From IMG/VR virus record IMGVR_UViG_3300008266_000192, positions 1-37,322 of that record: a DNA stretch of 37,322 bases; one strand, given 5' to 3'. Positions 1 through 37,322 of the stretch are shown piece by piece (position 1 is the stretch's first letter; each line of letters starts with the position of its first letter). The position numbers were made by a program, and so were the translations under genes. This DNA comes from a virus. The notes under the pieces are model-generated. The model did no database searches and was not told the origin of the DNA. It saw nothing but the letters and a program-made list of their open reading frames with translations.

Positions 1-114
1 ACCGATGCTGAGCATCTGCGTCCGTGCGGTGGACTGCAGGTTGTCGATGTTGTCGGCAATCTGGTCAAAGAGCGAAGTGTCAAGATTGAACTTCTGGGTG
101 AATGTGGTGGACAT
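1..114 (-). CDS. Phage protein of unknown function, N-terminal 38 residues only
   Basis: The reading frame begins with ATG at 114-112 on the minus strand and is open to the left window edge, so only the first 38 residues are visible. They start MSTTFTQKF and form a polar, probably helical segment with a hydrophobic spacing (LFDQIADNIDNL) typical of an amphipathic helix. No clear Shine-Dalgarno sequence precedes the start; the nearest purine stretch lies farther upstream. It is the last visible member of the minus-strand cluster and follows the 58-residue gene after an 88-base gap that contains one copy of the CCCTTCTT intergenic element. Function is unknown. Confidence 0.55.
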   Translation of the reverse strand, partial: MSTTFTQKFNLDTSLFDQIADNIDNLQSTARTQMLSIG

Positions 115-202
115 AATTTATGTACCTATGCTTTCTGTGATTATTGGTGATTAGTGTGTTTTTCGGGCAAGAAGCCCTTCTTTTTCAAGCTACCAGAAAA
201 GG

Positions 203-379
203 TTAGATCTCTGGTGCGGTGAAAGGCTTGTTTGCCTTGTCAGAGTTGAGTCCATCAACGAATGCATCCTTGAGATCCTTGGTCTTGTTGACCGTTTTCT
301 TTGGTGCAGTCTTGACGACTCGGAAGGTGGAACCAGTCAACTTACCAAGTCCACGAACTGTTTTATCCATGATTGCCAT
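203..379 (-). CDS. Small basic phage protein, 58 aa, unknown function
   Basis: An ATG at 379-377 is preceded by AGGAGAAA at good spacing, which fixes the start. The 58-residue product begins MAIMDKTVRGLGKL and is rich in Lys and Thr, with the run TAPKKTVNKTKDLKDAF in the middle, so it is soluble and basic. It has no recognisable domain. It lies between the partial gene at the window edge and a pair of membrane peptides, all on the same strand. A roughly 180-base AT-rich gap upstream contains a 10-bp inverted repeat (499-508 with 536-545), which suggests separate transcriptional control. Confidence 0.7.
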   Translation of the reverse strand: MAIMDKTVRGLGKLTGSTFRVVKTAPKKTVNKTKDLKDAFVDGLNSDKANKPFTAPEI

Positions 380-498
380 ATTTTCTCCTATTGTGTTTAT
401 GGGTGATTATATTTCTATGTTTATTTTTTTATACTTCATCTCCAGAATCGAATATATAAAATATTTGTTCTATGAGATCGAAGAACCAATGAAGCATG

Positions 499-545
499 TT
501 TCACCCCCTTTGCCCTTCTTTTCTGGATGGACATTGGGGGTGAAA
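499..545. other. 10-bp perfect inverted repeat between small genes
   Basis: TTTCACCCCC at 499-508 pairs perfectly with GGGGGTGAAA at 536-545. The loop holds one copy of the CCCTTCTT element. It lies just downstream of the 40-residue membrane peptide gene (minus strand). No T-tract follows, so it is a hairpin of unknown use rather than a clear terminator. Confidence 0.5.
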
Positions 546-556
546 ACATTGTTGAA

Positions 557-679
557 TCACCAGTTAGTCGGGTGATTGTAACGAGCATTTGATCTCCTGA
601 GCTTTTGATCATACAGGTAGATGTATGCTGTTACCATAACCGCGTAGCAAGTGACGAATCCGAGTAGGAATGCTAACAT
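557..679 (-). CDS. Small single-span membrane protein, 40 aa
   Basis: The gene starts at ATG 679-677, overlapping the stop of the upstream peptide gene in a TAATG arrangement, which implies translational coupling. The product begins MLAFLLGFVTCYAVMVTAY, a single hydrophobic span of about 20 residues, followed by a basic polar tail (KLRRSNARYNH) that should face the cytoplasm. It is too short for a known domain. Tiny membrane proteins in such clusters are often superinfection-exclusion or lysis accessory proteins, but nothing here decides that. Confidence 0.65.
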   Translation of the reverse strand: MLAFLLGFVTCYAVMVTAYIYLYDQKLRRSNARYNHPTNW

Positions 680-771
680 TATTTACCTCGTTTCTTTTTG
701 CCGGCTAGCAACCACAAGAAGGCAAAAGCCACTGTGGTTACAACTGTACTGATAGTGACTTTTTTGTTCAT
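679..771 (-). CDS. Small membrane peptide, 30 aa
   Basis: The start ATG at 771-769 overlaps the stop TGA of the preceding 98-residue gene (ATGA), and its own stop overlaps the next start (TAATG). The gene therefore sits in a tightly coupled string. The product has a short N-terminal basic stretch (MNKK), a hydrophobic segment ending FAFLWLLAG, and a basic tail (KKKRGK). This is a typical topology for a single-span peptide with both ends positively charged. Function is unknown. Confidence 0.6.
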   Translation of the reverse strand: MNKKVTISTVVTTVAFAFLWLLAGKKKRGK

Positions 772-1064
772 ACAGGTGTGTTCTCCATGATCCATGCTTG
801 CATCATATGGCTGTGCATTTCAACAATTTTTTTGGCTTGTTCGAAACTTGCACATGGGTATGTGTAGTTGTGATGGTCGGATGAATCACCAGTAGGTGAC
901 TGGATACTGAACTCGATGTAGCACCTGCCACTTGACACGTGATTGTGTGCTACATAGGATGAGTACATACCTTTTGGAAGGCTGTATCCACTACGGTTGT
1001 ATGCGATGAAACCATATGCCTGAGCATCTGGGGTTTCGTAGGTTACTTGTTCTACTTGCATCAT
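768..1064 (-). CDS. Hypothetical phage protein, 98 aa
   Basis: The start codon at 1064-1062 overlaps the stop of the upstream 38-residue membrane peptide (ATGA), with AAAGGA in reach. The product begins MMQVEQVTYETPDAQ. It has a mixed beta-like N-terminal half, with aromatic residues and a GRCYIEFSIQ stretch, and an alpha-helical C-terminal tail (FEQAKKIVEMHSHMMQAW). No signal peptide or membrane span is present. It resembles small orphan phage proteins, and I do not recognise a family. It is co-transcribed with membrane peptides on both sides. Confidence 0.7.
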   Translation of the reverse strand: MMQVEQVTYETPDAQAYGFIAYNRSGYSLPKGMYSSYVAHNHVSSGRCYIEFSIQSPTGDSSDHHNYTYPCASFEQAKKIVEMHSHMMQAWIMENTPV

Positions 1065-1177
1065 TTGTTTTCCTTTGGCTTAGTGTCAATGAAAAGGGCG
1101 GTACCAATCACACCAATGGCGATTGTTATCATCCAAATCAGGTTGCTGATGATGTTTGCTGCGATTATTTTCTTCAT
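1061..1177 (-). CDS. Small single-span membrane protein, 38 aa
   Basis: I place the start at ATG 1177-1175 because GAAGGAGC lies at good spacing upstream; an in-frame ATG at 1249 lacks such a site and would overlap the upstream gene. The product is MKKIIAAN followed by a hydrophobic span of about 22 residues (ending GVIGTALFI) and a charged tail (DTKPKENK). It begins one base after the stop of the 53-residue coiled-coil gene and ends overlapping the 98-residue gene, so all three form one coupled operon. Confidence 0.65.
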   Translation of the reverse strand: MKKIIAANIISNLIWMITIAIGVIGTALFIDTKPKENK

Positions 1178-1178
1178 G

Positions 1179-1340
1179 TTATTTTGCTCCTTCTTCGAGT
1201 TGCTTGATACGGTCGTGCAACATGTGGATGATGTTGCCATGCTTTTCAACGATGGTCGTCAAGGTCTTGATGGTTTCCAAGATGCCCTTGTCAAATTCGA
1301 GGTGCTTGATCTCCCGCTGGACAATTCCTGCTTCTGACAT
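1179..1340 (-). CDS. Small coiled-coil protein, 53 aa
   Basis: ATG at 1340-1338 is preceded by AAAGGAGAAAC, a strong ribosome site. The 53-residue product has a heptad-like pattern of Ile, Leu and Val (ILETIKTLTTIVEKHG through MLHDRIKQLEEG), predicting a short coiled coil. Arg9 is encoded by CGG, an in-frame sense use of a codon that is otherwise absent from the right arm of this window. The gene heads an operon with the 38-, 98-, 30- and 40-residue genes. It follows a leader containing a promoter, a palindrome and a terminator-like hairpin. Confidence 0.65.
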   Translation of the reverse strand: MSEAGIVQREIKHLEFDKGILETIKTLTTIVEKHGNIIHMLHDRIKQLEEGAK

Positions 1341-1366
1341 GTTTCTCCTTTGTGGTTGTGTTTCTA

Positions 1367-1395
1367 AAATAAAAAAAGGGATAAACCCTTCTTTT
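1367..1395 (-). terminator. Terminator-like hairpin directly upstream of the 53-aa gene
   Basis: On the minus strand AAAAGAAGGG, a 5-base loop and CCCTTTTTTT form a hairpin (one G-U pair) ending in a T-rich tract. It lies between the candidate promoter at 1506-1534 and the gene starting at 1340. It could therefore be an attenuator in the leader as well as a terminator of upstream transcription. Confidence 0.5.
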
Positions 1396-1483
1396 ACAAG
1401 TGGTTTAGAAGTTTTGGTGCCCCGTTATCAACTTTGCTTCGGTGGGGCAAACCGCCAGTGTTCTTAGGTGTTGACTACCCTTA

Positions 1484-1534
1484 CCTAGGTATACCTAGGA
1501 TCTGAAGTATCACAAGATCACGTATTGATCCCAA
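1484..1534 (-). promoter_or_regulatory. Candidate promoter with 16-bp palindromic operator
   Basis: On the minus strand TTGGGA (1534-1529) and GATACT (1511-1506) are separated by exactly 17 bases. GATACT is preceded by TGT, giving an extended -10. The perfect palindrome CCTAGGTATACCTAGG at 1484-1499 lies at the expected transcription start, an ideal operator position. The downstream leader of about 160 bases also holds a TGCCCC/GGGGCA stem (1418-1449) and the terminator-like hairpin. The next gene starts at 1340. Confidence 0.5.
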
Positions 1535-1570
1535 CCTAATGATTGGGTACTTCTCTTGCGCACAACATCT

Positions 1571-1894
1571 TTATGACTTGCTTTTGTCAATGATTGCGTC
1601 AATGGCAATGAGCTCAGCCAAATGGTCTTTTGCTACAGTGGTGAATGCACCTTCGGTCATTTGGAACAGCCAATCTGCAGCTTTATCAAGTCTGTTGTAG
1701 CCCTTGAAGATCTGCACATAGGTGCTGTCATTGTCCGGAAGATCGTACTGCACTGTGACGCGCATAGCCATCTTCTTGTGAAGCTGACCATTTTGTTCGA
1801 CATCACCTTGTTCCACAGTGAAATGACCACCGATGAAATCCATGATGCAAACGTACTTGAAGGTATCCAGTAGGATACGGTTGGTGAATGACAT
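1571..1894 (-). CDS. Hypothetical phage protein, 107 aa
   Basis: The start ATG overlaps the stop of the upstream zinc-knuckle gene (TAATG at 1892-1896), so the two are translationally coupled. The product begins MSFTNRILLDTFKY. It has a central beta-rich region (MRVTVQYDL to YVQIFKGYN) and a helical C-terminal half (DKAADWLFQM to LIAIDAIIDKSKS). There is no membrane span or recognised motif. Length and composition fit the many small cytoplasmic proteins in phage early regions. A noncoding leader of about 230 bases lies downstream, before the next operon. Confidence 0.65.
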   Translation of the reverse strand: MSFTNRILLDTFKYVCIMDFIGGHFTVEQGDVEQNGQLHKKMAMRVTVQYDLPDNDSTYVQIFKGYNRLDKAADWLFQMTEGAFTTVAKDHLAELIAIDAIIDKSKS

Positions 1895-2151
1895 TACGAG
1901 ACTCCAATCTCATCTTCTTCGTCTTTACCGAAGAGTTTGTTCCAACACTCTGGGTGAGTGCCACTGATGATGATTTCTCGTTGCTCAGCTGTGAGATACG
2001 GAAATGCATCTTGAGCATAGAGACCTGACTGATAACTATTCAAGTCACTGACATTCAATTGGATGAAACTGGTTTCACCGCAATGAAAGCAACGCTTACA
2101 AATCGTTTCAGCCTGAGCACCTGCTCGAGTGAAATTGTATTGCTTGGACAT
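1894..2151 (-). CDS. Small zinc-knuckle phage protein, 85 aa
   Basis: AAGGAGAAAAC precedes the ATG at 2151-2149. The product has a CxxCxxC cluster at residues 18-24 (ICKRCFHCG) and a second site around H66-x2-C69-W in SGTHPECW, so it probably binds one zinc. The middle (QDAFPYLTAEQREIIISG) matches, from memory, a small-protein family common in actinobacterial and other phages with the pattern Q-x-FP-x-L-x4-RE-x3-SG. Its biochemical role is unknown. It is the first gene of a two-gene unit and lies just behind a strong hairpin terminator. Confidence 0.7.
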   Translation of the reverse strand: MSKQYNFTRAGAQAETICKRCFHCGETSFIQLNVSDLNSYQSGLYAQDAFPYLTAEQREIIISGTHPECWNKLFGKDEEDEIGVS

Positions 2152-2179
2152 GTTTTCTCCTTATGGTTGTATTTCTAAA

Positions 2180-2238
2180 ACAAAAAACAAGAAGGGCCAC
2201 CTACGGCGCAACCAAAGTGCCAATAGGTGACCCTTCTT
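2180..2238 (-). terminator. Strong hairpin plus T-tract, 15-bp stem
   Basis: On the minus strand AAGAAGGGTCACCTA (2238-2224) pairs with TAGGTGGCCCTTCTT (2203-2189), with one G-T wobble, followed by GTTTTTTG. This is a textbook Rho-independent terminator. It ends only about 30 bases before the start codon of the 85-residue gene and about 35 bases after the stop of the 54-residue gene, leaving little room for a new promoter. Confidence 0.7.
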
Positions 2239-2272
2239 TTCCAGGAGGGACGCACGAACTTACATCACCAAG

Positions 2273-2437
2273 CTATCTCCAAGAACCTTCCTGGATGATG
2301 CTGGTGATGACTTGTGGAGTGTCAATGTAGAAGTCACCAACTGGTGAGATCCAACTGACAAGACCGATGTTTTCTTTGGCAACCTGGATTGCCCGAAACG
2401 CCACATCAAGCGATTCGATTGCTTTTGCAACTGGCAT
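2273..2437 (-). CDS. Hypothetical phage protein, 54 aa
   Basis: AAAGGAGAAAGTA precedes the ATG at 2437-2435. The 54-residue product begins MPVAKAIESLDVAF, a helix, followed by a short beta-like segment (GLVSWISPVGDFYID) and another helix (TPQVITSIIQEGSW). There is no membrane span and no known family. Arg15 is encoded by CGG. It is an isolated single-gene unit with hairpin structures both upstream (2526-2590) and downstream (2180-2238). Confidence 0.6.
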   Translation of the reverse strand: MPVAKAIESLDVAFRAIQVAKENIGLVSWISPVGDFYIDTPQVITSIIQEGSWR

Positions 2438-2525
2438 TACTTTCTCCTTTGTTTGTGGTGGAAGAACCCTTCTTTTCCAGCTAAGATTTAGAAGCTATAA
2501 TAAAAAATAACTTTTAACTATAGTT

Positions 2526-2590
2526 CTAAAATAAAAAAGTCAGATAGTCCACATACTCTGGTATCGGCCGGATCAGCAGCATGTGGACTA
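2526..2590 (-). terminator. Terminator-like hairpin, 10-bp perfect stem
   Basis: TAGTCCACAT at 2545-2554 pairs perfectly with ATGTGGACTA at 2581-2590. On the minus strand the stem is followed by TCTGACTTTTTTATTTT and then a TTTTAGAA box. It lies upstream of the 54-residue gene, repeating the pattern hairpin, T-tract, TTTTAGAA, gene. Confidence 0.55.
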
Positions 2591-2715
2591 CCCTAGTCAA
2601 TGAATTCAGTGGTTACTGAGACACAGGCACATTGACTTGCCCTAACATTCAGTGGTCTTCGCTGGTAAAGCAGGAGTTTGTTGTCCTGCCGCAAAGGCTG
2701 TTTGTTACTCTAGAA
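2591..2715. other. Noncoding structured gap between 54-aa gene and SSB-like gene
   Basis: The noncoding stretch 2438-2780 holds the hairpins listed separately. This middle part also shows short inverted repeats: GCAGGA/TCCTGC around 2666-2687 and CATTGACT/AGTCAATG (loop about 30 bases). Only tiny ORFs without ribosome sites occur. I looked for a tRNA cloverleaf and found none. Confidence 0.4.
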
Positions 2716-2763
2716 GAAAAGGGGAAACCCCCCCAGCAATCCCAAACGGGACTACTGAGGGGG
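2716..2763 (-). terminator. Terminator downstream of the SSB-like gene
   Basis: On the minus strand CCCCCTCAGTAGTCCC (2763-2748) pairs imperfectly with GGGATTGCTGGGGGGG (2743-2728) across a 4-base loop. It is followed by TTTCCCCTTTTCTTC. It begins 18 bases after the stop codon of the SSB-like gene, as expected for its transcript end. Confidence 0.65.
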
Positions 2764-2780
2764 CAGGACTGACGCTCAGG

Positions 2781-3194
2781 TCAGAAGGGCAAATCCTCAC
2801 CCTCGACCTGAACCTCACGGGCCTTCTTTGCCAACAGGTTATTGGCAAACTTGCGGGCAGCCTCCGTGATGACGACCTCACCCTGCTCTGGGAGAGGTTC
2901 AGCGTCAGGAGCGTCCACGGTGAGGTTACCACCCCAGAACACCTGCTTGCGTGGGAACTTGAGTTCCTGCACGAAGCCCGCCTTATCGACATAGGTGGTT
3001 TGCACCTTGCCGAAAGACACGGTGTCAAAGGTGACCCGCATGCCTGGGACAATCCCACCGACCTGGGAGTTGAGCACCCAAGCCCAGTAACGGATGTCGT
3101 CCGTCTCGTTGAGGCTCCTGAGCCCCACTGAGGTTGACTTCGGGCCTGGGGTGTTCAAACCCACTACCGCGAAGGTATTGCTGAGAGTTGCCAT
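2781..3194 (-). CDS. Probable single-stranded DNA-binding protein, 137 aa
   Basis: I place the start at ATG 3194-3192, behind GAAAGGAG; a longer in-frame extension has no ribosome site and reads through the leader. Residues 48-90 look like a beta-barrel core (GMRVTFDTVSFGKV then QELKFPRKQVFWGG). The protein ends EVQVEGEDLPF, which matches the acidic C-terminal tip (D-D-D-I/L-P-F type) by which SSB proteins recruit replication partners. That tip and the size are the main evidence, and the OB fold itself is inferred. The gene is markedly more GC-rich than its neighbours and uses CGG (Arg53). It has its own terminator and a long leader with two CCCTTCTT copies. Confidence 0.45.
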   Translation of the reverse strand: MATLSNTFAVVGLNTPGPKSTSVGLRSLNETDDIRYWAWVLNSQVGGIVPGMRVTFDTVSFGKVQTTYVDKAGFVQELKFPRKQVFWGGNLTVDAPDAEPLPEQGEVVITEAARKFANNLLAKKAREVQVEGEDLPF

Positions 3195-3398
3195 GATGGC
3201 GAACTCCTTTCTGCCAGAGAACTGGCGTTGGTTGCGGAGTGGCGGAATACCACCCCTTCTTTTCCAGCCCAAGCCCGTTAGAGGACTTGAGCCAAGAAAC
3301 CCTTCTTTGAACGCACCAAACAGGACCCGTGCGCAAAGGTCACAAACATCGTTTAGAAGCCTAGAGTTGAAGCCAGCCTTCACCCGCAGGGTTTAGAA
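3195..3398 (-). other. Long leader of the SSB-like gene
   Basis: This roughly 200-base GC-rich gap carries two TTTAGAAGC boxes (3352-3360, 3392-3400) and two CCCTTCTT elements (3254-3261, 3300-3307), all in one orientation. I see no convincing sigma70 promoter and no credible ORF other than a poor N-terminal extension of the SSB-like gene. It is a good place to look for phage-polymerase promoters. Confidence 0.4.
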
Positions 3399-3442
3399 GC
3401 AGACAGTAGTACTTATTATTATAATAAATACTAGCTGCCTGC
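3399..3442. repeat. Long imperfect inverted repeat over the polymerase stop codon
   Basis: The arms 3399-3419 and 3421-3442 are nearly complementary (two mismatches and one extra base over about 21 pairs) and include the TAG stop of the 873-residue gene at 3431-3433. No T-tract follows on the minus strand, so it may protect or process the 3' end of the mRNA rather than terminate transcription by the usual mechanism. Confidence 0.55.
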
Positions 3443-6052
3443 AACTAAACGCGTGTACGCACGGATGAACCAGTCAACTGGCAACTGGTTGATGGATGGA
3501 TCAACAGCAAAGAGCCACTTATCCCAGTTTGCACGTGGGTTAGCCTTCTTGGCAATGAAGCTCTGACGGTACAGCCTGAGCACCTTGCGATCAGTGGCTT
3601 CCTCTCCATACATCTCATCGGACTTAGCCAGCATCTTGACCAGCTTGCTAGCCCAGAGCTTACTTGGGTTGGTTGCCCTCATGAGCTCCATAATGGTGTT
3701 GAACTCACCTGGGGTAGCCTTGAGCTCTTCTGAGCTGAACTCCATGGCTGCAATTGCTTCTGGCATAACCATTTCGTTATTAGCCCACTCAAGGAGCTCT
3801 GCAAAGGCAGTACGGACAATGGTCTCACGGGTGAGCATGAGTTCCATCATCATGGATTCTTGCTTTGAGGCAATGTGCTCCATAAAGCCATACTTTGCTG
3901 CCGTCTTTGGCTGGATCCTGGTATCAGCCCAGTAGTAGTCCATCTTACCGTTGTTAGCAACCAACCAACGCTTGATCCCCTTGTAATAATCCTCGTTGGA
4001 GTCAGAGATCAAGGACATGTCGACTGCATCTGCCAGACCCTGTTGGACAGCATCAATGATCTGCTCGTTAGACACCAGCTGAACTTTGATATAGCTATCC
4101 GTGACAGCATAGGTAAGCATCTTGGGCAATACCGTTGAACCAGTACCACCTGGGAGCTTCTCGATAGACAGACGGACACGTTGCTCGTCATCTGGACCGA
4201 ATTGGCTTCCAACCGTCAGGCTGGACACACCAGGCAGCTCTTTGTAACGGTACCTGATAGTGCAATTATTAATGAGGTCAGACAACTGTGGAACCTTTGC
4301 CCGCAGCTGATCCTCATTGACCATTGGCACTTGACCGTAGGTGTGAAACGCATTACCAACTTCCTTGTCGGAAACTGGGATCATACTCCATTCACCAGAG
4401 TCGTTTGGGTTACGCAGCAAGAATGCCTTGAGTGCTACGTTACCAGTGCTATCCACAACCCTGCGAATCATCACGTTGATGGTGTCGTCAAGGTCATAGC
4501 CACCATGGTTGGTGTAGTTCTCGATGAAGAACTCAGTTGGTACCACAAAGCAGTGGGTCTTGTGGTGGTAGAACCCTTGGCCCTTGTCCTTAGGCAGCTT
4601 GTAGCCGAATACCTCAAGAGCATCTCGAGTCATGATGTGAGCACGGTATGCGTATGGGACTGGGAACCAAGTGCCATTGTTGGTTGCCTTGTAAGTGAGG
4701 CCATATGGCACAACCCGGTTGTTCTTGTCAATCACACCGAACATGCGTCCAAAGCCGTTTGCCTTGAGGTACATGAGCAGCTGGCTAACGTCGATGCCCA
4801 ACCCTGCTTCTGCCAGACGCTTGCCCAACTGGTCGATGCTCTTGATCATGGATGGCTTGTCCTTGATGTCATCATCCAGGTGTTCGGTCATACCAGTGTT
4901 ATCAATTACCGTCTGGACCCAGTCGTTCTGGTCAATCTTGTTCGTCTTGATGTCGGCAACCATCTTGGTGACAGCTTCCTGCATAGACGTAAGCAGTAGG
5001 GCTGGGTCAACCAAGCCAGCTACATTCTTGTAGATGGACATGGTCAGGTCATCGGACTTGAGTGGCAGACGACCATAGCTTGGCTCGATAGTAGCCCAGT
5101 AGAACCCATTGGTCTTGAGTTCAGCCTTCACGTTTGGCGTAAAGGTCCTGATATCAAAGCCATGCATCTGCTCATCTGGTACGATGATTGCGTTACCCTT
5201 GATCAGTCCGTGCGGAGTAAGTGCACGCAGAGATACGATAACCATCTTACCTTCGTCAATCTGGCTGACCTTGTCTTGCATCCAGTCAATAGAGGCATTC
5301 GGGTTGTTCAAGAACATCTGCATAGCCATGCTACGGCTGATTGCACTGATACCGTCAACTGCCTTCTCATCCAACCCAATCTCGTCTGGGTTTATGATCT
5401 GGATGTTGAGCTCGTCTGAGTACATGAATGCACTGGTCTGACGCACAAACTCCTGAGCACGCTTGATGAACTTCTTGCTGTTGCCGATGATGAATCCAGC
5501 CTGTTCCAGAGCATCGAGCCATCCATTGTTGCCCTTGATCATCAAGTTGAACTGGTGGCTTGCGTTGGACCAGCGGATTGCTACCTTCTTGTCGGTGGCT
5601 GGGTTGTATGCACCAAGTGGGCCCTCCATACCAACCTTGTTGTCCATAACCCTACGAACTTCCAGACGGTATCCCTGTGGGAAGAACCTGTCCAGCAGCG
5701 CAAAGCTGTAGACTCCGTTGTTGAACTGCTCATCAACAGTATCCCTGCTCATGAGCGGTACGTTAGTGGCAACCCGGATCAAATCCGAATTACCAATCCT
5801 GACCATGCCGTGAAACATGGTGTTTACCTCCTCTGTGGTTGTTGTTTGTGGTTCCACTGAATTACCTCCTGTGGTTGTTGGTGTTTCTGGCTTTGGGTTG
5901 TTTTCCATGGGTGGCTCCTCCTTTGGTGGCGTTGTCCTGATTACACCCGACTTACCTTCAGCTTTGAGCATGTTTGCCAGCTCAATGCTGCTTTCTGCTT
6001 GAACTTCGAACCAATCATCGGTTCCGTTCAGCTTGAAGTAGTATGTCTTCAT
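3431..6052 (-). CDS. Candidate two-barrel single-subunit RNA polymerase (YonO/RDR-like), 873 aa
   Basis: The length is close to YonO, the SPbeta-phage DNA-dependent RNA polymerase (about 900 residues), and the order of landmarks follows eukaryotic RDR/QDE-1 enzymes. These are VDGISAIS at 232-239 (RDR motif DG-x-G-x-IS), GLIKG at 282-286 followed by FDIRTF at 299-304 (compare KG... and IR-x-S), FPVPYAYRAHI at 463-473, and GGYDLDDT at 517-524. The last aligns with the GGDLDGD catalytic loop of the double-psi barrel, but the third Asp position is Thr and the Gly is Asp. Residues 1-38 are a small extra domain and 40-78 a Pro/Thr/Glu linker. AGGAGG precedes the ATG at 6052, and internal starts at residues 49, 66 and 79 also have strong ribosome sites. 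CGG codes for Arg93 and Arg446. The family assignment rests on motif reading only. Confidence 0.5.
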   Translation of the reverse strand: MKTYYFKLNGTDDWFEVQAESSIELANMLKAEGKSGVIRTTPPKEEPPMENNPKPETPTTTGGNSVEPQTTTTEEVNTMFHGMVRIGNSDLIRVATNVPLMSRDTVDEQFNNGVYSFALLDRFFPQGYRLEVRRVMDNKVGMEGPLGAYNPATDKKVAIRWSNASHQFNLMIKGNNGWLDALEQAGFIIGNSKKFIKRAQEFVRQTSAFMYSDELNIQIINPDEIGLDEKAVDGISAISRSMAMQMFLNNPNASIDWMQDKVSQIDEGKMVIVSLRALTPHGLIKGNAIIVPDEQMHGFDIRTFTPNVKAELKTNGFYWATIEPSYGRLPLKSDDLTMSIYKNVAGLVDPALLLTSMQEAVTKMVADIKTNKIDQNDWVQTVIDNTGMTEHLDDDIKDKPSMIKSIDQLGKRLAEAGLGIDVSQLLMYLKANGFGRMFGVIDKNNRVVPYGLTYKATNNGTWFPVPYAYRAHIMTRDALEVFGYKLPKDKGQGFYHHKTHCFVVPTEFFIENYTNHGGYDLDDTINVMIRRVVDSTGNVALKAFLLRNPNDSGEWSMIPVSDKEVGNAFHTYGQVPMVNEDQLRAKVPQLSDLINNCTIRYRYKELPGVSSLTVGSQFGPDDEQRVRLSIEKLPGGTGSTVLPKMLTYAVTDSYIKVQLVSNEQIIDAVQQGLADAVDMSLISDSNEDYYKGIKRWLVANNGKMDYYWADTRIQPKTAAKYGFMEHIASKQESMMMELMLTRETIVRTAFAELLEWANNEMVMPEAIAAMEFSSEELKATPGEFNTIMELMRATNPSKLWASKLVKMLAKSDEMYGEEATDRKVLRLYRQSFIAKKANPRANWDKWLFAVDPSINQLPVDWFIRAYTRLVAGS

Positions 6053-6270
6053 TAGATTTCCTCCTGGTTGTTGAAAAGGCTTGGTTGGACCTTGTTGAAC
6101 TCCCGGACCTTCTTTGCCTTCTTTTTCTTGCTATTGAGCTTGTGGTTCCTCAGCTCATTGCACTGCTTGCACAGTGTTGTCCCACCATTGAAGTTGTGGT
6201 AGACACCAGTGCCCGCCCATACCCACTCCCTGCACCATTCGCAGTGAGTATTGTGATGATTGTATAACAT
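6052..6270 (-). CDS. Zinc-ribbon-like protein, 72 aa
   Basis: The chosen start, ATG at 6270-6268, follows TAGGAGGGG; a longer ORF reads back through a terminator and is rejected. Two CxxC pairs (HCEWC at 10-13 and LCKQC at 34-37), 20 residues apart, predict a zinc ribbon. The C-terminal third is strongly basic (SKKKKAKKVREF) and suited to binding nucleic acid. The stop overlaps the start of the polymerase-like gene (TAATG), so the two are translationally coupled. A role as a polymerase partner or regulator is plausible but inferred. Confidence 0.7.
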   Translation of the reverse strand: MLYNHHNTHCEWCREWVWAGTGVYHNFNGGTTLCKQCNELRNHKLNSKKKKAKKVREFNKVQPSLFNNQEEI

Positions 6271-6317
6271 AATTAGGCCCCTCCTAGAGCCTTGACTAAA
6301 GGTCTTTCCTCTAGTCA

Positions 6318-6354
6318 TAAAAAAGAAACCCCCAGGGACCGAAGTCCCCAGGGG
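6318..6354 (-). terminator. Rho-independent terminator with TTCG loop
   Basis: On the minus strand CCCCTGGGGAC, the tetraloop TTCG and GTCCCTGGGGG are followed by TTTCTTTTTT. It lies downstream of the 100-residue gene (stop at 6400) and separates it from the zinc-ribbon/polymerase unit. Confidence 0.85.
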
Positions 6355-6399
6355 AATCTTTACAGCTGGTTGAAATGGGTAGGCCTTTACCCTATTCAA

Positions 6400-6702
6400 C
6401 TAGTAGACGATGACCGTGTAGGTCTTGGTCTGGATGCCGTCCACGTACTTGACGTTGACGGTGTCCTTCAGCTTGGAGTTGGGGGTGTTCTCAACGAACT
6501 CCTGTGCCTCCTCCTTGGTGTTGAAGTGCTCGACACTCCTGTAGTTCTTGACTACTGGAGCTGGAGCCTTCTTGACAACCTTGGCAGCAGGTGCCTTGGT
6601 TGAAGCTTCCGGAACGAAGCTGTTGTTCTGCGTGAAGCAGAGCTTGACTTCGTTAACCGTTGAGTGGCTCTTATTGCAAGAGCCGCAGGTGATTGTTGCC
6701 AT
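6400..6702 (-). CDS. Zinc-knuckle phage protein, 100 aa
   Basis: CAGGAGGACATC precedes the ATG at 6702, better than the in-frame ATG at 6753. The N terminus (TCGSCNKSHSTVNEVKLCF, residues 5-23) has Cys6, Cys9, His13 and Cys22, a probable zinc knuckle of a type I associate with small proteins of actinobacterial phages (C-x2-C-x3-H...C). A Lys/Ala/Pro linker (35-52) joins it to a C-terminal alpha/beta domain that begins with the segment YRSVEHFNTKEEAQEFVE and ends in the beta-strand pair VNVKYVDG and TYTVIVY. Function is unknown. It is a single-gene unit with a clear terminator. Confidence 0.7.
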   Translation of the reverse strand: MATITCGSCNKSHSTVNEVKLCFTQNNSFVPEASTKAPAAKVVKKAPAPVVKNYRSVEHFNTKEEAQEFVENTPNSKLKDTVNVKYVDGIQTKTYTVIVY

Positions 6703-6863
6703 GATGTCCTCCTGGAAATCATGTTGGTGATGATACTTATGCGGGATCATCATTGCCGCTTGCAGTCAAAGGCCTGACTGACTGGTCATGTGTTTTACAA
6801 CCTCATGACAAACGGTTGGTTCATGGACATTTAACGTCGATCCAATCAGACGGATTGAATTAG

Positions 6864-7133
6864 TTACTTACCTTGTGGGAAGTAAACCATCTGCCCATGC
6901 TGAACCATTGCTGATCCACCATTAAGCTTGATGACTGCATCTACCCTGTCTTGCTTGTCATAACCGCCTGTGCAGTTGGCCTCTTCGACCAATGTCCAGT
7001 AGGTATCACCAGAGTGTGCTACGACACTATCCGTAACACAGCTAACTGCTGGTGGGTTAATGAGTTGGTTGACCCGCACAGCAAACACTGCTGCTACGGC
7101 AACCACCATGATGGCAATAGCTGCCTTCTTCAT
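6864..7133 (-). CDS. Membrane-anchored LysM-like protein, 89 aa
   Basis: The N terminus MKKAAIAIMVVAVAAVFAV is a signal anchor. Residues 36-86 read as a LysM repeat (VVAHSGDTYWTLVEEA, then RVDAVIKLNG, then GQMVYFP), a peptidoglycan-binding module. Cys32 and Cys54 could form a disulfide outside the membrane. I chose the ATG at 7133 with AAAGGAG upstream. An alternative start at 7172 has an even stronger AAGGAGGGG and would add 13 residues. Arg20 is encoded by CGG. The product would sit in the membrane and touch the cell wall, so superinfection exclusion or host-envelope alteration is plausible but unproven. Confidence 0.65.
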   Translation of the reverse strand: MKKAAIAIMVVAVAAVFAVRVNQLINPPAVSCVTDSVVAHSGDTYWTLVEEANCTGGYDKQDRVDAVIKLNGGSAMVQHGQMVYFPQGK

Positions 7134-7254
7134 GGTTGCTCCTTTCTTGTTGTTGGTTTGTATTGCATGCATAGCTAAGCCCCTCCTTAGGGTAATTTAT
7201 TGTTGTTGGTAGAATGGGCAGTTTAACGACGTACCCAGGTCGCAGGGTAGTTAA

Positions 7255-7830
7255 TTAGCTAGCTATCCTGTACACACACTTGGTAATGTTGATACCATTG
7301 TGCTCTAGGATCCACTGACGTGAATAATCAGGAATGCGTGCACCTTGCATCATTTCCCTATATTGCCATGATCCTAGCTTTGTCATGGTAGTTACCTGTA
7401 TTTCACCACGATTTCCTGAAACATAATCTAACCAGATTACTGTTCCATTTTCCTTGGCGAATACGTAGTATGCACCGTTACCAAACAGCACACGATTAGC
7501 TACAGCAGCCTCTACCAATTGAGCAATGAAATAGTCCATTGAACTACCAGTATGTGTAGCTACATGGCTCTGTGTATCTGCCTGACGCAAGAAGTCAAGT
7601 AGACTAGATGCCACCCTGTAATCAGTATGCATGGTACCCTCATAGTGAGGCACCTCTTGTACTGTGTTGCTGATGGTATCAATTACTAGCTTCTTGCCAT
7701 ATTCATTGATGTACCATAGGGCACCATTACCGTAGTAATAACGTCCCTCTGATGCAGCGGAGATTACCCGCATGAATAGGTCATGTGCTGTATCTGACAG
7801 CACAGGTTTGTTGGTTGTGTAAGTAGCCAA
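7255..7830 (-). CDS. Hypothetical protein with internal duplication, 191 aa
   Basis: The start is TTG (7830-7828), chosen because AAGGAGGG lies at ideal spacing and no ATG is near. The product contains two copies of a module of about 30 residues: 31-60 (YYYGNGALWYINEYGKKLVI...) and 114-145 (VLFGNGAYYVFAKENGTVIW...). Both have a GNGA-Y/W core followed by a beta hairpin. The flanking segments are helical. I do not recognise the family. It is the most upstream gene of the leftward arm, next to the noncoding divergent region. Confidence 0.7.
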   Translation of the reverse strand: MATYTTNKPVLSDTAHDLFMRVISAASEGRYYYGNGALWYINEYGKKLVIDTISNTVQEVPHYEGTMHTDYRVASSLLDFLRQADTQSHVATHTGSSMDYFIAQLVEAAVANRVLFGNGAYYVFAKENGTVIWLDYVSGNRGEIQVTTMTKLGSWQYREMMQGARIPDYSRQWILEHNGINITKCVYRIAS

Positions 7831-7940
7831 GTATGGCCCTCCTTAGTACACACTATTAAGGCTTGTGTGTCTCCTAGCATTGGGATTTATAACCATGATG
7901 CCAACGGTTAGTCCTTGTTATAAAACAGAGGGACAACCAG

Positions 7941-7952
7941 GGGGTATACCCC
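7941..7952. promoter_or_regulatory. Palindrome GGGGTATACCCC, possible operator
   Basis: This perfect 12-bp palindrome shares the 8-base core GGTATACC with the 16-bp palindrome at 1484-1499. Both are intergenic and upstream of leftward genes, so a common repressor is conceivable. No second line of evidence is available. Confidence 0.4.
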
Positions 7953-8110
7953 AGGGGGCTACTTAAAGCTTTTTGACGGCAATAAGTATCCCATAGTACC
8001 CACTCACAAATTTCCTTATTTTTTATAACCTTTAAATTTTATATAACTTTATAGAACTCCGTTTGGTCTCAAAAATTTTTCCCCAAAAAAATCCCTATTA
8101 GGAGTTGCGT

Positions 8111-8152
8111 ATGGCTACATCACCTGCTAGGGTGATTCCCGCAAGACAATAA
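8111..8152 (+). CDS. Possible 13-codon leader peptide
   Basis: ATG at 8111 follows TTAGGAGTTGCGT and encodes MATSPARVIPARQ before TAA. It overlaps a small hairpin and ends 25 bases before the 59-residue gene. It could be a translated leader that affects expression of the next gene, or chance. Confidence 0.2.
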   Translation: MATSPARVIPARQ

Positions 8153-8177
8153 CCCTACAAATCAAGGAGAAACCACA

Positions 8178-8357
8178 ATGTCAAATACCAACTACTCATA
8201 TGTTATCTCTGAAGAGGTTCTCATGAATCTAGAGACCACAGAAGAAATCAGAGAGTTTATGGAAGCCTATGAAATAGGATCCTTTGACCTAGATGATAGA
8301 TATCCTGAAGATGACTATGACTATTATGATACAGACAACTACGGTTACGACTACTAA
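8178..8357 (+). CDS. Very acidic Asp/Tyr-rich protein, 59 aa
   Basis: AAGGAGAAACCACA precedes the ATG at 8178. The N-terminal half is helical (SEEVLMNLETTEEIREFMEAYEI), and the C-terminal 25 residues are almost only Asp, Glu and Tyr with a few Gly. The strong negative charge suggests a DNA-mimic or protein-binding decoy, as seen in several phage inhibitors of host enzymes, but there is no sequence-specific support. It is the first rightward gene after the divergent region. Confidence 0.65.
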   Translation: MSNTNYSYVISEEVLMNLETTEEIREFMEAYEIGSFDLDDRYPEDDYDYYDTDNYGYDY

Positions 8358-8429
8358 GATATTTTATTATTATTTATTTTAATACTTATCACAATCACGC
8401 CTACAAAACAAGAAAGTATGTAAAACAAT

Positions 8430-8972
8430 ATGACAATGCCTAAAAACTTTGTGTTAGGTTCAGATAAACTTTTTGATACAAAAGCACCATGGAAGCTAGA
8501 TGATAGTCTTCTAGGTCAACTACGTACAGATCACCATATAGCTACCTTTACACAACTAGATGATAACTTTGTCAAAGAAGGAGAAAGAATCCATCGCGGC
8601 ATTCGTTCTATCTTAAAGAATAATACTTTTGATCATAAAGTATTTATAGGATATGAACAAGAGTGTATGTTTGCGCCATCGCTATACTTACAATACGGTA
8701 TAGAGTTTGACACTGTGTTTATGGTGAACAATCCTCATCCACAACAAGTGTTTGAGCCACTCATGGCTTTCAGTATGGTATACAATATTTACACTAAGCC
8801 ACAGTTATCAAACAGAGTTATCCCATGGGCGGAATGTAACCAATACATTAAAACATTTCAGCCGGCGCACATGTCAACAAGAGTATCTTTAGAGATCTCA
8901 GGACTATTGATGTATGACAGATACCATGTAGATTACTTCAGTGATAACAAATCAATAATGACACAAATCTAA
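8430..8972 (+). CDS. Hypothetical phage protein, 180 aa
   Basis: The product begins MTMPKNFVLGSDKLFD; a second Met at position 3 could be the true start, and the ribosome site is weak. It looks like a soluble alpha/beta protein, with a hydrophobic strand VFIGYEQECMFAP, the segment FDTVFMVNNPHP and a C-terminal helix-strand region. No catalytic motif is evident. Its stop overlaps the end of the leftward 97-residue gene by a few bases (convergent). Function is unknown. Confidence 0.65.
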   Translation: MTMPKNFVLGSDKLFDTKAPWKLDDSLLGQLRTDHHIATFTQLDDNFVKEGERIHRGIRSILKNNTFDHKVFIGYEQECMFAPSLYLQYGIEFDTVFMVNNPHPQQVFEPLMAFSMVYNIYTKPQLSNRVIPWAECNQYIKTFQPAHMSTRVSLEISGLLMYDRYHVDYFSDNKSIMTQI

Positions 8973-9262
8973 AACCCAAAATCATCCTTAGTAAAAGTAA
9001 GGATATTTGGGGAACTAGGATCAAGTGAGCGGACCACCTCTTCAACATCTTGAGAGGTGAGTTCGCTTATATCCTGAACCATGGCCCACTGATCAGTGTT
9101 AAAAACAGCCATAGTATAATTCTCATCATCTTCAGTGTGAATACAGATAATGATATTCTCACTACTCATAGGATCAGTCTCATCAAACTCAAACAGGTTA
9201 GACATCCCAGACCTGTTCACCTTATCAATAAACTTATTAATCAGTCTGAAGAAAAAATCCAT
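8969..9262 (-). CDS. Hypothetical acidic protein, 97 aa
   Basis: TAGGAGAG precedes the ATG at 9262-9260. The N-terminal 15 residues (MDFFFRLINKFIDKV) form an amphipathic helix. The rest is acidic with beta-strand character (ENIIICIHTEDDENYTMAVF) and a helical segment (ELTSQDVEEVVRSLD). It is convergent with the 180-residue gene, and a bidirectional terminator lies immediately upstream. I recognise no family. Confidence 0.65.
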   Translation of the reverse strand: MDFFFRLINKFIDKVNRSGMSNLFEFDETDPMSSENIIICIHTEDDENYTMAVFNTDQWAMVQDISELTSQDVEEVVRSLDPSSPNILTFTKDDFGF

Positions 9263-9285
9263 TAAAGTTCTCTCCTACTTTAAAT

Positions 9286-9328
9286 TAAAAAAAATAATTC
9301 GTCCGAAAATTTTGCGGGCGGCTTTTTT
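9286..9328. terminator. Bidirectional terminator
   Basis: CGTCCG (9300-9305) and CGGGCG (9315-9320) form a stem around AAAATTTTG. TTTTTT follows on the plus strand and a run of eight T follows on the minus strand. It probably ends the leftward transcript of the 96-residue gene. Confidence 0.6.
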
Positions 9329-9368
9329 CCAATAGTAATTCTAAAAGATCACTTACGTTTGTTGAGAA

Positions 9369-9659
9369 CTAAAAATCTTCCTGATTCTGTCTTCTATCTT
9401 CTAAATACTCTAGAAGTTCCTCAACTGTGTCAAGCAGGGAGATGAGTCTGCGCTCTAACTTAATTGTATCAAAAGCTGGCTTATTCTTTTTTTCTTGAAG
9501 CTTTTCTCTTAAAGAAGGGGATGGATTGAGTTCCATAAACTCTTCAAAGGCATCCCAATCAAAACTAGGCTTATTAATCTTTGGTTCTGATTGATATTTT
9601 GAATTAGAAAAATCTTTAAATAAAAAATAAAGATTGTCTTTGTTGTCTTCGTTATTCAT
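9369..9659 (-). CDS. Hypothetical helical protein, 96 aa
   Basis: The ATG at 9659 overlaps the 3' end of the zinc-ribbon gene upstream, so translation is probably coupled; its own ribosome site (AGAAGAAG) is weak. The product is hydrophilic with two Lys/Pro-rich stretches (KINKPSF, KKNKPAF). It ends in a probable coiled coil (LERRLISLLDTVEELLEYLEDRR). There is no known family. The C-terminal coil suggests oligomerisation or a protein-binding role. Confidence 0.65.
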   Translation of the reverse strand: MNNEDNKDNLYFLFKDFSNSKYQSEPKINKPSFDWDAFEEFMELNPSPSLREKLQEKKNKPAFDTIKLERRLISLLDTVEELLEYLEDRRQNQEDF

Positions 9660-9810
9660 AAACTTCTTCTACCCACTTTTCTCCACACTCACGACATTCA
9701 ATACCAAAACGTAGGCATTGGTCTGTTTTCTTTGTTAAATCATTTATAATCACATTCATTGGCACTGGGCACTCTGAACATGGAATTAGATTTAATTTAC
9801 TGTTTAACAC
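9652..9810 (-). CDS. Small zinc-ribbon protein, 52 aa, GTG start
   Basis: A GTG at 9810-9808 lies behind AAGGAAAAAAA. The frame reads two cysteine pairs: CSEC at residues 11-14 and CREC at 39-42 (the latter followed by GEKW), with an extra Cys32. This spacing fits a zinc ribbon. The last 8 bases overlap the next gene. The conserved-looking cysteines, not length, are the reason to call it. It may bind nucleic acid or a protein partner; no more can be said. Confidence 0.6.
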   Translation of the reverse strand: MLNSKLNLIPCSECPVPMNVIINDLTKKTDQCLRFGIECRECGEKWVEEVYE

Positions 9811-9845
9811 TTTTTTTCCTTAACATAATCTATCTATATTATACA

Positions 9846-10538
9846 CTATACAACTGATCGTCTGCTTGCTCTTCTTGCTGCTTCTGCTGCTTTTGCAGCC
9901 GCTTCTGCCGCCTCGTTGGCTTTTATCTCATTTGTTAGCCCTAAAAGCCTTTCGTCAAATTGTTCTTGAGTTAATTCTGCTAAAGAAATATCATCTCTTA
10001 CAAAAGTTGATACTACATGCCCCTCTGCATCTGTAACAAATTTCGTTGTGCCAGTATTTACTTTAATCCCTCTTGCAGCTATTTTTTGTGCCACGTCTCT
10101 TTGCATTACAAGCTGCTCTTGAGGAGTAACGAATTGCAAGGACTCAGCGCCCCAACCACCAATTAATACTTCTCCTGGTTTTCCTGTAACTGGATCTCTT
10201 ATCAGATCAACTGATTCTATTGCAGAAGAATCAAATGGCATATCTGGGAATTGAGCTTCAGTATATCCACCTGGAGCACCTGGGATAAGGACTTTATTAT
10301 GTTCACTAACTAAAGGTACGGTTCCTAAATCTTTAGGAATTGGGTGTACGCCTGATGTTCCTAAAAGCCCGCGACTATTAAGGCCATAACTATCGCCTAC
10401 AGTATAGGTCATTCTAGGATCATGCTTAAAATTTATAATAGCGCCTCCCATAAGTTCATCTATCTCATGCTCAAAAGTAGCTTGTCTTGCACCGAGTTTC
10501 TGATCCATATAAAGAACCATGCTCCGACATATTGACAC
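9846..10538 (-). CDS. ADP-ribosyltransferase-like protein, C-terminal part in the +1 frame
   Basis: This frame continues the gene that starts at 11001. Its own apparent start (10538) has no ribosome site, and the sensible junction is Gly16 (GGT at 10493-10491), reached by skipping the C of a CGG codon. Residues 33-54 (GAIINFKHDPRMTYTVGDSYGL) and 91-96 (GYTEAQ) resemble, from memory, a phage and bacterial ADP-ribosyltransferase-like family in which a Y-x-E-A-Q glutamate is catalytic. An Ala-rich helix (about 207-225) and the basic end RRASRRSVV close the protein. The joined product would be about 384 residues. Toxin or host-modifying activity is an inference. Confidence 0.5.
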   Translation of the reverse strand: MSICRSMVLYMDQKLGARQATFEHEIDELMGGAIINFKHDPRMTYTVGDSYGLNSRGLLGTSGVHPIPKDLGTVPLVSEHNKVLIPGAPGGYTEAQFPDMPFDSSAIESVDLIRDPVTGKPGEVLIGGWGAESLQFVTPQEQLVMQRDVAQKIAARGIKVNTGTTKFVTDAEGHVVSTFVRDDISLAELTQEQFDERLLGLTNEIKANEAAEAAAKAAEAARRASRRSVV

Positions 10539-11001
10539 GAAAAGACCTATATTGTGAAGCTGTAGTTATATCGTCGGAAGCTCTAATAAATCCATAATTA
10601 CTGTTTCCTTGAAGATAAGTACTTTCTATTCTATCTCTAACAGCGTTATATCCGTTAAAACTGCTCTCGTCTGCTACCCCAGCTTCTTCTAAGAATTTTT
10701 TATTACCCAAATAGCCACTAGTGGTTGCTTTTCTGGAGCTAATTTCTCCAGATTCAACAATACTTAATAGGTCAGACCCTCTTGTAGCCATTGAGATAGA
10801 TCTTTTTGGCTTAGGTAGCACAGCTTCTATGACACCAGAACTTTGAGCAGCTCTTGGAGCAATTGATTCAGATGCTCTTACAGCGGGGCGCGCAGAAGCT
10901 ATTCTTCTTAGAGTTGCTGGGTTTATGGCAGATCTTTTGGTTTTACCCAAAGCAGAACCAGCATCAACTGCTGCCTGCATAAATCTGCCAGAAAATTTCA
11001 T
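10471..11001 (-). CDS. ADP-ribosyltransferase-like protein, N-terminal part (0 frame)
   Basis: It starts at ATG 11001-10999 with no clear ribosome site. Residues 1-70 are a basic Ala/Arg/Ser-rich leader like those of the structural proteins at 14-21 kb, hinting that it may be packaged in the virion. From about residue 73 (RGSDLLSIVESGEI) it looks like the start of an ADP-ribosyltransferase-type fold, with a YGFIRASDD segment near 136. The 0 frame runs only seven codons past Thr169: codon 170 is CGG, then TGC AAG ... TGA. The family-like sequence resumes in the +1 frame at that CGG. Confidence 0.5.
   Translation of the reverse strand: MKFSGRFMQAAVDAGSALGKTKRSAINPATLRRIASARPAVRASESIAPRAAQSSGVIEAVLPKPKRSISMATRGSDLLSIVESGEISSRKATTSGYLGNKKFLEEAGVADESSFNGYNAVRDRIESTYLQGNSNYGFIRASDDITTASQYRSFRVNMSEHGSLYGSETRCKTSYF
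10492..10494 (-). other. Candidate +1 frameshift site ACT-CGG-T
   Basis: CGG (minus strand 10494-10492) is codon 170 of the upstream frame. Skipping the C gives GGT GCA AGA, in frame with the downstream part. The two frames overlap for about 70 bases, and this is the only CGG codon in the upstream reading frame. Confidence 0.55.
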
Positions 11002-11032
11002 ATAGCTATAGTAACCCTATAGTCATAATGTT

Positions 11033-12013
11033 CTAGTGAGAGATTGATTTGATCTTTTCTTTAATTGAGTTAAAGACTTCTTCGTTTTCTCTCAGCTGAT
11101 TGATTGCGTTTTCTCTACCTTGTGAAAAGAGTTCGCCTTCATAATAAATCCAGGCACCTTTTTGTGTGAGAATGCCAGCTTCAAGCGCAACATCCAAAAC
11201 ACAACCATGTTCATCAATACCCTTGCCATAAAGAATAGAAAACTCTGTAACCTTCATAGGTGGAGCCATCTTATTTTTTATAATCTTTACCTTAGACACG
11301 ATACCTACGGAATTGCCAGCTTTGTCCTTGATATCTTCTCTCTTTCTAATATCAATACGGACAGATGCAGCATACTTAAGTGCCATACCACCTGGAGTAG
11401 TTTCAGGATTGCCGAACATTACACCAATCTTATTTCTAAGCTGGTTAATAAATACTAAAAGTGTCTTATGCTGATTTGCTTGACCAACAAGCTTACGCAT
11501 AGCTTTAGCCATCATTCTTGCCTGCAAGCCCATTTGTGCAGACTCCATATCTCCTTCTAATTCAGCTTTAGGAATTAGAGATGCAACAGAGTCAATAACA
11601 ATAACTCCAAGCTCACCAGTAGCAACAAGCTTATCTACTATCTCAAGTGCTTGTTCGCCGTAATCTGGCTGTGTAAAAACAAGATCATTAACACGAACAC
11701 CAACAGCATCCATATAAACTGGATCAAGGGCGTGTTCAGCATCAACATATGCACATGTGATACCCATCTTTTGGGCCTGTGCAACAATTGATAGTGCAAG
11801 TGTAGATTTGCCAGATGATTCTGGTCCATAAATCTCTACAACTCTACCTCTTGGTAAACCGCCAATTCCAAGAATTCTATCTAGCGATAAAGCACCTGTT
11901 GGAACAGATGGCCATGGTTCAAAATCTTCTGAACCTAATTTCATTACAGAGCCTGCACCAAACTGTCTTTCAATTTGAGCAATGGCTAATTCTAATTGCT
12001 TTGAGTCACTCAT
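11033..12013 (-). CDS. recA: RecA recombinase, 326 aa
   Basis: RecA binds single-stranded DNA, uses ATP to form filaments and drives homologous pairing and strand exchange. Here it probably supports phage replication and repair. Walker A is GPESSGKST (63-71), the catalytic Glu is E93 in DAEHALD, Walker B is VIVIDS (137-142), loop L1 is around EGDMESAQMG (153-162), and loop L2 follows INQLRNKIGVMFGNPETTPGG (189-209). It is a little shorter than cellular RecA (about 350) because the acidic C-terminal tail is reduced. The start overlaps the stop of the 59-residue gene upstream (ATGA). Identification is certain. Confidence 0.97.
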   Translation of the reverse strand: MSDSKQLELAIAQIERQFGAGSVMKLGSEDFEPWPSVPTGALSLDRILGIGGLPRGRVVEIYGPESSGKSTLALSIVAQAQKMGITCAYVDAEHALDPVYMDAVGVRVNDLVFTQPDYGEQALEIVDKLVATGELGVIVIDSVASLIPKAELEGDMESAQMGLQARMMAKAMRKLVGQANQHKTLLVFINQLRNKIGVMFGNPETTPGGMALKYAASVRIDIRKREDIKDKAGNSVGIVSKVKIIKNKMAPPMKVTEFSILYGKGIDEHGCVLDVALEAGILTQKGAWIYYEGELFSQGRENAINQLRENEEVFNSIKEKIKSISH

Positions 12014-12189
12014 TGTGATAGTATACCATTTTTCTTGTTTAGCTTCAATTCAGTTTCAACTGATTTTATTTTTTCAATAATCTGCTGCTTTAAGTACAAA
12101 TATTCTTTTCTGCTCTGAGGATCAGATCCCAAGATTAAAGTACGGACCTTATCTAACAGGGTGTACAACTTTTTCAGTTCTTCAGTCAT
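12010..12189 (-). CDS. Small helical protein upstream of recA, 59 aa
   Basis: The start at ATG 12189-12187 has AAAGGAAAAT upstream; a longer reading would run into the divergent promoter. The product is almost all helix (MTEELKKLYTLLDKVRTLIL and EYLYLKQQIIEKIKSVETEL) with heptad spacing and looks like a two-helix coiled coil. Its stop overlaps the recA start, so the two are translated together. It could modulate RecA or simply be co-expressed; no family is recognised. Confidence 0.65.
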   Translation of the reverse strand: MTEELKKLYTLLDKVRTLILGSDPQSRKEYLYLKQQIIEKIKSVETELKLNKKNGILSQ

Positions 12190-12207
12190 ATTTTCCTTTG
12201 TTTTCAA

Positions 12208-12226
12208 TGGTATAATAGTTGCGCAA
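12208..12226 (+). promoter_or_regulatory. Extended -10 promoter TGGTATAAT with TTGCGCAA palindrome
   Basis: TGGTATAAT at 12208-12216 is a perfect extended -10 element on the plus strand; the -35 region is weak. TTGCGCAA at 12219-12226 is an 8-bp palindrome at the predicted start of transcription. The element lies in the divergent gap between the leftward recA operon and the rightward 50-residue gene. Confidence 0.5.
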
Positions 12227-12260
12227 AGTATACACCATACCAACACTTACGAGAGAAGAT

Positions 12261-12413
12261 ATGAATAGAAAAATTGATTTGAATCCAGACTATTTAAGAG
12301 CAGTGCACATACTTAAAACTAAAATTAGATCTCCCCATGATTTAATAAGTATTTGGGCTGCATTTGGCCCGTGCATGGAAAGCCATCCAGACATCGAAAA
12401 AATTCGAAAGTAA
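12261..12413 (+). CDS. Hypothetical protein, 50 aa
   Basis: ATG at 12261 follows GAGAGAAGAT; an upstream in-frame TTG falls inside the promoter and is rejected. The product (MNRKIDLNPDYLRAVHIL...) is a small mostly helical basic protein containing IWAAFGPCMESHP near its C terminus. The stop lies one base before the strong promoter of the structural operon. Function is unknown. Confidence 0.6.
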   Translation: MNRKIDLNPDYLRAVHILKTKIRSPHDLISIWAAFGPCMESHPDIEKIRK

Positions 12414-12414
12414 T

Positions 12415-12443
12415 TTGACAGAATTTGACAACATATGTATACT
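12415..12443 (+). promoter_or_regulatory. Near-consensus sigma70-type promoter of the structural operon
   Basis: TTGACA (12415-12420) and TATACT (12438-12443) are separated by exactly 17 bases. It is the best promoter in the window and points toward the AAA+ gene and the whole rightward structural cluster. An untranslated leader of about 140 bases follows. Host RNA polymerase with its main sigma factor should recognise it. Confidence 0.8.
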
Positions 12444-12592
12444 GGGTATTTAGAAGCCTTAGGGAAGTATTATACTCAGTATCAAACACACTGAAGATTA
12501 TATTATAATAATTGTCCCCAGATACTAGACGGTTATCAACTAACTTGGATTTAAGCAGTACTATATCCAATAATCGATAGAATCGAGGACAT

Positions 12593-12871
12593 ATGAAAAT
12601 TTATCAAATATATGTTCCTGAGTTGGCAACTTATGCAAAGTTCAAAGTGTTTGAACCAGAACAAATTGAAGACTTCATTGTTTCTTACAAGAAGGAACAT
12701 AGAGATCCAGATATTATTTCTTTTAGAAAAAAAGTTATTGATACTTTTGTTTTTAATCTAAAATCAGACATTGTAGATTCATTAAGAATGATGAGTCGCG
12801 CAGCAGCAGAATCATGCACGGATGCTCTGTTTAAACGGATGCATTATGCTAAACCCAGGCTTAGATATTGA
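12593..12871 (+). CDS. AAA+ ATPase, N-terminal part (0 frame)
   Basis: GAGGACAT precedes the ATG at 12593. The 0 frame encodes an N-terminal domain of about 80 residues (MKIYQIYVPELATYAKFKVF ... MMSRAAAESCTDALFK). Codon 82 is CGG, after which ten more codons lead to TGA. Skipping the C of CGG enters the long AAA+ frame (GGA TGC ATT). The N-terminal domain has no clear family. The full product would be 487 residues: 81 from this frame and 406 from the next. Without the shift a 92-residue protein is made. Confidence 0.65.
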   Translation: MKIYQIYVPELATYAKFKVFEPEQIEDFIVSYKKEHRDPDIISFRKKVIDTFVFNLKSDIVDSLRMMSRAAAESCTDALFKRMHYAKPRLRY

Positions 12872-14057
12872 CCTTTGGTTGAATATTGCGTATACGGGAG
12901 TTTCAGACCCAGTTGATGAATTAGACGACGATCAAATATCTAGTGCATTTATTGAATCGTTAAAAAAGATTAGACCAAAATATCCAAAGATAGATATGGA
13001 TGATTTCCCTTTTGATGCCAAATCAAAAACAGCACCAAAAGTAAAACAGATTTCTAAACAAAAATATCTAGGTTTACAAAACCATCTAAAATCTAACGTT
13101 ATTGGCCAAGATGATGCCATAGAAGCCATCGTATCTTCTTTGAGACGTTCACAAGCTGGATTGTCAGATAACGATAGACCTCTTGGGGTTTTTCTATTTG
13201 CTGGGTCATCTGGAGTAGGTAAAACACATTTAGCAAATGTGCTACACAAATATCTTTTTGGTAATGATTATCCATTAGTTAGAATTGACTGTGGAGAGTA
13301 TCAACATAAACATGAGAATCAGAAGCTAATTGGTTCACCACCTGGATATGTCGGACACGATGAAGGTGGACAATTAGTTAATACAATTAAGCAGCACCCA
13401 AGCACTGTAGTGTTGTTAGATGAGGTTGAAAAAGCACACCCAGATCTGTGGCATACATTTTTAAGAGTATTTGACAATGGTGTTCTCACTGATGCTAAAG
13501 GTGAATTAGTTAATTTTAAAAATGCAATTATTATCATGACAACAAATCTTGGAAATGATAAAACTACAGAACATTTACTAGGTTCTGGAACAGGATTTAA
13601 TAGAGATGTTAATTATAAAACCGGAACTAAAAAAATACCTGATAGAAGTATTTTAGAAAGAAATACCAACGACGCTGTCAAAAAACATTTTAAACCAGAG
13701 TTTTTAAATAGATTAGATAAAATTATAATATTTAATTATTTGTCAGAATCTGACTGTCAAACTATCGCACAACTTGAAATGTCAATAGTTGCCGAAAAGA
13801 TGAGAAAAAAAGGATATTCATTTGAATACAATTCCTCAGTTATAGAAGGTTTAATTGATAAGGGAATTGACAGCGTAAAAGGGGCAAGAGGTTTATCTCA
13901 GATAAGAAGAGAGCAAATTGAATCACCTTTAGCTGACAGTATCATAAATACCGTAGTTCCTAGAGGAAGTATTTTTCAACTATACTATGAAAACGAAATT
14001 TTTAAGTTTGATATTAAAAAACCTAAGAAAAAATCAGGGCTATTAAAAGAAGTATAG
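12822..14057 (+). CDS. ClpA/ClpB-type AAA+ ATPase, main part in the +1 frame
   Basis: The frame is a clear ClpB/ClpA second-ATPase-domain homologue: GQDDAI (95-100), Walker A GSSGVGKTH (128-136), pore loop GYVGHDEGGQ (175-184), Walker B VVLLDEVEKA (196-205), sensor TTN (240-242), arginine finger FLNRLD (294-299) and sensor 2 GARG (354-357). Such ATPases remodel or unfold proteins. The listed start (12822) has no ribosome site and lies inside the upstream frame, so translation probably enters by a +1 shift at 12836. Its place as first gene of the structural operon suggests an assembly chaperone. It could instead feed host or phage proteins to a protease, but no ClpP-binding loop is evident. 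Confidence 0.85.
   Translation: MLCLNGCIMLNPGLDIDLWLNIAYTGVSDPVDELDDDQISSAFIESLKKIRPKYPKIDMDDFPFDAKSKTAPKVKQISKQKYLGLQNHLKSNVIGQDDAIEAIVSSLRRSQAGLSDNDRPLGVFLFAGSSGVGKTHLANVLHKYLFGNDYPLVRIDCGEYQHKHENQKLIGSPPGYVGHDEGGQLVNTIKQHPSTVVLLDEVEKAHPDLWHTFLRVFDNGVLTDAKGELVNFKNAIIIMTTNLGNDKTTEHLLGSGTGFNRDVNYKTGTKKIPDRSILERNTNDAVKKHFKPEFLNRLDKIIIFNYLSESDCQTIAQLEMSIVAEKMRKKGYSFEYNSSVIEGLIDKGIDSVKGARGLSQIRREQIESPLADSIINTVVPRGSIFQLYYENEIFKFDIKKPKKKSGLLKEV
12836..12838 (+). other. Candidate +1 frameshift site AAA-CGG-A
   Basis: CGG is in frame with the 12593 start (codon 82). Dropping C12836 gives GGA TGC ATT, in frame with the ATPase. The two frames are both open between about 12786 and 12868. The preceding TTTAAAC heptamer is not phased for a -1 shift. 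Confidence 0.6.
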
Positions 14058-14085
14058 TTTACTATACCTACAAAGGAGGCAACTA

Positions 14086-14295
14086 ATGCCAATGCCAACA
14101 AGAGCTTCTTTAAGGGGCCTTAGAAGTAGAGTGACAACAGCTATACCAGGTGGTGCAAAAGATATAGCACGCTATGGTAAAAAGCCAGCAATGATTGGTG
14201 GCTCAGCTTTTTTGGGCGGATCAATGTTAATGAGAAGAAGAAGGTCTGGTCTAGATAAAACTTCTGGTAGACCAACTGGAATGTACGAGTACTAA
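14086..14295 (+). CDS. Small basic membrane-type protein, 69 aa
   Basis: AAAGGAGGCAACTA precedes the ATG. The product is Arg-rich at the start (RASLRGLRSRV). It has a glycine-rich hydrophobic stretch (AMIGGSAFLGGSMLM, about 37-51) followed at once by RRRR. This design, a basic N terminus, a short Gly/Ala hydrophobic segment and a basic tail, recurs in the proteins at 14304, 15791, 19477 and 20106. It may be a minor virion or ejected protein. No known family is recognised. Confidence 0.65.
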   Translation: MPMPTRASLRGLRSRVTTAIPGGAKDIARYGKKPAMIGGSAFLGGSMLMRRRRSGLDKTSGRPTGMYEY

Positions 14296-14303
14296 GGAAT
14301 ATC

Positions 14304-14618
14304 ATGCCAGCAGGTATAGGTAGAAAATATGTAGGCGACATGTTCGCAGCTATAGGTGGCCGAACAAAAGCTGGAAGAGCTATATCATCAGGGGCCCGTG
14401 CAATGGCGGCTGCAGCACCAGCTGGGATGGTAACGCCAGAGGCATTAGCAGCATATATGCGACCTGGTCACATAAAAGCTGGGAAAAAAGTCACTGGCTA
14501 TGGAATGGTCGGTGCCTCAGCTATTTCTATGATGGCCACAAATAGATCAACGGGTGCTTATAAGCCTGCCCCAATAAATCCTATATCTTCTCCACAAGGA
14601 TCTGGAAGATACGCATAA
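14304..14618 (+). CDS. Small basic Ala/Gly-rich protein, 104 aa
   Basis: TAAGGAATATC precedes the ATG. Alanine- and glycine-rich helices (GRAISSGARAMAAAAPAG) and a short hydrophobic segment (GYGMVGASAISMMA, about 70-83) are followed by a Pro/Ser-rich tail ending SGRYA. It shares composition with the neighbouring gene. Both lie between the AAA+ ATPase and a cysteine-rich gene in the structural operon, so a virion role is likely but unproven. Confidence 0.6.
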   Translation: MPAGIGRKYVGDMFAAIGGRTKAGRAISSGARAMAAAAPAGMVTPEALAAYMRPGHIKAGKKVTGYGMVGASAISMMATNRSTGAYKPAPINPISSPQGSGRYA

Positions 14619-14636
14619 ATAGGATAAAATAATATC

Positions 14637-15050
14637 ATGAACAACTGGAAAATGTTTATAAATGAAAACGATGATTTTGAATTACCCAATTTTCTATATC
14701 GTACAATAATGGATTTAATGAAGCAGTCCTTAGACATGGGGACGCTTTTATCAAGTGATCAGCAAAAATTAAGAGCCTATAAAGAGCAAACAAAAAAGCT
14801 TTTTAAAGGAAAATGGTATGAAATAGCAAAAGCACTAGAAGCATTTTCTATTATAGATCCGTGTATTTGTTCAACACAAGAAAAAGAAGTTTACTGCGAT
14901 GTCTGCAAGGGCGCAAGATATATTATTAGCAATACCCTTACTGCAGATCAAATGAGAGAAGTTGGATTGTTCACCAACGCTGGAACAAGCTCAGATATTA
15001 TAAATAAACTACAAAAGAGTTTGAATGAAATTCTTTCAGAATATCCATAG
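14637..15050 (+). CDS. Hypothetical protein with four-cysteine site, 137 aa
   Basis: The product is helical at its N terminus (LPNFLYRTIMDLMKQSLDMG). It carries C76-x-C78 and C87-x2-C90 in PCICSTQEKEVYCDVCKG, a probable metal (zinc) site, then a helical tail. There is no membrane span. It is followed 11 bases later by another cysteine-motif gene. Both precede the terminase and virion proteins, suggesting a DNA-packaging or assembly accessory role (inference). No family is recognised. Confidence 0.65.
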   Translation: MNNWKMFINENDDFELPNFLYRTIMDLMKQSLDMGTLLSSDQQKLRAYKEQTKKLFKGKWYEIAKALEAFSIIDPCICSTQEKEVYCDVCKGARYIISNTLTADQMREVGLFTNAGTSSDIINKLQKSLNEILSEYP

Positions 15051-15061
15051 ATAGGTGTAAT

Positions 15062-15778
15062 ATGTCAGAAATTGAAAAAAGAGACAAAATGTCTTTTATG
15101 AAAGAATTTGAATCAATTAGACCAGATTTATTTTTTCCAGAACATTGGACAAATGATCAGATTGACCAAGCAGTAGAAATAATCAAACCACAAAAAACAA
15201 GAAGCACAATGTTTTCTTCTATTCCAATGAACTGTGAAGCTGAACGTTGCCTGTTTGCATCAACATGCCCACTTCTTAAAGAGAGCCTTGCTCCAAGAGG
15301 AAAACCATGCCCAATAGAAATGTCAATAGTTTCGCAGTTTACTGCGGAATACCTAGAGCAATTAGAAGTAAATCCAAATAACCTAGTTGAAGTTTCGATG
15401 GTTAGAGATCTTGTTGACCAAGAAGTTCAATACTTAAGAAAAACAAAACTACTAGCAAAAGAACATTTTGTTCAAGAAAATATTATAGGTGTAGATTCTG
15501 ATGGAAATCCAATTATGAAAAAAGAACTTCACTTAGCGGTTGAACTTGAAGATAAGCTGCATAAAAGAAGAAAAGATTTAAGAAATCAACTTCTTGCAAC
15601 AAGAGAAGCAAAAGCTAAAGTTGGACAAGTTCAACTTGATACCGCACAAGCAATATCAGACATCATTGGAAGAGTCCAATCAATTGAGTCACAGAGAGAA
15701 AAGCTTATTAAGCAAAAGCTTGGTACAACAGAAATAGATGACTACATTATAGATTCAGAAGTTATTGACGAAAAATAA
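15062..15778 (+). CDS. Cysteine-motif helical protein, possible small terminase or packaging factor, 238 aa
   Basis: Residues 58-85 carry C58, C63, C69 and C83 in a pattern (NCEAERCLFASTCPLL ... GKPCPIE) I have seen in phage proteins encoded near terminases; it could bind zinc or an iron-sulfur cluster. The rest is strongly helical and charged, with a long probable coiled coil from about 165 to 225 (EDKLHKRRKDLRNQLLATRE...). An oligomeric DNA-binding role such as the small terminase subunit is plausible, but the large terminase lies 6 kb downstream and no helix-turn-helix is visible. The weak ribosome site AGGTG suggests coupling to the previous gene. Confidence 0.5.
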   Translation: MSEIEKRDKMSFMKEFESIRPDLFFPEHWTNDQIDQAVEIIKPQKTRSTMFSSIPMNCEAERCLFASTCPLLKESLAPRGKPCPIEMSIVSQFTAEYLEQLEVNPNNLVEVSMVRDLVDQEVQYLRKTKLLAKEHFVQENIIGVDSDGNPIMKKELHLAVELEDKLHKRRKDLRNQLLATREAKAKVGQVQLDTAQAISDIIGRVQSIESQREKLIKQKLGTTEIDDYIIDSEVIDEK

Positions 15779-15790
15779 TAGGACGCAAAA

Positions 15791-18700
15791 ATGCCAGCAC
15801 TTCCTCCTATAGGACCCTACAGGGGAAATCCACGTCTAGATCTTGGATATGATTTACAAAATCCAGTAAATTATGATATAACCCCAGGTTCAGTTTTAGA
15901 TAAACTTTCAAAATCTTTTAGAAATTTAGGTAGACAACTATTTGGAGAAAATGAAACTAGCAGGCTAAACACAGCCCTTGTAAGAAATCTTCAAAGCCCA
16001 GTTTCTGCAGCTTCAGCAACTTTTAGAAATATTTATGGAACTGTAGATCAACAATTAGAAACCTACGGTGCTTTTGAGGCTAATTATAGAAGAGCTATTA
16101 CCGAAGAATTAAGAGCTGGTGTTGCAATAAGTCCAGCTAGAAGAAGAGCGCTACAAGCAGCTTCAAAATCTACAGGACAAATAGACCTTAGTTTAATTTC
16201 TTCTTTGCAAGAAAGAACTCGTTTAGTTGATGAACTCACCACTAATGTTTTCAAAATGCAAACAATGGTTGAACAACTTGGTTTTCCAGGAGTATATCTG
16301 CCATCAGCAAACCCATTTAGAGCAACAGCAAGAATGGTTACAACAACAGAAGCCGGATATGAGCCGATGTTAGATCTAATGCAACAAGCAACGTTTACAG
16401 TAGATCCATTAGCTGAAAGTGGTGCATATACTGATCCTTTGTCCACATTAAGGGTTGGAACAAGAGCTTTGCCATCATTGTCAGAGTTGCAAGCTAGAGT
16501 TGCAAGAGGCGGGCATGCATCATTAAAAGATTTGCCAAGTACAGCAAGATTATTTTTTGCAGACATTGAAACAACAGGTGTTAGCGATATAGATTTAGCT
16601 AGATCAATATCAGTAGGAACTGGTTCACTAAAAGATGTTGCGGGCGTAAGAACTGTTGAAATAGATAGAGGAGTAGATCTTGGTGCAAGATTCAATACAG
16701 CTCAAATGTCTGGTTATGTTTCTGCTGATCCATATGATCTAAGAAGAGTTACCGGATTAGGAACTGCAGTAATAGAAAAGGAAACAAGGTTCGGGAGTGC
16801 CCCAAGAGGTTTGGCAGACAGAATTTATGATTTAACAACAGAAGCTGGCAGAAGTCAGGCTAAAGGATATTATAGTGATTTATTTTCACAATTAAGCGCA
16901 GACGATGCTTTTTTGGTTGCATACAATGGTCAATTTGACGTTAGGGGAATGGCGACATCAGCAAGATCACTTGGAGTAGACGAAGAAATAATTACAAGAT
17001 TTGAAGAAAGAATGGGTAATGGTGGATTAGTTGACGTTCTAGGAACAGTTAGAGAAAAGCTAAATAATAAATTAGCAAAAAGACTAGAAACATCTATGGG
17101 TACTCCAGAGCAGAAAGCTATTTTGGGTTTGCAGTCTTTACTTTCTGATTCGGCACTACAACAAGCAAGAGTCGCAGGAGAAGCTGTAAAACCTTTTGGT
17201 CTTGAAAACGTTTTACAGTCTACAAATTTTTTAGAGTTATTAGGAAAAGAAGTTGAAGGCGGATCTGCTGAAGCAACTGAACTGCTTGATTTATTATCTT
17301 CAAGTCAAGCATCTCACGTTGACTTTACCGATAGAAAAGTCGCAGAAAAAGTATTAGAATATACAGATAGAGATGAACTAGATTTCATACAAGGAGTTGG
17401 CCTTCCTGGTTTAACTGAATCAACATTTCAAAAAATAGCTTCTGCAAGACTAAACGTTGCCTCATCGAGAGCTATTGTTGCAACAACAAATCTAGCTGAT
17501 CCAAGATATCTTACACAAGCAGCATATGAAAATATAATTGGAACAGACGCAATTCAAAGAATTGAAATGGATACTCCAATGTCTGCAATTATTGCAGGCA
17601 GTACAGATGAAAGCGCAAGATTAAAATTTGATCCAAATACTGGATCATTTAGATTATTTACTCCCGACCCAACAAACCCTGTCGGTCCATCAATAGCAAC
17701 AGATCTCCCAACAGGTTTTAATCCTCAAGCATTTATTAGGGAAAATATAGATAGAATTAGAGGCCTATCTATAGATTCACCACTTCCTATGGGACAGCCA
17801 ACTTTTCAGACATTGGGCATTAGTCCAATACAAATGACGAATATACATTCAACAAATCAAATGCTGTCTGCAAGAAGAGCACCACTAATAGATGCAATAG
17901 GATCAAATATTGCAGCAAATGAAGAAGCTCTTATTCAAGGTCTAGTATCAACTCGCCAAATTGGTTTTAACCCACTTCCAGAAACAGCAGGTTTTGGTGG
18001 AGATGTTACAAGGTTAATGAGAGGTACTCATGACCCAGTAACTGAAGTAGCACAAATTGCTTATAGAGACGCTGTATATAATGCCGGTATATCAGGGGCA
18101 TCGATGAACGCAGATGTTAGATCAACATTTGTTGGATTATCTAAAGTAACTTCTCCTTTAATTAAAGAAAATAAATCCTTACTTAGACAAGTTGCAGAAA
18201 CAGCAGGTGTATCAACTGGGCCTGTATCTGAAGCACAAATTGCTGGAAGAGTAGAATCGCTTTCTGGACAACTTGGAAGTAATGCAAGATATCTTGGAGA
18301 ACTTGGTGCAGTTACCGCAAGAACACAAAAGCAAATTGTTGCTGGAGAAACAGTAAGTTTACTTCCAAAAACAATTTTAGAAAAATCAAAAACATTGGAT
18401 GATTCCGGTAACGTAGTTGGATTCTTAAGTGAACAAGCTATGGGATCAAGGGGCAATGCCTTAAGATTATCTACTCTAAGTAGAGAAACTGAAGGTCTGA
18501 CTGTTAACTTTATATATGGTGGAAGGTTATCTGCAGGATATAGTACAAGAAGAGCAGTAGTTGAAGCTAAGAGTATGTATATGGCCACAGTAGATCATCT
18601 AGCTAGTTTGAGTAGATCACCAGAGGCAATGATAGAAGCAGGTTTAGCAACAACAAGAGAACAAGCAAATCAGGTATTGTCAGCTTTTAAGCCACTAAAT

Positions 18701-19474
18701 GAAGCAGGTGGAGTTGAGGCATATAAAGTATTCAGTAGATCATATAAAAGAGCTGGAGTTGGTGTAGCAACTTTGGGTGAAAGCGATAAAGCACGACAAG
18801 TTCAGTCTTTAATACAAGGACTTGCTGGCTCTGCCGATACTGACACGCTTGCAGCTCAAAAAGGTTTAGTAGTTTCTTTGGGTGATATTAATGAAGAATT
18901 TTCTACATTTTTCCCAAGACTTTCTAACGAAGCAGTTTCAGAAGCAACTAGAGTTGGTGGTGCAGGTATAGATTTGGTAACAAGAGCCTCTGCAACGAAG
19001 CAAAGAGAATTATTTAAATCAGTGCTGAGAAGAGGGGTTGATGATCCAGAGTTTTTTGGAAGAATTAGAGGAGCTTTTTCAGCAGCAAGAGCAGATTCAG
19101 GAGTAGGTGGAACGAGCTTATTTGCAGACAGGCTTGCAAGAAATCAACATTTAATTGACAAAGTTGCAAAAATAAAACCAGGAGTTTATAAAGGTCTTGG
19201 AGCTGTGGCAGCACTAAGTGCTGGTTACTATTTAGGTAAGAGAAGCCAAAAAGAAGATCTGTATGAAGAGGTAATGCAGCAACAGCCAACCGAGGCAAAT
19301 ATTGGGCCAATGGCAATAGCTGACTTTAACGCTCTTGATCAACAAATAGCTTCACAATCTTCTTCAAGAAGAGATCCATTAGTTACAGCAGGTGTAGTAG
19401 GAAATTTAGATAGAAATAAAATATCTCATACTCGTATGGGATCTGATAAATACAATCATCTTTTCGGAGCGTAA
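15791..19474 (+). CDS. 1227-aa virion-type protein with an embedded DEDDh exonuclease domain
   Basis: Residues 254-520 contain a complete DnaQ-like 3'-5' exonuclease signature: Exo I FFADIETTG (D258, E260), Exo II VAYNGQFD (D383) and Exo III ASHVDFTD (H509, D514). The flanking 250 N-terminal and 700 C-terminal residues are helical, Ala/Ser/Arg-rich and unlike any polymerase. A hydrophobic Gly/Ala segment (AVAALSAGYYLGKR, about 1142-1155) lies near the C terminus. The position among structural genes and the neighbours of similar composition suggest an internal virion or ejected protein carrying its own nuclease. AGGA precedes the start. The nuclease call is firm; the virion role is inferred. 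Confidence 0.7.
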   Translation: MPALPPIGPYRGNPRLDLGYDLQNPVNYDITPGSVLDKLSKSFRNLGRQLFGENETSRLNTALVRNLQSPVSAASATFRNIYGTVDQQLETYGAFEANYRRAITEELRAGVAISPARRRALQAASKSTGQIDLSLISSLQERTRLVDELTTNVFKMQTMVEQLGFPGVYLPSANPFRATARMVTTTEAGYEPMLDLMQQATFTVDPLAESGAYTDPLSTLRVGTRALPSLSELQARVARGGHASLKDLPSTARLFFADIETTGVSDIDLARSISVGTGSLKDVAGVRTVEIDRGVDLGARFNTAQMSGYVSADPYDLRRVTGLGTAVIEKETRFGSAPRGLADRIYDLTTEAGRSQAKGYYSDLFSQLSADDAFLVAYNGQFDVRGMATSARSLGVDEEIITRFEERMGNGGLVDVLGTVREKLNNKLAKRLETSMGTPEQKAILGLQSLLSDSALQQARVAGEAVKPFGLENVLQSTNFLELLGKEVEGGSAEATELLDLLSSSQASHVDFTDRKVAEKVLEYTDRDELDFIQGVGLPGLTESTFQKIASARLNVASSRAIVATTNLADPRYLTQAAYENIIGTDAIQRIEMDTPMSAIIAGSTDESARLKFDPNTGSFRLFTPDPTNPVGPSIATDLPTGFNPQAFIRENIDRIRGLSIDSPLPMGQPTFQTLGISPIQMTNIHSTNQMLSARRAPLIDAIGSNIAANEEALIQGLVSTRQIGFNPLPETAGFGGDVTRLMRGTHDPVTEVAQIAYRDAVYNAGISGASMNADVRSTFVGLSKVTSPLIKENKSLLRQVAETAGVSTGPVSEAQIAGRVESLSGQLGSNARYLGELGAVTARTQKQIVAGETVSLLPKTILEKSKTLDDSGNVVGFLSEQAMGSRGNALRLSTLSRETEGLTVNFIYGGRLSAGYSTRRAVVEAKSMYMATVDHLASLSRSPEAMIEAGLATTREQANQVLSAFKPLNEAGGVEAYKVFSRSYKRAGVGVATLGESDKARQVQSLIQGLAGSADTDTLAAQKGLVVSLGDINEEFSTFFPRLSNEAVSEATRVGGAGIDLVTRASATKQRELFKSVLRRGVDDPEFFGRIRGAFSAARADSGVGGTSLFADRLARNQHLIDKVAKIKPGVYKGLGAVAALSAGYYLGKRSQKEDLYEEVMQQQPTEANIGPMAIADFNALDQQIASQSSSRRDPLVTAGVVGNLDRNKISHTRMGSDKYNHLFGA

Positions 19475-19476
19475 AA

Positions 19477-20106
19477 ATGCCACTTTTAGATTCAATAGCA
19501 AGAAGATATGGTCCAAGAATTGCTCCTGCAATGACATCAGTTGGCAGAAGAGCTTTGGGCTTCAGTGGAATGGGCAAAACTGGTGCAATAGCAGCAGGAG
19601 CTTACATAGGTTATAAGGGCGTAAAAGGCTTTACTGACCAAGTAGTTCCAAACGCAATAGATAATGCAATGGATGTTGCATTTGGTGATCCACAAGCAGA
19701 TAGAGCAGTTTTAGGAACTGATTTAACTCCATCAATGCTGTATATGAATAGCGGACTTCCAGGACGAAGTATTGCTAGAGCAAGAAATTTATCAAGGACA
19801 GGAGTTAACACAGGGCCAGTAGGAGCTGCAATTCCACCAATGCTAGGTATTGGCGGCGGCGCTGCTGCTGGTGCCATTGTTGGTTCAATTGGAGGTTTTA
19901 GTCCAAAAATCGGTGCAGCAATTGGTGGGGCAATTGGTGGGGCAGTTGGAACAGCAATAAGTGGAAATAACATTATTGGAACAGCAGCAAGAAATAGACA
20001 AATACTTTCTGAATCACCATTTTATAATCAATCACTACTTACCGCACAAAGACTAAATGCAAGCGGCAACATAGTTCTCGGTATGCATAACCAGAGGAGA
20101 GGCTAA
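19477..20106 (+). CDS. Gly-zipper membrane protein, 209 aa, probable virion component
   Basis: The start is two bases after the previous stop. The protein has a basic N terminus, a Gly/Ala segment (GAIAAGAYIGYKGV) and a long glycine-zipper region (about 123-170, with GGGAAAGAIVGSIGG and IGGAIGGAVGTAISG) typical of membrane-inserting or pore-forming helices. It ends with a segment (SESPFYNQSLLTAQRLNASG) that looks like a conserved C-terminal tag. Its stop overlaps the next start (TAATG). In the structural operon this fits a protein that crosses the host membrane during DNA ejection, but that is inference. Confidence 0.6.
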   Translation: MPLLDSIARRYGPRIAPAMTSVGRRALGFSGMGKTGAIAAGAYIGYKGVKGFTDQVVPNAIDNAMDVAFGDPQADRAVLGTDLTPSMLYMNSGLPGRSIARARNLSRTGVNTGPVGAAIPPMLGIGGGAAAGAIVGSIGGFSPKIGAAIGGAIGGAVGTAISGNNIIGTAARNRQILSESPFYNQSLLTAQRLNASGNIVLGMHNQRRG

Positions 20107-21740
20107 TGGCATTAAATCCATTAACTGGCCAAATGGAATATGGGGATTATTCATACGATCCACAAAATATGACCGCTGGAATGGCAATGCGTGGGATGGC
20201 AAAAGGTGACGTGGATGTTCCACTAGCATTTCAACTTACTGAGTCAATTCCTGGGCTATCTACAACATCATTGGTTAACTCTAGAAGATATGCAAATACT
20301 TTATTTAAAGGTGGATTTGCCGATGTTGGAGCAGGAACTACAGGAAGAAGATTAAGTAGGGCTAAAAAACTAGGAGGTTTTGTAGGTAATCAAACTGCAG
20401 TTCCTGGTTCAAGTTCAGGAATGTTTTTTGGAGCTAATTCAAACTCTAAATTTCTTAGAAATCTTGCTCAAAAAAGAGCAGCTAAGGCAAATGCTACACC
20501 TTTTCTTAGTCAGTCATTAAATACAAACTTTAGACCTAGAGCTCTTAATAGATTATCAAGCCTTACCTCATTAACGGGAGATAAATCTTTAGGTTTTTAT
20601 ACTCCATTCCAAAGTATGTCAGGAATGGTAAGTGGAGCATTTGATAAGTCAGCTAGATTACGTTCATTAGCAAAGTTAGAGGAAGGCGATAAAGCATTCT
20701 CTGGTGGAGTTTTAGGTAGAATTGAATCAATCAACAGAATTAGTAATCTTGAATCAACCATAGCTAGAGGAACATCAAAATTAGCTAGTGGTGGAACAAT
20801 GAGCCGTCGCCAATCAATAAGGTACGGTAAAGCAATTGCTCAAAAATCTAAACTAGTTGACAATATAGCTAGAGTACAATCACTTGCTAATCCATCATTA
20901 AATGCTATTCAAAATAGCCCAGCAGTAACAAGAGCTGCAATAACTGCAAGACAATCAACAAGAGCAGCAATGAGAGCTGGCTCATCAATACTTTCTCCGG
21001 GCACTACAGCCCCAACTAGAGTTATAGCTTCTGCAGTAAGAGCTTCTGGACAAGCTGCAAGAACAGCTGCAAATGCAGCAGCACTTTCAAATTACATGGA
21101 TATTGCGGCAAATCCAACTAGAGCAGTAGCATCAACAATGACGACAGGAAAACTATCCAATAGAATAACTAGCTACTACGCTGGAACTGTTGATCTAATG
21201 AATATGACATCTGGTCAACAAAGATTAATGCACAAGGTAAGTACTAGATTAGGCGCAAATAGTGGAATGAGTGCAAAAACTTTTGCAGCTAATTTTATGG
21301 ATGACTTTGCTGCTGGCGGCAAGTACACAGGAAACTTCTTAGCAAGAGGTGCTGGTGGAGGAAAGATGATGGCTACAGCTTTCCAATATGCCAAAGCAGG
21401 TGGAAAAACATCAACAGCACTTAAATTTGGTGCCATGGGAGCATCAAGAACTTTAGGAGCAGCCTTAACTCCTCTTAACGTACTTGCAACTGGGCAATTA
21501 ATATATGATATTGGAAAAGGTTTTGGAAAAGTTGCTGTAGCTGGAGCAAATTTTGCAAAAGATGCGCTAAAATCTATGCAAGGATCAATTAGTAAACCAA
21601 TGTTTGGAACTGGTTTTAAAGATAACGAAGTTGCTGCTACATCAAGAGCTAGAGGTGTAATGGCAATACAAAATTCAAGACTTAACGCAAGAAGCTTGTT
21701 AGGTTCAGAAGCATCAATGATGGCAGCACATTTTGGATAA
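20106..21740 (+). CDS. Large basic Ala/Ser-rich protein, 544 aa, probable virion component
   Basis: It overlaps the previous stop codon by one base. The sequence is rich in Ala, Ser, Arg and Gly with many short helices. A hydrophobic stretch (ALTPLNVLATGQLIYDIGKGFGKV, about 452-476) lies near the C terminus. The final segment (ARGVMAIQNSRLNARSLLGSEA) resembles the tail of the preceding protein in style (RLNA...). There is no enzyme motif. It directly precedes the large terminase. I read it as one of a group of internal or ejection proteins; a tape measure is less likely because long coiled coils are missing. Confidence 0.55.
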   Translation: MALNPLTGQMEYGDYSYDPQNMTAGMAMRGMAKGDVDVPLAFQLTESIPGLSTTSLVNSRRYANTLFKGGFADVGAGTTGRRLSRAKKLGGFVGNQTAVPGSSSGMFFGANSNSKFLRNLAQKRAAKANATPFLSQSLNTNFRPRALNRLSSLTSLTGDKSLGFYTPFQSMSGMVSGAFDKSARLRSLAKLEEGDKAFSGGVLGRIESINRISNLESTIARGTSKLASGGTMSRRQSIRYGKAIAQKSKLVDNIARVQSLANPSLNAIQNSPAVTRAAITARQSTRAAMRAGSSILSPGTTAPTRVIASAVRASGQAARTAANAAALSNYMDIAANPTRAVASTMTTGKLSNRITSYYAGTVDLMNMTSGQQRLMHKVSTRLGANSGMSAKTFAANFMDDFAAGGKYTGNFLARGAGGGKMMATAFQYAKAGGKTSTALKFGAMGASRTLGAALTPLNVLATGQLIYDIGKGFGKVAVAGANFAKDALKSMQGSISKPMFGTGFKDNEVAATSRARGVMAIQNSRLNARSLLGSEASMMAAHFG

Positions 21741-21742
21741 TT

Positions 21743-23617
21743 ATGACTCAAACATTAAAAAATAAAACATTAAAATTTAGACAAAATTTAGAAAAACTGT
21801 CTAGAGAAGATCTTATTGAAATAATAAGAGAGCAAGATCCAGAAACTGTTAAGCAGGTTAATAGAATTGAATGGGTGTTTAAAAATAAACTTCAACATCT
21901 TAGTTGGATGAGTGGAGAACCTATTACAGAAAGACCCTTAACAAATAGAGAGCTTTCATTGTTAATTGATGAACCATTTGAGGTTGATGTTGATTTACTT
22001 GATGCAGGAATTTCTACTGAACAGCAAAGACAAATACATCTTGCAAAAGATCCTTGTGTTTGGGCAAAGCAATTTTTGGGAGCAGAAACAAGAGTCTATC
22101 AAACCTTGATTTTACGTGATCCAGCATTAAGAAAAGTTTTAAGAGCTGGTCGTCGTTTAGGAAAAACATTTAGTATGGCTATTGCACTTCTGCATTATAG
22201 CTATACTCATAAAGACGGCAGATGTTTGGTTATAGCTCCAATGAAATCTCACGTAGAATTGATATATCAAGAAATTGTTAGACTCGCATCTAAAAATGAA
22301 ATAGTTTTAAACTCTATAACAAGAAAAGTTACTAGTCCTCAGTTTATGATTCAATTTTCTAATGGATCAACAATTAGATTCTTTACATCTGGTATGCGCT
22401 CAGGTGGAAAATCAGACGTAGCTCGTGGTCAGGAAGCACACGTAATTGTTTTAGACGAAATGGACTACATGCACGCAGATGACCTTGACGCCCTATATGC
22501 AATGTTGCAAAAAACCGCAGAAGATCAACCAGATAAAGTTCTTATTGGCGCATCTACTCCAACTGGTAGAAGAGAAAGATTTTGGGAATGGTGTAGGTCA
22601 GAAAGATTTAAAGAATTTTGGTTTCCATCTTATTGCAACCCATTCTTTAGTAAAGATCAAGAAGATGAATTTAGAGAACAATATTCAGAAATTGGTTACA
22701 GACATGAAATTGAAGCAGACTGGGGAGAAGATGCAGAAGGCGTTTACCCTAGGAAGTTTGTAGACAGAGCTTTTGTCGAACCAGGTTGGGATTATGTAAC
22801 TGAAGTCACTTCGGCTAGAAACTTTTATACCATAGGAGTTGACTGGGACAAATACGGAGCTGGAACAAACATAGTTGTTTTAGAAGTCTGTGCAGATTCG
22901 TATGAAGATGAACAATTCAGAAATAAAGTAAAACTCTGCTACAGAGAAGAAATAGAAAGATCCGAATATACTCTGACAACAGCTGTCCAAAGAATAGTCC
23001 ATTTAAATTCAATCTATAACCCAAAACATATTTATGTTGATAGAGGTTATGGTGAAGTCCAAGTAGAACTACTTCATAAATATGGTGTAGAAAATCCAAT
23101 CAGTGGATTAAGAGAAAAGGTAAAAGGAGTTAGTTTTAGCGAAACCATTGATATTAGGGATCCCTATACTAAACAGTTAGTTAAAAAAGAAATTAAACCG
23201 TACATGGTTGACAATCTTAGACAATATTTAGAAAAAGAAATTTTAAATATATCTGAAAAAGATACAGAAATGTATATGCAACTAATATCTTATGTGGTTT
23301 TAAGAACCACTCAAACTGGTAGACCGGTTTTTGAAGCTAGTGGATCAGCCGTAGATCACGCACACGACGCACTGATGCTAGCACTGCTGGCAATAACCGA
23401 AAATTACGGAGATCTTCATAAAGTAAAATATACTACTCGAACAGAAACATTTTCAAATACATTTTTTATGCCAAAGCCACCGTCGTCTGAAGATGAAGAT
23501 GATAAAATTGTAAGTGCAATACCCCCAAGAGCAGAAAAGTTAATGCCATCTAAATTTGGTTATAAAAAATCGTTTAGAAAAAGAGGCACTGCTCCGATTA
23601 AAAGAAAGACTTTCTAA
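21743..23617 (+). CDS. terL: Terminase large subunit, 624 aa
   Basis: The packaging motor ATPase-nuclease pumps phage DNA into proheads. Walker A is RAGRRLGKT (134-142), Walker B is VIVLDEMD (234-241) with the catalytic Glu, and the coupling motif is IGASTPTG (268-275). The RNase H-like nuclease domain shows VDWDKYG (first Asp at 367), YVDRGYG and DHAHDALML as acidic metal ligands. Length is somewhat above the usual 450-600. The first 110 residues form a helical N-terminal extension. It follows the 544-residue gene by two bases. Unusually, tail-tip-like genes rather than the portal come next. Confidence 0.95.
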   Translation: MTQTLKNKTLKFRQNLEKLSREDLIEIIREQDPETVKQVNRIEWVFKNKLQHLSWMSGEPITERPLTNRELSLLIDEPFEVDVDLLDAGISTEQQRQIHLAKDPCVWAKQFLGAETRVYQTLILRDPALRKVLRAGRRLGKTFSMAIALLHYSYTHKDGRCLVIAPMKSHVELIYQEIVRLASKNEIVLNSITRKVTSPQFMIQFSNGSTIRFFTSGMRSGGKSDVARGQEAHVIVLDEMDYMHADDLDALYAMLQKTAEDQPDKVLIGASTPTGRRERFWEWCRSERFKEFWFPSYCNPFFSKDQEDEFREQYSEIGYRHEIEADWGEDAEGVYPRKFVDRAFVEPGWDYVTEVTSARNFYTIGVDWDKYGAGTNIVVLEVCADSYEDEQFRNKVKLCYREEIERSEYTLTTAVQRIVHLNSIYNPKHIYVDRGYGEVQVELLHKYGVENPISGLREKVKGVSFSETIDIRDPYTKQLVKKEIKPYMVDNLRQYLEKEILNISEKDTEMYMQLISYVVLRTTQTGRPVFEASGSAVDHAHDALMLALLAITENYGDLHKVKYTTRTETFSNTFFMPKPPSSEDEDDKIVSAIPPRAEKLMPSKFGYKKSFRKRGTAPIKRKTF

Positions 23618-23619
23618 AG

Positions 23620-25194
23620 ATGCCACAATATGGGATAGGAGAACCTAACGCAGTTGAAGGTATTTTTTCTAATTCTACAGAAAATGTATCTGGATATACT
23701 TCTTTAGACCAAAGGGCTGCAGCTAGAAGTGCTGCTGGTATTTCAGACACTCCTGCAAAATATCTCACAGATTTTTCACAAGTTCCAATTTCAGAAGTTA
23801 GATCACACGTATTTTATGCAGAAAATATTATTTCTGAATTGATAAGAGAAATAGATACAAATCTTGAACAAGTAAATATTAACGCTTACTGCAATATAGA
23901 GTTAGAAACAGCTCATAAAGCAGTTTGGAAAGATATTACTAAAACTAATGAAACAGCTAAAGATTTAGAAACACCAAACTATATCCCATATAAAGAATAT
24001 ATTTACGCATCACAACATCTTTGTAGAGCATGTAGAGACTTAGTAAAAAATTATGATCTTTCAATTAGTCATACTACATTCGGTCATTTAATTGACATTA
24101 AAAAAATTCTTTTGTACATAAAAAATGAAATTGTAATAATTAGAAATATTGTTACACACCATTTAGGGGAGGCATATAAAGATGAGACAGAAAGTCAAAT
24201 TGCCAAACATTTATCTGACTGGGCCAAAACAGCTACGCATTATACGAAACAGTTGGCTAAAGAAATCACAAATCCTACGGCAACAATTCCTCAATCAGAA
24301 GTAGAAAAAATTACTGAAAAACATGCAGCCCAATTCCAATCATTTTTTGCGTTAAAAGTTAATTCATACATTTCAGAAATACAAACTATTTCAAACTTAA
24401 TTAAAAGGGATTCTGTTGATATAGCTCAAACTTTTTATTCAAGCTATTTACTTCCAGCAATGTCATTTAAGTCATCGGTAATTGAGCCGCTTGTTTTTGA
24501 CTTTACCACGTCTGCTATATCAAGAGAATGCCCAACCCTAGCTGGTGAAATTGTAATGGCTAATAATGCAGTTACGGGCAACTTAGGTTCAGTTACAACT
24601 GACTACATTGAGAGAAGAATCCAGTTCTCATCTAGAATGGATGGAATTTTACAGTCTATTTCTCTTAAAAGAAGATATGTGAACTACATAGTTCAACTAG
24701 AGTCTATTGCAATACAAAGAGTAAAAATTCTTTCTCAAACAACTGACGAAAATATTGAAATCTATAAAGATTTGTTTGAATCTATGCCAGTAGACTCAGA
24801 AAAAAGAAGTAGCCTTAGATCTTCTCACGCTCAGCTAGATGATCTTGACGGAGATGCTCACCCTCAATATTTAAGAAGAGATGGCGGAACAATTACTGGT
24901 AATGTCTTCTTGGCAGAAGGTGCAACAATAGGCGGAATGCCACTTGCTACCCACTCACACTCAGGTATTGATGGTTCAGCCCCAATAAGTGCTAAAAGCA
25001 TTGACTACACTTCTGGCAGAGAAGAGTACTACAGCTCTTTAGGTGAAAACGGCTATTCTAATATAACCCTAACAGGATTAGAGCAGAGCACTTTAGTGGG
25101 CGGTGGACTCTACTTTGATGCAACTTTTGAAATAGAAATAGATGATGACAAAATAAACTCATACGAGTTTGAAATACTATATAACGAGATATAA
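23620..25194 (+). CDS. Structural protein with fibre-like C-terminal segment, 524 aa
   Basis: It starts two bases after the terminase stop. Residues about 60-400 are mostly helical (LIREIDTNLEQVNINAYC, IKKILLYIKNEIVIIRNIV). From about 405 a fibre-type motif appears: LDDLDGDAHPQYLRRDGGTI then ATHSHSGIDG, common in phage tail fibres and neck fibres as an attachment or collagen-like linker. It ends in a beta-rich domain. A tail-appendage or baseplate role is likely. Exact family is unknown. Confidence 0.55.
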   Translation: MPQYGIGEPNAVEGIFSNSTENVSGYTSLDQRAAARSAAGISDTPAKYLTDFSQVPISEVRSHVFYAENIISELIREIDTNLEQVNINAYCNIELETAHKAVWKDITKTNETAKDLETPNYIPYKEYIYASQHLCRACRDLVKNYDLSISHTTFGHLIDIKKILLYIKNEIVIIRNIVTHHLGEAYKDETESQIAKHLSDWAKTATHYTKQLAKEITNPTATIPQSEVEKITEKHAAQFQSFFALKVNSYISEIQTISNLIKRDSVDIAQTFYSSYLLPAMSFKSSVIEPLVFDFTTSAISRECPTLAGEIVMANNAVTGNLGSVTTDYIERRIQFSSRMDGILQSISLKRRYVNYIVQLESIAIQRVKILSQTTDENIEIYKDLFESMPVDSEKRSSLRSSHAQLDDLDGDAHPQYLRRDGGTITGNVFLAEGATIGGMPLATHSHSGIDGSAPISAKSIDYTSGREEYYSSLGENGYSNITLTGLEQSTLVGGGLYFDATFEIEIDDDKINSYEFEILYNEI

Positions 25195-25196
25195 TT

Positions 25197-26177
25197 ATGA
25201 CTTGGTTTACATATACAAAAAACTCTTCAACGACATATGCACCAGTGAGAAGAAAAATACTTTTTCCTACCCTTACTGAAAATTTAAAACAGGGAGATTG
25301 GGTTCATGTTAATCTTGGTTCTTTAGATATTGGGCGTCTATATTATTATGAAGATGGATTAATCAAAAATAAAATTGACTCTGATTCATATTTAGTTGTT
25401 TATGAAACAGCAACAGCTTACACACCAACATATAGTTTGATTTTAGGTGGATCAAGTGAATTTGATTATCAAAAAAATTTATGGTTTAAATCTGTAACTG
25501 CAGGCACTGCAGGTTCAGAACTTCCTGGGACTTATTATATCTATTATCATAAGGATAACATTCAGTACATTCAGTTAAGTTCTGGTTCATATATTTCTAC
25601 AACACCTACATCAGGGGCTAATTATATTGGCCAAGAAACAGGTTCTTTCAATAATTCAATTGATCAATATTCAACTGTAGTACAAAATGGAGCATCAAAT
25701 GAGAGAATTGTCTCTCTATCATTTTTAGGCACTGCTGGAATTTGGATGAATAATCAATCTTCAGCTCCAGGAGCTAAAGCAGTTGGAATTTTTAATGGTC
25801 CAAAATTAAATATTTATGCAGAAAAAGGACCAGACTGTGGAAAGATTAGAATAAAAGTTATAAAAATTTCAGCAATAGGTGAAGGACAAAAGGTAATAAA
25901 ATCAAATATAGATATTGATTTGTACGCGCCTGTGGTTCAAGAAAATCAGAATATATATTCTTTAGATATTATTTCTGATAATACATTTTTTGTTTATGAA
26001 GAAATATATGGAGATTTTTCTTTTGAAATAGAAATTTTAAATGAAAAAAACGCATCTTCATCTGGGAATAGATGTAAAATAGAAAAATATACTTTTTCAA
26101 AAAGATATAATCTTTCTTTAAATGATGAAGAAGTAAAACCAGATATAGCTTTTAAGTCAGTAGGTGGGTTAAAATAA
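25197..26177 (+). CDS. Beta-rich structural protein, 326 aa
   Basis: It begins MTWFTYTKNSSTTYAPV, two bases after the previous stop, and is composed of alternating beta strands with many aromatic and Ser/Thr residues. No signal peptide or enzymatic motif is seen. Its stop overlaps the next start (TAATG), so it is translated together with the tail-tip gene. Position and fold class fit a tail or baseplate component. I recognise no named family. Confidence 0.5.
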   Translation: MTWFTYTKNSSTTYAPVRRKILFPTLTENLKQGDWVHVNLGSLDIGRLYYYEDGLIKNKIDSDSYLVVYETATAYTPTYSLILGGSSEFDYQKNLWFKSVTAGTAGSELPGTYYIYYHKDNIQYIQLSSGSYISTTPTSGANYIGQETGSFNNSIDQYSTVVQNGASNERIVSLSFLGTAGIWMNNQSSAPGAKAVGIFNGPKLNIYAEKGPDCGKIRIKVIKISAIGEGQKVIKSNIDIDLYAPVVQENQNIYSLDIISDNTFFVYEEIYGDFSFEIEILNEKNASSSGNRCKIEKYTFSKRYNLSLNDEEVKPDIAFKSVGGLK

Positions 26178-27652
26178 TGGCTAAAATTGTAAAAAAAATA
26201 ACAAACCTTAAGCCTGGTCAAGACTACTTATTTACTCTTAAGGCAAAAAACACAGAGATTTCTGCTGTTGATTTTCCATATGAGTCTATCAGGATTCAAA
26301 CTCCAGGAGACCAAACTATTCCTGGAACCATAAATAATACTACGTTTTTTATTTATGGAAACTATAAGTCAGTAATGTTTGTTTTTGAGCCAACTGAAGA
26401 TCTTGACGTAAAAGAGTATGAGTATGAATTATATTCTGATGCGCTAGGTACAACTTTAATTTCAACGGGAAAAGCATCAGCAAGCGTCTTTACGATAGAT
26501 GTTCCGACCAACACTGGTGCAGCAACAGATAGCTCCACACAAACTGATGTAACGTATTATGGAAGGGTTAGAGCAGTTGACACATCTGGAAACTCCAGTG
26601 GTTGGACTCCAAGCTCTGGCCTAAAGCAGTCATCTGCGACTCAATTAATTGAAAGCCAACATATAAGATCCCTAACTGCATCAAAGATTACAGCTGGAAC
26701 AATTAACGCACATGAAATAATTTTAAAGCAGCAGGGAGCTCAAACAACAATTAATGCTCCTGCAAATATGGCAATTATTAGATCATCTAATTATAACGGC
26801 TCGTACAATAACAATACTTCAACGTGGACAGATGGAACAGCTGGTTGGGTTATAGGTGGAGATGGACACGCAGAGTTTTCGTCCGCTTCCATTAGAGGAA
26901 CTGTTAAAGCTGGATCTGTTTTCATTAATGCAAATAATAGATGGAAAACAGATACTGCAGGAGTTGAAATATCTTCACCAGAATTTAGAGTTGGAACAAT
27001 AGATAGCTATATCTATTGGGATGGAGCAAATACTTTAAGCGTCAAGGGATCTATCCAGGCCAACTCTGGCCAAATAGCTGGTTGGACGATTTTCGAAAAT
27101 GAATTGCAAGCTGGAAACTTTTCTGGAGCAGTGAGATTAGGCGGTGGAGTTGGCCCAGTGCCGCCACCAACATATCCAGGAGGAAGCGCAACTGGAGAAT
27201 TGCAGATATCATCTCCAATATCACCAGGAGTTGAAGCGAATACTCACTATAATGGGTATCATGCAAGGTGGTCTGTAGGAACTAATAATCCTTCATGGAA
27301 CGAAAGTTATGCCACAGAAGCTACTGCAGCAGGAATAATATATCAATATGGTAGTGAAAAGTTTGAATTTAGAATCATAAGTGGCAATCCATACATCGTT
27401 ATTGATGGAACACAATATCAATTAAACATTGGTTCAGGAACACCTGCAAATGGAGGGGATGATCCAAACCCTGATCCTGTGGATCCAGATCCAGATCCAC
27501 CACCAACTACATGCACTTATCAAACAGTTATGGTTGGATCATGTTGTGGATGCGGGCCATGCTTTACGTATATAACTACGTATGCTGATTGTACAACAAA
27601 CGAGTTTTGTGATGGTCCAAGCTGTGAGTGTTGTGGTATAATTGTTGTTTAA
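26177..27652 (+). CDS. Tail-tip/receptor-binding protein with FN3-like domain and Cys-rich end, 491 aa
   Basis: Residues 75-155 look like a fibronectin-type domain (VKEYEYELYSD ... YYGRVRAVDTSGNSSGWTP). The stretch SQHIRSLTASKITAGTINAHEI (about 159-180) and TAGWVIGGDGHAEFSSASIRGTVKAG match the C-terminal region typical of tail-tip attachment proteins (lambda J-like). An acidic DP repeat (PNPDPVDPDPDPPP) leads to a terminal 48-residue tail with ten cysteines, including SCCGCGPC and CECC. The Cys-rich tail could bind metal or cross-link. Host-receptor contact is likely (inference). Confidence 0.65.
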   Translation: MAKIVKKITNLKPGQDYLFTLKAKNTEISAVDFPYESIRIQTPGDQTIPGTINNTTFFIYGNYKSVMFVFEPTEDLDVKEYEYELYSDALGTTLISTGKASASVFTIDVPTNTGAATDSSTQTDVTYYGRVRAVDTSGNSSGWTPSSGLKQSSATQLIESQHIRSLTASKITAGTINAHEIILKQQGAQTTINAPANMAIIRSSNYNGSYNNNTSTWTDGTAGWVIGGDGHAEFSSASIRGTVKAGSVFINANNRWKTDTAGVEISSPEFRVGTIDSYIYWDGANTLSVKGSIQANSGQIAGWTIFENELQAGNFSGAVRLGGGVGPVPPPTYPGGSATGELQISSPISPGVEANTHYNGYHARWSVGTNNPSWNESYATEATAAGIIYQYGSEKFEFRIISGNPYIVIDGTQYQLNIGSGTPANGGDDPNPDPVDPDPDPPPTTCTYQTVMVGSCCGCGPCFTYITTYADCTTNEFCDGPSCECCGIIVV

Positions 27653-27667
27653 AAATAGGAGAATACT

Positions 27668-27886
27668 ATGGCTGCACCAAAAAAAGAAGACTATGAATAT
27701 TTTGCTTTCGTTGTAGACAATGAAGTTGCTGCGGTAATACCGATGAATAAAGATAATTTAGCCCAATGGGTAGCAGCACTATCTTCTGATCCAAAGGTAA
27801 TAAAACTTGAAGAAGATCAAAAAGAAGTTGTTATTTCTGGATGGACTTTTGATGGAGAAAACTTTTCTTCGCCAACAGAAAATTAA
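27668..27886 (+). CDS. Small protein, possible tail-fibre assembly partner, 72 aa
   Basis: AGGAGAATACT precedes the ATG. The product (MAAPKKEDYEYFAFVVDNEVAAVIPM ... GWTFDGENF) has a beta-strand pattern I associate with small phage proteins encoded next to fibre or tail-tip genes. They often begin by describing a short 'x-YAFVVDGEV' strand. No catalytic motif. Location directly after the tail-tip gene supports a chaperone or capping role, with modest certainty. Confidence 0.55.
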   Translation: MAAPKKEDYEYFAFVVDNEVAAVIPMNKDNLAQWVAALSSDPKVIKLEEDQKEVVISGWTFDGENFSSPTEN

Positions 27887-27891
27887 AATAC

Positions 27892-28098
27892 ATGTCCAAA
27901 ATAAATGGTATTAATAATATAGATCAGATGAACTCTGAAATGCAAGACGCTACTGTTGAAGAGTCTAATTTAGATGTTAACATGATCATTTCAGTTTTTC
28001 AAGAAAAATTAAGTCAATTAATGACCGAAATAGTCATCAAAGATGCTACAATAAGACAGCAAGCTAATTTAATTAATAAGCTAAAAGGAAATAAATAA
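27892..28098 (+). CDS. Small coiled-coil protein, 68 aa
   Basis: The ATG lies five bases after the previous stop, with no obvious ribosome site. Residues 29-66 (VNMIISVFQEKLSQLMTEIVIKDATIRQQANLINKL) form a regular heptad coiled coil. The acidic N terminus is probably disordered. It could be an oligomeric structural adapter. No family recognised. Confidence 0.55.
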   Translation: MSKINGINNIDQMNSEMQDATVEESNLDVNMIISVFQEKLSQLMTEIVIKDATIRQQANLINKLKGNK

Positions 28099-28099
28099 A

Positions 28100-28288
28100 A
28101 TGAGTGAAACAGCAAATGAGCAAGTAGAAAATACTGCTCCAAAGCAATTTAAAATTGAAATAACTATTTCTGAGCAAAATCTATCATATAAGAGTGATTT
28201 TTCTGAACCAGAGACAATTTTTTGGATTGAATCTGTAAAAAACATTATTCTTAAGAAGACTTTTGACGGAATTGTTCAAGAAGGCTAA
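28100..28288 (+). CDS. Small hypothetical protein, 62 aa
   Basis: It begins one base after the previous stop. The acidic N terminus (MSETANEQVENTAP) is followed by two beta strands (FKIEITISEQNLSYKS) and a helix (ETIFWIESVKNIILKK). No motif recognised. It ends the short string of small genes before the portal, and a hairpin follows. Confidence 0.5.
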   Translation: MSETANEQVENTAPKQFKIEITISEQNLSYKSDFSEPETIFWIESVKNIILKKTFDGIVQEG

Positions 28289-28299
28289 TTTAATCCATG

Positions 28300-28329
28300 T
28301 AGAGGGTACTATAAAATAGTATCCCTCTA
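28300..28329 (+). terminator. Hairpin before the portal gene, weak terminator or processing site
   Basis: TAGAGGGTACTAT (28300-28312) pairs with ATAGTATCCCTCTA (28316-28329) with one bulge around a 3-base loop. Only a weak TATTT follows, so termination would be partial. It may mark a boundary between tail-type and head genes. Confidence 0.45.
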
Positions 28330-28346
28330 TATTTGGACGTCTAATA

Positions 28347-29966
28347 ATGGCTATCAGAAAATACCTAAATTTTAAAAAACCAGTTGAAGCTGAGTTTGAA
28401 GCTACAGAAATAAAAGCTGAAGATGTAAAGTCTCTTAGTAAGAATTTTAGAGTAGCTGCTCTCGCTCTTGGTTATCAGGGCACTAATTACTTTTATACAG
28501 GAAGAAGTAATTTTGAGCCATCACCTTATGATTTTGACAGAATAATACAAGCTGTTGATACTGATTCCTATGTAAAACAATCTATTTCAAAATACAAAGA
28601 TCTCTTTTGGAAAGAGGGCTGGAAGATTGTTGGTGAAAACCAAGAGGCAGTAGCTTATTTATATCAAAGAATAGATTATATGGAAATGGCAATGAAAAGA
28701 CCATTTCTTGATTTTCTTATAGATTTATCTGATCAACTACTAAAGTTCTCAAATGTTTTTGCAGTTAAAGCCAGAGGCGAATTGTCAGAATATTTTCCAA
28801 CAACTCTGACTCCAGTAAATGCCACGCAACCAATTGTTGGTTATTATTTAATCCCAACTGAGCAAGTAAGAATTTTGCGAGATAAATACAACAGACCTAA
28901 GTCGTATCAACAGGCAACAGATCCGTTAACTTATTCTCCTACTGATAGAGACCCAGTTTGGTCAGCAGACAGAGTTATACATTTGTTCTTTGATAGAAAG
29001 CCAGGAAGAGCATTTGGTACTCCATTTCTATCTAACGCGCTAGATGATATAGTTGCTCTTCGTCAAATGGAAGAGGATATACAAAACTTAGTTCATAGAG
29101 AATTATTTCCTTTATATAAGTACACAATTGGTACCGCAGATCAGCCAGCAGAGCCAGAAGAAATAGACAAGGCAGCAGCAGAAATTGAAAATCTTAGAGC
29201 AGAAGGTGGATTAATACTACCATTTAGACATAACGTAGATGTTATCGGTTCTGCACAAGAAGCACTTGATGCATCAAATTACTTAGATCATTTCAAGGAA
29301 AGAGTAGCTATTGGTTTAGGAGTTGCGCCACATCATTTAGGTATGACAATGAATGGTGGCAATAGATCTATGTCAGAAAGACTAGATACTGCCTTGTATG
29401 ACAGAATAAAACAATTTCAAAAACAATTTGCTGAAATGGTTAGACTTCATATCTTTAACGAAATACTTTTTGAAGGTGGTTTTGATCCAATTAAAAATCC
29501 ACTAGAAACAGATGTTTCAGACCGTTGTTATTTTAAATTTAATGAAATTGACGTTGATACTCAAGTCAAAAAAGAAACACACATAATACAAAAGTTCGTT
29601 AATTCAGTTATAACTCTTACTGAAGCAAGAACTGAACTTGGAATTGATCCTGAAGTAGACCAAGAAGATTTATTTAGTGGCATACAAAGCGCAATGCAAA
29701 AAGATTTAATCGATGCGCAGCAGACAGCCCAAGATGCAACAAGTGATAAACAAGCTTCTGCAAAGTCAGGCCAAAGAAATATGCCCTCAAAAAGAAGAGG
29801 CGTCGGCAATGCCTCTAGACCTCAAAATCAAAATGGCAGAAGAACATCTCCAAACATAAAAAGATCAGATACAGCTTGGATTTCAACAGTTGAAAATTTG
29901 CTAGAAGAACAATATGATGTTAAGATAGAGTCTTCTACAAATATACAACAAGATGAGGAAAACTAA
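28347..29966 (+). CDS. Portal protein, 539 aa
   Basis: The portal forms the dodecameric ring through which DNA enters and leaves the capsid. Family-like features are the segment KQSISKYKDLFWKEGW (early helical domain), DPVWSADRVIHLFF, the long stem helices around DDIVALRQMEEDIQNLVHRELFP, and the conserved GLGVAPHHLGMT region followed by NRSMSERLD. The C-terminal 90 residues are Gln/Ser/Arg-rich and probably flexible. It directly precedes a small acidic gene whose start overlaps its stop (TAATG). Placement upstream of protease and capsid genes is standard. Confidence 0.85.
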   Translation: MAIRKYLNFKKPVEAEFEATEIKAEDVKSLSKNFRVAALALGYQGTNYFYTGRSNFEPSPYDFDRIIQAVDTDSYVKQSISKYKDLFWKEGWKIVGENQEAVAYLYQRIDYMEMAMKRPFLDFLIDLSDQLLKFSNVFAVKARGELSEYFPTTLTPVNATQPIVGYYLIPTEQVRILRDKYNRPKSYQQATDPLTYSPTDRDPVWSADRVIHLFFDRKPGRAFGTPFLSNALDDIVALRQMEEDIQNLVHRELFPLYKYTIGTADQPAEPEEIDKAAAEIENLRAEGGLILPFRHNVDVIGSAQEALDASNYLDHFKERVAIGLGVAPHHLGMTMNGGNRSMSERLDTALYDRIKQFQKQFAEMVRLHIFNEILFEGGFDPIKNPLETDVSDRCYFKFNEIDVDTQVKKETHIIQKFVNSVITLTEARTELGIDPEVDQEDLFSGIQSAMQKDLIDAQQTAQDATSDKQASAKSGQRNMPSKRRGVGNASRPQNQNGRRTSPNIKRSDTAWISTVENLLEEQYDVKIESSTNIQQDEEN

Positions 29967-30289
29967 TGGCATTTCAAATTCTTTCAGACGTCTCTAAACA
30001 ATATCTTCTAGAAGAGGATGCAATCAAAGGTTTTAGAATGGCTGTTGAAAACGGTCAATCAAGATTGGCTTTAACAATACTAACTGATATTATTGATGTG
30101 TTCAATGATATATTTACTGAATTTTTATCAGATGATGAAGATAATAAAGAGGAAGTTGAAACAGCAGTTGAAGTAAAAGCTGAAAAAAAGATTGAGCCAG
30201 AAGTTAAAGCTGAGGTTAAAGTAGAAGAAAAAGAACCACAGCCAAAAGTGGCTCCAAAGAAAGAAACAAAAACAGCTGAAGAAAAATGA
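29966..30289 (+). CDS. Small helical protein with charged repeat tail, 107 aa
   Basis: Residues 1-52 form a helical domain (LLEEDAIKGFRMAVENGQSRLALTILTDIIDVF). Residues 55-107 are a low-complexity Glu/Lys/Val tail with the repeated unit VKAE/VKVEE, probably disordered. The gene overlaps both the portal stop (TAATG) and the next start (ATGA). It may be a head or scaffold accessory; no family is recognised. Confidence 0.6.
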   Translation: MAFQILSDVSKQYLLEEDAIKGFRMAVENGQSRLALTILTDIIDVFNDIFTEFLSDDEDNKEEVETAVEVKAEKKIEPEVKAEVKVEEKEPQPKVAPKKETKTAEEK

Positions 30290-31068
30290 AATTAGTAATT
30301 GGTTGTCCAATTTATAAAAGAGATTGGATTTTTCCCTACTGGGCAGCAGCAATAGAAAAACAAACAATTGACTTATCTAAAGTCGGATTTGTTTTCATAA
30401 CATCATCTGATGATGAAAAAACAATTAATTATATAAATCTCTGGAAAAAAGCAAATCCAAAGATAGGTATGATTGAGGTGATATCTAAAGACGATATAGC
30501 TCATCACGAACATGCACAAAATGCTCGTCAATGGACTATGTCAAAATATCACAACATGATTGCACTAAGAAATTGTTTGCTGTCAGAAGTAAGAAAAATA
30601 CAGCCAGACTATTTCTTTAGTCTTGATTCAGACATTCTACTTCAAAATCAAACAACAATAGAATTATTAATTTCTCATATTAAAGATGGAGCGGATGCTG
30701 TAAGCCCATTGATGTATATGACTCCTTTTGGGACAGACTTTCCTAGTGTTATGACTTGGATTGATGAGCCTGGAAAAAAAGCTAAGAGACTTTCTAATTA
30801 TCCAATTGGAACTTATTTTAAGTCAGATATCATAATGGCAGCAAAAATGATGTCAAAAGATGTTTATAATAATGTTGATTATGTCTTTCATTCTCAGGGA
30901 GAAGATCTAGGTTGGTGTGGAGAAGCATATAAAAATGGATACAAAAACCTATACAGTGCGTCATATATTTACGCCCCCCATATTATGCACCCTCAGATGA
31001 TAGATGAGTATTTTAAAAATGGAGATAGAAGATATTTTGATCTACTTGAAAAGTTGGCAAAAATATGA
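30286..31068 (+). CDS. Glycosyltransferase, GT-A fold, 260 aa
   Basis: The N terminus MKLVIGCPIYKR is a typical first strand of a GT-A Rossmann-like fold. The metal-binding DxD motif is D114-S115-D116 in FFSLDSDILL, and ED at 206-207 in QGEDLGWC is a probable catalytic pair. His232 and His235 (APHIMHP) may complete the metal site. It would transfer a sugar from an activated nucleotide donor. Its place between the portal and the prohead protease suggests glycosylation of a capsid or tail protein, or of host surface; the acceptor is unknown. Confidence 0.75.
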   Translation: MKLVIGCPIYKRDWIFPYWAAAIEKQTIDLSKVGFVFITSSDDEKTINYINLWKKANPKIGMIEVISKDDIAHHEHAQNARQWTMSKYHNMIALRNCLLSEVRKIQPDYFFSLDSDILLQNQTTIELLISHIKDGADAVSPLMYMTPFGTDFPSVMTWIDEPGKKAKRLSNYPIGTYFKSDIIMAAKMMSKDVYNNVDYVFHSQGEDLGWCGEAYKNGYKNLYSASYIYAPHIMHPQMIDEYFKNGDRRYFDLLEKLAKI

Positions 31069-31144
31069 TATCTTTATATAAAATTGTTTAATGTTATAAA
31101 AGTAAATTTACTATAGTTGTAGGTTTTTAAAAACGGAGATATTA

Positions 31145-37322: not shown

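Follow-up and report, generated by a model that had tools for sequence, protein, structure and literature searches.

A directional 15-letter repeat before almost every gene cluster of one early region in a group of uncultured phages

Introduction

What does a short sequence do when it is repeated, always in the same direction, before one gene cluster after another of a phage? In actinophages, whose repeated leader motifs include SAS, stoperators and similar elements, this question has long been open. For abundant uncultured bacteria, almost all that is known of their phages comes from contigs. The window analysed here is the whole of a 37,322-base virus contig. In its first 8 kb, where GC is approximately 43–50%, the genes read leftward. 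The remaining window mostly has 33–45% GC and carries RecA-like and Clp-like genes, terminase, portal and capsid (the RecA assignment was made by reading the sequence). Relatives hold the same early genes and RecA-side genes together, so chimeric assembly is an unlikely cause of the GC step. In a preliminary description of this DNA, seven intergenic copies of one element were noticed in the leftward region, and promoters, RNA-processing sites and regulator-binding sites were suggested as their functions. We call this element R1. With R1, one expression class of these uncultured phages, which probably infect Actinobacteria, acquires an exact sequence tag, and the element bears on the question above.

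Results

The R1 core, AAAGAAGGG, occurs exactly seven times on the minus strand of the window, all within 175–3308. This strand encodes the leftward early genes, and the 5′ ends of its cores are at 3308, 3262, 2475, 2239, 1394, 521 and 183. On the plus strand, R1 reads CCCTTCTTT..., and the copies are at 175–188, 513–526, 1386–1399, 2231–2244, 2467–2480, 3254–3267 and 3300–3308, the last of which is a shorter match than the other six. When up to three mismatches were allowed, the 14-mer had 16 matches in the window, compared with 3.9 expected. In the segment 1–3440, the core is the most frequent 9-mer. Its seven copies on the minus strand of this segment compare with 0.12 expected from an order-3 Markov model, and the maximum in 2000 simulations of the segment was two. 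The other 34 kb of the minus strand contain no core copy. Two chance copies are present on the opposite strand, at 9511 and 36326, both inside ORFs.

None of the seven copies (0/7) overlaps an assigned gene. Because intergenic DNA makes up 33% of the segment, the probability that all seven copies are intergenic, judged by position alone, is 4e-4. It should be mentioned that this count takes the conserved 22-aa micro-ORF (429–497) and not the overlapping 58-aa ORF (436–612), which would contain the copy at 513 if it were used instead. A near-match at 2821, with three mismatches, is intragenic and has a lower score than the real copies. Thus, the seven intergenic copies in a single orientation between 175 and 3307 were confirmed, and a motif search of the window and four relatives did not reveal the random spread, including copies inside genes, that would have spoken against an intergenic element.

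Searches with the 873-aa and 107-aa proteins, and viral scans for related genes, yielded the relatives. The four contigs (G001, G003, L046 and L047; approximately 50–74% protein identity) each contain four or five exact R1 copies at matching leaders. In G001, every one of the four copies is at a leader that matches one of the window. G003 (56 kb), which also contains a transposase-like gene, has five exact copies and one degenerate copy. L046 and L047 share 96% identity and contain five copies apiece. When whole contigs were counted, zero to three additional cores per contig appeared, and every one of these was on the opposite strand. R1 sites number 4–7 per partial contig and lie in one block of 3–8 kb, although unseen parts of the genomes could hold more. 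Because copies in matching leaders are not independent, the evidence amounts to about four lineages, not 21 trials. When distant lineages are compared, the core aligns at 75–88% but the 50 bp preceding R1 at only 24–48%. Since the upstream sequence has diverged while the core was kept, no conserved promoter is seen upstream of R1. In G003, an R1 copy (15626) precedes the 85-aa homologue, which has been relocated, and the copy before the 334-aa gene has been lost. Thus, the copy before the 334-aa gene is dispensable.

The individual copies, all on the minus strand, are placed as follows. The copy at 175..189 (CTTGAAAAAGAAGGG) is 63 nt before the ATG (111) of a gene that runs off the left end of the window; it has a match in L046 (14520) and is lost in G003. 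The copy at 513..526 (CCAGAAAAGAAGGG; matches at G003 9923 and L046 14236) is 15 nt before the ATG of the conserved micro-ORF MLHWFFDLIEQIFYIFDSGDEV (429..497, minus strand), for which homologous reading frames are present in G003 and L046. In the leader of the 1340–682 operon, the copy at 1386..1400 (CTTGTAAAAGAAGGG; match at G003 8558) forms the 5′ arm of a terminator-like hairpin (1371–1395, minus strand). Similarly, the copy at 2231..2245 (CCTGGAAAAGAAGGG; match at G001 11688), in the leader of the 85-aa/107-aa operon, forms the 5′ arm of a strong terminator-like hairpin (2189–2238, minus strand), which is followed by a T-run. The leader of the 54-aa gene contains the copy at 2467..2481 (GCTGGAAAAGAAGGG; matches at G001 11453 and G003 7768).

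Two copies are present in the leader of a gene for a 137-aa protein (2781..3194, minus strand). The first (3300..3308) consists of the core AAAGAAGGG only and has a match at G001 10687; in G003 it is degenerate (GGGAAAAGAAAGG). The second (3254..3268) again reads GCTGGAAAAGAAGGG and has matches at G001 10733, G003 7082 and L046 11764. The 137-aa protein terminates, as SSB does, in an acidic -DLPF tip, and its low-confidence model (pLDDT 55) resembles OB-fold ssDNA binders, which make up most of the matches, at E 0.01 or worse; Foldseek gave no match below 1e-3. Therefore, we describe the protein as putatively SSB-like. Upstream of the R1 block, an uncharacterised 873-aa protein is encoded at 3431..6052 on the minus strand.

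Pooling of the copies gave the consensus ACYTGGAAAAGAAGGG(T), of approximately 15 bp. The information drops sharply at both ends, one of which is at GGG, and no second box at a fixed spacing was found in the pooled alignment. A position matrix from 21 copies, all of which were collected by the exact 9-mer, sets the real sites (scores of at least 16.8) apart from the rest. One extra match with a score of 16.6, at L046 13197 and in L047, is a gene end plus an ordinary Shine–Dalgarno site. The distance from R1 to the start codon is 15–105 nt, and the Shine–Dalgarno sites are separate from R1. R1 is a directional 15-letter repeat that is present once, occasionally twice, before almost every gene cluster of one early region.

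Several copies were initially described as hairpin arms. This holds for the single copies at 175, 1386, 2231 and 3254 but not as a general feature: GGG is paired in 14 of the 21 predicted folds, compared with 14.9 expected from shuffles. Because the pairing is no commoner than in shuffles, we rejected the hairpin as a component of R1. Copies without a stem at GGG are, for example, 513, L046 12557 and 14236, and G003 9923 and 15626, and the stem-loop and T run of an intrinsic terminator are not present at each R1 copy. The leader of the SSB-like gene is an exception. In four lineages, its hairpin (3236..3256 on the minus strand of the window) begins exactly at the GGG of the second copy, and the structure is kept although the sequence is altered. 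The stems are GGGGTGG/CCACTCC in the window, GGGATGG/CCATTCC in G001 and GGGACTCAC/GTGGGTTCC in L046, with a further stem, GGGTTGGC/GCCATCCC, that has one mismatch. Terminator-like sites are approximately 2–4 times commoner than in shuffles.

Neighbouring early units carry other leader repeats. R2 is an H-type pseudoknot, the second stem of which covaries strongly: 14 cells are changed on both sides, a value reached by 0 of 500 shuffles. R3 consists of a terminator, then a T-tract and often a small hairpin. Rfam gave no match at a family's own threshold for R1, R2 or a conserved RNA near 1416–1570; weak sub-threshold matches of unrelated families were the only ones seen for these three.

We searched the R1 leaders of the window for sigma-70 promoters with −35 and −10 hexamers at 16–18 bp, and none was found on the coding strand. 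The frequency of consensus sigma-70 sites does not exceed that in shuffles. In relatives, a few weak sigma-70-like sites are present near R1 (G001 10649–10676 and G003 8554–8582). A −35-like role of the CTTGAAA part was rejected: a single fitting −10 was found, in G003 (8554–8582), and no shared box elsewhere. A bipartite promoter of the form TTCTAAA-N(about 10)-R1 was also rejected as not general, because TCTAAA is present within 40 nt upstream of only 6 of 20 copies (15–19 nt upstream in five of the six). In the contigs searched, we detected neither the T7-type polymerase family PF00940, for which the T7 control scored 1e-109, nor sigma region 4 (PF04545). Because all of these contigs are fragments, these absences are weak evidence. 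The 873-aa protein has no detectable polymerase homology. Its DLDD motif prompted a comparison with two-barrel (YonO/QDE-1-like) polymerases, which we rejected: there was no Pfam match, no match to a solved structure and no alignment with YonO, and the AlphaFold model was unusable (pLDDT 40).

Discussion

R1 belongs to no described family of such repeats. It constitutes a new family within a known kind of leader repeat, and it is a member of neither SAS nor stoperators. The SAS of cluster K mycobacteriophages are short asymmetric repeats of the non-structural region, linked to gene starts and of unproven function; they have the consensus GGGATAGGAGCCC, contain the Shine–Dalgarno core and lie 3–7 bp from the start codon (PMC3203893). 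R1 is also short and asymmetric, nearly all in one orientation, restricted to the leaders of non-structural genes and conserved with homologous genes. In contrast, its sequence is ACYTGGAAAAGAAGGG, and its position 15–105 nt from the start codon does not overlap the Shine–Dalgarno site. Thus, the SAS-like character proposed in the preliminary description applies to the layout, and the difference in sequence noted there is real, but the position is not that of SAS. In PB1-like phages such as JG024, repeated conserved intergenic motifs have been suggested to be sites for a phage sigma factor, with function unproven (PMC3008698). R1 is likened to them by description rather than by sequence; the host group differs, and no sigma factor was found in the R1 contigs.

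Among the three functions that were originally suggested for R1, a phage-specific promoter is the best supported, although the candidate polymerase was not found, either in the 873-aa protein or as PF00940. We tentatively favour, at somewhat less than even probability, the idea that transcription starts at R1, which would be a directional, phage-specific signal consisting of a single box, and that the RNA begins at or near GGG. Each transcription unit of the early block would have one or two R1 copies. A polymerase, or a factor that redirects a polymerase, would recognise approximately 12 bp (CTTGGAAAAGAA), the A-rich stretch would open, and RNA would start at GGG or next to it. In four lineages, each unit of the block is preceded by one or two copies, always in the direction of transcription, and G003 has a copy before the 85-aa homologue at its new place. 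The sharp end of information at GGG, together with the lack of a second box at fixed spacing, is as might be expected for an initiator-type promoter. At 513, 15 nt separate GGG from the conserved micro-ORF, whose Shine–Dalgarno sequence follows GGG closely. Therefore, if R1 is a promoter, the RNA must start within or just after R1, and the geometry at 513 makes a far-upstream activator box for the micro-ORF a less likely role of R1. Furthermore, because terminators are common and sigma-70 sites are at chance level, the units need either unusual promoters of their own or read-through. T7 promoters conserve approximately 23 bp across the start site and come with a single-subunit polymerase. R1 resembles them as a repeated, directional, unit-leading motif with an A-rich stretch followed by GGG, but its information is confined to approximately 15 bp. 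Against a start signal, besides the polymerase and sigma searches described above, are the purine-only box, in which the TA steps typical of promoters are missing, the two copies (1386 and 2231) that run straight into terminator-like hairpins, the RNA-structure leader repeats of the neighbouring early units, the missing copy before the 334-aa gene of G003, and the weak sigma-70-like sites near R1 in G001 and G003.

Several of these points suit the main rival explanation, in which R1 is a linear, unstructured motif of the leader RNA that is bound by a phage or host protein and acts on translation, mRNA stability or read-through of the terminators between the units (nut- or put-like). We consider this possible, if somewhat doubtful. 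R1 is always in sense orientation and in leaders, and because it is purine-rich, it is likely to be single-stranded in RNA. Two copies are the 5′ arms of terminators in a region where terminator-like hairpins are abundant, and a conserved hairpin starts from GGG in the SSB-like leader. This explanation stays strong because the neighbouring early units carry the RNA repeats R2 and R3. However, R1 itself has no conserved structure, and no conserved promoter from which the RNA could start is present within 57 nt upstream of it, unless transcription comes from far upstream. To our knowledge, known nut and put systems use fewer copies than seven in 3 kb. The chance-level sigma-70 sites amid abundant terminator-like sites, together with the geometry at 513, lead us to prefer the initiator-type promoter over the linear RNA element.

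An orientation-dependent DNA operator, at which a bound repressor halts initiation or elongation, is unlikely. The stoperators of cluster A mycobacteriophages (e.g. L5) are 13–15 bp asymmetric intergenic sites, oriented with transcription; they occur throughout the genome, and a known immunity repressor binds them (PMC9283540). R1 agrees with them in its length of approximately 15 bp, asymmetry, intergenic position and orientation, but its sequence is unrelated, and it is confined to one block of each partial contig instead of more than 20 sites over the genome. Moreover, a partial search of these partial genomes found no phage integrase or immunity repressor among the families searched. A polypurine 5′ stabiliser of mRNA that pairs with the 16S rRNA tail (STAB-SD type) is very improbable. 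Such a stabiliser has been reported for mycobacterial katG (PMC2358910), and R1 is likewise a purine-rich, Shine–Dalgarno-like leader element upstream of the true ribosome site. In the pairing test with the 16S rRNA tail sequence, however, 89% of shuffles of the same 12 bases were predicted to pair equally well or better than R1 (−7.2 kcal/mol), and most of the true Shine–Dalgarno sites beside R1 pair more strongly than it does. The exact order AAAGAAGGG is kept, not AAAGGAGG. Thus, the purine order is not tuned to 16S rRNA, and we rejected this pairing as the role of R1. We hold it to be just as improbable that R1, read on the opposite strand, acts as intrinsic terminators (a stem, then CCCTTCTTTT) that stop antisense transcription. 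On the plus strand, several copies (e.g. 1386, 175 and 3254) are indeed a stem plus a T-rich tail. Several others have no stem at GGG, however, and the conserved CCAAG/CCAG after the T run serves no role in a terminator.

If R1 is the start signal that we favour, the unseen part of the genomes would be expected to encode an unrecognised transcription factor. A broader proposal, to which we give little credence, is that R1 is an initiator-type promoter read by a phage transcription factor or polymerase of no recognised family and that, together with the R2 and R3 leaders, it marks successive early expression classes that do without host sigma-70 promoters.

The window has no DNA match among cultured phages. 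When leader DNA patterns were used in viral scans, the outcome was either no match or just a known relative, and a search of genome contigs for a host found none. Search matches indicate that the phages probably live in lakes. The lake actinophage DSL-LC01 shares one small protein and contains no copy of the R1 core. Because G003 encodes WhiB, the host is probably an actinobacterium.

A pseudoknot leader repeat in the early region

The early genes of this phage group carry further repeats. One of these, R2, is a repeated leader RNA of about 85 nt, which is present in at most three copies on any one contig. R2 folds as an H-type pseudoknot, in which CAACC/GGTTG is invariant, the TGACCC/GGGTCA stem covaries and the loop is A-rich. 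In the aligned copies, 98% of cells were paired and both sides had changed in 14 cells; this level was reached by none of 500 shuffles. The copy in the window lies at 6768-6866 on the minus strand, with the pseudoknot at 6783-6818. Among the related virus contigs, copies were found in L007 (6961-7059), L008 (6489-6587, 6973-7071 and 7394-7492), L022 (3628-3726), L018 (382-480 and 1-95, minus strand) and L015 (1119-1217 and 635-733, minus strand). When R2 was compared with Rfam, no match reached a family's own threshold. R2 is possibly a new RNA family.

The window and L015 are nearly identical, but in the stretch 721-1153 L015 has an additional gene, which is flanked on both sides by R2. The window carries a single R2 copy at this place (6768-6866). 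The comparison of the two sequences suggests that R2 repeats serve as recombination joints in gene gain or loss.

Other conserved elements of the early region

R3, another repeat, is a cassette composed of a strong terminator, a T-tract and TATGRCTAGARNATAGACC, and is placed between consecutive early genes. A small hairpin, GACTAGAGG..CCTCTAGTC, is often present in it. The window has R3 at 6294-6354 (minus strand). The number per contig does not exceed nine, the maximum being in L007 (4329, 4740, 5448, 5943, 6275, 6441, 7367, 7994 and 10508).

Downstream of the 107-aa gene, a noncoding stretch (window about 1416-1570, minus strand) is kept between contigs with the pattern GTAGTCAACAC...CGGT..ACCG..AAAGTTGAT. 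It was found at 8325-8480 in L022 and, downstream of one copy of the directional leader repeat R1, at about 12560-12840 in L046. This stretch is apparently a structured RNA; in Rfam, it had no match reaching a family's own threshold. G003 and L046 share with the window a 22-aa micro-ORF, MLHWFFDLIEQIFYIFDSGDEV (window 429-497, minus strand), of which both the position and the pattern are conserved.

In all lineages, two copies of a second short repeat, TTCTAAAC, lie directly 3' of the gene for the 873-aa protein (window 3352-3407; L007 10591-10637; L022 6898-6962; L046 11397-11445). The same repeat is found 15-19 nt upstream of five R1 copies.

L046 has a 1395-aa ORF (7183-11370, plus strand) whose C-terminal part is homologous to the 873-aa protein. 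NADAR and SLOG-like domains are tied to NAD/ADP-ribose signalling in phage conflict. This ORF also contains a NADAR domain and a SLOG-like domain, the match to the latter being weak.
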